Program-made: the position numbers and the translations under genes
Shown here: in pieces, positions 1-57,912 of the stretch
Layout of the letters: the number at the start of each line of letters is the position of its first letter
Numbering within the stretch: the stretch's first letter is position 1
Notes under the pieces: generated by a model
What the model saw: the letters and a program-made list of their open reading frames with translations, nothing else
Database searches by the model: none
Told to the model about the DNA's origin: nothing
Source of the DNA: Bacteroidota bacterium
GTDB lineage: Bacteria; Bacteroidota; Bacteroidia; UKL13-3
DNA length: 57,912 bases
Direction: 5' to 3'
NCBI GenBank assembly: GCA_947507965.1
Contig: CANNQU010000012.1
Location: forward strand, 1 to 57,912

Positions 1-447
1 AGAGGATTCCCCTTTCCGGATCATTCTTTTGATATGGTGTATTCAAATAATGTATATGAGCATTTAAGATTTGAGGAGATTACGGTGAGTGAAACTTTTA
101 GGGTTTTAAAGCCTGGTGGAATCTCCATTCATCAAATTGATTTAAGAGATCATTTTTGCTTTGATGAAAACAATAGGCTTGTTTTTAATATGATGAAGTA
201 CACCAAAGAAACCTGGTGGTCGATGACGAGTAATCGAGTTTCGTTTGTAAACCGATTACGGATTAGTGATTGGATTGTCTTGCATGAAAAAAATGGTTTT
301 ACCGTTTCCATTCTTGAAAAAATGGGAAGTCGCATCATTGGTGATTTGTATCATGCGAAATCTTTAAAAATTAATTATTTGCATGCCCTTTCTTATGAAG
401 ATGCAACCACGACACAAATACTACTAAAGGCAACAAAAAACGGTTGA
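1..447 (+). CDS. SAM-dependent methyltransferase, C-terminal part
   Basis: The reading frame is open from the first base of the window, so the gene begins upstream and only the last 148 codons are seen. The start encodes FPFPDHSFDMVYSNNVYEHL, matching the post-motif II/III segment of class I methyltransferases of the type 11 family (PFxDxSFDxVxxxxVLEHL). It is followed by a helix ending in RVLKPGG, the usual motif III strand. The SAM-binding motif I would lie outside the window. The substrate cannot be inferred; such genes in this phylum often act on sugars, lipids or quinones. The gene is convergent with nrdJ and shares a bidirectional terminator with it. Confidence 0.8.
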   Translation, partial: RGFPFPDHSFDMVYSNNVYEHLRFEEITVSETFRVLKPGGISIHQIDLRDHFCFDENNRLVFNMMKYTKETWWSMTSNRVSFVNRLRISDWIVLHEKNGFTVSILEKMGSRIIGDLYHAKSLKINYLHALSYEDATTTQILLKATKNG

Positions 448-456
448 TTTTCAAGC

Positions 457-491
457 AAAAAAAATGCACTCCATTGGAGTGCATTTTTTTT
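457..491. terminator. Bidirectional rho-independent terminator
   Basis: A perfect 9-bp stem, TGCACTCCA (465-473) and TGGAGTGCA (475-483), is flanked by eight A residues on the left and eight T residues on the right. It therefore gives a hairpin plus U-tract on both strands. It sits between the convergent methyltransferase (ends 447) and nrdJ (ends 517 on minus). Confidence 0.9.
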
Positions 492-516
492 GATCTAAAT
501 TAAGGGTACCTAAAAC

Positions 517-3500
517 TTAACTACAGCCCAAGCTATTGCCACAGTTCAAGCACTTGTAACACACACCGCTTCTTACGGTGGTATGAAAACATACATTACA
601 AATGGGGGCGTCGCTTTGCTGGTTTTTCAAATGCTCGTTCATCTGGCTTAAGCTGGCATTGGTGTTACTTGCTTGGCTAACTACCGAAGGCATATCGCTG
701 GGCTCTGCAACTGCTTTAATGGCCGGCGTTTTATCTTCCGCATCGCTAAAGTTATTGATATTACTGGCATCAAAAGAACGATTGGGTTTTACTTGAACCA
801 AATCGTCGTTATCCAGGTATTCGAAGCCTAACAAACGGAATACGAAGTCAACAATAGAGTTGCAATTTTTGATATTATCATGCCCTTCAACAAAGCCGGC
901 AGGTTCGAAGCGAGTGAAGGCAAATTTCTCTACATATTCTTCTAATGGCACTCCATATTGCAAGCCTATTGAAACTGCAATTGCAAAGCAGTTCATTAAA
1001 CTACGAACGGTAGTTCCTTCTTTATGAAGGTCAATAAATATTTCACCTAAGGTATTATCTTCATAATTTCCTGTTCTTACAAAAACGGTTTGTCCGCCAA
1101 TTTTCACCTTTTGGGTGAAGCCACCACGTTTGTTGGGTAAGCGTTTCTTTTCTACAATATACGACAACTTACGTTTGAATACGGTATCGGTGCTTGAGTT
1201 AATGATGCGTATTGCGGCATTCAATACCTCATCCGGTGTTAGTTCTGCTACTCTTTTATTGGAGTTTTCTGCAATAATTTGCTCTACCACCTCCATGCTG
1301 GCTTCGCCGATGGTTTCTATATCGTCTTTCACCTCACTCTTGGTACTTAACGGTTGTGATAGTTTGCAGCCATCACGGTAAAGGGCATTGGCTTTCAAGC
1401 CAAGACTCCAGCTCATTTCATAGCACGCTGCTATTTCTTCTACTTTGGCTTCGTTGGGTAAATTAATTGTTTTACTAATAGCTCCACTCATGAAAGGCTG
1501 TGCTGCAGCCATCATACGAATATGGGAGTGGGCGTGTAAAAAACGTTGTCCGTAGTTGCCATTGCGATTAGCCGTATCAAACACGTGCAAATGTTCTTCC
1601 TTTAAACCAGGAGCCCCTTCAATCATCATCGTTCCGCATACATAGATATTGGCTAATTCCAACTCTTTCCGACTAAAACCCAATGAACGTAACATATTAA
1701 AATTAGGTGCATCATACTGTTCTTTCGTAAATCCTAGTCGAGCCATGGTGTCTTCACCTAAGGTAAATTTATTGAATACAAACTCTACCTGAAAGGCCGT
1801 TTTTAACTGTGCTTCTACGTTGGCAATATCGTCCTTGGTAAAGCCGTGTGTTTGCAATGCATAGTGGCTAAGACTTTCGCAGCCCAACAACGTGGCCCGT
1901 CCAATAATATATTTCTCTATCGTATCAATATCACTTTGGGCATAGCCCAAATTATGGAGTGCCGAAGGTACCGCCTGATTCACAATTTTGAAGTAACCAC
2001 CGCCACTCAGTTTTTTGTATTTCACTAACGAAAAATCGGGCTCGATACCGGTCGTATCGCAATCCATTAACAGTCCAATGGTTCCGGTAGGAGCAATAAC
2101 CGTGGTTTGCGCATTGCGGTATCCAAATTTTTCGCCTAGAGCCAATGCTGCATCCCATGCGTTGCAGGCTGCCGTTAACAAATTAGCAGGGCAATATTTA
2201 GGGTCTAGTCCAACAGGCTTAACCGATAAGCCTTCGCAATTTTCAACGGTATTATAAGCGGCATAACGGTGATTACGTATCACCCGAAGCATGTGATTTT
2301 TGTTTTCGTTATATTTAGGAAATGCACCTAATACTTCAGCCATCTCGGCCGATGTAGCGTAGGACCGGCCGGTTAAAATAGCAGAAACAGCACCACATAT
2401 TGCGGTAGCCTCCGGGCTATCGTAAGAAATGCCGGATACCATAAGTACGGTTCCTAAATTGGCATAACCCAATCCTAAGGTGCGGTAGTCATAGCTTAGC
2501 TGTGCCACCTCAGGACTTGGGAATTGGGCCATTAACACCGAAATTTCGAGTACCATGGTCCAAAGTCGGGTAGCATGTTCTATGGCTTTTATATTTAATT
2601 CACGCGTATCATGGTTGTAAAACTTCATTAGGTTTAATGAAGCTAAATTACAAGCGGTATTATCCAAGAACATGTATTCGCTGCAAGGGTTGCTTGCGTT
2701 AATTCGGCCACCTTCGGGGCAAGTATGCCATTCGTTAATAGTCGTATCAAATTGAACGCCAGGATCGGCGCACGACCAGGCCGCTTGGTTTATTAAGTTC
2801 CACATGTCGCGCGCTTTCACGGTTTCCATCACTCGGCCATCGGTACGAGCGATTAAATTCCAATCCCCATCAGCCTGTAAGGCTTCGAAAAATGAATTCG
2901 GAATACGTACCGAGTTATTACTGTTTTGACCTGAAACGGTAGCATAGGCTTCTCCTTCGTAACCACTATCGTAGCCGGCAGCAATAAGGGCCGCCACTTT
3001 CTTTTCTTCGCCCATTTTCCATTTTATGAACTCCATCACTTCAGGGTGATCTAAATCCAGGCAAACCATCTTTGCAGCACGACGGGTTGTTCCTCCACTT
3101 TTAATGGCACCTGCCGCCCGATCGCCAATTTTCAAAAAACTCATCAACCCACTGGAGGTTCCGCCGCCACTTAAATTTTCTCCTCCACCGCGTATTCTAC
3201 TGTAGTTGGTGCCAACACCACTGCCATATTTGAATATACGTGCTTCACGAACCCATAGATCCATTATTCCGCCTTCGTTTACCAAGTCGTCATCGACACT
3301 TAGAATAAAGCAGGCATGAGGCTGTGGTCGCTCGTAAGCGGAAGTCGATTTTTCTAATTGACCCGTTCTCGGGTTTACAAAATAATGACCTTGAGGTTTT
3401 CCGGTGATACCGTATTCACTATGCAAGCCGGTATTAAACCATTGTGGCGAATTGGGAGCCGTGTATTGCCCTACGATAGTATAGGCAATTTCGTCATAAA

Positions 3501-3855
3501 ATTTTTGTGCGTCATCGGCAGTAGCGAAGTATCCATACTCTTCGCCCCATTTGCGCCAGCAATTGGCCAAACGGTGGGCTACCTGTTTGATGCTTTTTTC
3601 TCCCCCGGTTGATCCATCGGGTTGAGGTACTCCGGCTCTTCTAAAATATTTTTGCGCTAAGATGTCGGTTGCCGTCTGCGACCATGAGTTCGGCACTTCT
3701 ACATTTTGTAATTCAAAAATAGTTTTTCCGGAAGGATCTTTGATGATACTTGTGCGTAAGTCGTATTGAAATAAGTCGTACACATTCGTGGCGTCTTTGG
3801 TGAAATAGCGGTCTATCTTAAGACCTGTTGTTTTTAGTGTAGATTTTTTTGCCAT
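517..3855 (-). CDS. nrdJ: Adenosylcobalamin-dependent (class II) ribonucleotide reductase
   Basis: Reduces ribonucleotides to deoxyribonucleotides, using adenosylcobalamin to generate the thiyl radical, so it needs neither a small subunit nor oxygen. The 1112-residue product has the family's usual length. It shows the conserved NPCSEYMFLDNTACNLASLNL-type block near residue 390, the PTGTIGLLMDCDTTGIEPDF block around 640, and the late FEPAG-FVEGHDNIKNCNSIVD segment typical of NrdJ. The last 30 residues hold paired cysteines (CNVCFHT, CYKCLNCGNSLGC), the zinc-ribbon and redox tail that re-reduces the active site. No intein and no N-terminal ATP-cone is apparent. The start was taken at MAKKSTLK. 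The upstream region contains a -7 box and several DnaA-box-like sites. Confidence 0.95.
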   Translation of the reverse strand: MAKKSTLKTTGLKIDRYFTKDATNVYDLFQYDLRTSIIKDPSGKTIFELQNVEVPNSWSQTATDILAQKYFRRAGVPQPDGSTGGEKSIKQVAHRLANCWRKWGEEYGYFATADDAQKFYDEIAYTIVGQYTAPNSPQWFNTGLHSEYGITGKPQGHYFVNPRTGQLEKSTSAYERPQPHACFILSVDDDLVNEGGIMDLWVREARIFKYGSGVGTNYSRIRGGGENLSGGGTSSGLMSFLKIGDRAAGAIKSGGTTRRAAKMVCLDLDHPEVMEFIKWKMGEEKKVAALIAAGYDSGYEGEAYATVSGQNSNNSVRIPNSFFEALQADGDWNLIARTDGRVMETVKARDMWNLINQAAWSCADPGVQFDTTINEWHTCPEGGRINASNPCSEYMFLDNTACNLASLNLMKFYNHDTRELNIKAIEHATRLWTMVLEISVLMAQFPSPEVAQLSYDYRTLGLGYANLGTVLMVSGISYDSPEATAICGAVSAILTGRSYATSAEMAEVLGAFPKYNENKNHMLRVIRNHRYAAYNTVENCEGLSVKPVGLDPKYCPANLLTAACNAWDAALALGEKFGYRNAQTTVIAPTGTIGLLMDCDTTGIEPDFSLVKYKKLSGGGYFKIVNQAVPSALHNLGYAQSDIDTIEKYIIGRATLLGCESLSHYALQTHGFTKDDIANVEAQLKTAFQVEFVFNKFTLGEDTMARLGFTKEQYDAPNFNMLRSLGFSRKELELANIYVCGTMMIEGAPGLKEEHLHVFDTANRNGNYGQRFLHAHSHIRMMAAAQPFMSGAISKTINLPNEAKVEEIAACYEMSWSLGLKANALYRDGCKLSQPLSTKSEVKDDIETIGEASMEVVEQIIAENSNKRVAELTPDEVLNAAIRIINSSTDTVFKRKLSYIVEKKRLPNKRGGFTQKVKIGGQTVFVRTGNYEDNTLGEIFIDLHKEGTTVRSLMNCFAIAVSIGLQYGVPLEEYVEKFAFTRFEPAGFVEGHDNIKNCNSIVDFVFRLLGFEYLDNDDLVQVKPNRSFDASNINNFSDAEDKTPAIKAVAEPSDMPSVVSQASNTNASLSQMNEHLKNQQSDAPICNVCFHTTVRSGVCYKCLNCGNSLGCS

Positions 3856-3997
3856 GAATGTGGTAGGTTATATGTTTTAACTTATTGATTTGTCATTTAA
3901 TCGTCACCAAAAAACAGGGTGGAGAAAACTCTCCCTACTTACTCTTTACAGTTTTTAATAAATTATGAAGAATAAGATATTTTGGAACTTATGCTGA

Positions 3998-4005
3998 CAA
4001 ATGTA
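3998..4005 (-). promoter_or_regulatory. Probable -7 box for nrdJ
   Basis: On the minus strand this reads TACATTTG, matching the Bacteroidota primary-sigma -7 consensus TAnnTTTG. It lies about 140 bases upstream of the nrdJ start. No convincing TTTG -33 element is seen at 19-21 bases spacing, so the call is tentative. It would give a leader of about 135 bases. That leader contains a small GGAGA/TCTCC hairpin near 3918-3938 but no cobalamin riboswitch that I recognise. Confidence 0.4.
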
Positions 4006-4033
4006 AGGGGAAAATGAAGTGTTTGTCGGTACG

Positions 4034-4136
4034 TTTTCCACACCTAATTTTTTCCACATCGAAATTCAAGTACAGTCTTGCTTTTAACCTGTGGATACGA
4101 AACTTACGTGCATAACTGATATGGATTTGTGGATTG
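4034..4136. promoter_or_regulatory. Cluster of four DnaA-box-like 9-mers upstream of nrdJ
   Basis: Four sites share the TCCACA core of the DnaA box TTATCCACA. They are TTTTCCACA at 4034-4042, TTTTCCACA at 4050-4058, GTATCCACA read on minus at 4090-4098, and CAATCCACA read on minus at 4128-4136. They form an inverted arrangement, two in each direction, and fill the otherwise gene-free interval 3856-4193 just upstream of the putative nrdJ -7 box. Binding by DnaA is an inference; none is a perfect consensus match. Confidence 0.35.
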
Positions 4137-4193
4137 AAAAACAAAGTGCATAAGTTGTGTCTATTCTATTAATTTAGACGAGAAGTAAGTGAA

Positions 4194-6200
4194 TTATTTC
4201 TTTACTACCTTCCGGGCACTAAACTGTTTTTCGTCGGATATTTCGAGTGTATATAAGCCTTTGCTGAGCCTCGTGAGGTCTATCTCGAAACGATTATCAC
4301 CTTCATTAAAGAAAACGTTTCTTTGATAAACGGTTTCACCCAAAATGTTTTTCAGAAAAATTGTTCCATTTTGGGCCGCAAACTTTCCGGATATATGCAA
4401 GAGTTGATTTGTTGGATTTGGAAAGATGTTGAGGTTAAAATAGTCTTCCAGAAAAGTAGCTATTCCAACGTTACTCGAGGTGAGCGTATCGGCGGCAGAA
4501 AGCAGCCACATTTTGGGGTCGAAGGTAATAGTAGAGGGCTTAAAATTTAATGGTGAATTGAAAATTTGCCCTGAAGTGGTATGATTAAAAATAATGGTTG
4601 TATCGCGACCGGCAGCTTGAAATCGAATCGGCACCGGCATTTCATAAAAGGAAACAGAAGTATGCGAGGTTGTTTGATTTATTTTCACCTTCATATTCCC
4701 AGGGCTATAGGCACATTCAATTTGATAGGAAGGGTATCCTTCTCCGTAAAACCATTGATTAAAGAAGTTGGTTAGATTTTGTCCGCTGGTTTGTTCTAAA
4801 TGGGCTTTTAAATCGGATGTTTTTGCATAGCCGTAGCTAAGTTTTGGGTCATTTAAATAATTTTTCAACGAAAGAAAAAACAACGAATCACCCATTTTCC
4901 AACGCAGCATGTGTAACAAATAAGCTCCTTTATTATAACTTAATCGACTGGAGAAAATTCGTGAAACATTGAGTGTATCCGGACAATAAACACTGCCTCC
5001 CGGAGCACTTGTAATGCTGGTTCGGGCATTTTTTTTCCAGGTGGTAAAGCTAGCCGGAGGAAGGAGGAATTCTTCGGTTAACGCCTCCAAATAGGTGGCG
5101 AATCCTTCGTTTAACCAGATGTCGCTCCAACTCGCGCAGGTGATTTTATCGCCAAACCATTGATGGGCACATTCGTGTGCGATGAGTGGCATTGAATAAC
5201 CTTGGATAAAACTCATCGTTTGATGCTCCATGCCGCCACCCCAACCAAACTGCGCATGGCCATATTTTTCTTTTCTAAAGGGATATAGTATCGTCAAGCT
5301 ATCATATAATTTGATGATTCCTTTGATTTTTAGTAGCGATGAAACGGTGGCGGAATCTTCATGGTATAAATAATTTAATAGTTGAAGTGTATCGTTGTTG
5401 CTCAGCACCAAATAATCTTTATAAACATCATAGTTGGTAACCGCTATAGCGATTAAATAGGCCGCAATAGGATAATGACTTTGCCAATGATAGACTTTAT
5501 TGTTTCCGTTGGTAACCTCCGAAATTAATAATCCGTTGCTTGCTACCCGGTACGTTTTTGGCGTCGTTACGACGATGTCGATCGAGTCGATTTTATCGTT
5601 TAAGCTTTGCTTACAGGGCCACCAGTCTTTGGCTCCATTGGGTTCCGATAACGTCCATAATACCGGCGAACCGGCATGCGTAGAAACAACGAAAGAGCCC
5701 ATCCCGGAAGCATTGGGACGTCCATGGTAAAACACACTCACCGAATCGAGTGTTCCTTTATTAAGGGTTAGTGAAAGCGTGATTTTTAATTGATTGGCAT
5801 TGCGTGTGAACGTTTGTTTCGTGGCATGAAAGATAACGGAATCTACCAAAAGCGTATCGGTGAGATCGAAATCCATGGTGTTCATGACATTCGTAACCGG
5901 CACGAAATAGGAGGTTATTTTTCCTTTTATATAAAATATAGTGGGCGCTACTTCCCATACTAAGCGATGATATTTCAAGTCGTAATTATCGCCAACCGAA
6001 GCGGATCCTTCCGGCAGTAACATTTGTTGGAAAGCCGTTTGTTCCATCTCTGCAATATTCAAAAGGTCTTTGCATTCTATGTTTTGAGCTGATGCGGTAG
6101 CACACGAAAAGATAAGGAATGAAAGAATAGAAATAAATCGTCTTTGAAATAGCGCGAATGGCTCAGCGGTGATTAAATATGATTTCGAACGGGTATCCAT
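4194..6200 (-). CDS. Secreted M1-family zinc aminopeptidase with T9SS sorting domain
   Basis: An exported metallopeptidase of 668 residues. A hydrophobic signal sequence (about residues 20-38) ends in CATASAQ. The M1 catalytic signature HECAHQWFGD lies near residue 340, and the third zinc ligand glutamate is in NEGFATYLE about 20 residues later. GGMEHQ just before HEXXH replaces the usual GAMEN exopeptidase motif, common in bacterial M1 enzymes. After the catalytic domain and a short beta domain, the last 85 residues start at NIFPNPTN and end in the KVVKK tail, a type A T9SS sorting domain, so the enzyme is probably surface-attached or released. It is a single gene with 244 bases before the next gene upstream. 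The peptide substrate is unknown. Confidence 0.9.
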   Translation of the reverse strand: MDTRSKSYLITAEPFALFQRRFISILSFLIFSCATASAQNIECKDLLNIAEMEQTAFQQMLLPEGSASVGDNYDLKYHRLVWEVAPTIFYIKGKITSYFVPVTNVMNTMDFDLTDTLLVDSVIFHATKQTFTRNANQLKITLSLTLNKGTLDSVSVFYHGRPNASGMGSFVVSTHAGSPVLWTLSEPNGAKDWWPCKQSLNDKIDSIDIVVTTPKTYRVASNGLLISEVTNGNNKVYHWQSHYPIAAYLIAIAVTNYDVYKDYLVLSNNDTLQLLNYLYHEDSATVSSLLKIKGIIKLYDSLTILYPFRKEKYGHAQFGWGGGMEHQTMSFIQGYSMPLIAHECAHQWFGDKITCASWSDIWLNEGFATYLEALTEEFLLPPASFTTWKKNARTSITSAPGGSVYCPDTLNVSRIFSSRLSYNKGAYLLHMLRWKMGDSLFFLSLKNYLNDPKLSYGYAKTSDLKAHLEQTSGQNLTNFFNQWFYGEGYPSYQIECAYSPGNMKVKINQTTSHTSVSFYEMPVPIRFQAAGRDTTIIFNHTTSGQIFNSPLNFKPSTITFDPKMWLLSAADTLTSSNVGIATFLEDYFNLNIFPNPTNQLLHISGKFAAQNGTIFLKNILGETVYQRNVFFNEGDNRFEIDLTRLSKGLYTLEISDEKQFSARKVVKK

Positions 6201-6384
6201 CGGTGTGTTTTATAATAATTTAATAGTTGATTTAATCGATATGACTTTTTTTCGATAGCCATTTTTTTTTGGAAAAATGGGCATCCGTACCAAAAGACGA
6301 ATATAGTGTTTTAAAGCAATCTACGAGCAACGTCATTAGTAATAGGGTGATAATGCAACGAGGGGATGGAAGTGGTTATGAAAC

Positions 6385-6425
6385 AAAAATAAAAAATCCT
6401 TGTTCAAGTAATCGAACAAGGATTT
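6385..6425 (-). terminator. Rho-independent terminator after pnp
   Basis: A perfect 12-bp stem (AAATCCTTGTTC at 6394-6405, GAACAAGGATTT at 6414-6425) with an 8-base loop lies just past the pnp stop. On the minus strand it is followed by a T-rich run. Confidence 0.9.
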
Positions 6426-6444
6426 GAATCGTTAAAACGAAAAA

Positions 6445-8559
6445 CTATTGTTGCGCCGGTCTTTCAATTAAGGCTTTACGCGATAATTTTACTTTGCCCG
6501 TCTTTTGGTCCACATCAAGCAACTTTACTTGAAGCTTATCACCTACATTTAATACGCCATCCATTGTTTCCAAGCGTTTCCATCCTATTTCACTGATGTG
6601 TAATAAACCATCTTTTCCCGGCAGATATTCAACGAATGCACCAAAAGGCATAATTGATTTTACGATACCATCATATACTTCTCCAATAACAGGCACAGCC
6701 ACAATAGCTCTTATTTTACGCATGGCAGCCTGTAATCCTTCGGCATCTGCCGAAGACACGGCCACTACTCCTTTATTATCTTTCTCTGTGATGGTAATGA
6801 CGGTGCCCGTATCTTTTTGCATCTGCTGAATGATTTTACCACCCGGGCCTATAATGGCTCCGATAAATTCGGAGTCGATAATCAACATTTCCATACGAGG
6901 TGTAAATGGTTTGAAATCGGCGGCCGGTTTGGCTATCGATTGGTTCATCTCACCCAAGATATGCAAACGTCCTTCCTTCGCTTGTATTAAGGCTTCTGCC
7001 AATACTTCATAACTCAGTCCGTCAACTTTTATATCCATCTGGCAACCCACAATACCTTTCGCGGTACCGGTTACTTTAAAATCCATATCGCCAATATGAT
7101 CTTCATCACCTAAAATATCTGATAAAATAGCATATTCGCCTTTGCTATTACTAATCATTCCCATAGCAATGCCCGAAACGCCATCCGATACCGGCAATCC
7201 TGAATCCATCAAGGCCATCGACCCTGCACATACCGTAGCCATGGAAGAAGAGCCATTAGACTCTAATACATCACTCACAATACGCACGGTGTAAGGGTTT
7301 TCAACGGGCAACATACGCTTCAATGAACGTTGTGCTAAGTTACCGTGGCCAATCTCTCTACGTCCTGGGCCACGATTGGGTTTTACTTCACCGGTAGAAA
7401 ATGCCGGAAAGTTATAATGTAAAAAATAACGGCTATAACCTTGGTTCATCGGACTGTCCAATAACTGCTCATCCAGCTTGGAGCCAAGCGTTACCGTTGC
7501 CAAGGCTTGCGTTTCGCCACGGGTAAACAAGGCCGAACCATGTGCCATTGGTAAATAACTAGGCTCACACCAAATTTGCCTTACCTGATTTAGCTTACGG
7601 CCGTCGAGACGGCTGCGTTCCTGCAATACCATATCACGTATCGCTTCTTTCTTTGTTTTAGAGAAGTATTTCTTGGCTAAGCTTCCTTTTGCCGCCAATT
7701 CTTCTTCCGATAAGGTTGCTTTATACTCGTCTAATACGGCATCAAATTTACTTGATCGGTCGTCTTTACTTGATGGAACCTTTGCAATGTCATATAATTT
7801 TTGGTAAGCAAAGGCACGAACCGCTTGGGCTATTTCTTCATCATTTTCTTCATGCTTATACTCACGTGTTGGTTTTTTACCTACTTTTTCTACGAATTGA
7901 TGAATCTCAATAATCTGCTTCTTGATGTGGGCATGTGCAAATTTTAATGCTTCAATCATCTCCTCTTCTCCAATTTCGTTGCATTCGCCTTCCACCATAT
8001 TAATATCATTGGCATTTCCGGCAACAATGAATTCTAAGGTAGCACGCTCCAGATCGATTTTGTATGGGTTAATTACCAATTGTCCGTCGATTTTTGCTAC
8101 TCTTACTTCACTGATTGGTCCATTAAACGGCAAGTCGGTAAGGCATATTGCGGCACTGGCGGCTAGTCCTACCAAGGCATCGGGCTTAATGTTGGGGTCA
8201 CTGGAGAGTAACCAGATATTCACCTGGATATCGGCATGGTAATCATCGTTGAATAGCGGGCGGATAGCTCGGTCAACCATTCGAGAGATCAGAATTTCGT
8301 AATCGCTCAGGCGTGCTTCACGTTTCATGAAACTTCCTGGGATACGACCTACGGCAGCGAATTTCTCTTGGTAATCAACCGATAAAGGTAAGAAATCAGT
8401 GCCTGGTTTTGCATCTTTTGCAGCTACCACAGTAGCTAAAATTAAGGTGCCACCCTGACGGAGTACGACAGAGCCATGAGCTTGTTTGGCTAGTTTGCCA
8501 GTTTCGAGGGTGATAGCCTTTCCATCACCAAAATCAAGTGTTTGCGTAATTGGGTTCAT
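6445..8559 (-). CDS. pnp: Polyribonucleotide nucleotidyltransferase (PNPase)
   Basis: A phosphorolytic 3'-5' exoribonuclease of the cytoplasmic RNA-decay machinery. The 704 residues match the family. Two RNase PH-like domains (about 10-215 and 300-530) flank an alpha-helical linker. The second catalytic core includes the [15 protein letters not shown] segment and the [15 protein letters not shown] block holding the catalytic aspartates. A KH domain with the [12 protein letters not shown] motif lies near 560-610, and an S1 domain with [19 protein letters not shown] near 630-695. It is downstream of rpsO in the same orientation, the conserved rpsO-pnp order. A strong hairpin separates the two, so part of its transcription probably comes from read-through. 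Confidence 0.97.
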
Positions 8560-8603
8560 CTTGAGATATATATAATTATGTGTGTTTTAAAAAATTAGGA
8601 TAC

Positions 8604-8653
8604 AAAAAAAAGCTATAGGAAAACAGTTTTACAAGCTGTCTGCCTATAGCTTT
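8604..8653 (-). terminator. Terminator or attenuating hairpin between rpsO and pnp
   Basis: An 11-bp stem (AAAGCTATAGG at 8609-8619, CCTATAGCTTT at 8643-8653) encloses a smaller ACAG/CTGT stem. On the minus strand it is followed by eight T residues. Partial read-through would allow coexpression of pnp, as in other bacteria with this gene order. Confidence 0.8.
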
Positions 8654-8674
8654 AAATAAATTTTCCTTGGAAAA

Positions 8675-8944
8675 TTACTTGCGAATTTCCAACTCTTTAA
8701 TAAGAGCACGGTAACCGTAAATATTAGTTTTGGCTAGATAGTTTAACAATGAGCGACGCTTTCCTACTAATTTAATCAAGGATAACTCCGTAGAATTATC
8801 TTTCTTGTTTACTTGCAGGTGTTGCGATAAATGGTTGATACGAGCAGTAAATAGGGCTATTTGTCCTTCAGTACTTCCGGTATTTTTCTCCGACTTACCA
8901 TGTTTTGCGAATATTTCTTTTTTGTGTTCGGCAGATAAAATCAT
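8675..8944 (-). CDS. rpsO: 30S ribosomal protein S15
   Basis: The 89-residue product is the normal length for S15, a primary binder of the 16S rRNA central domain. Recognisable segments are GSTEGQIALFTARINHLSQHL, the HLQVNKKDNST loop, and LVGKRRSLLNYLAKTNIYGYRALIKELEIRK, carrying the conserved RR and LL residues of the last two helices. It is transcribed from a clear promoter just upstream and precedes pnp. The short distance between predicted transcription start and ATG (about 15-20 bases) leaves little room for a structured autoregulatory leader. Confidence 0.97.
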   Translation of the reverse strand: MILSAEHKKEIFAKHGKSEKNTGSTEGQIALFTARINHLSQHLQVNKKDNSTELSLIKLVGKRRSLLNYLAKTNIYGYRALIKELEIRK

Positions 8945-8967
8945 CTTTTATTTTATAATTTGGCCTG

Positions 8968-8998
8968 CAAAAGTAAGGTTTTTATGTGGAAAAACAAA
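8968..8998 (-). promoter_or_regulatory. Bacteroidota-type promoter of rpsO
   Basis: On the minus strand TTTG (8998-8995) is followed by exactly 19 bases and then TACTTTTG (8975-8968). This is a full match to the TTTG / TAnnTTTG promoter of Bacteroidota and ends about 24 bases before the rpsO ATG. Confidence 0.75.
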
Positions 8999-9166
8999 TA
9001 GACCAGATAAAATAATTGCAAAGCTTGGGGGTTAGGGGTAGAACAACAATTAAAAATGGTTGAATTGGCCTTTTGTATTTTGATTTCCGGACTTTAATGC
9101 GTTACTCTTTACCGCTCATTACGACAGCATTAGAAATATTTTCTTAGAAATCCCCTTCCGACTACT

Positions 9167-9174
9167 TACTTTTG
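9167..9174 (+). promoter_or_regulatory. Probable -7 box for the epimerase-CBS operon
   Basis: TACTTTTG matches TAnnTTTG and lies 23 bases before the ATG at 9197. The -33 region is a T-rich stretch without a clean TTTG. Confidence 0.45.
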
Positions 9175-9196
9175 CAACCCTTTTTAGAATCATTAA

Positions 9197-10216
9197 ATGA
9201 AGATTTCGGCGTCAATTTATAGTTCAAAAGATAAATCCTTGTCGGAGATAATTACCGAATTGGATCACCATGAGGTTGATTTTTTTCATGTTGACTGCAA
9301 TGATGAGCATCGGGTTTTTGAAGATATCGCCTATATAAATGATCACAGTATCACGCCCGCCGACGTGCATATTATTTCGGCAACGCCTACCGATTATTTT
9401 GCAGGCATCGCTCGGTGCCAAGTGCGGCAAGTTTCTTTTCAATATGAAAATTTTACAGCACCCATTGATTTTCAGTTGCTTAAATCTTTGGCACCGCATA
9501 CCGAGATTGGGTTGGCTATCACTTCATTAACTTCTGTGGATGTTTTTGAGTTGTATGTTGACTCCTGTAGTTTTGTATTATTGATGACAACGACCCCCGG
9601 ACAAAGCGGCGGGGTGTTTGATAAAAACACGTTTCGCAAAATTCGCCAGTTTCAGAAGAAATTTCCGGGAAAAAGAATCCAAGTGGATGGAGGTGTGAAT
9701 GCTGAGGTAAGTTTTATTTTACGCAACCTGGGGGTTGATTGTGCTGTAGTGGGCTCTTATTTGTTTAGCAAAGGTTATGTGGGTGCTGCATTACTTAATT
9801 TGAAAAAGCAGGTAGTAGGTTCACATTTTTTACTGAAAGATTTTATGTTGATGATGGATGAGTTACCCGTGCTGGAAGAAAGCATGATTACTTTTGAAAC
9901 AGCCCTACAAAAAATAGAAGACTATAAGATGGCCTTTACCTTAGTTACCGATGCCAACGGAATGCTGAAGGGCCTTATTAGTAATGCTGATGTGAGAAGA
10001 GGGCTGCTAAAAAACAGCCAAAACTTACAAAATATAATGGCCAACGACATCATCAATCCGAACCCCTTACGGATGAAGGAAAACAAAACCATTTACGATC
10101 TACTCTTATTTATTAAACAAGCTCCATTTCCACTACAATACCTGCCTGTAGTTAACGATGAAAATAAACTAACCGGCAGTATATTATTTACCAATTTAAT
10201 TAAAGGCGAATTATAA
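9197..10216 (+). CDS. Ribulose-phosphate 3-epimerase-like TIM barrel fused to a CBS-domain pair
   Basis: Residues 1-205 follow the fold and motif order of ribulose-5-phosphate 3-epimerase: an ASIYSS start, HVD (His31, Asp33), DVH (His58), MTTTPGQSGGVF (130-141) and QVDGGVN (Asp164). The four positions that bind the catalytic metal in true epimerases are thus kept. The substrate-side motif normally HVDVMDGxF is changed to HVDCNDEHR, and NPGFGGQ to TPGQSGG, so substrate preference may differ. Residues about 215-339 form two CBS motifs, including GLISNADVRRGLL and LPVVNDENKLTGSI, closely resembling the CBS pair at the end of KdsD arabinose-5-phosphate isomerases. I know of no standard characterised enzyme with this fusion. 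The stop is 3 bases before the next gene, a DAHP synthase, so they are translationally coupled. Confidence 0.8.
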   Translation: MKISASIYSSKDKSLSEIITELDHHEVDFFHVDCNDEHRVFEDIAYINDHSITPADVHIISATPTDYFAGIARCQVRQVSFQYENFTAPIDFQLLKSLAPHTEIGLAITSLTSVDVFELYVDSCSFVLLMTTTPGQSGGVFDKNTFRKIRQFQKKFPGKRIQVDGGVNAEVSFILRNLGVDCAVVGSYLFSKGYVGAALLNLKKQVVGSHFLLKDFMLMMDELPVLEESMITFETALQKIEDYKMAFTLVTDANGMLKGLISNADVRRGLLKNSQNLQNIMANDIINPNPLRMKENKTIYDLLLFIKQAPFPLQYLPVVNDENKLTGSILFTNLIKGEL

Positions 10217-10219
10217 ATT

Positions 10220-11218
10220 ATGATTATTCACTTAAAAAAAGAGATACCAACAGCCGAAGCGAAACAAATAGCGCATAACCTAGAAGCCATTCGATACTAT
10301 AATGGCACCCATGAGATACTGATTACCCCTTCGGCAACCAAAACATTACACCCCGATATCATTGCAAAATCGGATGGACACTGGGTAATGGATACCGATA
10401 TTCAACTGGCTAGCCGTAACTATAGCGATACCTTACGTGAAATTAAATGGGGTACGACGACCATTGGCGGCACCTCAAAAAATACTCCGGTCATTGCCGG
10501 ACCGTGCTCCATTGAAAGCTGGGAACAAATTGAGGAGTCGGCGAAGCTCTTGGTAAGCCTTGGAATCACTACCTTACGTGCCGGCTGTTTCAAGCCTCGT
10601 ACATCTCCCTATAGCTTCCAGGGATTGGAATTGGAAGGACTAAAGATGTTAGCAGAAGTGCGTAAACAATACCATTTGAATATTATAACGGAAGTAAAAG
10701 ACTCTTCTCATGTTGATGCCGTAATTGAATATGCCGATATCATTCAGGTAGGTGCTAAGGCGATGTACGATCAAAGTATTTTACGACGCTGTGGGGAAGC
10801 AAGGAAACCGGTGTTGCTTAAACGAGGTTTTGGTACCACGTTGCAGGAGTTCGTGCAAGCGGCAGAATTTATTTTGAGTGGAGGTAACGAACAAGTGATT
10901 TTATGTGAACGTGGTATTCGTACCTTCGAAACGAAAACACGATTTACGTTTGATTTGTGTGGAGCCGCTTACTTAAAATTCCATACCAACCTGCCGGTAA
11001 TACTCGATCCAAGTCATGCTATGGGTTATGCTTATGGGGTGCCCGATTTGGCAAAAGCATCGGTAGCGTTCGGTTGCGATGGGTTGTTAATTGAGGTACA
11101 TCCAACGCCTAAGCTGGCAAAAAGTGATGCTTCTCAACAATTGGACCATCCTACCTTCAAACAACTTTTTGAAGAAATGAAAGCAATTGCCGCTGCCGTA
11201 GGAAGGAATTTAATTTAA
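10220..11218 (+). CDS. aroF: 3-deoxy-7-phosphoheptulonate (DAHP) synthase, type I-beta
   Basis: Condenses phosphoenolpyruvate with erythrose 4-phosphate at the head of the shikimate pathway. Residues 1-70 form a small ferredoxin/ACT-like regulatory domain, as in Thermotoga-type enzymes. The TIM barrel follows: AGPCSIES, the KPRTSPYSFQG substrate motif, IITEVKD, IQVGAKAM, LLKRGF, EQVILCERGIRTFE, DPSHAMG and IEVHPTP. The KPRTS motif identifies DAHP synthase; Kdo-8-phosphate synthases carry KANRS there. Length (332) suits the subgroup. It is directly coupled to the epimerase-CBS gene and followed, after 145 bases, by a KdsC-like phosphatase. No chorismate mutase domain is fused. The gene symbol is by family; paralogue assignment is uncertain. 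Confidence 0.9.
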   Translation: MIIHLKKEIPTAEAKQIAHNLEAIRYYNGTHEILITPSATKTLHPDIIAKSDGHWVMDTDIQLASRNYSDTLREIKWGTTTIGGTSKNTPVIAGPCSIESWEQIEESAKLLVSLGITTLRAGCFKPRTSPYSFQGLELEGLKMLAEVRKQYHLNIITEVKDSSHVDAVIEYADIIQVGAKAMYDQSILRRCGEARKPVLLKRGFGTTLQEFVQAAEFILSGGNEQVILCERGIRTFETKTRFTFDLCGAAYLKFHTNLPVILDPSHAMGYAYGVPDLAKASVAFGCDGLLIEVHPTPKLAKSDASQQLDHPTFKQLFEEMKAIAAAVGRNLI

Positions 11219-11363
11219 GGAAAGAAAATGGTAAGGATAAGCATGATGAATTAAAATTTCGGAAGGTAAAGTAGATGCCCTGATTGCTTCGTGAAAAATT
11301 GCTTTCAGTACATCGTGATTCAATAATCTTTATACACAGTCAAACAAGAAACACCCCAAAATT

Positions 11364-11831
11364 ATGCAAATAAAACTCCTTATCCTGGATGTCGATGGCG
11401 TACTCACCGATGGTGGTATGTACTACACCGAAAGTGGCGATGAATTTAAACGATTCAACACCAAAGATGGGTTGGCCATACAACGGGTCGTTTCTAAATA
11501 CAAAATTATAGTTGGTATCATTAGCAGCGGTCATAATATTAACTTGATCCAGCGACGTGCCGATTTACTAGGAATCAGCAAAGTTTATGTAGGAAAAAAA
11601 AACAAACTAACGGTTTTACGGCAGTGGTGTAAAGAATTAAATATTACGGTTAATGACATCGCCTATATCGGCGACGATTTAAATGATTTGAAGTGTATGC
11701 AAGCCGTTGGAATAGCAGCATGTCCCGCTGATGCCGTTGATAAAATAAAAAACATATCCCATATTATACTCAACCGAAACGGTGGGGATGCCTGTGTTCG
11801 GGAGTTTATTGATATGCACTGGGATATTTAA
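11364..11831 (+). CDS. kdsC: KdsC-type HAD phosphatase
   Basis: A 155-residue C0-type HAD hydrolase without a cap domain. Motif I is LDVDGVLTDG (nucleophile Asp9, acid/base Asp11), motif II the IISSGHN segment, and motifs III/IV K-N-K followed by YIGDDLNDL. The YYTESGDEFKRFNTKDGLAIQ region is the beta-hairpin segment typical of KdsC, which dephosphorylates Kdo 8-phosphate to Kdo and works as a tetramer. Related phosphatases act on neuraminic-type 9-phosphates, so the exact sugar is not proven. It follows the DAHP synthase in the same direction after 145 bases, which carry no clear promoter or terminator. Confidence 0.85.
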   Translation: MQIKLLILDVDGVLTDGGMYYTESGDEFKRFNTKDGLAIQRVVSKYKIIVGIISSGHNINLIQRRADLLGISKVYVGKKNKLTVLRQWCKELNITVNDIAYIGDDLNDLKCMQAVGIAACPADAVDKIKNISHIILNRNGGDACVREFIDMHWDI

Positions 11832-11913
11832 AACGAAGCCGGTACGCGATGGAAGATAATCAGGGTGCCTTCGGTATTCTGTATTTAATCTCTGTTATTT
11901 CTTTATAAAAAGT

Positions 11914-11921
11914 TATTTTTG
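11914..11921 (+). promoter_or_regulatory. Possible -7 box for the E2 gene
   Basis: TATTTTTG matches TAnnTTTG and lies 24 bases before the chosen ATG at 11946. It overlaps a longer open frame start at 11919, supporting the internal ATG. No good -33 element is seen. Confidence 0.35.
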
Positions 11922-11945
11922 TGGCATAATCTAAATATTTCAATA

Positions 11946-13310
11946 ATGGCGGAGTTTCAATTGGTGATGCCTAAAATGGGCGAAAGTATTACGGAGGCAA
12001 CGATTATTAAATGGACCAAAAACGAAGGGGATCATATCGCTTTGGATGAGACGTTGCTTGAAATTGCTACCGATAAGGTGGATAGTGAAGTGCCTAGTTC
12101 TTATGCCGGGATATTGGTTAAAAAATTGTTTAATGAAAATGATGTTGTTCAAGTAGGAGCGATAATTGCCTTGATTTCAGATGCCACAGGAGCTGAATCG
12201 GGTCAACCGCATATCGCGGCAGTGGCCATGGAGAATAAAGTTGCGGAAGTGGTAAAAGAAGCTGCGACGGCCTTGGAGGATAAGGTTGTACTGCTATCCA
12301 ATAGCATGAAGCCGAATATCCAGGGTAATCGTTTCTATTCGCCCTTAGTTTTAAATATTGCGCGCACCGAAAATATTGGAATGTCGGAACTCGAAGGCAT
12401 GGAAGGTACAGGGGCAGAAGGAAGGGTAACCAAAAGAGATATTATTTTGTATATTGAAAACAGGGGTCAGGCGGCTAAAATAAACGCCATGGAGGCTCCT
12501 GTTGTGAAATTAGAAAACGAGGTTTTGAAACCTCTTCCATTAACCAAGCCTTCGAATATTCAGCCGGCCAACATTACCACTTCAAAGGTTACCACCAACG
12601 CTGGCGATGAGATTATTGAGATGGATAGAATGCGTAAACTTATTGCCGAACATATGGTGATGAGCAAACATGTAAGCCCACATGTAACCAGTTTTGTTGA
12701 GTGTGATGTAACGAATTTAGTACGTTGGAGAGATAAGGTGAAGAATTCTTTTGAGAAAAAAGAAGGTGAAAAAATTACGTTCACCCCCATTTTTATTGAG
12801 TGTGTTGTAAAGGCGATCAAAGATTTCCCCATGGTAAACATCAGTATCGACGGTACGAATATTATCAAACGAAAAAATATTAATATTGGAATGGCCACGG
12901 CATTGCCTTCCGGAAATTTAATTGTTCCAGTAATTAAAAATGCCGATCACATGAATTTGGTTGGGTTAACTAAAAGTGTGAATGATTTAGCGGGTCGAGC
13001 ACGACAAAATAAATTATTGCCAGATGATATTCAAGGAGGAACGTTTACGATTACCAATGTTGGAACCTTTGGTAACGTAATGGGTACTCCCATCATATTT
13101 CAGCCACAAGTGGCCATACTTGCCGTGGGTGCAATTCGTAAAAAGCCCGCCGTGATTGAAACGGCCGAAGGTGATATGATTGCCATTCGCAGTATGATGT
13201 TTCTGTCGTTGAGTTATGATCATCGGGTGGTTGATGGCGTTCTTGGCGGTAGTTTTTTACGGAAGATAGGTGACTATCTGGAAGCATGGGATGTGGATAG
13301 AGAAATTTAA
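11946..13310 (+). CDS. Dihydrolipoamide acyltransferase (E2) of a 2-oxoacid dehydrogenase complex
   Basis: The catalytic core subunit that passes acyl groups from lipoate to CoA. The first ATG of the frame is 27 bases upstream, but MAEFQLVMPKMGESI is the family's standard start and the -7 box supports it, giving 454 residues. The lipoyl domain (about 1-78) has the modified lysine in EIATDKVDSEVP. The E3-binding peripheral domain lies near 125-165 (SPLVLNIARTENIGMSELEGMEGTGAEGRVTKRDI). A charged and proline-rich linker follows, then the catalytic domain (about 220-454) with FTITNVGTFGN and the active-site histidine in SYDHRVVDG. Sequence alone does not separate branched-chain from pyruvate E2. 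E1 and E3 genes are not in the window. Confidence 0.92.
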   Translation: MAEFQLVMPKMGESITEATIIKWTKNEGDHIALDETLLEIATDKVDSEVPSSYAGILVKKLFNENDVVQVGAIIALISDATGAESGQPHIAAVAMENKVAEVVKEAATALEDKVVLLSNSMKPNIQGNRFYSPLVLNIARTENIGMSELEGMEGTGAEGRVTKRDIILYIENRGQAAKINAMEAPVVKLENEVLKPLPLTKPSNIQPANITTSKVTTNAGDEIIEMDRMRKLIAEHMVMSKHVSPHVTSFVECDVTNLVRWRDKVKNSFEKKEGEKITFTPIFIECVVKAIKDFPMVNISIDGTNIIKRKNINIGMATALPSGNLIVPVIKNADHMNLVGLTKSVNDLAGRARQNKLLPDDIQGGTFTITNVGTFGNVMGTPIIFQPQVAILAVGAIRKKPAVIETAEGDMIAIRSMMFLSLSYDHRVVDGVLGGSFLRKIGDYLEAWDVDREI

Positions 13311-13424
13311 TGACCGTATTTTATAATTCTGTTATCTTGAAGGTTTCTAGGCTTGTTTAAAGCTCATTTTCGTGTATAAACACGTTCACCTCAAATCTAT
13401 TTATTTCTCTAAATTGCACACTAC

Positions 13425-16400
13425 ATGCTACGTGTTGCAATCGTTTTTGCATTTTGGATTTTCTTTCAATCCTCCAATGCTCAGGTAACTTCAAATCGGA
13501 GGGTGAAAACGATTGAATTAAAATCGGATACGACCGTATTCGACACCCTACCGGTGGCCGATTTTAGGTTACTGTCATATGCATCATTCGATTCCTTGAG
13601 CTATACGATTAATGCTATAAATGCATCTATCATGAGTTCTCAACGAGGTATGGTAACCATTTCCTATCGGGTTTTGTTTGATCCATTTCATGATCATTAT
13701 TTCCATAAAGATCGAAAAGCAATACAACGATTTTCAAGCGAGAAAGGCTATGATTATGGGTATATTCCTTCGCATAAAAACAGGGAGGAGGAAGAATCAG
13801 GGTTAAGTAAAAGTGGTGTCATTTCTCGTGGCATTAGTATCGGTAATAACCAAGATCTCGTACTTAACTCCATCTTTAATTTACAACTAAGTGGAAAATT
13901 AAATTCTGAATGGAATGTGCTGGGCTCTATTAGTGACGATAATACACAACTTCAGCCCGATGGCACCACGTTGCAACTTCAGGAATTTGACAAGGTTTTC
14001 ATCAAATTGTATAATGAAAAAAAACAGGCCATCGTTGGCGACTTTGAGTTGAAACCCGATGTCTCGCAAAGCTATTTCATGAATTATTATAAGCGAAACC
14101 GAGGCGTGTATTTTACATCCAAAGATGCACTTGACTCTCTTCGATCGATTCGGTATGCTGCCAGTATAGGGGCCGCCAAAGGAAGGTATGCACGACAAAC
14201 GGTGCCTGTAGTGGATGGTAATCAAGGGCCTTATCGTTTAAAAGGTAGTAATGGCGAACTTTATTTATTGATTAATGCCGGCAGTGAAAGAATTTATCTC
14301 GATGATAAACTTCTTCTTCGAGGTTATGATAATGATTATACCATTGATTATAATACAGGGGAGATTTTATTCACCTCCAGGCGATTAATTATTGCTACTA
14401 GCAGGGTGGCTGCCGAGTTTCAATACACCGATAGAAACTATTCCAGAGCTGTGATGAATAGCTTTGTTGAATGGGAACAGGACCGACTCAATGTGCGACT
14501 GCACTACTACAGTGAGAAAGATTTAAAAAATCAGCCGGTACTCTTGGATCTTAATGATGCTCAGAAACAGAAATTAGCTGCGGTTGGCGATCGTGTTAAT
14601 GAAGCGTATAGCTCGTCAGCAAAGGAAATACGGCTTTATACCGTAGAAAGAATTTTGTACCGTAAGGTAGATACCTTAGGCTATTTTGGGGTTTTTGTGT
14701 TGGCCATAGGGAACACCAACGATACTGTTTTTTACGAAGTTGTTTTTAATGAAGTGGGTGAAAACAAAGGAAATTATCGATTGCTTAAAAGTGATATGAA
14801 TGGTAAGGTTTACCATTTTATGCCGCCAATAAATGGCGTATTACAAGGTAATGCAGAGCCTCTGCTTCCGCTTATTGCACCTCAAACGCTACAAAATATT
14901 TCCCTCGGCGTGGATTATAAATTCAATAGGCACCAACGTATTTCTGTGGAGTTGGCAGGAAGTAATTATGATAAAAATGATTTTAGTAAGAAAGATAAAA
15001 ACGACGATTATGGCTATGCTGCTCATACCCAATGGGAACAGCATTTTATGTTGTCGAAAAAGGAGAAGCCACTGGAATTAAATACCATAACTTCTTTCGA
15101 TTATTTAAATAAGAATTTTAAAGGAGTGGAACGATTTCGTGATATCAATTTTGCCCGAACTTGGAATAGGCAGCTACAGCAAGTATCGGAAGCTAGCTCA
15201 CCGATGATGGAATACAACACGAAGTTTAATCTTCAGTTTAAGAAAGCATCGGATCAGTCGCTTCAATTGGGTGTTCAGCAATATAGAAGAGAAAAGGAGC
15301 AAGATGGAATACTGTATAACGCAGTACTCGACATGAAACAAAAGAACACTACATGCAATGCCTCATGGGAGCTTATGCAAAACAAGCTGCAAAGCCTGAA
15401 CAGCAGAAATAACAGTTTGTTGTCGAATATTGGTTTGATGCAACAACTCAATAAAACGATAGCCGTAGGTGCCGAGGCAAAGCAGGAGAGTAGTCGGTTT
15501 CTATTGACCGGTAGCGATACGTTGCAAGCGCAGAGCTTCTTCTATTCTCAAGGTTTGATCTATGTAAAGTGGCTTCTAAAGTCTAGTCAGTTCAAAATCG
15601 ATTTTTTGCGTAGAAATGATGATGCTCCTTTACTAGCCCATTATAGCCCGTCATTCAGCACCAATATTTTTTCGGCCAATGGTTTGTTGCAGTTTAAGAA
15701 ACAAATGGTGCAGTTTCAAGCGCAATTTAAAACGCTTGAAATTCATAATTTAAACCTTACCAACTTAAAAAACGATCAGGGTATTACCTTCCAGATTCAT
15801 CATTCGTATCAAAGTGATAAGCATGTAATACAGCATAATTTACAGGCAAATGCAGGTAGTGGGCAAGAGCAACGTAGGATTTATACCTTCTTTGAAGTGC
15901 CTGCTGGACGGGGTTCCTATGCCTGGCGCGACTATAATGGCGATGGAATAAAGCAACTTAATGAATTTGAGCAGGCCTATAATCCCGATGAAACAAAATA
16001 TGTGCGAGTGCTCATTCCAACCCAGGATTTCTCGAAGGTAAATTACTTTGCCCTTTATGAAACTTTTGTCTTGCAACCCTACAAGGTATGGAGCTCGAAA
16101 ACGGGTATCAAAAAAATGGCTAGTAAGTTTGAAAATCGGCTCACGTATAAAAACGAATTAAAACAATATGCTCAAAACCATCTTTTGGTCACCCCATGGT
16201 CTCCGGTAAATAATGATACCTCCCTTATCAGTAATAATTTTTATCTTGAAAATAATTTAATTTTCAACCATCCCTTCAATCGTTTCGACTTGCACTATAA
16301 CTACCGTAGGACGGGCAATACAAGCCTTTTATCCTATGGCTTAGATAGCCGCAATCGTTTCGAAAATGAGTTGGTAATGCGCTATACCTTTAATACCATA

Positions 16401-16877
16401 AGTTTTCTTCAATGTTATCTCTTGGATGGTATGAAGCAATTTAATTCTCAATTTTTCGCTTTCCGTAATTATCGTTACCATTATCAGAGTTTCGAGCCGA
16501 AGCTGAATTTGGAGATCGAACGAGCGCTTCGAATTACCCTGAGATCGAAATATTTTATAGCAAAAGGAAATAGTTCACTCGACCCTAAAACCGAAACGAT
16601 AGAGGCAGGCCTCGACCTTCATTGGTATCTCAGTTCACAAAGTTTTATGGATGGCAGGGTGAATTTCGTGCGTATTAAATTTAGTGGAGATCAAAACTCT
16701 ACGGTGGCCTATGAAATGCTGCAAGGGCTTAACAACGGGAATAATATTTTAATTTATTTAACCTTCCTGCATCAACTAAGTAGTACCATGCAACTAAATT
16801 TAAATTATAACGGTCGTGCGGCGCAAGGCAAATCAATGATTCATACCGGTGGGGTAGAAGTGCGATATTTGTTTTGA
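13425..16877 (+). CDS. Large outer-membrane beta-barrel protein, family not identified
   Basis: The 1150 residues start with a clear signal peptide (MLRVAIVFAFWIFFQSSNAQ) and end in aromatic-rich alternating strands with a terminal phenylalanine (VEVRYLF), as outer-membrane barrels do. An N-terminal portion (about 120-350) contains ISRGISIGNNQD, GDFELKPD, GPYRLKGSNGELYLLINAGSERIYLDDKLLLRGYDNDYTIDYNTGEI and a final SRVAAEFQYTDRNYSR. This arrangement resembles blocks in SprA-type and other very large Bacteroidota outer-membrane proteins. The middle has an insertion with calcium-site-like DYNGDGIKQLNEFE near residue 835. The gene stands alone and converges on the PKD adhesin 22 bases away. The function is not known; a channel or assembly role is a guess. 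Confidence 0.75.
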   Translation: MLRVAIVFAFWIFFQSSNAQVTSNRRVKTIELKSDTTVFDTLPVADFRLLSYASFDSLSYTINAINASIMSSQRGMVTISYRVLFDPFHDHYFHKDRKAIQRFSSEKGYDYGYIPSHKNREEEESGLSKSGVISRGISIGNNQDLVLNSIFNLQLSGKLNSEWNVLGSISDDNTQLQPDGTTLQLQEFDKVFIKLYNEKKQAIVGDFELKPDVSQSYFMNYYKRNRGVYFTSKDALDSLRSIRYAASIGAAKGRYARQTVPVVDGNQGPYRLKGSNGELYLLINAGSERIYLDDKLLLRGYDNDYTIDYNTGEILFTSRRLIIATSRVAAEFQYTDRNYSRAVMNSFVEWEQDRLNVRLHYYSEKDLKNQPVLLDLNDAQKQKLAAVGDRVNEAYSSSAKEIRLYTVERILYRKVDTLGYFGVFVLAIGNTNDTVFYEVVFNEVGENKGNYRLLKSDMNGKVYHFMPPINGVLQGNAEPLLPLIAPQTLQNISLGVDYKFNRHQRISVELAGSNYDKNDFSKKDKNDDYGYAAHTQWEQHFMLSKKEKPLELNTITSFDYLNKNFKGVERFRDINFARTWNRQLQQVSEASSPMMEYNTKFNLQFKKASDQSLQLGVQQYRREKEQDGILYNAVLDMKQKNTTCNASWELMQNKLQSLNSRNNSLLSNIGLMQQLNKTIAVGAEAKQESSRFLLTGSDTLQAQSFFYSQGLIYVKWLLKSSQFKIDFLRRNDDAPLLAHYSPSFSTNIFSANGLLQFKKQMVQFQAQFKTLEIHNLNLTNLKNDQGITFQIHHSYQSDKHVIQHNLQANAGSGQEQRRIYTFFEVPAGRGSYAWRDYNGDGIKQLNEFEQAYNPDETKYVRVLIPTQDFSKVNYFALYETFVLQPYKVWSSKTGIKKMASKFENRLTYKNELKQYAQNHLLVTPWSPVNNDTSLISNNFYLENNLIFNHPFNRFDLHYNYRRTGNTSLLSYGLDSRNRFENELVMRYTFNTISFLQCYLLDGMKQFNSQFFAFRNYRYHYQSFEPKLNLEIERALRITLRSKYFIAKGNSSLDPKTETIEAGLDLHWYLSSQSFMDGRVNFVRIKFSGDQNSTVAYEMLQGLNNGNNILIYLTFLHQLSSTMQLNLNYNGRAAQGKSMIHTGGVEVRYLF

Positions 16878-16899
16878 GACGAGCGTTAATCCAGGTCGG

Positions 16900-19800
16900 T
16901 TAATAAAATAGCAAGGTAACAATCCCATTGTAATTATGTACTTTGTTCTCGAAATCAACAATACGTATGCGATAAACAAAATTGTCGTCACTTAATTTGT
17001 TGCCGATATAGGTTCCATCCCACGACGGTGTTGTTTCTTTTTTGTCGGAGACATAAATTTCTGTGCCCCAACGGTTCCAAATGGAAAGTTCATATTTCTT
17101 AGCATACCAACAATAGGGTTTAAATCGGTCATTTAGATGGTCGTTATTGGGGGAAAAAACATTGGGAATATGACAGAAAAAAACCGGATGGATATACACG
17201 GGCTTCAATGTCGTATCACTGCATCCATTATCGTCAACGCCAATTAACATAACTTGGAACGTGCCGGTATCAAGATATTCATTTCTTATGGAGGTATAGT
17301 CAAAGGTTGAATTGGAATGGCCGTTTCCAAAGTCCCAGTAGTAATGTAATCCTTGCATTGAAGTATTGCTAAATAGTACAAACGTATCGGTAATCAATGA
17401 ACGTTTTGGACTAAAGGTAAAGTCGGTTTTCGGTTTTGGAGCCACGGTAACGAACGACGAGGAAATATGGGTACACCCATGATCACTTATGGCTTTTAGC
17501 GTTACCAAAAAGCGTCCGATGGTTTTATATATTTTTGTTGGATCTTTTAACGTACTACTACTGCCATCACCGAAATTCCATTCGTAGGTGATGGAGCCAT
17601 TCGGGATGGTACTTTGATTGGTAAAAACAAACCATTGATTATTGATACATTGAGATGTGTCATTCACCTCAAAAGAGGCTATAGGATGAGGCCACACGTA
17701 GACTGTATTGGTCGATGAATCAAGGCATCCTTGCTCGCTGGTTACCCTCAGTTTTACATTATACGCTCCAATGTTTGAATACGAATTGGTGGCTATTGGT
17801 GTTGCCGCATACTTGCCGTCGCCGAAATCCCAGAAGTAGCTTAGTGTTCCACTCATAATGGTGGAGGTATTGGTAAATACAAAAGCGTTGCCGGAGAGGC
17901 ATTGGTTGGCACTATTGGTTGAAAACGACGGCATTGGTTTAGGATACACCGTAACACGTGAAGAGATGGTGTCGATGCACCCAAAAGAGCTGATGGCAAT
18001 TAATAATACGCGATAGGTTCCACTTGAAGTATAGGTTTTGATAGGATTTATCGCGAGAGAAGAGTCTCCGTCACCGAATCGCCACCGATAAGACATCGTT
18101 CCACTGGCAATACTGGAGGTGTTGGTGAATGTAAAGCGATTTCCGGATAGGCATTGGAAGGTATCAATAAAGGAAAATCCAGGAATAGGTTTTGTATAAA
18201 CCATCACTATTTTAGTGGTTGAATCGATACACCCGGTATTGCTTTTTACAATTAGTTTTACCGTGTAAGTTCCACTAACCGAATATATTTTAGTTGGGTT
18301 TTTAGCGATGGATATGTCTCCATCACCAAAATCCCAGAGGTAGCTGAGGGTTCCAATAACAACGGTGGAAGTATTGTTAAATATAAAAAGGTTTCCATTA
18401 ATGCATTGGTTTGCATTATTAATGCTGAATATAGGTTTCGGTAAGAACACCTGAACTGTTTTCGTTATGGAATCGATGCACCCAAAGTTGCTTGTTACCA
18501 TTAGTTTCACCGTATAAATGCCGATGGCTGAATAGGATTTAACAGGATTTAATGCGGTTGAGGTATCCCCATCACCAAAATACCAAAAATAGGTTTTTGT
18601 TCCACTGCTGATGGAAGAAGAATTGGTGAAAATAAAGGTATTGTCAGTGAAACATTGATTGACATTATTTACCGTAAATGCTGCTGCCGGTTTAGGATAA
18701 ACCACCACCACCCGTGTGATTGAATCCTTGCATCCGGTAGTACTGGTTGCTATAAGTGTTACATTATACGTTCCGCTGTTGGCGTACGTTTTAATTGGGT
18801 TTGTTAATGTTGAAGAGCTGCCATCACCGAAACGCCAAAGATAATTCAAGGTTCCGATTACCATGGTGGACGTATTGGTAAATGAGAAGCTATTATTATC
18901 GAGGCATTGACTCGTGTTATTAATCGTAAATAATGGTATCGGCTGGTAAACAATAACATCAACCATTGCTGAATCAAGGCATCCATTGCTGCTTATTGAA
19001 ATTAGTTTTACCGAGTAGGTTCCACTCGTAGCGTATGTTTTAATAGGGTTTATTGCCGATGAAGTATCACCATCTCCAAAATACCATTTCTGTGTTAAGG
19101 TTCCACTGGTGATGCTTGACGTGTTGGTAAATAGATATTGGTTCCCGGTAATGCATTGGTTAAGGGTGTTGATGGAAAATGATGGGGTCGGTTTCGAGTA
19201 AACCGAAATATTTCGCATGGTGGAGTCAATACATCCAAAATCGCTGGTCACCTTTAATTTGACGGTAAACGTTCCATTGCTTGCATAGGTTTTTGATGGA
19301 TTGGTGGAGGTTGAAAAAGTGGCATCACCAAAATCCCATTGATAGGTCATGGACCCTTTATTGATAGAAGAAGTATTGGTAAAAACAAAGTTATTCCCAT
19401 TAACACACTGCGTGCTGTCGTTCACCAAAAAAGATGGGTTTGATGCTGGATTATAAGCTAATAAAATACTTATATTGGAAATGCAACCGGATACCGACGT
19501 TAAGGTGCAAATGACATTCGTTCCAACTACCGGGTTTCCTATAGAGATTTTCTGCGTGTTTTGGCCCGTCGACCAATTATAGGATGTAAAGCCATCAGGT
19601 GCCGTTAAATTTACGGTATCATTGCCCACACAAAAACTGGAGATGATATGCAAGGGTTGACATTTGCCAGCGATATAAGCGTATCCAAAATGTCCTCCTT
19701 TCGAGCAATCGCCCGTTCTAAACTCCAGTTTGATGGTTTGTCCAATATAATTCCGCAGATCCACACCATTGGTAGTCCAGTCTTTCCATAACACATTTCC

Positions 19801-20310
19801 GCAGGTATTAAATCCCGTCGCGGTATTCCCATAAACAATATAGTAGGCGCAGGTTTGAATCATGGCGCCTGTTGCATCGCGAATGGCAATTTCAAACCTG
19901 GGTTGCTCTGCTGTGGTATGATTTATGGGGTTTTCTACAACGGGTGCATAACTAAATAAAAACAAGGCATTGGTTGAATCTACGGTCATTGAATAGGATA
20001 ACCCCTCCGATTCGGAATTAATATTATCATTACCAAGCCGGGCCGAACGGGTATATCCGGGAGGTATCATTTGCAGCCCTCCACACGAATGTGGGTCGGT
20101 GCCTGCGGTAGAGATGATGGTATGCCTGCCGGCTACAATACCGGTGGAGGTAAGCGTTATAGGACAACAAGTACCGGTTTTACCAACCCAGTTCGTGAAA
20201 TTGCTCAACGAAAAATTCAGGTTGGTACAATTCTGCCCTTCTCCTGCCAATGAAATAAGTATTGCCCCAAAGATGGCCAAACGTTGAAGAAGTTGCGATG
20301 CCCGGTTCAT
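16900..20310 (-). CDS. Multi-PKD adhesin with C-terminal gliding-motility (CHU_C) sorting domain
   Basis: A surface protein of 1136 residues. After a signal peptide (about 1-25, ending near LAGEGQ) comes a jelly-roll-like N-terminal domain (about 30-220). Nine consecutive PKD-type units follow (about 290-1040). Each opens with a PxPxFxxNxxxQC segment and contains YxWxFGDG plus a closing G-Y/T-V-K/T-L strand. The final 95 residues (IPNVFSPNNDHLNDRFKP, WNRWGTEIY, WDG and a C-terminal strand) are a CHU_C or type B T9SS sorting domain. The PKD units are near-identical in layout and about 85 residues long, so the DNA at 17200-19440 is internally repetitive. An adhesive or cell-envelope role is the family expectation; the ligand is unknown. 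Confidence 0.92.
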   Translation of the reverse strand: MNRASQLLQRLAIFGAILISLAGEGQNCTNLNFSLSNFTNWVGKTGTCCPITLTSTGIVAGRHTIISTAGTDPHSCGGLQMIPPGYTRSARLGNDNINSESEGLSYSMTVDSTNALFLFSYAPVVENPINHTTAEQPRFEIAIRDATGAMIQTCAYYIVYGNTATGFNTCGNVLWKDWTTNGVDLRNYIGQTIKLEFRTGDCSKGGHFGYAYIAGKCQPLHIISSFCVGNDTVNLTAPDGFTSYNWSTGQNTQKISIGNPVVGTNVICTLTSVSGCISNISILLAYNPASNPSFLVNDSTQCVNGNNFVFTNTSSINKGSMTYQWDFGDATFSTSTNPSKTYASNGTFTVKLKVTSDFGCIDSTMRNISVYSKPTPSFSINTLNQCITGNQYLFTNTSSITSGTLTQKWYFGDGDTSSAINPIKTYATSGTYSVKLISISSNGCLDSAMVDVIVYQPIPLFTINNTSQCLDNNSFSFTNTSTMVIGTLNYLWRFGDGSSSTLTNPIKTYANSGTYNVTLIATSTTGCKDSITRVVVVYPKPAAAFTVNNVNQCFTDNTFIFTNSSSISSGTKTYFWYFGDGDTSTALNPVKSYSAIGIYTVKLMVTSNFGCIDSITKTVQVFLPKPIFSINNANQCINGNLFIFNNTSTVVIGTLSYLWDFGDGDISIAKNPTKIYSVSGTYTVKLIVKSNTGCIDSTTKIVMVYTKPIPGFSFIDTFQCLSGNRFTFTNTSSIASGTMSYRWRFGDGDSSLAINPIKTYTSSGTYRVLLIAISSFGCIDTISSRVTVYPKPMPSFSTNSANQCLSGNAFVFTNTSTIMSGTLSYFWDFGDGKYAATPIATNSYSNIGAYNVKLRVTSEQGCLDSSTNTVYVWPHPIASFEVNDTSQCINNQWFVFTNQSTIPNGSITYEWNFGDGSSSTLKDPTKIYKTIGRFLVTLKAISDHGCTHISSSFVTVAPKPKTDFTFSPKRSLITDTFVLFSNTSMQGLHYYWDFGNGHSNSTFDYTSIRNEYLDTGTFQVMLIGVDDNGCSDTTLKPVYIHPVFFCHIPNVFSPNNDHLNDRFKPYCWYAKKYELSIWNRWGTEIYVSDKKETTPSWDGTYIGNKLSDDNFVYRIRIVDFENKVHNYNGIVTLLFY

Positions 20311-20457
20311 GGTGTTTTACAACGGTAAATGTAAATATTTTTTTCAACTAAATAAATTATTTTACCATGATGGGAGGTTGTTACTGATTATAAATTACCA
20401 TCAGGAAACAAAAGGGAAGCAAAACGTTGTTTGTATTTATTTTCGATGATTCAATTT

Positions 20458-21717
20458 CTATTGAATCACCAATTGAATGCTGCTTCGTGTACGTTGCTCT
20501 AATAATATTATTTTATCCTTAACATATTCCACTTGTTGAATACTGCGCACATTACGGGCTGTAAAGAGCTCGCAGCCTTTATTGATTCGAATATTAAATT
20601 GAAGTGAAAGGGCATCTTGTAATTTTTGCAGGTTTTCATCGTCTGTATTAACGCACGCACTAAAGCTAATGGCCGAGTTTTGCATCAGGTTTGTTTTGAT
20701 GGCATGCTTTGCAAAAACTTCGAATATTTTACTGAGGTTTTCTTCCACGATAAACGAGAAGTCTTTACTTGAAATGGATACCAGTGTTTGGCCACTTTTA
20801 ACGATATACACAGGCATTTTAATTAGGTCGTGAGGAGAACTGCTTACCGTAGTTCCTTCCTCTTCGGGCGCTACAAATGACTTCACATACAAGGGGATAT
20901 TTTTGCTCTGCAATGGTTGTATTGTCTTCGGATGAATCACGGTTGCTCCATAATAAGCTAGCTCTATGGCCTCATTATAATTTAAGGCATCGATTTTCAT
21001 CGTGTCCTTAAATCGCTTTGGATCGGCATTTAAAACACCGGCAACATCTTTCCAGATGGTTAGGCTTGTTGCCTCAAGAGCATAGGCAAAAATGGCGGCG
21101 CTATAATCACTGCCTTCTCTTCCAAGGGTGGTGGTATTATTATTGGGACTGTTTCCAATGAACCCTTGGGTAATTATTATTTGTTTTTCAACGAGTGGTT
21201 TTAGCTTGGAATGGATAATTTGTTTGGTCTTATTCCAGTCGATTTTTCCTTCCCGATGGCTGGTATCGGTATGTACGAAATTGCGGGCATCCACCCAGCG
21301 GTTTCTAATATTGGTTTGATTCAAATAAATGCTAACAATTTTAGTGCAGATAATCTCACCGAAGGAAACAATTTGGTCGTAATGAAAGTCGAAAGAGCCT
21401 TCGGGGGTGCCACTGATAAGGCATTCGAGCTCAATAAAGGTGTTTTCAATATCATCGAATCCATGAGGGTGAATATCACTGATAAGATCTTTGATGATGT
21501 TATCGTGATATTGTTTTATTTCATCAAATAATTTTTTAGTCTCCCCGGTTTGTTTGAAATATGAAGTCGTTAAGCGTTCTAAAGCATTGGTTGTTTTCCC
21601 CATTGCCGAAATGACGACAAGTAGTTTTTCTTTTCCGAAACGTTTTACAATTTCGCCAACGTTACGCACGGCAGTGGCATCTTTCACCGATGCTCCTCCA
21701 AATTTAAATACTTGCAC
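20458..21717 (-). CDS. lysC: Aspartate kinase
   Basis: Phosphorylates aspartate, the first step to lysine, threonine and methionine. The 419-residue protein is monofunctional: no homoserine dehydrogenase domain follows. The kinase domain has the MQVFKFGGASVKDA start (KFGGxS ATP/aspartate motif), GEIICTKI, TLGREGSDYSAA and an FKDTMKIDALNYNEAIELAYYGATVIHPKTIQPL segment, all typical. Residues about 295-419 form two ACT regulatory domains, suggesting feedback inhibition. A possible -7 box (TATATTTG on minus) lies at 21770-21777. The neighbouring genes are unrelated. Confidence 0.93.
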   Translation of the reverse strand: MQVFKFGGASVKDATAVRNVGEIVKRFGKEKLLVVISAMGKTTNALERLTTSYFKQTGETKKLFDEIKQYHDNIIKDLISDIHPHGFDDIENTFIELECLISGTPEGSFDFHYDQIVSFGEIICTKIVSIYLNQTNIRNRWVDARNFVHTDTSHREGKIDWNKTKQIIHSKLKPLVEKQIIITQGFIGNSPNNNTTTLGREGSDYSAAIFAYALEATSLTIWKDVAGVLNADPKRFKDTMKIDALNYNEAIELAYYGATVIHPKTIQPLQSKNIPLYVKSFVAPEEEGTTVSSSPHDLIKMPVYIVKSGQTLVSISSKDFSFIVEENLSKIFEVFAKHAIKTNLMQNSAISFSACVNTDDENLQKLQDALSLQFNIRINKGCELFTARNVRSIQQVEYVKDKIILLEQRTRSSIQLVIQ

Positions 21718-21769
21718 TTTATTTTGTTTTTTTTTGAAAAGGGTGTATTAAACTATTTTTGTTTGTAGG

Positions 21770-21777
21770 CAAATATA
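21770..21777 (-). promoter_or_regulatory. Possible -7 box for lysC
   Basis: Read on the minus strand the sequence is TATATTTG, a match to TAnnTTTG, about 53 bases upstream of the lysC start. No matching TTTG at the right spacing was found. Confidence 0.35.
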
Positions 21778-21862
21778 TCCATTCTATTTAAATGAAGGAT
21801 AGCATAATCTACTTCCACGCACATAATGAAAAACGATCTTACCCGTGATGATCGTATTGACT

Positions 21863-22723
21863 TTATTGTCTCACTAATTCTACTCTTCGATTTAATGCTT
21901 TCCCGTCTTCCGTTGTATTGGTTGCAACCGGACAAAGCGACCCTACTCCATCGGATAATAGGCGATTAGCATCAATTATTCCTTTCGTGATTACGTATTC
22001 TTTTACAGCTTTTGCCCTCTCTTTAGAAAGGGTTATGTTATTGGTGAATATTCCGGTATTATCTGTATGTCCTACAATAATAATTTTTTCGGATGGATTT
22101 GCCTTAAGATAATCAATAACCGCCTGCAATGCCTTTTCCGATTCGGGCTTTATGATGGATTTATTTACATCAAAGAGGATGCCATACAGGGCAATTTTGC
22201 CTTCTTTTTCAATGGCTTCTTTTAGTTTAACTTCTATATCTTGTTTCATGAGTTCCACCTCTAAGATAGTCACAATGAAGTTTTTCACATCAGCCGAATT
22301 TCCTGCCGAAAGCTGCACATACACCTCTTTCTCGTTCAGGCTGGCGGTGAGCATGGTTTTATCATTAGAAAGCACTTTTCCTTTCACCTTAAGAATTGCA
22401 TTCGTGTAGTTTTCAATAATTTGGGAGCTACTGAATTTTCTAGTTTCGCCTGTATTTTTAAAGTAGGTAAATCGATGATATTTACCTCCTTTGTTTAGTT
22501 TATTTGACTTTGCCGGACTGCCGTTATAATAAATAAAAGTATGATCCTTAAATTCGCTTTCTTCACAATCGGAGATATGGAATCCGGGAAGGCGGTTTAA
22601 GTAAGCTGGTTCGGTGTTTTCACAGCCTATTTTATCTTGAGCAGAGCAAAAGATGGTGAAACTCAACAGGAGCGTTAATAGCGGCATTTTCAAAGTGGTA
22701 GTCTTCGGTTTCATTGGATTCAT
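21863..22723 (-). CDS. OmpA-family outer-membrane protein
   Basis: The 286-residue product has a signal peptide (hydrophobic LLTLLLSFTIFC, cleavage after SAQ near residue 30). A unique N-terminal domain (about 35-165) carries two cysteines (GCENTEP, SDCEESE). A C-terminal OmpA peptidoglycan-binding domain (about 175-286) contains ILFDVNKSIIKPES, VGHTDNTG, LSKERAKAVKEYV and NRRVELV. The domain anchors outer-membrane or lipoprotein partners to peptidoglycan. Three closely spaced ATGs (codons 1, 4 and 13) make the exact start uncertain. The N-terminal domain is not assigned to a family. Confidence 0.88.
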   Translation of the reverse strand: MNPMKPKTTTLKMPLLTLLLSFTIFCSAQDKIGCENTEPAYLNRLPGFHISDCEESEFKDHTFIYYNGSPAKSNKLNKGGKYHRFTYFKNTGETRKFSSSQIIENYTNAILKVKGKVLSNDKTMLTASLNEKEVYVQLSAGNSADVKNFIVTILEVELMKQDIEVKLKEAIEKEGKIALYGILFDVNKSIIKPESEKALQAVIDYLKANPSEKIIIVGHTDNTGIFTNNITLSKERAKAVKEYVITKGIIDANRLLSDGVGSLCPVATNTTEDGKALNRRVELVRQ

Positions 22724-22804
22724 TTGGTATCTAGGCTGGGATTTTAATTTTTAATGGAGACAAACTTTTTTCGACTATTTTGGCGGCGTGATGATATGTT
22801 TGTA

Positions 22805-23746
22805 TTATCGAATGGTATTTTGTGTCTTCGAATTTTCAATGAAAATTCTGATGCCATCTTTCGGTGCTGTTGCTTCAATACCAAATCGTTTCTCAAATTT
22901 TGTACTATCGAAAATATAATCTTGTTCATTTTGATAATTCATCTCTGGAAACTCTTTCATTATCGGTATAAACAATCCAAGTATTTTTATCATCCAAACA
23001 GGTACTAGCTGAATTTTAGCATCTACCTTAAGTTCATCTGCGATTAACTGAATCCATTGCTTATTCGTTATTTTCTCTTTTGTTGTAGGGACATGCCATA
23101 CCTGATTATACGCATCCGTTGTGTTTCCGAGTAATGCGGTTGCCTTAGCTGCATCGCAGGTGAAGGTATAGGTATGAATTTTATTGATATTGCCAAATGC
23201 CTGTGCTTTTTTTCCTTTCATGAAATTATCAGCAACCATCATTTTCAAGGCACTGTTATTATTATCAGGTCCGTAGAAATCGGCTGACCTGGCTATAAGT
23301 GCTGTTAAGGAGCCCTTCTCAACTTCGGTCATAATCATTTCATGAAGTTGTTGTCTCACCGCACCTTTTTTACTGGGTGCATGAATTGAAGAAGTTTCAG
23401 TCATAAAAGGTATTGTCGATTTATCATACATATAAACGTTATCAAAAAATACAAGTTTTGTATGATGAGCCTTACATGCATCGATTACTGCCTTCATAAA
23501 CGATGGCCATGTTTTTTGCCAAACACTTAAATTATATTCGAAGCCAATGACAACATAAACGACTTCGCTTCCGGCTATTGCTTTGTCTATTTCTGTTATA
23601 TTGTTTACATCAATTGGGTAAAGTTCATCTGTTTCGTTTACCTTTTTTGGGGTTCTGCTTACCAGTCTAATCTGATTCGTATATTTTTTTAATTCTTTGG
23701 CTAATGGTATTCCAATAGCTCCACCTGATCCTAGTATTGTTTGCAT
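22805..23746 (-). CDS. NAD(P)-dependent epimerase/SDR-family protein
   Basis: A 313-residue extended short-chain dehydrogenase/NmrA-like protein. The Rossmann start is MQTILGSGGAIGIPLAKEL (GxGGxIG type), followed by a second-strand SRTP segment that suggests NADP binding. A DNVYMYD segment occupies the place of the usual catalytic SxxYxxxK region, whose canonical YxxxK is not evident. The latter half (ARSADFYGPD, HVPTTKEKITNKQWIQLIADEL) resembles sugar-epimerase-like and quinone-oxidoreductase-like SDRs. The substrate is unknown. The gene lies beside the attC-like element, so it may be chromosomal flank. Confidence 0.8.
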   Translation of the reverse strand: MQTILGSGGAIGIPLAKELKKYTNQIRLVSRTPKKVNETDELYPIDVNNITEIDKAIAGSEVVYVVIGFEYNLSVWQKTWPSFMKAVIDACKAHHTKLVFFDNVYMYDKSTIPFMTETSSIHAPSKKGAVRQQLHEMIMTEVEKGSLTALIARSADFYGPDNNNSALKMMVADNFMKGKKAQAFGNINKIHTYTFTCDAAKATALLGNTTDAYNQVWHVPTTKEKITNKQWIQLIADELKVDAKIQLVPVWMIKILGLFIPIMKEFPEMNYQNEQDYIFDSTKFEKRFGIEATAPKDGIRIFIENSKTQNTIR

Positions 23747-23800
23747 ATTGATTATTTAATGATTGATTAATTATTTATTTATGTATTTGATCTCTGTGCA

Positions 23801-23926
23801 GGCTTGCCGATAACGGCTGTGGGTTTAAGAAGTTAGCTTTTGTGGGGCAACGTACCGTTTCAAAGTAACAGAAATATTTGCTCCCAACAAAAGCAAATTG
23901 AGCAAACCTTTTGTTATGCCCAGGCC
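23801..23926. repeat. attC-like folded repeat (site 1)
   Basis: Nested inverted segments make a long imperfect hairpin of about 126 bases. ATAAC (23810-23814) pairs with GTTAT (23913-23917), GGTTT (23822-23826) with AAACC (23904-23908), and GCTTTTGT (23836-23843) with ACAAAAGC (23887-23894), with extra GGG/CCC. The outer edge GTTATGCCCAGGCC (23913-23926) abuts the toxin gene. Size and layout resemble integron attC sites (GTTRRRY and RYYYAAC cores with inner paired boxes). Identity as a functional attC is an inference. Confidence 0.5.
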
Positions 23927-23931
23927 AGTCA

Positions 23932-24267
23932 TCATTCTGTTATTTCCGTTGGTCCAATTTTAAGTTTCATATTCAATGCGTCCTTAATTTTGGGAATTAA
24001 CTTAGAAAGGGTCAAATAAGAATTGTCTGTTGCATTCAATATTAAAACTGGTATAGAATACTTTTTTAAATTCTGTTGAAACTTTAAGTTCTTGTCGAAT
24101 GTAAGGAGTACATCAAAATTATCAGCAATCATTAAACGCAACAATTCACCATTTTTCTTGCCATTCCAGCCTTTGTCCCATACCGTAAATGTTTCATGAT
24201 TCGCGAAGTCGAGCTTTAATCGTTTGGGTAAATTTTCGTCAAGTAGTAGTCTCATAAATATGTTCAA
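23932..24267 (-). CDS. DUF5615-type PIN-like toxin
   Basis: A small protein of 111 residues; it may start at the second methionine (MRLLLDENLP, base 24255). The LLLDENLP start with an early acidic residue, the DKGWNGKKNGELLRLMIADN segment and LLTFDKNLKFQQN are the marks of the DUF5615/Mut7-C-like PIN-fold family. These are predicted metal-dependent ribonucleases and usual toxins of DUF433 antitoxins. It overlaps the DUF433 gene by up to 29 bases, so the two are cotranscribed. The pair is bracketed by inverted 14-bp repeats and attC-like folds, consistent with a mobile cassette. No toxicity is shown by sequence alone. Confidence 0.85.
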   Translation of the reverse strand: MNIFMRLLLDENLPKRLKLDFANHETFTVWDKGWNGKKNGELLRLMIADNFDVLLTFDKNLKFQQNLKKYSIPVLILNATDNSYLTLSKLIPKIKDALNMKLKIGPTEITE

Positions 24268-24481
24268 TATTTTTTGAGCTTACTATTTTACCAGCAATTT
24301 CTAAAACAGCAATTGCATGTTCCTTTGATACAGAAGGGAAATCAAGTAAAAACGCATCCAAAGAAATCCCTTTTTCGAGATGCATAAACAACGATTCTAT
24401 TGGAACACGAGTTCCCATGAAGACAGGTTGCCCACCAAGTATATCAGCATCAATATTGATTATTTTTTTTATCGCTTCCAT
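24239..24481 (-). CDS. DUF433 antitoxin
   Basis: An 80-residue protein of the DUF433 family (VapB50-like). The conserved stretch INIDADILGGQPVFMGTRVPIESL is followed by a helical region with LDFPSVSKEHAIAVLE, forming the winged-helix-like fold. It overlaps the downstream PIN-like toxin gene, the standard arrangement for this type II toxin-antitoxin system. It is the first gene after the attC-like site 2 when read on the minus strand, with a 40-base gap. Confidence 0.88.
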   Translation of the reverse strand: MEAIKKIINIDADILGGQPVFMGTRVPIESLFMHLEKGISLDAFLLDFPSVSKEHAIAVLEIAGKIVSSKNIEHIYETTT

Positions 24482-24522
24482 AATTCAAATATACGAATAA
24501 ATCATGTTAAATCTAGTAAGGA

Positions 24523-24630
24523 GGCCTGGGCGTAACGTATTGCGAATTTGCATTTGTTTTTTTGCTTGTCCAAATATAGCGTTTGAGCGCTAACCCGCAA
24601 AAAAATGACGCAAATTTGCTGTTACCAGCT
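24523..24630. repeat. attC-like folded repeat (site 2)
   Basis: About 108 bases that fold on themselves. GTAAC (24532-24536) pairs with GTTAC (24621-24625), GCGAATTTGC (24542-24551) with GCAAATTTGC (24610-24619), TTTTTTTGC (24557-24565) with GCAAAAAAA (24597-24605), and AGCG with CGCT at the tip (24578-24591). The edge GGCCTGGGCGTAAC (24523-24536) is the inverted counterpart, 13 of 14 bases, of the edge of site 1 across the toxin-antitoxin pair. The layout is that of attC R and L boxes. Confidence 0.5.
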
Positions 24631-24668
24631 AGTGGTGGCACACAGATACGTTTTGCTTGCGTGTCCGC

Positions 24669-24953
24669 TCATTTAAATATAAGTTTAATGGTTTTTCTTG
24701 TCAATAAAATTGTCAAGAGAGTGCCAAATAATAAGAAAAGAAATATATGCAAATTACTATAAGGTGGTTCTACATGTCCTGAATTGTCTAGATAAAATAG
24801 GTCGACCCAAAGCGGCGGGTTGTTGGAATGATAATAACAAAAGTCGTCAGGGAGAGGCAGAAGGCTGGGAATTAAATGGAAGTCGATAAGGTATAAACCT
24901 ATAAAGAAAGCGAGTCCAATAATTACATATGATATTTGTCTGAGTATTTCCAC
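24669..24953 (-). CDS. Small two-helix membrane protein, unknown
   Basis: A 94-residue protein with hydrophobic helices near residues 6-27 (SYVIIGLAFFIGLYLIDF) and 68-86 (LHIFLFLLFGTLLTILLT). Between them is a hydrophilic, proline- and aromatic-rich loop that contains one cysteine. No family was recognised. On the minus strand the ORF ends about 40 bases before the attC-like site 2, the position expected for a cassette gene preceding its attC. A weak copy of the cassette edge motif lies on its other side (24989-25002). It may be a cassette cargo gene. Confidence 0.55.
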   Translation of the reverse strand: MEILRQISYVIIGLAFFIGLYLIDFHLIPSLLPLPDDFCYYHSNNPPLWVDLFYLDNSGHVEPPYSNLHIFLFLLFGTLLTILLTRKTIKLIFK

Positions 24954-25008
24954 AAACTCTATTTGCTGTTTATATTGAAGGAAAAAAAGGCCCGAAAATA
25001 ACCGTTCT

Positions 25009-27150
25009 CTAAAATGTAGGCTGCATGCCTATATTATACATAATAAAACTCCATTTGTCGGTGGTTTCATCGATGACCTTGCTGGTAGGCTTGCCTGCAC
25101 CATGCCCTGCGTTTACATCAATACGAATAAGTATTGGGTTGCTGCCTTGCTGGTGTTGCTGCATGGTAGCGGCAAATTTAAAGCTATGGGCCGGTACCAC
25201 CCGATCGTCATGGTCGCCGGTGACGATCATCGTGGGAGGATAAGCGGTATCTTTTATGTTATGTAACGGTGAATATTTAATCAAATATTTAAAATCTTCA
25301 GCACTGTCGGCACAACCATAATCGGCACACCAGCCCCAGCCTATAGTAAAACGATGAAAACGTAACATATCTAATACACCTACACCTGGCACACAGCAAG
25401 CAAACAAGTCGGGGCGTTGGGTCATACATGCTCCCACAAGCAACCCACCGTTGCTGCCTCCTTCAATAGCCAGTCGTTTGCTATTGGTGTATTTTTCTTT
25501 TATCAGATATTCGGAGGCCGAGATGAAGTCGTTAAATACGTTCTGCTTACGTTCTTTCGTTCCGCTCTCATGCCACTGTTTGCCGTATTCTCCGCCACCT
25601 CGGATATTTGGAATAGCGACCACTCCACCTTGGTCGATAAACAACAAACGAGAAACACTGAAGCCCGGTGTGATATTAATGTTAAAACCGCCATAGCCAT
25701 ATTGGTAACAAGGGTTGTTGCCATTTAACGCCAAGCCTTTTTTGTAAACAACAAACATGGGAACCTCTGTTCCATCGGTGCTTTTATAACGCACTTGTTT
25801 CACTTCATAATTCTCCGGTTTGAAATTTGTTTTGGGTTGCTTGAAAATCTCCGATTTGCCGGAAGCCACATCGTATTTAAAAATGGTAGGAGCGTAGGTA
25901 AACGAAGTGAAGGAATAAAACAACGTCATATCTTCTTTGCGTCCGCCTAGGCCACCGGATGTGCCTATGGCGGGCAGCTCAATTTCTTTTTTGTTGCTTC
26001 CGTCGGTATTCAATACATATATTTTGGTATAGGCATCTTTTAGGTAGGTAGCAAATAATTTACCTCCCCCGGTGGAAGCTCCTTCAAGTAATTCTTTTTC
26101 TTCCGGTATAATTATTTTCCAGTTGGCCTCCGCGGTGTCGTTCGCGTTGATACGCACGACCCTTCGGTTATCGGCTTTGTAGTTCGTGTTCACTAAAAAA
26201 TAATCCCCTTCGTTATCAATCACTCCAAATTCATATTTCATATTGGCCCAAAGTGTTCGCCATTGTTTATCGCCTTTACTTAAGTCTTTAAACATCACGA
26301 TATTGCCATCGTTGGCGCCATCGCCGATATATAAAAATAAATAACGTTCATCTTCGCTTATTGCTGCACTATGATAACGCTTCGGGTTTTTCTCATCGGC
26401 ATAAATCAGCTCGTCTTTACTTTGTGATGTACCTAATTTATGATAGTAAACTTTATGCCCGTTGTTTTGCGAACTCAAGGCATGTGCGCCGGGTTTATCG
26501 TAACAGCTATAGTAGAATCCGTTCTTGTACCATGTCGCTCCACTAAATTTAACCCATTCAATTTTTTCGCTTTCCATTTCCTTACGAGTAGCAACATCCA
26601 TCACGTGTATCTCGTTCCAGTCGCTGCCGGCCTTGGCGAGGTTATAGGCACAGTATTGATGATCCTTGCTAAAACTCATGCCAGCTAAGGCTGTAGTGCC
26701 TTCCTTGCTTAATTCATTGGGATTTAAAAACACCTCCGGTGATCCATCCAATCCTTTTTGAATATACACCACACTTTGATTTTGTAATCCATCATTTTTT
26801 GAAAAGAAATAATTTTCTCCTTCTTTCGATGGCTGTGAGAATTTCTCAAAATTAAAACTCTTCTCTACTACTTCATGAAATTTATTGCGGAAGGTAATCT
26901 TATCTAAATAGTCGAAAGTCACCTTGTTTTCTTCGATTACCCATGCTTTGGTGTCGGCTGCGGTATCATTTTCGAGCCAGCGGAAATTCTCTTTGATGTC
27001 GGTGCCATGAAAGTTTTCCGTCGTTTCTACTTTTTTCGTTTCCGGGTAAGATACTGCGATGGCCGCATTAGGATTTTTCCAAGTTTCCATTTTTGAGTTG
27101 TTGCAAGAGAATAATGCAAGGGTTGAAAGGATGATGATTAGATGTTTCAT
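25009..27150 (-). CDS. Prolyl oligopeptidase family S9A lipoprotein
   Basis: A serine peptidase that cleaves after proline in short peptides. The 713 residues begin with a lipoprotein signal (TLALFSC, lipidated Cys16), placing it in the envelope. An N-terminal beta-propeller (about 80-430) covers the C-terminal alpha/beta hydrolase domain. The catalytic triad is visible: Ser in EGGSNGGLLVG near 567, Asp in TGDHDDRVVP near 648, His in NAGHGAGKP near 682. GWCADYGCAD is the usual insertion near the active site. It is a monocistronic-looking minus-strand gene followed by the accessory island. Confidence 0.95.
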   Translation of the reverse strand: MKHLIIILSTLALFSCNNSKMETWKNPNAAIAVSYPETKKVETTENFHGTDIKENFRWLENDTAADTKAWVIEENKVTFDYLDKITFRNKFHEVVEKSFNFEKFSQPSKEGENYFFSKNDGLQNQSVVYIQKGLDGSPEVFLNPNELSKEGTTALAGMSFSKDHQYCAYNLAKAGSDWNEIHVMDVATRKEMESEKIEWVKFSGATWYKNGFYYSCYDKPGAHALSSQNNGHKVYYHKLGTSQSKDELIYADEKNPKRYHSAAISEDERYLFLYIGDGANDGNIVMFKDLSKGDKQWRTLWANMKYEFGVIDNEGDYFLVNTNYKADNRRVVRINANDTAEANWKIIIPEEKELLEGASTGGGKLFATYLKDAYTKIYVLNTDGSNKKEIELPAIGTSGGLGGRKEDMTLFYSFTSFTYAPTIFKYDVASGKSEIFKQPKTNFKPENYEVKQVRYKSTDGTEVPMFVVYKKGLALNGNNPCYQYGYGGFNINITPGFSVSRLLFIDQGGVVAIPNIRGGGEYGKQWHESGTKERKQNVFNDFISASEYLIKEKYTNSKRLAIEGGSNGGLLVGACMTQRPDLFACCVPGVGVLDMLRFHRFTIGWGWCADYGCADSAEDFKYLIKYSPLHNIKDTAYPPTMIVTGDHDDRVVPAHSFKFAATMQQHQQGSNPILIRIDVNAGHGAGKPTSKVIDETTDKWSFIMYNIGMQPTF

Positions 27151-27211
27151 TTTTTAGCTATTGAGTTAGTATGCTTTTTGTTGTGGTGAGTAAAAGATGA
27201 TTCCTGATATC

Positions 27212-27907
27212 TTATTTTTTTTGTATCGTTTTTTGTTCAATTCTTTTTTCATAATCTACCCCTTGAAAGATGCGATGCACATAGATGCCAGGGGTATGAA
27301 TTTGATTCGGGTCCAATTCACCGGCAGGCACTAATTCTTCTACCTCGGCAATCGTTATTTTTCCGGCCATTGCCATCAGTGGGTTCATATTACGTGCCGT
27401 GGCTTTGAAAATAAGGTTACCTTGGGTATCGCCTCTCCATGCTTTCACGATGGCGTAATCGGCATCGAAGGCATATTCCATCAGATAATCTTTCCCATTA
27501 AAATTGCGTACCTCTTTTCCAATGGCTACTTCGGTGCCTACTCCGGCAGGGGTATAAATTACCGGCATGCCATAGCCGGAAGCCATGCAGCGAGTAGCTA
27601 GTGTGCCTTGTGGAATAAGTTCTACCTCCAGCTCACCACTTAAAAGTTGTCGTTCGAATTCTGCATTTTCACCTACATACGATGAGATCATTTTTTTTAC
27701 TTGTTTGGTTTGTAGCATTAAACCAATTCCAAAGTCGTCGACACCGGCATTATTGCTTATGCAAGTTAAGTTTTTTGTGCCTTGTTTTACCAATGCTTTT
27801 ATGCAATTTTCGGGGATGCCACATAGCCCAAATCCTCCCAGCATAATGGTGGCTCCATCTTGAATGTCATGGATGGCTTGCGCCGCATTTTCAACTACTT
27901 TGTTCAT
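27212..27907 (-). CDS. scoA: 3-oxoacid CoA-transferase subunit A
   Basis: Transfers CoA from succinyl-CoA to acetoacetate or related 3-oxoacids, as a heteromer with subunit B. The 231 residues show the subunit A features: GATIMLGGFGLCGIPENCI near the start, the NNAGVDDFGIGLML segment, GELEVELIPQGTLATR, and the closing KITIAEVEELVPAGELDPNQIHTPGIYV. The stop is 3' to a glycosyltransferase gene in the same direction with a gap of 11 bases. No subunit B gene, which usually follows directly, is in the window: the next gene downstream is the peptidase. Confidence 0.92.
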   Translation of the reverse strand: MNKVVENAAQAIHDIQDGATIMLGGFGLCGIPENCIKALVKQGTKNLTCISNNAGVDDFGIGLMLQTKQVKKMISSYVGENAEFERQLLSGELEVELIPQGTLATRCMASGYGMPVIYTPAGVGTEVAIGKEVRNFNGKDYLMEYAFDADYAIVKAWRGDTQGNLIFKATARNMNPLMAMAGKITIAEVEELVPAGELDPNQIHTPGIYVHRIFQGVDYEKRIEQKTIQKK

Positions 27908-27918
27908 GTCGTGTCGTG

Positions 27919-29058
27919 TTAATCCAATAATCTGTTAATTATTTCAAGTATTTTTAAGCGTAGCAAATGTATGATTCCTCGGTCAGGATAAAAATAGTAA
28001 TGTAATTTTAAGAGGCGTTTTTGTTTCTGAAAATAATTCTCATCAACCAATTGCACTTCTGAAATCATTAAATCATTTCCTCTCAAATGATGCGTCACAT
28101 TTAATTCGGGTGGCATTAAATCGAGTGCATAGCCCTCAATGCTTTTCATGCAATGCCTGGAGGTAAGAATGTATTTTGTTTTTATTTTGGAAAGATTTCG
28201 TATTCCCAAAATGTCGCAGGTGATTTCATCTTGTTCAAACCCTGAGATTCTCACGGCTTCACCGTAGGCATCGTAAACGGCCTTGCTTCTTTCCAATAGA
28301 ATAAAGTGATAGGATTCTTGCACACCTTGTTGCATCACGCTTTGAAACGCATGTCGATAAGTTTTTTTATTCACATGTACACCCATCTCACCGAAATTTG
28401 TGGTTAGTGAAACATGAGGATATACCCAATATTTGCATTCGTGAATCAAAAAGGTATTGAACTGCTTTTCCCATATCTCATCACTCCAGTTTTCGTATCG
28501 TATGGGTAAATCAACGTTGACTTTTGACTTCTTAAAAGCCTTAAAATTATGCCATTGCTGCTTCGTAATAAGTAATCCACGGGAGCATGCCTTCTGATAG
28601 AAGTATCCGGCAGATCCATCCTGGTTTTTTAGAAATGGATAATCACATACTTCGTTTCGCTCATAGTTATACAAGCTTATTCCGGCAATATGTTCGTCAT
28701 TTCGATAAAAATTATAGGCATTAACAGCATAATGGAAGATCGATGGCGACACCATCAAGTCATCTTCTAAAACCAATACCGCTTCAATGTTTTCCGATTG
28801 CTCCATCGCCCATAAATTATGTTTATCGGGGCCTAACGGTTTTTCATGTAAAATTACTTTGATATGGAAATGTTGGGTGAAAAAGTTCTTGCTGAAATGG
28901 ATTACTTCATCGGCAGCCCCATAATCCAAACTTATAATTAGTTGGAAGGGCTCTCTCTTTTCGGTTGCGATGGCAGCATCCAATAGGCTAATCAGCAAAC
29001 GCTGCAAACTATATAAACGCCGGTATCCTAAAATAATAATGGTAAATGGGTATGCCAT
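27919..29058 (-). CDS. Glycosyltransferase (GT-A fold, GNT-I-like)
   Basis: A 379-residue protein whose N-terminal half has the GT-A layout. FTIIILGYRRLYSLQRLLISL is the first strand and nucleotide-binding helix, LIISLDYG the second strand, and AVLVLEDDLMVSPSIF contains the DxD-type metal motif EDD near residue 97. The GPDKHNLWAMEQ segment is common in GNT-I-like and GT2 family members. The C-terminal half is unassigned. No transmembrane helix is present, so it is probably cytoplasmic and acts on surface glycans. It overlaps no gene but is only 11 bases upstream of scoA, possibly cotranscribed. Confidence 0.75.
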   Translation of the reverse strand: MAYPFTIIILGYRRLYSLQRLLISLLDAAIATEKREPFQLIISLDYGAADEVIHFSKNFFTQHFHIKVILHEKPLGPDKHNLWAMEQSENIEAVLVLEDDLMVSPSIFHYAVNAYNFYRNDEHIAGISLYNYERNEVCDYPFLKNQDGSAGYFYQKACSRGLLITKQQWHNFKAFKKSKVNVDLPIRYENWSDEIWEKQFNTFLIHECKYWVYPHVSLTTNFGEMGVHVNKKTYRHAFQSVMQQGVQESYHFILLERSKAVYDAYGEAVRISGFEQDEITCDILGIRNLSKIKTKYILTSRHCMKSIEGYALDLMPPELNVTHHLRGNDLMISEVQLVDENYFQKQKRLLKLHYYFYPDRGIIHLLRLKILEIINRLLD

Positions 29059-29081
29059 GGGTTAAACTCGGTTTCAACTTT

Positions 29082-29099
29082 AAAATGAGGCCTCATTTT
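29082..29099. promoter_or_regulatory. Perfect 18-bp palindrome between divergent genes
   Basis: AAAATGAGG followed directly by its complement CCTCATTTT lies in the 90-base gap between the glycosyltransferase (minus) and the 2TM protein (plus). A -7-like TATCTTTG for the plus gene lies at 29114-29121. The position suggests an operator, but no regulator gene is adjacent. Confidence 0.35.
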
Positions 29100-29148
29100 C
29101 TCGCTATTTTTTCTATCTTTGTTTTGCAAATTAAACAAATTTACCTTC

Positions 29149-29415
29149 ATGGAAGAGAAAGATGAAAACCTTTGGCGGATAGCTCAGAAAAGAGCAAAAT
29201 TCAAGAAACATTTGGCCGTGTACTTCGTGATGAATGCATTTTTCTGGTGTATTTGGTATTTAACGAATGCCGATCACGACGCAAGTCCTTTTCCATGGCC
29301 TGTATGGCCGTTATTAGGATGGGGCTTGGGAGTGGTGTTGCAATATTTCGAAGCATACCATACCGATTTAGGCTGGAGTGCGGAGAAAGAATACGATAAG
29401 CTAAAGAATAAGTAG
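29149..29415 (+). CDS. 2TM-domain membrane protein
   Basis: The frame opens at 29119, but MEEKDENLW at 29149 is the better start: it follows a -7-like TATCTTTG by 28 bases and matches the usual beginning of the family. The 88 residues contain a basic RIAQKRAKFKKHL stretch, two membrane helices (HLAVYFVMNAFFWCIWYL and WPVWPLLGWGLGVVLQYF) and a charged tail. This is the 2TM-domain pattern, found alone or attached to histidine kinases in Bacteroidota. The role is unknown. The next gene starts 5 bases after the stop. Confidence 0.75.
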   Translation: MEEKDENLWRIAQKRAKFKKHLAVYFVMNAFFWCIWYLTNADHDASPFPWPVWPLLGWGLGVVLQYFEAYHTDLGWSAEKEYDKLKNK

Positions 29416-29420
29416 TATTG

Positions 29421-29804
29421 ATGGCTTTGCCCAGATTTTTTAGCGTGGAGGAATATATTGACTATTTTCCTTTGCACGCTGTGGTATTGCAAAAACTTCG
29501 TCAACGTATTGTAAGTATAAGCCCTAAAATAGTAGAGCGTATTCGATATAACGGTCCGTTTTATGATTATTATGGCATGTTTTTGTTTCTTGCCGTTCAA
29601 AAAAACAAGGTTGTCATGGGTTTTGTCGATGGATACTTAATGAGCGATGAGGCTGCCGCTTTTGCGCCTTTCAATCAAAAATACATACGGCATTTAAGCT
29701 TTAAAACAGGTCACGAGATTCATGATGATATCCTTGTTCAATATCTTCATGAAGCGATGCTATTGAAGGAGATGAAACAAGTGAGCCTCAAGTTAAGGAA
29801 GTAA
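29421..29804 (+). CDS. DUF1801-like protein
   Basis: A 127-residue protein; ATG at 29421 was preferred over the TTG one codon earlier. It has the layout of DUF1801/YdhG-like proteins: SVEEYIDYFPLHAVVLQKLRQRIVSISPKIVERIRYNGPFY (helix, then a strand around the substrate-like cleft), then MFLFLAVQKNKVVMGFVDG and a helical C-terminus. Function is not established for the family. It sits 5 bases after the 2TM gene, in one operon. Confidence 0.55.
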   Translation: MALPRFFSVEEYIDYFPLHAVVLQKLRQRIVSISPKIVERIRYNGPFYDYYGMFLFLAVQKNKVVMGFVDGYLMSDEAAAFAPFNQKYIRHLSFKTGHEIHDDILVQYLHEAMLLKEMKQVSLKLRK

Positions 29805-29881
29805 ACATCAATCTATATCATCATTCGAATCTTTGAAATTTACTTTTTAAAATATTAATTAGTATTCATTAATTTCGCTCC

Positions 29882-30769
29882 ATGATTAATATTACAGTAA
29901 TCGGCAGTGGTACCATGGGTAATGGTATCGCCCATGTATTTGCCCAAAACAATTTCAAGGTAACCGTTGTCGATGTAAAAATGGAGGCCTTGGAAAAAGC
30001 CAAAATCACCATTTCGAAAAATTTAGACCGGCAAGTTGCCAAAGGAGCTATCGACGAAGCGGTGAAGACCAATACATTGAGCAACCTCACCTTTATCGAC
30101 AATTTAACGGATGGCGCAAAAAATGCAGATTTGGTTATTGAAGCGGCTACCGAAAATGTGAATATTAAACTGGAAATCTTTAAAACATTAGATTCCATTT
30201 GCAAGCCGGAATGCATTTTGGCAAGTAATACCTCTTCCATTCCCATAACCAAAATAGGCTCTGTAACAAACCGTCCCGACAAGGTCATTGGAATGCATTT
30301 TATGAACCCGGTGCCGGTAATGAAACTGGTAGAAATTATTAAAGGTTTTAAAACCAGTGATGAAGTGGCCGATACCATTGTAGCCTTATCTAAGCAAATT
30401 GGGAAAGTTCCTGCAGTGGCCATCGATATGCCCGGATTTATTGCCAATCGTATTTTGATGCCGATGATTAATGAAGCCATCGAAACCTTGTTTCAAGGTA
30501 TTGGAGGTGTGGTGGAAATTGACACGGTGATGAAATTAGGTATGGCACATCCGATGGGACCGCTTCAACTGGCCGATTTTATTGGATTGGATGTTTGTCT
30601 TGCCATTTGCAATGTGCTTTACGAAGGCTTTGGTAATCCTAAATATGCGCCGTGCCCTTTATTGGTAAATATGGTAACCAGCGGAAGCCTAGGGGTAAAA
30701 AGTGGTTCAGGGTTTTATGATTATAGCGGTGGCGTAAAAGAGTTGGTTGTAGCCTCTCAATTCAAATAA
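29882..30769 (+). CDS. 3-hydroxybutyryl-CoA / 3-hydroxyacyl-CoA dehydrogenase
   Basis: Oxidises (S)-3-hydroxyacyl-CoA with NAD, or runs in reverse, in fatty-acid or butyrate metabolism. The 295 residues match the single-domain family. The Rossmann start INITVIGSGTMGNGIAHVFA (GxGxMG) is followed by VIEAATEN, ILASNTSSIPI, IGMHFMNPVPVMKLVEII (catalytic His of HFMNP) and GFIANRILMPMINEAI, then the C-terminal dimerisation domain with DFIGLDVCLAI. The ATG is preceded by a 77-base gap and the next gene begins 19 bases after the stop. Confidence 0.95.
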   Translation: MINITVIGSGTMGNGIAHVFAQNNFKVTVVDVKMEALEKAKITISKNLDRQVAKGAIDEAVKTNTLSNLTFIDNLTDGAKNADLVIEAATENVNIKLEIFKTLDSICKPECILASNTSSIPITKIGSVTNRPDKVIGMHFMNPVPVMKLVEIIKGFKTSDEVADTIVALSKQIGKVPAVAIDMPGFIANRILMPMINEAIETLFQGIGGVVEIDTVMKLGMAHPMGPLQLADFIGLDVCLAICNVLYEGFGNPKYAPCPLLVNMVTSGSLGVKSGSGFYDYSGGVKELVVASQFK

Positions 30770-30788
30770 ATTAAGAACGAAATCGAAG

Positions 30789-31370
30789 ATGAACGATAAA
30801 ATAAAAAATATTATTTCTGCCTCTATTGCAGTAAAACAAGCGTTTTTGAATGATGCGAAATTAGTTGCCGAATTACGCCTTATTGCTGAGGCGATGGTAA
30901 CGTGTTTGAAGGCAGGCCATAAAGTATTATGGTGTGGTAATGGTGGCAGTGCCGCTGATGCTCAGCATTTGGCTGCCGAGCTGTCGGGTCGTTTTTATAC
31001 CGATAGAGCGCCTTTGTATTCGGAGGCTTTACATGTGAACTCTTCTTTTGTAACGGCTGTAGCTAATGATTATAGTTACGACGTGGTTTATAGTCGTATG
31101 GTGCAAGGTTGTGGTAGAGCAGGCGATATTATCGTAGGGATATCTACTTCGGGCAACTCTAAAAATGTAATCCGTGCCCTGGAGGTAGCACGCGAAAAGA
31201 AGATGATTACCATTGGCTTTACGGGTAGCCATGGAGGAACAATGAAGGATCTCTGCGATTTTCTGATCAATATCCCTAGTAATGATACGCCACGCATACA
31301 AGAGAGTCATATTTTAGCCGGTCATATTGTATGCCAGTTGGTAGAAGAAGCGATGTTTAATTCCTTGTAA
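30789..31370 (+). CDS. gmhA: Phosphoheptose (sedoheptulose 7-phosphate) isomerase
   Basis: Converts sedoheptulose 7-phosphate to glycero-manno-heptose 7-phosphate, the first step of ADP-heptose synthesis for lipopolysaccharide core. The 193-residue SIS-domain protein shows WCGNGGSAADAQHLAAELSGRF, ISTSGNSKNVI and the closing ESHILAGHIVCQLVEEAMF with the catalytic histidine region. Length is standard. The product is cytoplasmic. It follows the hydroxyacyl-CoA dehydrogenase by 19 bases, an arrangement without obvious pathway link. Other heptose genes are not nearby. Confidence 0.92.
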   Translation: MNDKIKNIISASIAVKQAFLNDAKLVAELRLIAEAMVTCLKAGHKVLWCGNGGSAADAQHLAAELSGRFYTDRAPLYSEALHVNSSFVTAVANDYSYDVVYSRMVQGCGRAGDIIVGISTSGNSKNVIRALEVAREKKMITIGFTGSHGGTMKDLCDFLINIPSNDTPRIQESHILAGHIVCQLVEEAMFNSL

Positions 31371-31390
31371 TACGTTTGTTTTTTAATTTC

Positions 31391-31507
31391 ATGTCAAAAA
31401 GTAGTAAATACACTATATCCTATGGTATTCCCACGTTACGTTTATCGATTGACACCCATCGCCTAGAGCCACCGGAAGCATTCATTTTAGAATGTTTCTA
31501 TGGTTAA
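31391..31507 (+). CDS. Possible 38-codon small ORF
   Basis: An ATG-to-TAA frame in the 182-base gap after gmhA encodes 38 residues beginning MSKSSKYTISYGIP and ending ECFYG. There is no recognised family and no strong ribosome-binding site. It ends 15 bases before a -7 box for the next gene. It may be chance. Confidence 0.2.
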   Translation: MSKSSKYTISYGIPTLRLSIDTHRLEPPEAFILECFYG

Positions 31508-31521
31508 ATCCTATTTTTTTT

Positions 31522-31529
31522 TATATTTG
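31522..31529 (+). promoter_or_regulatory. Probable -7 box
   Basis: TATATTTG matches TAnnTTTG exactly and is 23 bases before the ATG of the membrane protein at 31553. The -33 region lacks a clean TTTG at the usual spacing. Confidence 0.45.
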
Positions 31530-31552
31530 CCCTGAAATTAAATATTTAAATA

Positions 31553-31861
31553 ATGTCAAACCACGATCACCACGAGTCAAAGATGAATGAATCAGAAAAA
31601 TTTGTTCCGCTTTCGGATAATAACAACAATTTATCGAAGTGGAAATTCGTGCCCCTTATTTTATCGTTAGCTCTTATTCTTATTGCCCTGGTTTCGGCAA
31701 TTTCTAAAGTGGGGTATCTTAATAATGAAGAGCAGGTGCATTGGAAACACACCAATCACGCAACGTCTAAGGATAGTCATGAAAACAAATATTATAAAGA
31801 AACGGAATCGTCAGGCACGGAGATGAAAGCAAAAGAAGGAGAGCCATGCGAAACCAAGTGA
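31553..31861 (+). CDS. Single-pass membrane protein, unknown
   Basis: A 102-residue protein with a histidine/aspartate-rich start (MSNHDHHESK), a single hydrophobic helix near 33-51 (VPLILSLALILIALVSAIS) and a hydrophilic, lysine/glutamate-rich tail ending in a lone cysteine. No family was recognised. It is probably an inner-membrane protein with an outward or inward soluble tail; topology is not resolved. It is followed by a terminator and then YraN. Confidence 0.6.
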   Translation: MSNHDHHESKMNESEKFVPLSDNNNNLSKWKFVPLILSLALILIALVSAISKVGYLNNEEQVHWKHTNHATSKDSHENKYYKETESSGTEMKAKEGEPCETK

Positions 31862-31905
31862 AATGACGCACCCGATACATCTCCAAGGTAAGCCTCAAAA
31901 ATATC

Positions 31906-31936
31906 AAACCCTTCCGTAGTGGATGGGTTTTTCTTT
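31906..31936 (+). terminator. Rho-independent terminator ahead of the yraN start
   Basis: AAACCC-TTCC (31906-31915) pairs with GGA-GGGTTT (31921-31930) with small bulges, then TTCTTTT. It ends immediately before the yraN ATG at 31938, so that start must be reached by read-through or from a start inside the hairpin region. Confidence 0.65.
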
Positions 31937-31937
31937 T

Positions 31938-32288
31938 ATGCCTAAAATTAAAAATACCGAACGAGGGAAGGCTGGAGAAGCATTGGCAGAAGCCTACTTG
32001 AAGGAGCAAGGGCTTACCATCTTAGATAAGAACTTTCGTGCCAAGCGTGCTGAAATTGATCTCGTCGCTACCGACAACAAGGAACTAATAATTGTTGAAG
32101 TGAAATTACGACAGAATAATCGATTCGGTTTTCCAGAGGAGTTTGTTTCAACGCAAAAAGAAAAACTTTTGAAGCTCGCAGGATACACCTATAAGGAAAT
32201 CAACCATATTCACATGTCGTTGCGTTTTGACGTGATTGCTATTAGCATTGATGAGAAGGAGATTATTCATTATAAAGATGCCTTTTAA
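31938..32288 (+). CDS. YraN/UPF0102 family protein
   Basis: A predicted nuclease-fold protein of the UPF0102 family. The frame opens at 31923, but MPKIKNTERGKAGEALAEAYL at 31938 fits the family start and avoids the terminator stem, giving 116 residues. Conserved features are GEALAEAYLKEQGLTILDKNFRAKRAEIDLVATD, with the glutamate of the E-x-D motif, then LIIVEVKLRQ and the lysine-containing strand. This is the PD-(D/E)XK-like core. The biological role of YraN proteins is not settled. It is a single gene before a large adhesin. Confidence 0.88.
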   Translation: MPKIKNTERGKAGEALAEAYLKEQGLTILDKNFRAKRAEIDLVATDNKELIIVEVKLRQNNRFGFPEEFVSTQKEKLLKLAGYTYKEINHIHMSLRFDVIAISIDEKEIIHYKDAF

Positions 32289-32498
32289 TGGATTCATTTG
32301 AAGTAAGAAGGTAAGCGCCAAGCGATGCGTCATCAGGTGCTTCCAAAAGCCGTTAAAAGGCTTGACGTCGACGATGATTTGGGGTTAGTCCATGGCGTAT
32401 TTCCGAAATTCACATGCAACCGTCATGTCATTTTAAAGTCTAAATTTTGCATTGCCAGTTTTTTTTATCAAATTGCATAAATTACAATTGACCTAACC

Positions 32499-35400
32499 AT
32501 GAAAAAATTTTTACTTCTTCTTTTTTTTAGCATTTCCATCCTCACCGCACAGTCGCAAGTGTATTGCACTCCTAGCTACACAGGATATGGTTATGATCAA
32601 CCCAATCCGCCCAATCCGCCGATCCACTTTACTTCGGCCACCTCATTTACTCATATTTACAAAGTTCAATATGGAGATATAAATTTCACAAATTTACAGC
32701 CTACATGGTATAATACCATTCCAGCCTATCAAAATCAAACCGGTACACCGGCGGTGCCTACCAGTTGTGTGCGTGGGTTCTCCTATCCGTTAAGTATTCA
32801 GCTGGGAAATGGAGCCAATCAGCAAACCTTAAGTGTTTGGATTGATTTCAATGGGAATAAAACCTTTGAGCCATCCGAGCGAATCATCTTCCAAAACGAC
32901 CCTGCCAACGCCGGAACGCATATTGTAACCGCCGTCGTAAGCATCCCAGTGAATGCTGCTTTAGGTATCATACGTATGCGCTGCGCTACCAAGTTTGGGG
33001 TTAGTGCCACCCTAGATCCTTGCGTGAATAATGATCCACTGACGCCCAATGGCGGAAACAACTGGTCGCAGCAATTTGTTGATTTTGCGATGAATGTGGT
33101 AGCCGGTCAACCACAGATATTTCAGTCGGCCACCACCACCCAAACTATTTATGACGATGTAACCAAAGGCAGCACCAATAATCAAATTATTGGTATCGAG
33201 GTGGTTACCAATAGCAACGGATCGCTCAATCCATTAACGGTTGGTGATATAAATTTTAGTGCCATTGGTACTACCAATCCCAATGAAATTACCAAAGCCA
33301 GGTTGTTTTATACCGGGCTTAAGCCAACCTTTGATACCACGGCTTCGGTAGGGAGTACGATTACGAATATATCGGGTTCATTTTCGATCAATCCATCACA
33401 GCTGTTGTTCCCTGGAAAAAACTATTTTTGGTTGAGTTACGACGTAAGCAGTTCGGCTGTTTTGGCGAATAAAATGGATGCACGATGCAATTATGTTACG
33501 GTTGCCAATGTTCAGCGGGTGCCTACCATTGTAAGTCCTACGGGCAACCGACAGGTGGGCTATTGCATTAGCAAAGGCACACAAAGTTTTTATGTTTATA
33601 TCAATAGTGTACGAATGCATACGCTGAATAATTTCTCCTATTACAATACGGTGGGTTATGATAATTACCTGTATCTGCTCGATACCATTACCAAAAGTAG
33701 TTCTTCAGTGGCTAAAGATTCTGTTTATCTCATCATCGGAAATGGTGTTAATAGTGCAAATTATGCTGCGTGGATTGATTTTAATCGAGATGGATTTTTT
33801 GATAATGTTACCGAGTTGATTGTATTGGATACCATTCAACGATCGGTAGGTAATTCATTATTAGCTGAGAAAAAACATGTCTTCAATATCCCGGTCAATG
33901 CGGTATGCGGAAAGACGAGAATGCGAATATCTACTCAGAGTGCCACGTTTCCGGGTGCATGCACCAACCCTACGTTGATCGGCGAAGTCGAGGATTACAG
34001 TATCATGATAAAGGAAAACGGACAACCGGTAGCCGACTTTAAAGGCTCTACCATTTGCAACGGCGATTCCACGGTGTTTACGGATCAGAGTTTTGTTTTT
34101 GGCTCCAGTTCATTAACGAACTGGTTATGGGACTTTGGCGATATAGCATCCGGAAGTAATAATACGTCAACACTTCAATTCCCAAAACACAAGTTCAGTG
34201 CCTCCGGGGTTTTCAATGCTAAACTTACCGTTACCTCATCCTCGGCAGGCGCTCCTACCTCGGTAGTAACGAAAGCAGTAGAAGTAGAAAAGCCATCTGC
34301 TCACTATAGTTTGAGTAGCACCTCCATCAATATTCCAATTCAGTTCTCTGATGCTAGTACCGGAGGAACAATGGTACAATGGGCTTGGAATTTTGGTGAT
34401 ATCGCTTCCGGTGCCAATAACACATCGAATTTGCAAAACCCAATGCATACTTTTGCCAGTGCCGCAGTATATAATGTGCGGTTAATTGTTACCAGTAGCG
34501 CCGGTTGTAAGGATACCATCATGAATCCGGTGCTTATTCAATTAGCCGTTCCCATCGCCGGGTTTACAAGCAATTCATTTGGTCCTTATGTGGGTGCGCC
34601 TACTAATTTAATCGATGTTACCATTAATAATCCAACCTCTTGGCTATGGCTTTTTTCTCCTAATAGCGTGAGTTTTATGTATGGTACTTCCGCTAGTTCT
34701 CAAAATCCGATCGTGGGCTTCAACGCACTCGGTACCTATAGTGTAAAACTTATCGTGTGTAATGTTTCGGGGTGCGATAGCATAACAAAAACCTTTACGA
34801 CTAAAAACTACAGTAAGCCTGCCGCTTTATTTACGGCTTCGCCTACCTTTGTAAGGGTTGGTCAAATTGTTTCGTATCTTGATTTAAGTACCAACGACCC
34901 CACCAACTGGCTCTGGAATTTTGGCGATAATATAACCTCTACGATACAATATCCACAGCATTTCTATAATACAGCCGATACGTTTACCGTGAAGTTAACG
35001 GTAAGTAATCCGGCGGGCATTGATAGCGCAAAAATCAATCAATACATTATTGTTACCGATGGATTTTCGATGTGCGATAATACTGCCGTTTCTACCAACT
35101 TTAAGAGTGGTGTAATAATGGATAGCGGTGCCGGTTCAGGTAACTACGGCGATAATGAATCTTGTGGTTTCTTAATTAAGCCTGCCTGCAGTGGCACCAT
35201 CAAATTCAAGTTTCAAAAACTACGCATGGCGGCCAACGATTTTGTTCGAGTTTATGATGGCGATAATGATAGTACAGGTATTCCATTACATACCGGTAAT
35301 GGATTTACTGGTACCACCGTGCCCGATACCTTATACGCTGCAAGTGGCTCTTTGTTTATTCGAATGCAAACGAATAATGTAAGCAACGACAGTGGATTTG

Positions 35401-38276
35401 TGGCCCAATGGATTGCCGATGATAATGTGAAACCCAAGGTAACCATCGTATCGGATACCATTGGCTATGTAAATGGTTTGATACGTTATACCAACCTTAC
35501 CACCGGGGCCGGAAATACCTACAAGTGGGATGTCAATGGCGATGGTATTAACGATAGCACAACCAAGGATGCGACCTACCGATTTACTTCCGTAGGAACG
35601 TATGTGATTCGTTTGATTGCAAAAAATTGTATTGGAAGTGACACCGGTTTTTTCACCTTGAAAATTGTTATTCCTACCAGAATACCTCAGGCCGACTTTG
35701 TTTCCAATAGGGTAGTCATTGATTTGTATGATGATATTAAGCTTACCGATTTATCGCAATATGGGGCATCGCAATGGAAGTGGGACGTAACTCAGGATGC
35801 CACTTCTAGTGCCGCTGGATTTGTGTTTTCGAGTAATACCAACGATACGATGAGCAATCCCATCATTGTTTTTTATGAGCCTGGGTATTACACTATTTGT
35901 TTAACAAGTACCAATAGTATTGGAAGCAGTATTAATTATTGCAAGTCGGCATACATCTATGTTAAAGATCGAGCCATCATGTGTTATCCAATCAATACGA
36001 GCACTACGAAGCAGGGAAAAATTTTCGATAGCGGCGACAATACCTCTGGTTATAGCTCGAGTGAAAACTGTGATTTCACCATTGCCGTTCCTTGTGTAGC
36101 GAAAATCGTGCTCACGTTTAAGTCATTTAGCTTCGCCGTGGGCGATTATCTTCGAATATACGATGGCATGGATTCTATTACGGGCATTCCTTTATTTAAT
36201 GGCTTGGGCTTTTCGGCAGCGTATGGCCCGGGTACGTTAACGTCATATAGCGGCTCGTTTTATTTTATTGAGCGAACCAATGCAACGCTTAATGCGGCTG
36301 GATTTGAAGCCGATTGGACGGCAGTGGAAAACGATTCTACGAATACCTTTTTACAGCTTACAGCCAACGATACAGGATATGTCAACTCCGTTCATATCTT
36401 TAAAAATGTATCCTTACCCAATAAAGTTTTTAAATACGATTTTGATGGCGATTTCCTCTTCGACACGATAAGCAATAGCGCTATTTTCCCTTTTAAATTC
36501 ACTGCTGCGGGCACGTATTTCTCGGCCATGAATGGTGCCGATTGTGGTAGTTTAGTGGCCACTAAAAAAGTAATTATTTTAGGCGTTACTCAGAAACCCG
36601 CGGCCAACTTCGATGCTGATATAAAAAATCCTGACCTTCGCGATACGGTTACCTTGTTTAATCTCTCAAAAAATGGCGCTACTGCCTTTACCTGGGTTAT
36701 TACACCGGCTACCTATACCCTAGTGAAAAGTACCCTCTCCAGTGGGTTGGTGCGTATCTTGTTTAATGCTCCAGGAGCATATTCGATTTCACTTACCGCC
36801 GGCAATAGTTTTGGAAACGATATCCTTACCAAAACCGCATTTATTAATGTTCATTCTCAATGTAATCCTACCTTTCTTTCCGGGCAAACGACCACGGGAA
36901 TTTATCGTGTACAAGTAGGCTTGATGAACCATGTGTCAACGCAGGTTTATGGTTATCATGATTATGCTCAAACACAGATGGTGTCGCTTGAAAAGGGTTC
37001 TTCCGGTAATTTTATCGCCGTCGAACGCCTCTCATCCACCCTGAGTCAAACGTGGAGCATATGGCTTGATGCCAATCAAGATGGCCAGTTTTCTTTAACC
37101 GAACTGGTAGGACAAGTGGTGAATTCAACGACCAATGGTATCTCAGGCACCATTAGCATCCCTAATACGGCCCTTCCTGGGTTCACTCGTTTGCGTTTTG
37201 CGGCCTACTTTGGTGGTGCGGCGTTGGATGGTTGTAGCCCCATGGCGAATGGCGAAGTAGAAGACTATGGCGTACTTATTATTGGCGACAAAACAAAACC
37301 GGTGATTACAATTCTTGGTAATAACCCTGATAGTGTAGAAATTGGTTATGCTTATCTCGATCCGGGAGCTACAGCATTGGACAATGTAAATGGAAACATT
37401 ACGGCCAATATCATAAAAACGGGTGCCGTGAATACAACCATTTTAGGCAATAACCAGTTGATGTATAATGTTACCGACAGTAGTGGAAATGCTGCCGATC
37501 AGAAAATTAGGTTGGTGAAAGTTACCACGGATAAAACAGCTCCAAACATCACTCTTATCGGGCTTGATACCATTTATGTGGAGGTTCATTTTCCTTATAC
37601 CGAGCCGGGTGCCACGGCCACTGATTTAGCCGATGGCATCATCACAAACAAGATTATTATTGCAGGTACTGTCGATACGTCAACAATAGGAAGCTATACC
37701 ATCACGTATCAGGTAACGGATAACGCGGGGAACATAAGAATCGTATATCGAAAAGTAATTGTACGTGATACCACCAAACCGGTTATTACATTGCTTGGTT
37801 CGGCTATCATGAACATGGTAAGAGGTACCTCTTTTATCGACCCTGGAGTGTCCATCACTGATAATTATTATAAAAATCTGATTCCTTCAATTACGGGTAC
37901 CGTGTTGGTCACCACTCTCGGACAATACATCCTGCTCTATGATGTTACCGATGGCAGTGGCAACAAAGCCATTACAGTGCAACGTACGGTAAATGTTAAC
38001 CCTCCGGCTGGATTGCAAAACATGGCTTCATTAAATGGGTTTGAGGTCACTCCTAATCCTGGACATGATCTATTTAAAGTAAACCTTAATTTTTTTAAAG
38101 CGCAAACGGTATTAATTAAACTTACTGATATTAATGGTAAAATGCTGCAGGAGTTTGCTGTTGAATTGGAACGTAAGGAGATACTCTTGAATTTATCTAA
38201 TTATGCTGAAGGGTTATATCTTTTAAGTATAACAACAAGTGAAGGAAGTGTGGTACGGAAACTTTTAAAAGATTAA
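32499..38276 (+). CDS. Giant secreted adhesin: GEVED, PKD, CUB, Ig-like (DUF5011) and T9SS sorting domain
   Basis: A 1925-residue surface protein. After a signal peptide (MKKFLLLLFFSISILTAQSQ) come domains, roughly in this order: a GEVED-type domain (WIDFNGNKTFEP), a second GEVED domain ending in GEVEDYSIMI near 505, PKD repeats with WLWDFGD and WAWNFGD, a CUB domain (near 855-970; GVIMDSGAGSGNYGDNESCGF and VRVYDGDND), a further PKD, a second CUB (near 1160-1280; GKIFDSGDNTSGYSSSENCDF), another PKD, a GEVED again near 1490-1590, three DUF5011 Ig-like domains (each GATALD.. or GV.. with VTDSSGN), and a type A T9SS sorting domain starting ITTSEG. No catalytic site was seen. Adhesion or biofilm matrix is the likely role. 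It is a single-gene unit with its own terminator. Confidence 0.9.
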   Translation: MKKFLLLLFFSISILTAQSQVYCTPSYTGYGYDQPNPPNPPIHFTSATSFTHIYKVQYGDINFTNLQPTWYNTIPAYQNQTGTPAVPTSCVRGFSYPLSIQLGNGANQQTLSVWIDFNGNKTFEPSERIIFQNDPANAGTHIVTAVVSIPVNAALGIIRMRCATKFGVSATLDPCVNNDPLTPNGGNNWSQQFVDFAMNVVAGQPQIFQSATTTQTIYDDVTKGSTNNQIIGIEVVTNSNGSLNPLTVGDINFSAIGTTNPNEITKARLFYTGLKPTFDTTASVGSTITNISGSFSINPSQLLFPGKNYFWLSYDVSSSAVLANKMDARCNYVTVANVQRVPTIVSPTGNRQVGYCISKGTQSFYVYINSVRMHTLNNFSYYNTVGYDNYLYLLDTITKSSSSVAKDSVYLIIGNGVNSANYAAWIDFNRDGFFDNVTELIVLDTIQRSVGNSLLAEKKHVFNIPVNAVCGKTRMRISTQSATFPGACTNPTLIGEVEDYSIMIKENGQPVADFKGSTICNGDSTVFTDQSFVFGSSSLTNWLWDFGDIASGSNNTSTLQFPKHKFSASGVFNAKLTVTSSSAGAPTSVVTKAVEVEKPSAHYSLSSTSINIPIQFSDASTGGTMVQWAWNFGDIASGANNTSNLQNPMHTFASAAVYNVRLIVTSSAGCKDTIMNPVLIQLAVPIAGFTSNSFGPYVGAPTNLIDVTINNPTSWLWLFSPNSVSFMYGTSASSQNPIVGFNALGTYSVKLIVCNVSGCDSITKTFTTKNYSKPAALFTASPTFVRVGQIVSYLDLSTNDPTNWLWNFGDNITSTIQYPQHFYNTADTFTVKLTVSNPAGIDSAKINQYIIVTDGFSMCDNTAVSTNFKSGVIMDSGAGSGNYGDNESCGFLIKPACSGTIKFKFQKLRMAANDFVRVYDGDNDSTGIPLHTGNGFTGTTVPDTLYAASGSLFIRMQTNNVSNDSGFVAQWIADDNVKPKVTIVSDTIGYVNGLIRYTNLTTGAGNTYKWDVNGDGINDSTTKDATYRFTSVGTYVIRLIAKNCIGSDTGFFTLKIVIPTRIPQADFVSNRVVIDLYDDIKLTDLSQYGASQWKWDVTQDATSSAAGFVFSSNTNDTMSNPIIVFYEPGYYTICLTSTNSIGSSINYCKSAYIYVKDRAIMCYPINTSTTKQGKIFDSGDNTSGYSSSENCDFTIAVPCVAKIVLTFKSFSFAVGDYLRIYDGMDSITGIPLFNGLGFSAAYGPGTLTSYSGSFYFIERTNATLNAAGFEADWTAVENDSTNTFLQLTANDTGYVNSVHIFKNVSLPNKVFKYDFDGDFLFDTISNSAIFPFKFTAAGTYFSAMNGADCGSLVATKKVIILGVTQKPAANFDADIKNPDLRDTVTLFNLSKNGATAFTWVITPATYTLVKSTLSSGLVRILFNAPGAYSISLTAGNSFGNDILTKTAFINVHSQCNPTFLSGQTTTGIYRVQVGLMNHVSTQVYGYHDYAQTQMVSLEKGSSGNFIAVERLSSTLSQTWSIWLDANQDGQFSLTELVGQVVNSTTNGISGTISIPNTALPGFTRLRFAAYFGGAALDGCSPMANGEVEDYGVLIIGDKTKPVITILGNNPDSVEIGYAYLDPGATALDNVNGNITANIIKTGAVNTTILGNNQLMYNVTDSSGNAADQKIRLVKVTTDKTAPNITLIGLDTIYVEVHFPYTEPGATATDLADGIITNKIIIAGTVDTSTIGSYTITYQVTDNAGNIRIVYRKVIVRDTTKPVITLLGSAIMNMVRGTSFIDPGVSITDNYYKNLIPSITGTVLVTTLGQYILLYDVTDGSGNKAITVQRTVNVNPPAGLQNMASLNGFEVTPNPGHDLFKVNLNFFKAQTVLIKLTDINGKMLQEFAVELERKEILLNLSNYAEGLYLLSITTSEGSVVRKLLKD

Positions 38277-38300
38277 AAACAATAAGGTACTATAAGTGCC

Positions 38301-38345
38301 AATGGGTTCCGTTTTCATTTGAAAATTGGACCCATTTTTTTGTTT
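38301..38345 (+). terminator. Rho-independent terminator after the adhesin
   Basis: AATGGGTTCC (38301-38310) pairs with GGACCCATT (38328-38336) with one bulged base, followed by a run of T residues on the plus strand. It is not a terminator for the converging minus-strand gene, because no T-run follows in that direction. Confidence 0.75.
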
Positions 38346-38353
38346 TAGATAGG

Positions 38354-39376
38354 CTATGTTAGTTGCCCATTTTTAACCATAGGTGACACTTTGGTGCCAA
38401 TCAATTCAATTGATTTAGAAAGCTTTTCATGCGATAAACCGGCATCCATCTGGAAGGTAAACCTTGATATTCCACCAAGCGCTTCGCTATGCCTTAGGAT
38501 TTTCGAAGCTATTTCATCAGGACGTCCAACAAGTAAGGCTCCTAATGGACCATTTTGAGCATCAAATCGGGCTTTTGTAACTGGAGGGTAACCACGCTCT
38601 TTTCCTATGCGGGTAAACATTTCTGCATAGCCAGGATAATAGTCATCTATGGCTTCTTCTGTACTGTTAGCTACATATCCAAGAGAGTGCAGCCCAACGC
38701 TTAATTGTTCGTGCGAATACCCTGCTTTTTCCCCTGCCTGCCGGTATAAATTGATCAGTGGTCTGAAACGATGCGTTTCTCCTCCGATGACAGCTACCAT
38801 AAGTGGTAACCCAAGTTCTCCTGCTCGTATAAATGAAGCGGGTGTGCCGCCAACACCAAGCCAGATGGGTAATTTACGTTGAAATGGTCGTGGATAAATT
38901 GGTTGATCCTTGAGTGGTGGACGAAATTTCCCGGTCCAATTTACAAATTCATGAGCACGGATCTTTAACAGGAGGTCTAATTTTTCCGAGAAAAGTTCAT
39001 CGTAGTCATTCAGATTTAAACCAAATAATGGAAACGACTCTACAAACGATCCACGTCCTACTACTATTTCTGCCCTACCTCTTGAAATTAAATCTAAGGT
39101 TGCAAAATTTTGGAAAACCCGCACTGGATCTGCTGCACTAAGTATCGTAACAGCACTTGTCAATAGAATTCGCTTGGTTCGTGCAGCAGCAGCTGCCAGC
39201 AGCATCGTCGGAGCAGAGTCCAGAAACTCTTTCCGATAATGCTCTCCAATACCGAAAACATCTAAACCAACGTGGTCGGCCAGTTCTATTCTTTCCAGTA
39301 GCTCGATTAACGCTTGTGAATTATCTGCCTCTGAATTTGTTGGTGCCGAAGCAAAACTATCTATTCCTATCTCCAT
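38354..39376 (-). CDS. Luciferase-like (LLM) flavin-dependent oxidoreductase
   Basis: A 340-residue TIM-barrel enzyme of the bacterial luciferase-like family, using reduced FMN or F420-type cofactors. Conserved blocks are MEIGIDSFASA, GLDVFGIGEHYRKEFLDSAPTMLLAAAAARTKRILLTSAVTILS (cofactor and barrel strands), ADPVRVFQNFATLDLISRGRAEIVVGRGSF, and GGTPASFIRAGELGLPLMVAVIGG. In this phylum such genes are usually annotated as LLM class oxidoreductases with unknown substrate. It lies between the adhesin (convergent) and a RAYT gene upstream in the same strand. Confidence 0.88.
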   Translation of the reverse strand: MEIGIDSFASAPTNSEADNSQALIELLERIELADHVGLDVFGIGEHYRKEFLDSAPTMLLAAAAARTKRILLTSAVTILSAADPVRVFQNFATLDLISRGRAEIVVGRGSFVESFPLFGLNLNDYDELFSEKLDLLLKIRAHEFVNWTGKFRPPLKDQPIYPRPFQRKLPIWLGVGGTPASFIRAGELGLPLMVAVIGGETHRFRPLINLYRQAGEKAGYSHEQLSVGLHSLGYVANSTEEAIDDYYPGYAEMFTRIGKERGYPPVTKARFDAQNGPLGALLVGRPDEIASKILRHSEALGGISRFTFQMDAGLSHEKLSKSIELIGTKVSPMVKNGQLT

Positions 39377-39468
39377 GATACTTTAAATTTTAAGGATGCA
39401 TCGAGGATTCACTGAAGAACTTTCAGTTTAACTTCCTTGCCCATTATTGATATTTTTTTGGTTGATTT

Positions 39469-40224
39469 TCATTTTGTATAAAATTTATCATCACCCCATT
39501 TCACAGGATTGTTTATGATGTAATTCGATATGTTGTGATACGATTTTTCATTTCGAATAATGTGTTCATGGTAATTTCGTTGCCATAATTTCCCGTCAAA
39601 AGAATTCCATCCAAATGTTTTAACCCCACGAATATAGGCAACGGTTGTTATTGATTTAAAAGCGTCCATCATATCACCAATGGTTTTGGTGGGGGCAAAC
39701 CCTTGTGGTTGCCTTTTTTGGATTGTCATGTCATCATTTTGGATTACCATGTCATCATTTTGGATTATCATGTCATCGTTTTGGTTTATCATGTCATCGT
39801 TTTGGTTTGCCCTGTCATCGTTTTGGTTTGCCCTGTCATCGTTTTGGTTTATCATGCAATCGTTTTGGTTTGCCACGCCATTTTGGGCGACCACGCCATT
39901 TTGGGCGACCACAAGGGTCGCCCCTACGATTTCCAAAATGGCGTGGAAATGATTCGGCATTATAATATATTCGTGTAATTTAATGTTTTTGAATCGTTCG
40001 GATAATTTCAACCATTCGGTTTCAATCATTTTTCCGGCATCGTTCAATTCCATGTGTGCATCCATATTGGGGGCAATCCTATGGGGGGCAACGACGATTT
40101 CACCAAACCGGTAAATTCTGTTTTCGCAACATATCGTGATAAAATACAATCCAGCCTGCGAATAATCGTATCCTTTTAACCGAATTGACCTGCGGTGACG
40201 TGTGTTTGTCTTATAATGGGTCAT
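39469..40224 (-). CDS. REP-associated tyrosine transposase (RAYT, IS200-like) with repeat-rich insertion
   Basis: A single-strand DNA transposase of the Y1/HUH superfamily. The start RRSIRLKGYDYSQAGLYFITICCENR is typical of RAYT. The metal-binding HUH motif is IMPNHFHAIL near residue 90. The catalytic tyrosine is in SNYIINNPVKW near 231. Between these, residues about 98-170 are a low-complexity insertion: GATLVVAQNGVVAQNGV followed by seven NQNDDMI/NQNDDRA-type heptads. The reading frame is kept intact because the DNA units are 21 or 18 bases. The insertion is not needed by the family. No terminal repeats were found next to the gene. It is an intact-looking, possibly domesticated transposase. 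Confidence 0.88.
   Translation of the reverse strand: MTHYKTNTRHRRSIRLKGYDYSQAGLYFITICCENRIYRFGEIVVAPHRIAPNMDAHMELNDAGKMIETEWLKLSERFKNIKLHEYIIMPNHFHAILEIVGATLVVAQNGVVAQNGVANQNDCMINQNDDRANQNDDRANQNDDMINQNDDMIIQNDDMVIQNDDMTIQKRQPQGFAPTKTIGDMMDAFKSITTVAYIRGVKTFGWNSFDGKLWQRNYHEHIIRNEKSYHNISNYIINNPVKWGDDKFYTK
39730..39912 (-). repeat. In-frame tandem repeats inside the RAYT gene
   Basis: Seven 21-bp units (39730-39876), each starting GTCATC or similar on the plus strand and ending near CAT or CCT, are followed by two identical 18-bp units GCCATTTTGGGCGACCAC (39877-39894, 39895-39912). In the transposase they encode a repeated NQNDDM-like heptad. All other frames are open too, because the unit is stop-poor. 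Confidence 0.9.
39891..39946. repeat. Palindrome inside the RAYT gene
   Basis: The perfect 14-bp arms CCACGCCATTTTGG (39891-39904) and CCAAAATGGCGTGG (39933-39946) enclose an inner hairpin, GGGCGACC (39903-39910) with GGTCGCCC (39916-39923). The inner part resembles REP-type palindromes that RAYT proteins act on. It lies in the coding sequence for IVGATLVVAQN. Confidence 0.8.
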
Positions 40225-40483
40225 CCGTTTTTTTATTTTTTTTTCATTTTCGCTTTTTGAGCATCACCTACTTTACAACTATAGTCAGGAATAACGCAAA
40301 AAAACGTGTTTCTATTTTCAAAAATTACGCATATCAGAAGAAGTTTTCATGTTTTTCATTGCGTTTCTATCCGCAATCGGTCAAGCGGATTGAGCATCTA
40401 CCGTTTAATTTCCCTGTTGTTCAAGCTATCCTACAGTAAAATTACCTTCATTTCAATCGTTGGTGGCTTTGCTATAATCGAAA

Positions 40484-43036
40484 CTACTTTACAATGGTCA
40501 TCTCTACTCTTCTGTTACGTTGCTTTCCTTCTTCTGTGCTGTTACTCGCCACCGGCCTGTCGGGGCCATAGCCTTTGGTGATGAAGTTTTCAGGTGCAAT
40601 TCCTTTACTTACCATATAGGTTTTCACGGCATTCGCTCGGCTTAAGCTTAAGGATTTGTTGAAAACGCTACTTCCGGCATTATCGGTATGGCCTACGATG
40701 AGCAACCGATACGCTGGATTTCGTTTCATTATTTCTACAATCTTATCAAGATCAAGTTCACTCTCTTTTTTAATTTCACTCTTCGAACTGGCAAATTCCA
40801 GGCTTTTAAATGCTTCTTCCAATATTTTTTTATCATCGGCATTCAGGTTCACCTTTTCTACTTTCACCACATCTTTCTCTTTTTCAGGACAACCGAAATT
40901 AGCTGCAGTACCTGCAATTAATGGGCATTGGTCATCCGCATCGTTCACCCGGTCGCTATCCGAATCAGGGCACCCCATCATTTCTAACGTTCCCGGTATA
41001 TCAGGGCATTTGTCGGTGGCATCGGCCAGGCCATCTTCATCTTTATCCGGACAGCCGTTGAGTTTTCCAGGGATAGTAGGGCAGGAGTCATTTTTATCGG
41101 CAAAGCCATCACCATCCGTATCCGGACATCCTTTGAGTGCTATCGGCCCTTTCATGTCAGGGCATTCGTCATCAATATCTACCAAGCTATCACCATCGGT
41201 ATCGGGGCACCCTTTCCATTCTAATGGCCCTTTCATATCGGGGCATCGATCTTCCATATCGGCAATGCCGTCTTCATCTTTATCAGGGCAGCCATGCGTT
41301 GCTAATACGCCAAACACGGTTGGACATCGATCTTCCTTATCGGCAATGCTATCTCTGTCTTCATCGGGGCAGCCAAAGGTAGCGATAGTGCCTGGTAAGG
41401 TAGGGCAAGAGTCATTTTTATCGGTAACGCCATCTTCATCCAGGTCGGGGCATCCCTTTAAGCTCGGTAAGCCAAAAATATCGGGGCATTCATCTAAATT
41501 ATCCGGTACCCCGTCTTTGTCTCTATCCTGCAATTTTACTTCGATTACTTCTTTCTCTTTCTTTACTTTTTTCTTTTTCTTATGTTTATAAATATTGATC
41601 GATGCTCCTCCATAAATGTCTAATCCCGAAACTTTTCCTATTCCAAAAGCACCGCCAATATTATCACTCCCGATATATAAAGAATTAAGGGCCGAGATGC
41701 ATAATCCTAGATTGGGGTTGCGATAGCCATCGTTTAATATAAATGGCATGGTAGCACTAAACCACCGTGTTTCAAACCTTGGAGAAACACTAAGAGAAGA
41801 GAACATACGAATACCCTGAGTAAATTTACTTCTCACACTTTGGATTAGTGATGCATTTACATACACATGATTCACGATTCGGTAATCGAAACTTAAATTT
41901 AAGCTGGTAGGCAACGCCATCGTAAAAGACTTAAAAGCACCGGAAGTGGTTAAAAGATGGCTTGCAATAGCCGTGTCATATTGCCTCGAATTAAAGCCTT
42001 TTAACCCCTTGGTAATGATTACCTCATTATTGCCTTTATAATGCGTTACGTAAGCCGATTGAGGGTTATTATACTTAATGGAGCCTATGTCAACCAAAGA
42101 GGCGGCAGCACGAAATAGGTAAGCTCCTTTTTTGCCATTACGTTTTTCATAAACAACCCCTAAATCAACACCCAGTCCTTTGCCCAATCTTTTTTGATTT
42201 TTTATCAGATTGTCAAACACCAATTTCGATTTAAAGTCGGAGTGGCTGCTGGTAAAGGTATCCAATTGAAATTCGGATAGTGGTTTTTCGGCATAGCTAA
42301 ACTCATTAGTGAAGCCAATTTCCATATCGTAATTGGCATACAGCGAGCTATCAAGGTCGGTGGAATGTTTAAAAAAAGTAAAGGTTGTACCTCCGTTGGT
42401 GAGGTAGAAGGCCCCTAATCCATTTAACGACTTTACGGTTAAGCCAATGCGCAGCATCTGATCTTTATTGTCGACGATAGCAAATGCACCGCTTACTCCT
42501 TGTTCCGACCAGGCATTTATATTGAGAGAAAAACGGTTTTCAGTAAAACGTAAATTGGCCACATCAATAACCGTTGCTTTCGATATATTATAAATATTAC
42601 GTGCCAATTTCTCATCGATGCCACTGAACTGCATTCCAAAACGCACCCTATTCCAAAAAAATCCCAGTTGAAGTTTTTTAATTCCTATCAGCAGTGAAGG
42701 GCCTCTTATATCGCCGGTAAAGCTGGCATATTTATCTTTTCCATCAATATTTTCTACGACATTTCTGTCCAGTGTGAATCCGGTTTGAGTATTAAAATAA
42801 CTGGAGTCTTTTATCGCTTTCACCACATTAAAACCTTTAAAACCTAGATAATTGTTATAGGCGTTTACATCGAAGGTGGTTAGATGAACAGCAATCAACG
42901 TTTTATTTCCCATGGCAGGATTAAATAAAACACTGTTGAAAGCCCCATAGTTGTTATTTACTAGCCCTAAATAATTCTGCCCGAGGCAGGCTAAAGAGAT
43001 GAAAAATAAAGATATAAAAAGTATGTGTTTTTTCAT
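40484..43036 (-). CDS. Outer-membrane protein with TSP3 repeats and OmpA domain
   Basis: A large envelope protein of 850 residues. Signal peptide at 1-19 (ending LACLGQ), then a long N-terminal region (about 20-480) of barrel-like strands resembling DUF5723-type outer-membrane proteins (NYLGLVNNNYGAFNSVLFNPAMGNKT). A lysine-rich linker follows, then eight thrombospondin type 3 calcium-binding repeats (about 500-700), each with a DxDxDGxxDxxDxCP core. Last is a C-terminal OmpA domain (about 735-850; EFASSKSEIKKESE, VGHTDNAG, LSRANAVKTYM, NRRVEMTIVK) that binds peptidoglycan. It probably couples a surface barrel to the cell wall. Its TSP3 region is a repetitive stretch of DNA at about 40900-41540. 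Confidence 0.88.
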   Translation of the reverse strand: MKKHILFISLFFISLACLGQNYLGLVNNNYGAFNSVLFNPAMGNKTLIAVHLTTFDVNAYNNYLGFKGFNVVKAIKDSSYFNTQTGFTLDRNVVENIDGKDKYASFTGDIRGPSLLIGIKKLQLGFFWNRVRFGMQFSGIDEKLARNIYNISKATVIDVANLRFTENRFSLNINAWSEQGVSGAFAIVDNKDQMLRIGLTVKSLNGLGAFYLTNGGTTFTFFKHSTDLDSSLYANYDMEIGFTNEFSYAEKPLSEFQLDTFTSSHSDFKSKLVFDNLIKNQKRLGKGLGVDLGVVYEKRNGKKGAYLFRAAASLVDIGSIKYNNPQSAYVTHYKGNNEVIITKGLKGFNSRQYDTAIASHLLTTSGAFKSFTMALPTSLNLSFDYRIVNHVYVNASLIQSVRSKFTQGIRMFSSLSVSPRFETRWFSATMPFILNDGYRNPNLGLCISALNSLYIGSDNIGGAFGIGKVSGLDIYGGASINIYKHKKKKKVKKEKEVIEVKLQDRDKDGVPDNLDECPDIFGLPSLKGCPDLDEDGVTDKNDSCPTLPGTIATFGCPDEDRDSIADKEDRCPTVFGVLATHGCPDKDEDGIADMEDRCPDMKGPLEWKGCPDTDGDSLVDIDDECPDMKGPIALKGCPDTDGDGFADKNDSCPTIPGKLNGCPDKDEDGLADATDKCPDIPGTLEMMGCPDSDSDRVNDADDQCPLIAGTAANFGCPEKEKDVVKVEKVNLNADDKKILEEAFKSLEFASSKSEIKKESELDLDKIVEIMKRNPAYRLLIVGHTDNAGSSVFNKSLSLSRANAVKTYMVSKGIAPENFITKGYGPDRPVASNSTEEGKQRNRRVEMTIVK

Positions 43037-43182
43037 GATACGGGAATCTTTGAAAACGATGGCAAGTTAGCAAATTGATATCGAACCTTACCAAAATATT
43101 CTTACCGGTCATGGCCACCTTGCTTAGGCAAGTAAAACCGGAACATGCGATGGTGGTAAGTTGAAAATCATTGCATAGCATG

Positions 43183-43206
43183 AGCAACGATCTTGCGATC
43201 GTTGCT
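43183..43206 (-). terminator. Hairpin after the aminotransferase, no U-tract
   Basis: A perfect 10-bp stem AGCAACGATC (43183-43192) and GATCGTTGCT (43197-43206) with a 4-base loop lies directly after the stop at 43208. It lacks a following T-run, so it may be a terminator of the non-canonical kind, an mRNA-stabilising stem, or a small repeat. Confidence 0.5.
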
Positions 43207-43207
43207 A

Positions 43208-44395
43208 TTAACCAACGTTCTCGATACAATCTAAAATTATTTTCAAAGCTCCCGTAAGCTCCTCCTGCGTGATGGTTAGTGGGGGTGCTATACGAAGCTT
43301 ATTCGAGGCAAACAAAAACCAATCGGTAATAACGCCATGCTCGATACAGGCGTCAATTATTTTTTTATTTTGTTCGAAATCATCAAATTCAATGGCCCAT
43401 AATAGCCCTTTGCCACTGAGGCCCTTTATTTTAGGGTGCTGTAGCATGGAGACAATAATTTTCTCCTTCGCTTCGATGCTTTGAATTAACGCTTCTTCCT
43501 CTATTACTTCAAGGCAAGCTAAGGCCGCCGCACAGTTTACCGGATGTCCTCCAAAGGTGGTGATATGGCCTAATATGGGGTTATGGGTAAGCATTTGCAT
43601 GTTTTCATAGCTTGAAATAAACACCCCGATGGGCATGCCTCCACCAAGACCCTTAGCGAGCACTAAAATATCCGGTATTACTTGGTAATGTTCAAAAGCA
43701 AAGAGTTTGCCTGTGCGACCAATACCGCATTGAATTTCATCGAATATTAAGGTCACACCATAGGTGGTGCAATGCGATCTCAATTTTTCCAAGAAGTTAC
43801 TGTTGGGCAATTCAGCACCGGCTTCCCCTCGGATGGTTTCGACAACCACAGCCGCAGTTTTAAAGGTGATATGTTTAAATTCGGCTTCGTTATTATATTT
43901 TAAAATTCGGGTATCGGGTAATAAGGGTCGGTAAGCACTTTTAAATTCTTCATTACCCATGATACTCAGGGCTCCATGGGTGCTTCCATGATAGGCGTTT
44001 TCAAAAGAAATTAGTTCGGTTCGACCAGTCATTCGTTTGGCTAATTTGAGCGCACCTTCAATGGCTTCAGCCCCACTATTAACAAAATAGCTGCAACCTA
44101 AATTTTCGGGTAAAAGGGAGGCTAATTTCTGTGCTAAATTCGTTTGCGGCGACTGTATATATTCTCCATATACCATCAAATGCATAAAGGTTTGTGCTTG
44201 CTGTTGCACCGCCGCTACAACCTTGGGATGGCAATGCCCTACGGCGCTTACTCCAATGCCGGAAATCAGGTCGATATACGCTTTCTCATTTTGGTCGAAA
44301 AGCATGATACCTCGGGCTCGTGTAATTTCTAACAGTAGCGGTGATGAAGAAGTTTGAGCTTGTTGGTTTAAAAAAATTTGCCTTGGTGTTAACAC
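43208..44395 (-). CDS. Class III (acetylornithine/ornithine-type) aminotransferase
   Basis: A PLP enzyme of 395 residues starting with GTG at 44395 (MLTPRQIFLNQQAQTS, the normal family beginning). Domain features: SGIGVSAVGHCHPKVV, SYFVNSGAEAIEGALKLAKR (PLP phosphate site), ELISFENAYHGSTHGALS, TLIFDEIQCGIGRTGKLFAFEH with the cofactor Asp, and the Schiff-base lysine in LAKGLGGGMPIG near residue 244. Substrate not decided: members of this group act on acetylornithine, ornithine, 4-aminobutyrate or similar amines. It is the last gene of a minus-strand run after the Spy-like gene, 81 bases apart. Confidence 0.9.
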   Translation of the reverse strand: MLTPRQIFLNQQAQTSSSPLLLEITRARGIMLFDQNEKAYIDLISGIGVSAVGHCHPKVVAAVQQQAQTFMHLMVYGEYIQSPQTNLAQKLASLLPENLGCSYFVNSGAEAIEGALKLAKRMTGRTELISFENAYHGSTHGALSIMGNEEFKSAYRPLLPDTRILKYNNEAEFKHITFKTAAVVVETIRGEAGAELPNSNFLEKLRSHCTTYGVTLIFDEIQCGIGRTGKLFAFEHYQVIPDILVLAKGLGGGMPIGVFISSYENMQMLTHNPILGHITTFGGHPVNCAAALACLEVIEEEALIQSIEAKEKIIVSMLQHPKIKGLSGKGLLWAIEFDDFEQNKKIIDACIEHGVITDWFLFASNKLRIAPPLTITQEELTGALKIILDCIENVG

Positions 44396-44476
44396 AAGGC
44401 AAAGTTAGATGAATTGAGGTAATAAAACCATGAAGATATCACCCGATTTATAGTTGCTTTTGTGCCCCAGGGTCGT

Positions 44477-44905
44477 TTATTTTGGGCCTTGTCTTTTCTG
44501 TAGTAATTCTACCAGCTTCTGCCTGAAATCTGCTTCCGCTTTGATGAGACGAAGCACTTTTCGGGTTGGAATTACTTTTTTAAATTCGGCATAATATTTT
44601 TTCTGTAAGTCAAGCTCTGCTTGTTTTAGAGAAAATATTTCTGTTGCTTTCTTTTCAGCCTCCATATCGGTAAGGGCAGCATAATCTAATTTATCGATAT
44701 CTACTTTGTTGTTTTTGCGCATGGCTTCCAGTTCTGCCCTGTATTTATCATATACCGGCCAAAAAACTTTCGCTTCATCAGTGGTCAAATTTAACTCTTG
44801 CGTAATAAAGGCAATTCGGTATTGCTCAATTTTTTCTTTTTGATTTTGTGCTCCTGCACTAATCGAAAGAAGGGAGAGGATAAAAATATATTTTAATGTA
44901 TTCAT
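44477..44905 (-). CDS. Spy/CpxP-like periplasmic protein in a sigma-factor operon
   Basis: A 142-residue secreted protein with a signal peptide (ending SISAGA near residue 20) and an all-helical, highly charged body: LNLTTDEAKVFWPVYDKYRAELEAMR and AEKKATEIFSLKQAELDLQKKYYAEFKKVI. This resembles Spy/CpxP or the helical sensor-like proteins that follow ECF sigma genes in Bacteroidota (usual label: sensor of ECF-type sigma factor). It lies 20 bases after the anti-sigma-like gene, so it is the third gene of the ECF operon. Role inferred: periplasmic stress or chaperone-type sensing. Confidence 0.65.
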   Translation of the reverse strand: MNTLKYIFILSLLSISAGAQNQKEKIEQYRIAFITQELNLTTDEAKVFWPVYDKYRAELEAMRKNNKVDIDKLDYAALTDMEAEKKATEIFSLKQAELDLQKKYYAEFKKVIPTRKVLRLIKAEADFRQKLVELLQKRQGPK

Positions 44906-44925
44906 GATATGGATATTTTTAAAGG

Positions 44926-45630
44926 TTACATTTCATTCATTAAATCGCTTTCGTCTAATTCATCGAGGATGTTTTCTAAATCTTTGCCCTCCATGGAAAG
45001 ATGTTGTGGTAATTCTTTTACATCGATATGGGTCATCAATTCTTCTTCTGAAATCTCACTTTTAGTTAAAACGCTTACAATTTCAGCCGTTGAAAAACTA
45101 TCGGTATTGAAGTTGGCTACGCTTTGGCTTTCCAATGGTTTGGAAAAGATAAAGTACCCGATGCTAATGCCCATGATAAGGGCTGCCGCTGCCGCGTAGG
45201 CCCATCGATTGATGTAAAATTTTGGTGTTGTTGGTTTTATTATGAAGGATGTTTTTGATTCGATGGCTGACGTTAGGTTGTTGAAATAATCGGCTGGGAT
45301 ATCAAACGGGTTTTTTGTAGCTGTTTTTTGCTTTATTGAAATGGTGTTTATGATCGTATCTCTCTGTTGATCAAAAAATGCTTGGTCAATGGATGTCTCT
45401 AATTTCTTCTGTGCTATTTTATTCTCAATATGATGCGTTAAGTTATCAAAATAATTTTCCTCAACGACAAACGGATTGGGATTGTTTTTATTAAGGTATC
45501 CTTGTACCGCTATTTCTCTTTCTGTCGTTTCACGGAGTGTTTCGAAATAACTATCTGGAGTGGTAAACGGAACCCCTTTCGGTAGTTTCTCTTCACTTAG
45601 AAAAAGGGTCGTATCGTCGAAGTTTTCCAT
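44926..45630 (-). CDS. Membrane-anchored anti-sigma-like protein with triple PF-YF motif
   Basis: A 234-residue protein with one central-late transmembrane helix (WAYAAAAALIMGISIGYFIFS near residue 150). The cytoplasmic part before it carries three copies of a short motif: GVPFTTPDSYFETL, NPFVVEENYFDNL and NPFDIPADYFNNL, each about 45-65 residues apart. The tail after the helix (about 170-234) is acidic and ends in DELDESDLMNEM. Its place right after an ECF sigma gene and its topology fit an anti-sigma factor, but no standard anti-sigma domain (ASD/ZAS) was recognised, so the role is inferred from context. Confidence 0.65.
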   Translation of the reverse strand: MENFDDTTLFLSEEKLPKGVPFTTPDSYFETLRETTEREIAVQGYLNKNNPNPFVVEENYFDNLTHHIENKIAQKKLETSIDQAFFDQQRDTIINTISIKQKTATKNPFDIPADYFNNLTSAIESKTSFIIKPTTPKFYINRWAYAAAAALIMGISIGYFIFSKPLESQSVANFNTDSFSTAEIVSVLTKSEISEEELMTHIDVKELPQHLSMEGKDLENILDELDESDLMNEM

Positions 45631-45665
45631 GGTTGCTGCGTTTGATGTAAAAGCAGAGTGAAGGT

Positions 45666-46220
45666 TTAAGATTGTTTCTCAAAAAACAGTTCTATTTTTT
45701 TTACCGCGTGATGATAGGATGCTTTTAGTGCGCCCACACTGGTTTCCAGTACCTGCGACATCTCTTCATATTTGATGGCATCAAAATATTTCATATTAAA
45801 AACTAGGCGCTGTTTCTCCGGGAGTGTTAAAATAGCTTGCTGTAATTTCATCTGTAATGCATCTCCGTTAAAGTAAGTCGACGAACGCAAAGTAGCCGAT
45901 AAATCGTATTCTTCACCTTGCAATGACACGGCATTGCGTGTTTTTTTCTTACGCAAAAAATTGAGTGCTTCGTTGGTGGCGATGCGATAAAGCCAGGTAA
46001 ACAGCTGTGCATCTTGTCTGAAATCAGCAAGAGCATTCCACGCCTTAATAAACGTATCCTGCGTGAGGTCGTCGGTATCGTCGTGATCGATCACGATTTT
46101 TCGAATATGCCAATAAATTCGTCGCTGGTATTTCTCTAGTATTTTTCGAAATGCTTGATGACGTTTGCTCTCTATCGCAAACTCTTCGAGTAATAGCTTG
46201 TCATCAATATCTTCTTGCAT
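45666..46220 (-). CDS. ECF-type RNA polymerase sigma factor
   Basis: A 184-residue sigma-70-like factor. Region 2 (about 20-90) has HIRKIVIDHDDTDDLTQDTFIKAWNALADFRQDAQLFTWLYRIATNEALNFLRKKK, with the DDLTQDTFI core-binding and WLYRIA -10 recognition parts. Region 4 (about 130-180) has LPEKQRLVFNMKYFDAIKYEEMSQVLETSVGALKASYHHAVKKIE, the helix-turn-helix for the -35 site. It is first of a three-gene operon with the membrane protein and the Spy-like protein downstream. The regulated genes are unknown. The gene lies downstream of the transketolase half, but they are 42 bases apart and probably read separately. Confidence 0.94.
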   Translation of the reverse strand: MQEDIDDKLLLEEFAIESKRHQAFRKILEKYQRRIYWHIRKIVIDHDDTDDLTQDTFIKAWNALADFRQDAQLFTWLYRIATNEALNFLRKKKTRNAVSLQGEEYDLSATLRSSTYFNGDALQMKLQQAILTLPEKQRLVFNMKYFDAIKYEEMSQVLETSVGALKASYHHAVKKIELFFEKQS

Positions 46221-46262
46221 ATCTTAGGGTTTGCGTTATAGATGAAGAAGAAAGGTAAAGGT

Positions 46263-47225
46263 TTAAGCAGGTATTTTTTTTCTGCCCATTACCACCAGAA
46301 CTTTCGCTACTATATTGGCCGCGTTTAGCCCATATTTCTCCATCAATTGCTCCGGTGTTCCACTCTCTCCAAAACGATCGTTTACGGCAACCATTTCTAG
46401 TGGTAACGGGTTGTTTAATGCTAAAAGTTGTGCGATACTATCGCCTAATCCACCATTCATTTGATGCTCTTCAGCCGTTACAACACAACCCGTTTTTGCT
46501 GCCGATTTTAAAATGGCCTCCACATCGAGTGGCTTTATCGTATGGATGTTGATGATCTCTGCATCAATGCCTTTTTCTGCCAATAGGTGCCCGGCTTCGA
46601 TGGCTTGCCATACCAAATGTCCGGTAGCAAAAATAGTCACATCTTTTCCTTCATTGACTACCCATGCTTTTCCAATTTCGAAATTATTTTCGTCGGTAAA
46701 GTTAGGCACCACCGGCCGTCCGAAGCGTAGGTAAACAGGGCCCATAAGTTTGGCGATGGCTTTGGTTGCTGCTTTTGTTTGGTTAAAATCGCAGGGGTTG
46801 ATAACGGTCATGCCGGGAAGCATTTTCATTAATCCAATATCTTCTAAAATTTGATGTGTCGCTCCGTCTTCACCTAAGGTAAGGCCGGCATGCGAGGCAC
46901 ATATTTTTACGTTTTTGTCACTGTAAGCAACACTCTGGCGAATTTGGTCGTAAACTCTTCCGGTACTAAAATTAGCGAATGTTCCGGTGAACGGAATTTT
47001 TCCTCCAATGGTTAATCCGGCAGCCATCCCAATCATATTGGCTTCGGCAATTCCTACCTGAATAAAACGCTCCGGAAATTCTTTCGCAAAGGCATCCATT
47101 TTTAGTGAGCCCGTGAGGTCGGCACAAAGTGCTACCACCGCCTGATTTTCTTTTCCGGCCTCCAGTAATCCGGCGCCAAAGCCGCTACGAGTATCTTTTT
47201 TATCGATTATGGTATAGGTTTTCAT
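46263..47225 (-). CDS. Transketolase, C-terminal (pyrimidine plus C) half
   Basis: A 320-residue protein corresponding to the second half of split transketolases: KKDTRSGFGAGLLEAGK, VGIAEANMIGMAAGLTIGGKIPFTGTFANF (thiamine-pyrimidine binding), HAGLTLGEDGATHQILEDIGLM, PVYLRFGRP and the final Rossmann-like domain (ATGHLVWQAIEAGHLLAEKGIDAEIINIHTIKPLD). The N-terminal diphosphate-binding half is required for activity; in this phylum it is usually the neighbour just upstream. Here no such gene is seen on either side. The partner is probably elsewhere. It belongs to the pentose phosphate pathway. Confidence 0.9.
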   Translation of the reverse strand: MKTYTIIDKKDTRSGFGAGLLEAGKENQAVVALCADLTGSLKMDAFAKEFPERFIQVGIAEANMIGMAAGLTIGGKIPFTGTFANFSTGRVYDQIRQSVAYSDKNVKICASHAGLTLGEDGATHQILEDIGLMKMLPGMTVINPCDFNQTKAATKAIAKLMGPVYLRFGRPVVPNFTDENNFEIGKAWVVNEGKDVTIFATGHLVWQAIEAGHLLAEKGIDAEIINIHTIKPLDVEAILKSAAKTGCVVTAEEHQMNGGLGDSIAQLLALNNPLPLEMVAVNDRFGESGTPEQLMEKYGLNAANIVAKVLVVMGRKKIPA

Positions 47226-47382
47226 GAAACTTAATTGGACGGCGAATTTATGATTTAATTTCTGATATGAGGGAGTTAATTCCGAAGGGTGTCGTCTAAG
47301 GGGTTATTTATATCTTGACTAACGGGTTTCGAGAGGTGTAGTTTTATGTGGTTATAAAATGAAAATTTACTAAATTGCCTGA

Positions 47383-47709
47383 TTGAAAAAAATTATTAAA
47401 ATAGGTGCCCTTTTGATTTCGGAATTATCGGGATTTTTAGCCGCCATTTTCGGGTATGAGGTTTTCAAAATTGCTACAGGCACTCCCTATACTAAAGGGC
47501 TTTTCGGGCTGGATATACCGTATCTCTATCAAACAGAAAAGATTTATTTTTGGTATTGTTTGTTTTTGGCGATTGGGTTTCTATTGCTATGCGTAGTGGG
47601 TGTCATTACCTCGCTTCGAAATAAAAAATGGATACCGGTATTGGTGAGCGTTTTGTTTTTAGTGTTTGTTTTCATGTTGCTATTGCTCAACGGCAGATAC
47701 GTCACATAG
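47383..47709 (+). CDS. Small membrane protein, unknown
   Basis: A 108-residue ORF starting with TTG at 47383 (MKKIIKIGALLISELSGFLAAIFG). Hydrophobic helices lie near 8-24, 53-76 (YCLFLAIGFLLLCVVGVITS) and 84-103 (VLVSVLFLVFVFMLLLLN), so three membrane spans. No family was recognised. It converges on the small ORF ending at 47785. The weak start codon makes the 5' end uncertain. Confidence 0.5.
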   Translation: MKKIIKIGALLISELSGFLAAIFGYEVFKIATGTPYTKGLFGLDIPYLYQTEKIYFWYCLFLAIGFLLLCVVGVITSLRNKKWIPVLVSVLFLVFVFMLLLLNGRYVT

Positions 47710-47784
47710 CGTTAATAGAAGGTGTGGAGCATGCCTTTTTGTGGGTGTCTTTCCTTGTGCGTGACACACAACTTTATTTTCATT

Positions 47785-48081
47785 TTAATTCAAACTCATC
47801 ACCGGCATCATACTCACATTATTATGAAAGGCGAGTTCATCAATGTCATAGGTGTCGAAATAGGGGAGGAGGGGCATTTTTTGAATATATTCTTCTACTT
47901 TTAGCTCCGATTCACAATAAAAAATAACCCATAATTTGCTTCGGTCCGATGCAAGGCTATATACCTGAATGATGCCTTCCTGCATCCAGGTGTTAATGCG
48001 TGCTCTATGTTCGGGCAGGATGCCCCAAAACGCATCGTCGGTTTCAAGTGGAAGATAGATGGTGGCAATAAAAAAGTTCAT
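47785..48081 (-). CDS. Small alpha/beta protein, muconolactone-isomerase-like
   Basis: A 98-residue protein beginning MNFFIATIYLPLETDDAFWGILPEHRARINTWMQEGIIQVYSLASDRSKLWVIFYCESELKVEEYIQKMPLLPYF. The strand-helix-strand pattern, followed by a helix and a last strand, resembles the ferredoxin-like muconolactone isomerase or YciI-type fold. I cannot assign a reaction. It stands between a small membrane protein (convergent) and topA (minus, upstream by 94 bases). Confidence 0.6.
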   Translation of the reverse strand: MNFFIATIYLPLETDDAFWGILPEHRARINTWMQEGIIQVYSLASDRSKLWVIFYCESELKVEEYIQKMPLLPYFDTYDIDELAFHNNVSMMPVMSLN

Positions 48082-48175
48082 TCGTGTATTGTTTTATAAT
48101 GGCAAGATAAGAATTATTTTAACTATTCCATCGGGGTTCAACCATTGAAACCGCCAACCTTTCAATGTTTTCTAT

Positions 48176-50749
48176 TTATACTTTCTTCTTGGCGGCTTTC
48201 TTTTTAACGGCCTTTTTAGTAACCGCGGCTTTCTTTGTTTTCTTAGCAAAGGCATTCGGTACTTGGCTTTCAATCATCTTTTTTATATCGTCCAAGGTGA
48301 GTATGGTAAGCTCTTCCGGGGTGTATTTTCCGCCTCCAGTTTTTCCCGAAATCTTCAACATTTTTTTATTGAATTTTATAAAGGCTCCCCAGCGGCCGTT
48401 CTCAACCGAAATTTTTTCTAAAGGCCAATGATGGATATAACGATTCGCTTCTTTATCGATTTTCTTTAATATTAAAATTTCACTTTCTTCTTTATTTAAC
48501 AGATCGAAATTATAGGCTCGTGGAATGTTTATATACATATCATTCCATTTAATAAAAGGGCCAAATCTACCTTTGCCTTTGGTAATTGGCTTTTCTTCAT
48601 AGAAGCCAATCGGTGCATCTTCTTCTTGCTTGGTTTTTATTAGCTCAATGGCTCGTTCCAAGGTCATATCCAACGGCTCTTCTCCTTTGGGCAACGAAAT
48701 AAATTGTTCGCCTAATTTTATATAGGGGCCGAAACGTCCTATGTTTACGCTCACTTCGACGTCGGCATAGGTGCCTAAAAACAGAGGTAATTTAAATAAC
48801 TCCAAGGCTTCTTCAAAGGTTATGGTTTCAATGCTTTGTGATGAACGTAAGGTAGCATATTGCTTTTTCTCATCCTGTTCATCGCCAATTTGCGCCAGTG
48901 GCCCATACCTGCCCACACGCACAGAGACCAATTTTCCACTCACCGGGTCATTACCTAAAATTCGTTCTCCGGTAACACGGTCGGCATTTTCCGAGGTGTT
49001 CTCTACCGTTTTATGAAATGGAATATAAAATTCGTCAATCATCTTACTCCATTCCAACTGGCCTTCAGCGATCTCATCAAATTCTTTTTCTACCAAGGCG
49101 GTGAAATTATAATCCATTATATGTTCAAAATGTTTCAAGAGAAAATCAGTCACCACATTGCCGATATCGCTCGGAAATAATTTCGATTTTTCGGCACCGG
49201 TGTTTTCGTTTCTCGTCTCCGTTTTTAGCTGATTGCCTTTTAAAGTAAGCAATTGATAAAGGCGTACGCGTCCTTCCCGATCTTCCTTTACCACATAGCC
49301 TCTCTTTTGCACGGTGCTAATGGTTGGGGCATAGGTACTGGGTCGGCCGATGCCTAACTCCTCCAGCTTTTTTACTAAGCTTGCTTCGGTATAGCGGGCC
49401 GGTGGACGAGAAAAGCGTTGCGTGGCATCCATTTCATTCAGTACCAAATTTTGGCCTTTACTTAATGGTGGCAGCATTCCGGCTTCATCCTCGTCATTAC
49501 TTTCTTCATCACTGCCTTCGAGATACACTTTTAAAAAACCTTCAAATTTCAATACCTCACCGGTCGCAATTAATTTTTCGGCGGTGGTGCTGATGCTCAC
49601 CGTTACGATTGTTTTTTCCAGTTGAGCATCGGCCATTTGGCTTGCTACCGTTCGTTTCCAGATGAGCTCATACAATCTTCGTTCGCCATTATCGCCGTGT
49701 ATGCTTGCCTGTTGAAAATACGTTGGACGAATGGCTTCGTGTGCCTCTTGTGCCGAGGCCGATTTGGTGGTGAATTTACGCAATTGGTAAAATTCTTTTC
49801 CATAGCTTTTTTCTATTTCAGTTCGCGCTGCCATCAAAGCGGTTTCACTTAAATTAACCGAATCGGTACGCATATAGGTGATATGCCCTGCCTCATATAA
49901 TTTTTGTGCGATGATCATGGTTTGTGTTACGCCATAACCTAGTTTTCTGCTCGCCTCCTGTTGTAATGTAGAGGTCGTAAAAGGAGCAGAAGGAGATTTT
50001 TTAGCCGGTTTATTTTCGATATTTTCTATCGTATAAATCGCGTCTACACAACGTTTTAAAAATTCCTCCGCATTTTTCTCGGTGTCAATATTTTTTACGA
50101 GTTCGGCCTTCAATATTTTTCTCTTGCCGTTATCATCGATGTCAAAAAGAGCGGCTACTTTATAGGTGGAAACGGTATTGAAATCATTGATTTCACGTTC
50201 TCTCTCAACAATCAATCGTACGGCAACACTCTGCACTCTTCCGGCGCTTAAATTTCCTTTTACTTTTTTCCACAATACCGGACTTAACTCAAATCCTACC
50301 AAACGGTCGAGCACACGCCGTGCCTGCTGTGCATCAACTAAATCTTTGTTAATGATGCGTGGGTTGGCCACTGCTTTTTGAATTGCCTCTTTTGTTATTT
50401 CATGGAAAACAATTCGTTTGGTGGTGGTGATATCTAAATTAAGTTCTTCCGCCAGATGCCAACTAATGGCTTCTCCTTCGCGATCTTCATCGGAAGCGAG
50501 CCAAACATTTTCTGCTTGCTTCGACATTTTTTTCAATTCGGCAACCACTGCTTTTTTGTCGGATGGAACAATGTAGGAGGGCTTGTATCCATTTTTTACG
50601 TCAATAGCCGAATCATCCTTCGGTAAGTCGCGAATGTGCCCGTAGCTTGACTTTACCGTGAAATCACTGCCTAGAAATTTCTCAATAGTTTTAGCCTTCG
50701 CCGGACTCTCCACGATTACTAAGTTTTTTATCAAATCACCTTTTGCCAT
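48176..50749 (-). CDS. topA: DNA topoisomerase I (type IA)
   Basis: Relaxes negative supercoils by single-strand passage; the 857 residues suit the family. The TOPRIM domain (about 8-120) opens VIVESPAKAKTIEKFLG, with ASDEDREGEAI holding the metal acidic residues. The catalytic region has GYGVTQTMIIAQKLYEAGHITYMRTDSVNLS near 290, with Tyr in YMRTDS as nucleophile. The C-terminal part has four-fold topoisomerase C-terminal repeats (GRYGPLAQIG, GRFGPYIKLG, GRFGPFIKWND, GRWGAFIKFN) instead of zinc fingers. The last 25 residues form a lysine/alanine-rich tail, as in many Bacteroidota. It is followed by a weak hairpin (48143-48167). Confidence 0.97.
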   Translation of the reverse strand: MAKGDLIKNLVIVESPAKAKTIEKFLGSDFTVKSSYGHIRDLPKDDSAIDVKNGYKPSYIVPSDKKAVVAELKKMSKQAENVWLASDEDREGEAISWHLAEELNLDITTTKRIVFHEITKEAIQKAVANPRIINKDLVDAQQARRVLDRLVGFELSPVLWKKVKGNLSAGRVQSVAVRLIVEREREINDFNTVSTYKVAALFDIDDNGKRKILKAELVKNIDTEKNAEEFLKRCVDAIYTIENIENKPAKKSPSAPFTTSTLQQEASRKLGYGVTQTMIIAQKLYEAGHITYMRTDSVNLSETALMAARTEIEKSYGKEFYQLRKFTTKSASAQEAHEAIRPTYFQQASIHGDNGERRLYELIWKRTVASQMADAQLEKTIVTVSISTTAEKLIATGEVLKFEGFLKVYLEGSDEESNDEDEAGMLPPLSKGQNLVLNEMDATQRFSRPPARYTEASLVKKLEELGIGRPSTYAPTISTVQKRGYVVKEDREGRVRLYQLLTLKGNQLKTETRNENTGAEKSKLFPSDIGNVVTDFLLKHFEHIMDYNFTALVEKEFDEIAEGQLEWSKMIDEFYIPFHKTVENTSENADRVTGERILGNDPVSGKLVSVRVGRYGPLAQIGDEQDEKKQYATLRSSQSIETITFEEALELFKLPLFLGTYADVEVSVNIGRFGPYIKLGEQFISLPKGEEPLDMTLERAIELIKTKQEEDAPIGFYEEKPITKGKGRFGPFIKWNDMYINIPRAYNFDLLNKEESEILILKKIDKEANRYIHHWPLEKISVENGRWGAFIKFNKKMLKISGKTGGGKYTPEELTILTLDDIKKMIESQVPNAFAKKTKKAAVTKKAVKKKAAKKKV

Positions 50750-51001
50750 CTATATTTTTTTAAGTTTGCGGTATTGTAACCCGGGTGCAAAGAAAGGAAA
50801 ATTTTGAAATTACAAGCGACCTTACCTTTTAACATTACAATTTTTAACGTATTTAATGGTTTTGTTTGTGCTTCATGCTCGCTTTTATCTTGACATTTCA
50901 AAAACCAATAAATTAGAATTAAGGAAAAATGGTTTTGCGTTTTTTTGAAAGCGAAGCGTATATTCGTAAACTTATTTTTTTTAACATCTTAGCTTTAACG
51001 T

Positions 51002-52426
51002 ATGCAAATTATTCATGTGGCAGCCGAATGTTATCCGGCAGCAAAGGTAGGTGGATTGGGAGATGTGGTGGGTGCACTGGGCAAATATTTAAATCTTGCG
51101 GGTCATCGAGGATGCGTTATTTTGCCTAAATATCAAACCCAATATATTAATCGTAATAGCTGGAAAAAAATTTTTACTTCTACGGCCGCCTTAGGCATCG
51201 GCGATTTCGAATACAGCATTTATGCCAATGAAAATCAGGTGCTGGGATATGAATTGTTTTTAGTGGATATCAAAGGATTACTCGATCGTGAAAAAGTTTA
51301 TGGGTATGAGGATGATAATACCCGCTTTATTGCATTTCAAACCGCCGCTCTCGATTGGTTGGTGAAAAGTGAGCAAAAACCCGATATCATCAATGTACAT
51401 GATCATCATGCTGCTTTAATTCCTTTTATGATGCAGAACGTAGAGGCCTTCTCATCGTTGAAAAACATTCCGGTTGTACTAACCATTCACAACGGGCAGT
51501 ACCAAGGTGCCATGGAGTGGAATAACAATGTGGTGTTACCCCAATGGGATGCTTGGAAATGGGGCTTACTCGATTGGAATAATTACATTAACCCCTTGGC
51601 TTCAGGAATTCGCTGCGCTGCTAAAGTAACGACGGTGAGTGATGGTTACTTACACGAATTGCGCTATCAAAGCAATGGTTTGGAAAAACTTTTTGAGATG
51701 GAATGGGCGAAATGTTCAGGAATTCTTAACGGTATTGATACCTTAGTGTGGAATCCGGAAACGGATGCCGCGCTGACACAAAAGTATGGTGCGAGAGAAA
51801 ATATGCACCAAAAAAGTAAAAACAAAAAAACATTATGTGAACAGTTTAATTTGAATTTCGATAAACCTTTATTTGTTTTTATTGGCCGTTTGGTAGGAGA
51901 GAAGGCTGCCGATTTGTTACCCCAAAGTATTTTAAATTCGTTTCATAAAATTGGAAGAAAAATGAATTTTTTGGTATTGGGAAGTGGAGAAACGGAGGTT
52001 GAAAACGATTTGAATTATTTGAAGCTTTTTAGTGAGAATGATTATAACACCTATATTGGTTATAACGAAGATTTAAGTCATTTAATGTATGCCGGTGCCG
52101 ATTTTATTTTGATGCCATCGAGGGTAGAGCCGTGCGGTTTAAACCAGTTATATGCGATGCGTTACGGTACGGTTCCGGTGGTGAATAATACCGGAGGTTT
52201 ACACGATACCATCATTGACATCAGTGAAAAAAACGGGTATGGCATTAAGATGAACCAGGCCTCAGAGAATGAACTTATTTTTGGAATTTTTAGAGCCTTA
52301 GAACTCTATGCAGACCCCGCTAAATTCGAAGCCATTAAAATCCAATTAATGCAACTCGATTTCAGTTGGGATAAGAGCATTAATAACTATATTCGTTTAT
52401 ATGAAAGTTTAACGTTAAAAAATTAA
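51002..52426 (+). CDS. glgA: Glycogen synthase (ADP-glucose type)
   Basis: Adds glucose from ADP-glucose to glycogen; a 474-residue GT5 enzyme. The start MQIIHVAAECYPAAKVGGLGDVVGALG holds the KxGGL ADP-glucose site. The GT5 starch-synthase N-terminal domain includes HDHHAALIPFM and TIHNGQYQG, and the C-terminal Rossmann domain includes FIGRLVGEKAADLL and the SRVEPCGLNQLYAMRYGTVPVVNNTGGLHDTI motif. The next gene, glgC, begins 7 bases after the stop, so the pair is an operon that makes ADP-glucose and polymerises it. A TTTG with TATATTCG 21 bases later lies at 50934-50966, a possible promoter. Confidence 0.95.
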   Translation: MQIIHVAAECYPAAKVGGLGDVVGALGKYLNLAGHRGCVILPKYQTQYINRNSWKKIFTSTAALGIGDFEYSIYANENQVLGYELFLVDIKGLLDREKVYGYEDDNTRFIAFQTAALDWLVKSEQKPDIINVHDHHAALIPFMMQNVEAFSSLKNIPVVLTIHNGQYQGAMEWNNNVVLPQWDAWKWGLLDWNNYINPLASGIRCAAKVTTVSDGYLHELRYQSNGLEKLFEMEWAKCSGILNGIDTLVWNPETDAALTQKYGARENMHQKSKNKKTLCEQFNLNFDKPLFVFIGRLVGEKAADLLPQSILNSFHKIGRKMNFLVLGSGETEVENDLNYLKLFSENDYNTYIGYNEDLSHLMYAGADFILMPSRVEPCGLNQLYAMRYGTVPVVNNTGGLHDTIIDISEKNGYGIKMNQASENELIFGIFRALELYADPAKFEAIKIQLMQLDFSWDKSINNYIRLYESLTLKN

Positions 52427-52432
52427 GGTATC

Positions 52433-53734
52433 ATGAAAAACTCGTTGTCGAAAAATGTTTTGTCGGTTATATTAGGTGGTGGAGCCGGCTCTCGTTTATA
52501 TCCGTTAACACAAACACGTAGCAAGCCGGCAGTGCCCATCGCTGGGCAATATCGATTGGTCGATATCCCCATTTCCAATTGTATTAATTCGGAAATTGGA
52601 AGAATGTTTGTGTTAACACAATTTAATTCGGCTTCGCTAAATAAACATATTAAAAACACCTATCATTTTAGCGTTTTTAGCAGTGCTTTTGTCGATATCA
52701 TTGCCGCCGAACAAACCCCTGACAGTCAATCTTGGTTTCAAGGCACGGCCGATGCCGTACGGCAATCGTTAAAGCATTTCCGCCAGCATGATTTTAAATA
52801 TCTGCTCATCCTTTCCGGCGATCAACTGTATCAAATGGATTTGAATGAGTTTCTCGAAAATCACATCAAGAATAATGCCGATATCTCTATTGCAACCACC
52901 CCGGTAAACGCAACCGATGCGCCCGATTTTGGTATCATGAAAAAAGGAGAAGATGGTTTTATTCATTCCTTTGTTGAAAAGCCCGCTTCGCACGAACTCG
53001 ACCAATGGCAGAGTGATACAGGGAGTGAAATGCAGGCTCAGGGTAAAAATTATTTGGCCAGTATGGGTATTTATATTTTCAATAAAAAAGTATTGTATGA
53101 TTTACTTCTGAAAGATTGTGCCGATAGTACCGACTTTGGAAAGGAAATAATCCCCTATTCTATTAACAAATTAAATGTATTGAGTTATCAATACAATGGC
53201 TATTGGACCGATATCGGAAATCTTTCTTCCTTCTTCGAAGCGAATCTATCGTTAACCGATGAAGTTCCTGCCTTTAATTTGTTTGATGGCGATAATCCTA
53301 TTTATACCCGGGCAAGGATGCTCCCTTCTTCGAAAATTGATGGAACGCAGATTGATCGTTCGATGATTGCCGACGGCTCGATTGTTCATGCTTCTAAAAT
53401 CGAACATTCGATTGTTGGCTTGCGTACCCGCATCGGAAGAGGAACGGTTATCAACAGAAGTTATATCATGGGTAACGATTATTTCGAAACCATTGAGGAT
53501 ATTGAAAAGAATGTAAAAGGCGCCATCCCTATTTTGGGCATAGGCGAGCAATGTTATATTAAAAACGCCATTATTGATAAAAATTGCCGAATTGGTAATC
53601 ATGTTCAAATTATTGGTGCTGATAATTTACCCGATCAGGATACCGAATTGTTCACTGTTAAAAATGGTATTGTTGCCATTAAAAAAGGTGCGGTACTTCC
53701 CGATGGGTTTACGATTGGAGTTCATCCGGTATAG
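52433..53734 (+). CDS. glgC: Glucose-1-phosphate adenylyltransferase
   Basis: Makes ADP-glucose from glucose 1-phosphate and ATP, the committed step of glycogen synthesis. The 433 residues have the nucleotidyltransferase signature ILGGGAGSRLYPLTQTRSKPAVPIAGQYRLVDIPISNC near residue 10-45, the GTADAVRQ and ILSGDQLYQMD substrate motifs, the IEKP-equivalent FVEKPASHELD, and a C-terminal left-handed beta-helix with hexapeptide repeats (about 310-420; IDGTQIDRSMIADGSIVHASKIEHSIVGLRTRIGRGTVI). It is coupled to glgA. Allosteric control by glycolytic intermediates is expected for the family. Confidence 0.95.
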   Translation: MKNSLSKNVLSVILGGGAGSRLYPLTQTRSKPAVPIAGQYRLVDIPISNCINSEIGRMFVLTQFNSASLNKHIKNTYHFSVFSSAFVDIIAAEQTPDSQSWFQGTADAVRQSLKHFRQHDFKYLLILSGDQLYQMDLNEFLENHIKNNADISIATTPVNATDAPDFGIMKKGEDGFIHSFVEKPASHELDQWQSDTGSEMQAQGKNYLASMGIYIFNKKVLYDLLLKDCADSTDFGKEIIPYSINKLNVLSYQYNGYWTDIGNLSSFFEANLSLTDEVPAFNLFDGDNPIYTRARMLPSSKIDGTQIDRSMIADGSIVHASKIEHSIVGLRTRIGRGTVINRSYIMGNDYFETIEDIEKNVKGAIPILGIGEQCYIKNAIIDKNCRIGNHVQIIGADNLPDQDTELFTVKNGIVAIKKGAVLPDGFTIGVHPV

Positions 53735-53826
53735 TACAACGCAGCCGACCCAATTTAGTATCTTTCTAAACTGATTACGGGATGAATATGTTTGTGGGAT
53801 TCGATAGGTCGTATAGTAAAAAGCAT

Positions 53827-53834
53827 TACCTTTG
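53827..53834 (+). promoter_or_regulatory. Possible -7 box of the pnt operon
   Basis: TACCTTTG matches TAnnTTTG, 26 bases before the pntA start. No suitably spaced TTTG element was found. Confidence 0.35.
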
Positions 53835-53860
53835 CAAAAAAATAAACACCATTTCAATCG

Positions 53861-54964
53861 ATGAAAATTGGAACCATTAAAGAATCGAAAAACAAAGAGA
53901 ACCGTGTCGCCTTGTCGCCCGACGTAGTAAAAAACTTCATCAAGCAAGGGTTTGAATGTGTGATTGAAAAAGGGGCAGGTTTAAACTCTTATTTTACCGA
54001 TGAGTCGTATAAAAATGCCGGTGCTGAGATATTAAACTCAGCCTCCGAAGTATGTAATGCTTGCGACGTTATCGTAAAAGTAAATGCCCCAAGCTACGAC
54101 GAGATTGAGAAATTAAAAGAGGGGAGCATTTTGGTCTCTCTGCTTTACCATCTCACCAACCCGGCTCTTATTGCGGCGTTGAATGCAAAGAAAATAAGTG
54201 TTTTCAGTACCGATGCCATGCCCCGGATAAGTAGAGCGCAAAGTATGGACGTGCTTAGCTCCCAAAGTAATTTGGCGGGTTACAAAGCGGTGATCCTCGC
54301 TGCCGATCATGCTCCTAAAATTTTCCCTATGCTGATGACGGCTGCTGGCACCATTACCCCGGCTCGGGTGGTAATTTTTGGTGCAGGGGTGGCTGGCTTG
54401 CAAGCCATTGGCACAGCCAAACGCCTGGGTGCCGTGGTGGAAGTAACCGATATTCGCTCGGAAACAAAAGAACAAGTGGAGTCGTTGGGTGGAAAGTTTA
54501 TCTCCTTCGATATCGGCGAAGTGAAAACAGAAGGAGGCTATGTGAAGGAAGCCGGTGAGGAGGTGTTAAAACGCCAGCGTGAAATATTGAAAAAGCATTT
54601 GGCTACCGCCGATTGTGTGATTACTACCGCTTTGATTCCTGGAAGAAAAGCGCCTGTTTTAATTACCGAAGAGATGGTGAATGTGATGAAATACGGAAGC
54701 TTAATAGTAGATATGGCGGTGGAGCAAGGTGGCAATTGTGAGTTGAGTAAGCCGGATGAAATTATTGAACGTAACGGGGTGAAAATTATTGGACTTACCA
54801 ATTTGCCAGGAATGCTGCCTCAAAATGCCAGCGAAGGATATGCGAAAAATATTTATAATTTCCTTACTCATCTGGCTACCAAAGACGGGATGAAGTGGGA
54901 GCTGGAAGAAGAAATTACAAAAGGAACCTTGATATGCAATAAAGGCGAGGTTTTGAGGTCGTAA
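53861..54964 (+). CDS. pntAA: NAD(P) transhydrogenase subunit alpha, part 1 (NAD-binding)
   Basis: The soluble NAD(H)-binding domain I of proton-translocating transhydrogenase. The 367 residues begin MKIGTIKESKNKENRVALSPDVVKNFIKQGF, typical of alanine-dehydrogenase/PntA fold proteins, with the Rossmann GAGVAGLQAIGTAKRLGAVVEVTDIR segment near 175-205 and DMAVEQGGNCELSKP near 290. In this phylum the alpha subunit is split into two genes, and the membrane part follows after 84 bases. The complex makes NADPH using the proton gradient. Confidence 0.95.
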   Translation: MKIGTIKESKNKENRVALSPDVVKNFIKQGFECVIEKGAGLNSYFTDESYKNAGAEILNSASEVCNACDVIVKVNAPSYDEIEKLKEGSILVSLLYHLTNPALIAALNAKKISVFSTDAMPRISRAQSMDVLSSQSNLAGYKAVILAADHAPKIFPMLMTAAGTITPARVVIFGAGVAGLQAIGTAKRLGAVVEVTDIRSETKEQVESLGGKFISFDIGEVKTEGGYVKEAGEEVLKRQREILKKHLATADCVITTALIPGRKAPVLITEEMVNVMKYGSLIVDMAVEQGGNCELSKPDEIIERNGVKIIGLTNLPGMLPQNASEGYAKNIYNFLTHLATKDGMKWELEEEITKGTLICNKGEVLRS

Positions 54965-55048
54965 GGTGAACGAGAGAAATAGAAGTGGTTAAACATAGGG
55001 CTTAAATATTATATATAAGTATCGAAATAAGTAAATTTAAAGAATATC

Positions 55049-55360
55049 ATGGAACAAGTTTTAGAATTTATAAGTGTCAATAAGGAAATGTTTTACCTTG
55101 TGGCGTTGATGATTTTTTTGGGAATCGAACTCATCGAAAAGGTACCATCGGTGTTGCACACTCCTTTAATGAGTGGAGCCAATGCAATACACGGGGTGGT
55201 TATTATCGGAGCGATTATTATTTTGGGGGAAGCTACGGATACGGTGTCGAAAATATTAGGTTTTATCGCCGTCGTATTAGGTACCTTGAACGTCGTTGGT
55301 GGCTTTGTGGTAACCGATCGTATGTTAGACATGTTTAAGAAAAAGAAGAAACAAAATTAA
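55049..55360 (+). CDS. pntAB: NAD(P) transhydrogenase subunit alpha, part 2 (membrane)
   Basis: The membrane segment of the alpha subunit as its own gene of 103 residues. Hydrophobic helices lie near 16-28 (MFYLVALMIFLGIEL), 46-61 (AIHGVVIIGAIIILGEA) and 68-85 (VSKILGFIAVVLGTLNVVGGFVV), followed by TDRMLDMFKKKKKQ. FVVTDRMLDMFK is the conserved end of the family. It sits between pntAA and pntB with gaps of 84 and 59 bases. Confidence 0.93.
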   Translation: MEQVLEFISVNKEMFYLVALMIFLGIELIEKVPSVLHTPLMSGANAIHGVVIIGAIIILGEATDTVSKILGFIAVVLGTLNVVGGFVVTDRMLDMFKKKKKQN

Positions 55361-55419
55361 GATTTTTACGCGCTGTTGTAAGCATCCATTACTATTTATC
55401 ATTAACGAAAAATTAAAAA

Positions 55420-56844
55420 ATGTCACACTATATTTTAGATATAATTTATATCATCGGAGCCTTAAGTTTTATTTTTGGAATTAAACTTCTTGGGAAGCCG
55501 GAGAGTGCTAAAAGAGGTAATTTTATTGCCGCTATTGGAATGACCATTTCCATTATTGGAACTATTTTTTTATTCAATTCAGGCTCAGCGGAAACGATCG
55601 TCCACCTGCAGAATGTGCCTTTAATTTTTACGGCTATTCTCATTGGTACCATCATCGGTACCATTATGGCGAAGCGTGTGCAGATGACGCAGATGCCACA
55701 AATGGTTTCTTTTTTTAATGGTATGGGTGGTGCCTGCGCTGCATTAATATCATTGGTCGAATACCATCATGTGAGTACTTTACCAGTAGTCGATGGAATT
55801 CCTGCCATGGAAACGGGCAAAGCCATCGTCATTTATTTAGGTTTAATCATAGGCTCTATTTCCTTTGCCGGAAGTATGCTGGCGTACTTAAAATTAGATG
55901 AAAAAATAAAAGATAAAGTATTGCCTTTTCAACAAGTGATTAATGTAGGGCTGATGGCTGTAATTTTAGGCATTGCAGCATGTAGTATTTTTGGATGGTT
56001 TGTGATACCCAATGCGCTGTATTTATTGCTTGCTATATCGCTTATGTATGGGGTGCTTTTTGTAATGCCCATTGGTGGTGCCGATATGCCGGTGGTCATT
56101 TCTTTATTGAACTCTTTTACTGGCGTGGCGGCTGCATTTGGTGGTTTTTTATATGATAATAAAGTCATGCTCTTCGGTGGTATCCTGGTAGGAAGTGCCG
56201 GAACACTTTTAACCGTGCTCATGTGCAAAGCCATGAATCGCTCCTTGCTTAACGTATTGATAGGGAATTTTGGTGGTGGTGCAAATAAAGGCGAAGCGCG
56301 TGCCATTACGGGAAATATCAAAGAAATAACGAAAACCGATGCGGCCTCACTGATGAAATATAGTAAAAAGGTAGTTATTGTACCGGGTTATGGTTTAGCG
56401 GTAGCTCAAGCCCAGCATATTTGTCATGAACTCGAGCAACAGTTGGAGGCGAATGATGTGGAGGTGAAATATGCTATTCACCCGGTAGCGGGCCGAATGC
56501 CGGGACACATGAATGTGCTGCTTGCTGAAAGTAATGTGGCGTATGAAAAATTAATGGAGATGGACGAAATAAATCCTGAGTTTAAAACCACCGATGTGGT
56601 GCTTGTGGTAGGTGCTAATGATGTTGTTAATCCGGCAGCTAAAAATGATCCGGCATCGCCAATCTATGGTATGCCTATTTTAAATGTGGAAGAGGCGGCT
56701 ACTGTCATTGTGATGAAACGGAGTATGAAAGCCGGTTATGCAGGTATCGAGAATGAGTTGTTTTATAACGACAAAACAAGAATGCTCTTTGGCGATGCGA
56801 AAAAGTCACTCACTGAGCTGGTTGCCGAGTTGAAGAATGTTTAA
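55420..56844 (+). CDS. pntB: NAD(P) transhydrogenase subunit beta
   Basis: Membrane and NADP-binding subunit of 474 residues. Eight or nine membrane helices occupy the first 270 residues, with MPQMVSFFNGMGGACAALISLVEYH containing the conserved glycine-rich proton-path helix. The NADP domain III (about 300-474) includes VIVPGYGLAVAQAQH, VKYAIHPVAGRMPGHMNVLLAESNV, VLVVGANDVVNPAA and a closing MFFNDKTRMLFGDAK-like segment (here NELFYNDKTRMLFGDAK). It completes the pnt operon. Downstream is the repeat array. Confidence 0.96.
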   Translation: MSHYILDIIYIIGALSFIFGIKLLGKPESAKRGNFIAAIGMTISIIGTIFLFNSGSAETIVHLQNVPLIFTAILIGTIIGTIMAKRVQMTQMPQMVSFFNGMGGACAALISLVEYHHVSTLPVVDGIPAMETGKAIVIYLGLIIGSISFAGSMLAYLKLDEKIKDKVLPFQQVINVGLMAVILGIAACSIFGWFVIPNALYLLLAISLMYGVLFVMPIGGADMPVVISLLNSFTGVAAAFGGFLYDNKVMLFGGILVGSAGTLLTVLMCKAMNRSLLNVLIGNFGGGANKGEARAITGNIKEITKTDAASLMKYSKKVVIVPGYGLAVAQAQHICHELEQQLEANDVEVKYAIHPVAGRMPGHMNVLLAESNVAYEKLMEMDEINPEFKTTDVVLVVGANDVVNPAAKNDPASPIYGMPILNVEEAATVIVMKRSMKAGYAGIENELFYNDKTRMLFGDAKKSLTELVAELKNV

Positions 56845-56870
56845 GGAAAAGCGGTTTGTGATGTCGTAAA

Positions 56871-57313
56871 AACAGGGTCAATACCTCCATTTTTCCGTCG
56901 CTTCATGAATATGTTGATGGCACCAGATGAACGGCATTTATAGGCTTTTTTTTGAGATCCTTCCTTCGTCAGGATGACAATACAACAGGGTCAATACCTC
57001 CATTTTTCCGTCGCTTCATGAGTATGTTGATGGTACCAGATGAACGGCATTTATAGGCTTTTTTTTGAGATCCTTCCTTCGTCAGGATGACAATACAACA
57101 GCGTCAATGCATCCGGTTTTCCGTCGCTTCATGAGGGTGTTAATGGTTGCTGATGAGCGGTGTTTTTTCGAGATCCTTCCTGCGTCTGGATGACAATACA
57201 ACAGCGTCAATGCATCCGGTTTTCCGTCGCTTCATGAGGGTGTTAATGGTTGCTGATGAGCGGTGTTTTTTCGTGTTGGTTTTGAGATCCTTCCTTCGTC
57301 TGGATGACAATAC
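56871..57313 (+). repeat. Tandem array of roughly 113-bp repeats
   Basis: Four units begin with AACAGGG or AACAGCG at 56871, 56984, 57097 and 57200, giving periods of 113, 113, 103 and 114. Units 1-2 (type A) share GTCAATACCTCC...; units 3-4 (type B) share GTCAATGCATCC... Every unit ends with the same core, starting GAGATCCTTCC and ending GATGACAATAC, whose ATCCT/AGGAT arms can pair. The gene-free stretch 56845-57380 is essentially this array. Confidence 0.9.
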
Positions 57314-57380
57314 AACACCGATTATTAATGAGAATATACGAATGAATGATGGGACAGAGAAATTTGAGTAGTTGATCCCA

Positions 57381-57788
57381 TTGTATTGTCATCCTGACGA
57401 AGGAAGGATCTCTTGTATTTCATCATTGAAAAACTTCCATTCTGGATTAAAAGCAGCGATAAGAGTTTCTTTGTTCTTTCTTGACCAGCCTTTAAGAACC
57501 TTTTCTCTATATATTGCCCTGTTGATGTATCTGAATTGTTCCCAATATACAAGATAATAGGCGTTATACTTTCCGGTAAAGTGCTTCTTTGTTGTTTTCG
57601 CATCTTGTTCATGTTCAAGTAAGCGTCTGTTGAGATTATTTGTTACGCCTATATACAACACGCTTTTTGTTTTATTGGTTGTAATGTACACATAGAAAGT
57701 CTGAATGCCTCCTGCAAGTTTCATACTGTTTTTTTTACAAATATAATAAAGGAATTGAGATCCTTCCTTTGTCAGGATGACAATACAA
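57381..57788. mobile_element. GIY-YIG gene bracketed by inverted repeat cores
   Basis: A 32-bp copy of the array core lies at 57381-57412 in inverse orientation. A forward copy lies at 57757-57788 with one mismatch in 32. The outer ends read TTGTATTGTC and GACAATACAA. The gene between them runs on the minus strand. This 408-bp layout looks like a small inverted-repeat-bounded element, but target-site duplications are masked by the surrounding array. Confidence 0.5.
57389..57724 (-). CDS. GIY-YIG endonuclease-family protein
   Basis: A 111-residue single-domain GIY-YIG nuclease of the small UvrC/SLX1-like family common in Bacteroidota. The signature is split between FYVYIT (Tyr11, Tyr13) and YIGVTNN (Tyr24-Ile-Gly), followed by LNRRLLEHEQ, with the metal-binding Glu expected in the later NRAIYREKVLKG helix. 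Length is normal. The last seven residues (EILPSSG) and the stop are encoded inside the inverted copy of the surrounding repeat core. It is predicted to cleave DNA; no target is known. It sits alone within the repeat array. Confidence 0.88.
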   Translation of the reverse strand: MKLAGGIQTFYVYITTNKTKSVLYIGVTNNLNRRLLEHEQDAKTTKKHFTGKYNAYYLVYWEQFRYINRAIYREKVLKGWSRKNKETLIAAFNPEWKFFNDEIQEILPSSG

Positions 57789-57912
57789 CAGGGTCAATAC
57801 CTCCATTTTTCCGTCGCTTCATGAATATGTTGATGGCACCAGATGAACGGCATTTATAGGCTTTTTTTTGAGATCCTTCCTTCGTCGGGATGACGATACA
57901 ACAGGGTCAATA
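57787..57912 (+). repeat. Continuation of the repeat array at the window edge
   Basis: A type A unit begins AACAGGG at 57787 and a further unit begins at 57900, giving a period of 113. The array runs past the end of the window, so its full length is unknown. Its core here reads GTCGGGATGACGATAC with two base changes from the other copies. Confidence 0.9.

Follow-up and report, generated by a model that had tools for sequence, protein, structure and literature searches.

Palindromic repeats of the REP type in bacteria mostly fall into two classes, namely a GTAG-tagged one, for which the RAYT tyrosine transposase is the partner enzyme, and a CGTC-tagged one (Di Nocera et al. 2013, PMC3733652). 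In the latter superfamily, which includes Neisseria dRS3 as well as Rickettsia RPE-4 and RPE-6, the unpaired tag can also read TGTC or CCTC, the stem starts with AT and copies are mostly paired, while no dedicated transposase is apparent (PMC3733652). REPs are often located at the 3' ends of genes, and RAYT genes with terminal inverted repeats have been described as TIRtrons (PMC3733652). The strongest candidate for the missing partner of one of these two large REP classes is the family of small GIY-YIG nucleases, and on balance the enzyme encoded at the locus described here would, judging from sequence comparison, be a cognate partner of TGTC/CGTC-tagged palindromic repeats that acts on the REP hairpin.

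The locus lies at the end of the window, i.e., the whole analysed stretch of 57,912 nucleotides from a Bacteroidota genome, and comprises the following features:

55420-56844: pntB-like gene, whose 3' end borders the downstream array
56845-57324, plus strand: downstream direct-repeat array with units of 103-114 bp, between the GIY-YIG gene and the 3' end of the pntB-like gene
56954-56985, plus strand: REP core of the downstream array, from the pattern search of the genome
57067-57098, plus strand: REP core of the downstream array, from the same search
57170-57201, plus strand: REP core of the downstream array, from the same search
57284-57315, plus strand: REP core downstream of the gene, forming an inverted pair with 57381-57412 across a 65-nt spacer
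57381-57412, minus strand: REP core over the 3' end of the gene; minus strand 5' GAGATCCTTCCTTCGTCAGGATGACAATACAA, plus strand TTGTATTGTC-ATCCT-gacgaagga-AGGAT-CTC
57389-57724, minus strand: GIY-YIG nuclease gene (111 aa), with its last seven codons and stop inside a REP copy
57757-57788, plus strand: REP core on the upstream side of the gene, in opposite orientation to the 3' copy and identical to it in 31 of 32 positions
57870-57901, plus strand: next REP core farther upstream, at a unit spacing of 113; the contig ends at 57912

Directly before the array lie three clustered pnt-like genes (by sequence, the transhydrogenase subunits alpha 1, alpha 2 and beta; 53861-56844), and the array thus adjoins the 3' end of what looks like an operon. 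Contig C12 stops where the window stops, so that an assembly break interrupts the array. A sequence-only reading of this DNA had described the gene as bracketed by inverted 32-bp cores, with its final seven residues and stop inside one of them and with direct repeats of the same core around it. All of this is borne out, since bases 57389-57412 (24 of the 32 core bases) make up the last seven codons and the stop, and the surrounding units follow each other at 103-114 bp. Seven core copies are present in the window at up to three mismatches, compared to none expected from 100 dinucleotide shuffles, and a second inverted core pair (57284-57315 and 57381-57412) lies directly downstream of the gene. 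At the same threshold, 65 copies occur in the window's genome and none for a reversed control pattern, where genome copy counts, here and below, stem from pattern searches limited to the replicons or stems searched.

The encoded protein matches the GIY-YIG family model PF01541 with 54.9 bits (cut-off 22.6) over residues 10-85 in a family-model search, and its conserved domain stops near residue 103. Among 45 aligned GIY-YIG sequences, Y24, G26, R34, E74 and N93 are invariant, while Y13 and H38 are kept in at least 90%; the motif set of the family (two Tyr, Gly, Arg, His, Glu, Asn) is thus conserved, as befits a member of PF01541, and we take the catalytic roles of these residues to be those generally known for the family. 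A structure search with the AlphaFold2 model of the protein (pLDDT 89.9) placed UPF0213 at the top, followed by SLX1 and the GIY-YIG domain of UvrC, with I-TevI far behind, all matches having E values of at least 0.001, so that the likeness holds at fold level only. According to this model, the protein is a small stand-alone predicted GIY-YIG nuclease with a UPF0213/SLX1/UvrC-like fold. It shares fold and motif residues with UPF0213/YhbQ-type small GIY-YIG proteins (1zg2, 1ywl), SLX1 and the UvrC domain, for none of which we know of a palindromic repeat partner. SLX1 and UvrC are structure-specific repair nucleases, and this known function together with the shared fold suggests, by analogy, that the protein may likewise be a structure-specific nuclease, which would be apt for hairpin REPs. 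A role in a defence system was considered and rejected, as PADLOC matches to PDC-S14 were marginal only (E 0.005-0.008). Second full-length copies of the gene, in tandem or nearby, were seen within the same locus in two cases (L109, 5928-6281 and 6622-6975; L181, 1365-1670; 100% and 85% identical).

The window core, which from its tag reads TTGTC-ATCCT-gacgaagga-AGGAT-CTC, is palindromic, and its TGTC tag is unpaired. The flanks of 79 relatives of the gene yield the general form [T/C]GTC-AT-NNN-GA..GA-N'N'N'-AT-C; of 310 flank copies, 238 have a T and 38 a C directly before GTCAT. For the three variable bases of the stem, 542 complementary versus 109 non-complementary control matches were counted in these flanks, and at least six stems are common (TTC, TCT, TCC, GCT, CCT, CCC and others); hence, the stem is kept by compensating changes. 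The repeat shares with the CGTC superfamily the unpaired CGTC/TGTC tag in front of the stem, a stem starting with complementary AT (ATCCT..AGGAT in the window, AT-NNN..N'N'N'-AT in the relatives) and mostly paired copies. The stem of 8-9 bp, the loop of 4-5 nt and the CCA tail of that superfamily, however, are not found in the window core, which has a strict stem of 5 bp, an interior of 9 nt and a CTC tail; the REPs of the Bacteroidota studied differ by a shorter strict stem (about 5 bp plus GA..GA) and a tail that is usually CT. By sequence, the window repeat is therefore REP-like rather than a strict member of the CGTC/TGTC superfamily. In contrast, REPs around Proteobacterial homologues do have stems of 8-9 bp, loops of 4-5 nt and often a CCA tail, and the REPs that bracket the GIY-YIG gene in Rhizobiaceae and Azospirillum, or surround it in Neisseria, are of the same type as the superfamily. 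While no associated transposase gene is reported for the latter (PMC3733652), a GIY-YIG gene accompanies the repeats here.

How regularly gene and repeat occur together was assessed at 79 loci of the closest relatives across Bacteroidota, which are phylogenetically non-independent. At 69 of the 79, a repeat of at least 28 bits is common to the 300-nt flanks to the left and right of the gene, which is the case for none of 237 slots of gene length placed at random in these loci. By a simple pattern, a GTC-AT REP is present within 400 nt of the gene in 74 of the 79 relatives (random slots 101/790, coding DNA included) and on both sides in 61 (random slots 4/790). REP density amounts to 6.27/kb within 300 nt of the gene versus 1.59/kb in the remaining intergenic DNA of these loci, and the number of REPs per locus, 1.6-1.9 in the 250 nt adjoining the gene, falls to mostly 0.0-0.1 past about 1.5 kb. 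The commonest arrangement, seen in 26 of 60 cases, has the tags of the nearest copies pointing outward on both sides. At 31 loci of the window's own family, which extend to more distant GIY-YIG proteins, the simple pattern detected a REP at only 19. The pairing is specific with respect to RAYT: among 20 RAYT control loci from genomes of the window's family, a GTC-AT REP was found at only two and on both sides at none, so that RAYT was discarded as the general partner of this repeat, while repeats with other palindromes flank the RAYT gene at 13 of the 20. The window's genome has two RAYT genes, and their 2.5-3.8-kb loci likewise hold other palindromes and no GTC-AT REP.

The sequence-only reading had taken the repeat-encoded C-terminus as a hint that repeat and gene spread together and had proposed to look for both flanking cores and repeat-encoded 3' ends at other GIY-YIG genes. 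The flanking cores are indeed widespread, as the two-sided REPs attest. A REP over the stop codon, on the other hand, was strictly called in only 5 of the 79 relatives, or at least 12 if repeat-encoded tails are added, and this fusion was accordingly abandoned as the key feature. The repeat-encoded C-terminus is incidental and follows from the position of a REP directly downstream of the gene; constant are the REPs on both sides, while the core sequence varies between genomes. Among pairs of genes with 50-60% protein identity, the stems agree in a fraction of 0.15, rising to 0.94 above 80%, a trend for which shared ancestry alone suffices.

Enzyme and repeat also go together on the level of whole genomes. 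Among 198 Bacteroidota genomes of at least 90% completeness, the enzyme is present in 100 and undetected in 98, and at least three REP copies occur in 54 of the former versus 9 of the latter (Fisher p 4e-12; within-family permutation p 1e-4), with 1327 versus 92 REP copies in total; the pattern covers T-first stems only, so that CCT, the stem in the window's own genome, escapes it. The nine REP-bearing genomes without a detected enzyme count against a cognate partnership. Within the window's family, its own core is found with 68 copies in the window's genome, four in genome G022, two in G021 and none in the other 61 genomes, and the core of G022 is a covarying CTC/GAG form adjoining a degenerate copy of the GIY-YIG gene.

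Beyond Bacteroidota, 18 homologues from a plasmid collection were inspected with 600 nt around each. Matching palindromes were found at 11 of them, while no convincing REP was seen within this distance at the other seven. In Neorhizobium, Rhizobium, Shinella and Azospirillum, canonical CGTC REPs flank the gene on both sides. REPs are located only upstream of it in Aeromonas caviae and only downstream in Photobacterium, and they surround it in Planktothrix and Spirosoma. In Neisseria gonorrhoeae, 12 dRS3-type repeats occur within 600 nt of the homologue, compared to 0.1 expected from the 153 copies in the record (NZ_CP119140.1, L187), which is filed as a plasmid but with 2.17 Mb is chromosome-sized. 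All five matching REP copies of the searched S. meliloti replicon are located at the gene, within about 800 nt, as are all three of the searched Neorhizobium replicon. In Shinella PSBB067 and the Bacteroidota genome G088, many dispersed copies are arranged as pairs of 80-102 bp with their tags pointing outward, and the same arrangement brackets the gene at 425 and 484 bp. On plasmid p1 of Planktothrix agardhii (L199), gene and REPs lie between a type IIL restriction-modification gene and the DISARM gene drmA.

Taken together, the comparison with RAYT/REP drawn in the sequence-only reading is strongly supported across phyla. As in the REP/RAYT (TnpA-REP) system with its GTAG REPs and REPINs, a single-copy small nuclease gene is flanked by tagged palindromes which are also dispersed in the genome, often as inverted pairs; gene and palindromes vary between genomes, and deletion derivatives retain the palindromes. 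The GIY-YIG/REP pair works like REP/RAYT, yet is no member of that system, as enzyme fold and tag differ: REP/RAYT relies on an HUH tyrosine transposase (PF01797) and a GTAG tag, whereas the present protein matches GIY-YIG and the tag is TGTC or CGTC, and RAYT genes in genomes of the window's family carry other palindromes. A literature search confined to an open-access library brought up no publication that connects GIY-YIG enzymes with REPs.

Azospirillum shows gene and repeats present or absent as one block. In A. lipoferum, the gap between sufB and sufC contains about 530 nt consisting of two REPs, the GIY-YIG gene and two further REPs, while A. oryzae, A. ramasamyi and strain B510, with flanks about 95% identical, are without this gene-plus-REP block; the intergenic flanks of the empty sites are too diverged to place the element ends or a target-site duplication to the base. 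Derivatives with a deleted gene keep their REPs. S. meliloti has a REP-gene-REP unit beside one in which the REPs enclose an internally deleted gene (3' about 80 nt), and many dispersed elements in the window's genome retain the core together with the 3'-terminal ~104 nt of the gene, one of them (C9, 5994-6773) with gene nucleotides 2-33 fused to 262-336, i.e., an internally deleted copy. In Sinorhizobium K101 (L278, about 1466-1500), a single double-tagged palindrome stands where S. meliloti (L191, 2665-2830) has a REP, a GIY-YIG derivative and another REP; it looks like a product or precursor of an exchange between two REPs, and recombination between two flanking REPs would, by its sequence, give such a palindrome.

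From these observations, we infer that the enzyme recognises, cleaves and helps to copy its REPs. The usual unit would be a REP, the GIY-YIG gene and an inverted REP, as counterpart of the REP/RAYT unit, and the dispersed form would be short pairs of a REP and an inverted REP without the gene. The enzyme would recognise the REP hairpin (TGTC/CGTC tag plus AT-first stem), either single-stranded or extruded, and nick or cut it, whereupon copying during repair or replication, or recombination, could carry the REP pair to new sites, occasionally with the gene. GIY-YIG enzymes hydrolyse DNA without a covalent intermediate; since this chemistry alone does not join DNA, host repair would have to make the connection to a new site.

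For the window's own genome, another mover has to be considered. Dispersed elements composed of arrays and gene remnants end there in an inverted 24-nt motif, LE (GGTTATTCCNNATTTGATGTGCTG), of which 61 copies occur in the genome, most of them near contig ends, and none in a control. Complete dispersed elements read LE, REP array, 3' remnant of the GIY-YIG gene and inverted LE. Pairs of LE also bracket RAYT genes in the window's genome (G000, contig C52) and in two other species of the genus (G022 and G023):

L089, 1307-1330 and 2172-2195: inverted LE motifs with a RAYT gene between them
G022, contig C43, 14767-15705: RAYT gene between inverted LE motifs
G023, contig C2, 44558-45641: RAYT gene between inverted LE motifs

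Moreover, a RAYT remnant, repeats of the RAYT type and the repeat that belongs to a second GIY-YIG gene occur inside LE units. Where they enclose RAYT genes in this genus, the LE ends resemble the terminal repeats of TIRtrons; in the window's genome, the same ends also bound GIY-YIG/REP arrays, and with contents of either kind LE is a layer apart from the GIY-YIG/REP pairing. Arrays and gene could hence be cargo of a RAYT-linked element, in which RAYT recognises the inverted LE ends and the GIY-YIG/REP cluster hitch-hikes. Such an element can explain the dispersal in this genome, and we consider this reading, for this genome only, slightly short of an even call: a single LE end type is common to GIY-YIG, RAYT and other contents, so that the mover is not told apart, and RAYT genes do not themselves carry the GTC-AT REP. 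Amplification of array and gene here may thus be due to RAYT or to some other enzyme that acts on LE. As LE was found only in the window's genus, it gives no account of the pairing in other families and phyla, which is thus unaffected. The earlier claim that repeat and gene spread together is thus unproven in the window's genome, where RAYT may have moved the arrays.

GIY-YIG enzymes also include homing endonucleases, and the enzyme could accordingly be a passenger which cuts REP-like sites and whose gene copies itself into REP clusters moved by something else. The position of the gene in the middle of a REP pair, like that of a homing gene within its own cut site, and the single palindrome of Sinorhizobium K101 opposite the REP-flanked derivative of S. 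meliloti would fit this idea. Ordinary recombination of two flanking palindromes, though, explains the K101 site equally well, and all matching REPs of the S. meliloti and Neorhizobium replicons searched cluster at the gene, leaving no prior pool of targets there. Intron homing was rejected for the window gene, which is intergenic and lies in neither an intron nor an intein, and UPF0213, SLX1 and UvrC outrank I-TevI in the structure search, all of which renders a homing passenger improbable. Still less probable is a host repair or hairpin-processing nuclease that merely tolerates, or is regulated by, REPs gathering without its action: its fold is that of structure-specific repair nucleases and REPs are common at gene 3' ends (PMC3733652), but the enrichment is two-sided and specific to the GIY-YIG gene compared to random slots and RAYT genes, and a gene-plus-REP block inserted in one species and missing from 95%-identical relatives does not resemble a fixed housekeeping gene.

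Cognate partnership between enzyme and repeat is hence retained as the favoured reading. In its general form, small GIY-YIG nucleases would probably be the missing dedicated enzymes of CGTC/TGTC REPs, including dRS3 and perhaps the Rickettsia palindromic elements of that type. They would form, next to RAYT and independent of it, another kind of nuclease partnered with REPs, with repeat hairpins in many phyla as substrate. With the enzyme family located beside REPs in Bacteroidota, Alphaproteobacteria, Betaproteobacteria and a cyanobacterium, a testable enzyme-substrate hypothesis is at hand for REPs so far without a partner. If true, tagged hairpin repeats would be paired with two unrelated nuclease folds; the same hypothesis gives a starting point for understanding the dRS3 arrays of Neisseria and the tails of REP-like sequence in annotated proteins.

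Other GIY-YIG genes were also noted beside repeats. The second small GIY-YIG gene of the window's genome (G000, contig C57, 293-553; L001, L092) is flanked by a different repeat (..GTCATGCAGAGG../ ..CACGGGCCATT..), which also occurs beside an LE end on contig C25, and gene and repeat are possibly another cognate pair. Members of a more distant group of the YVYILKC.. type (L054, L056, L061 and L063 as well as L060 and L062) lie among repeats with other palindromes, and two of them end in tails such as SGFDFAQPPA and SAGFGSAQPPE, which are seemingly repeat-encoded.
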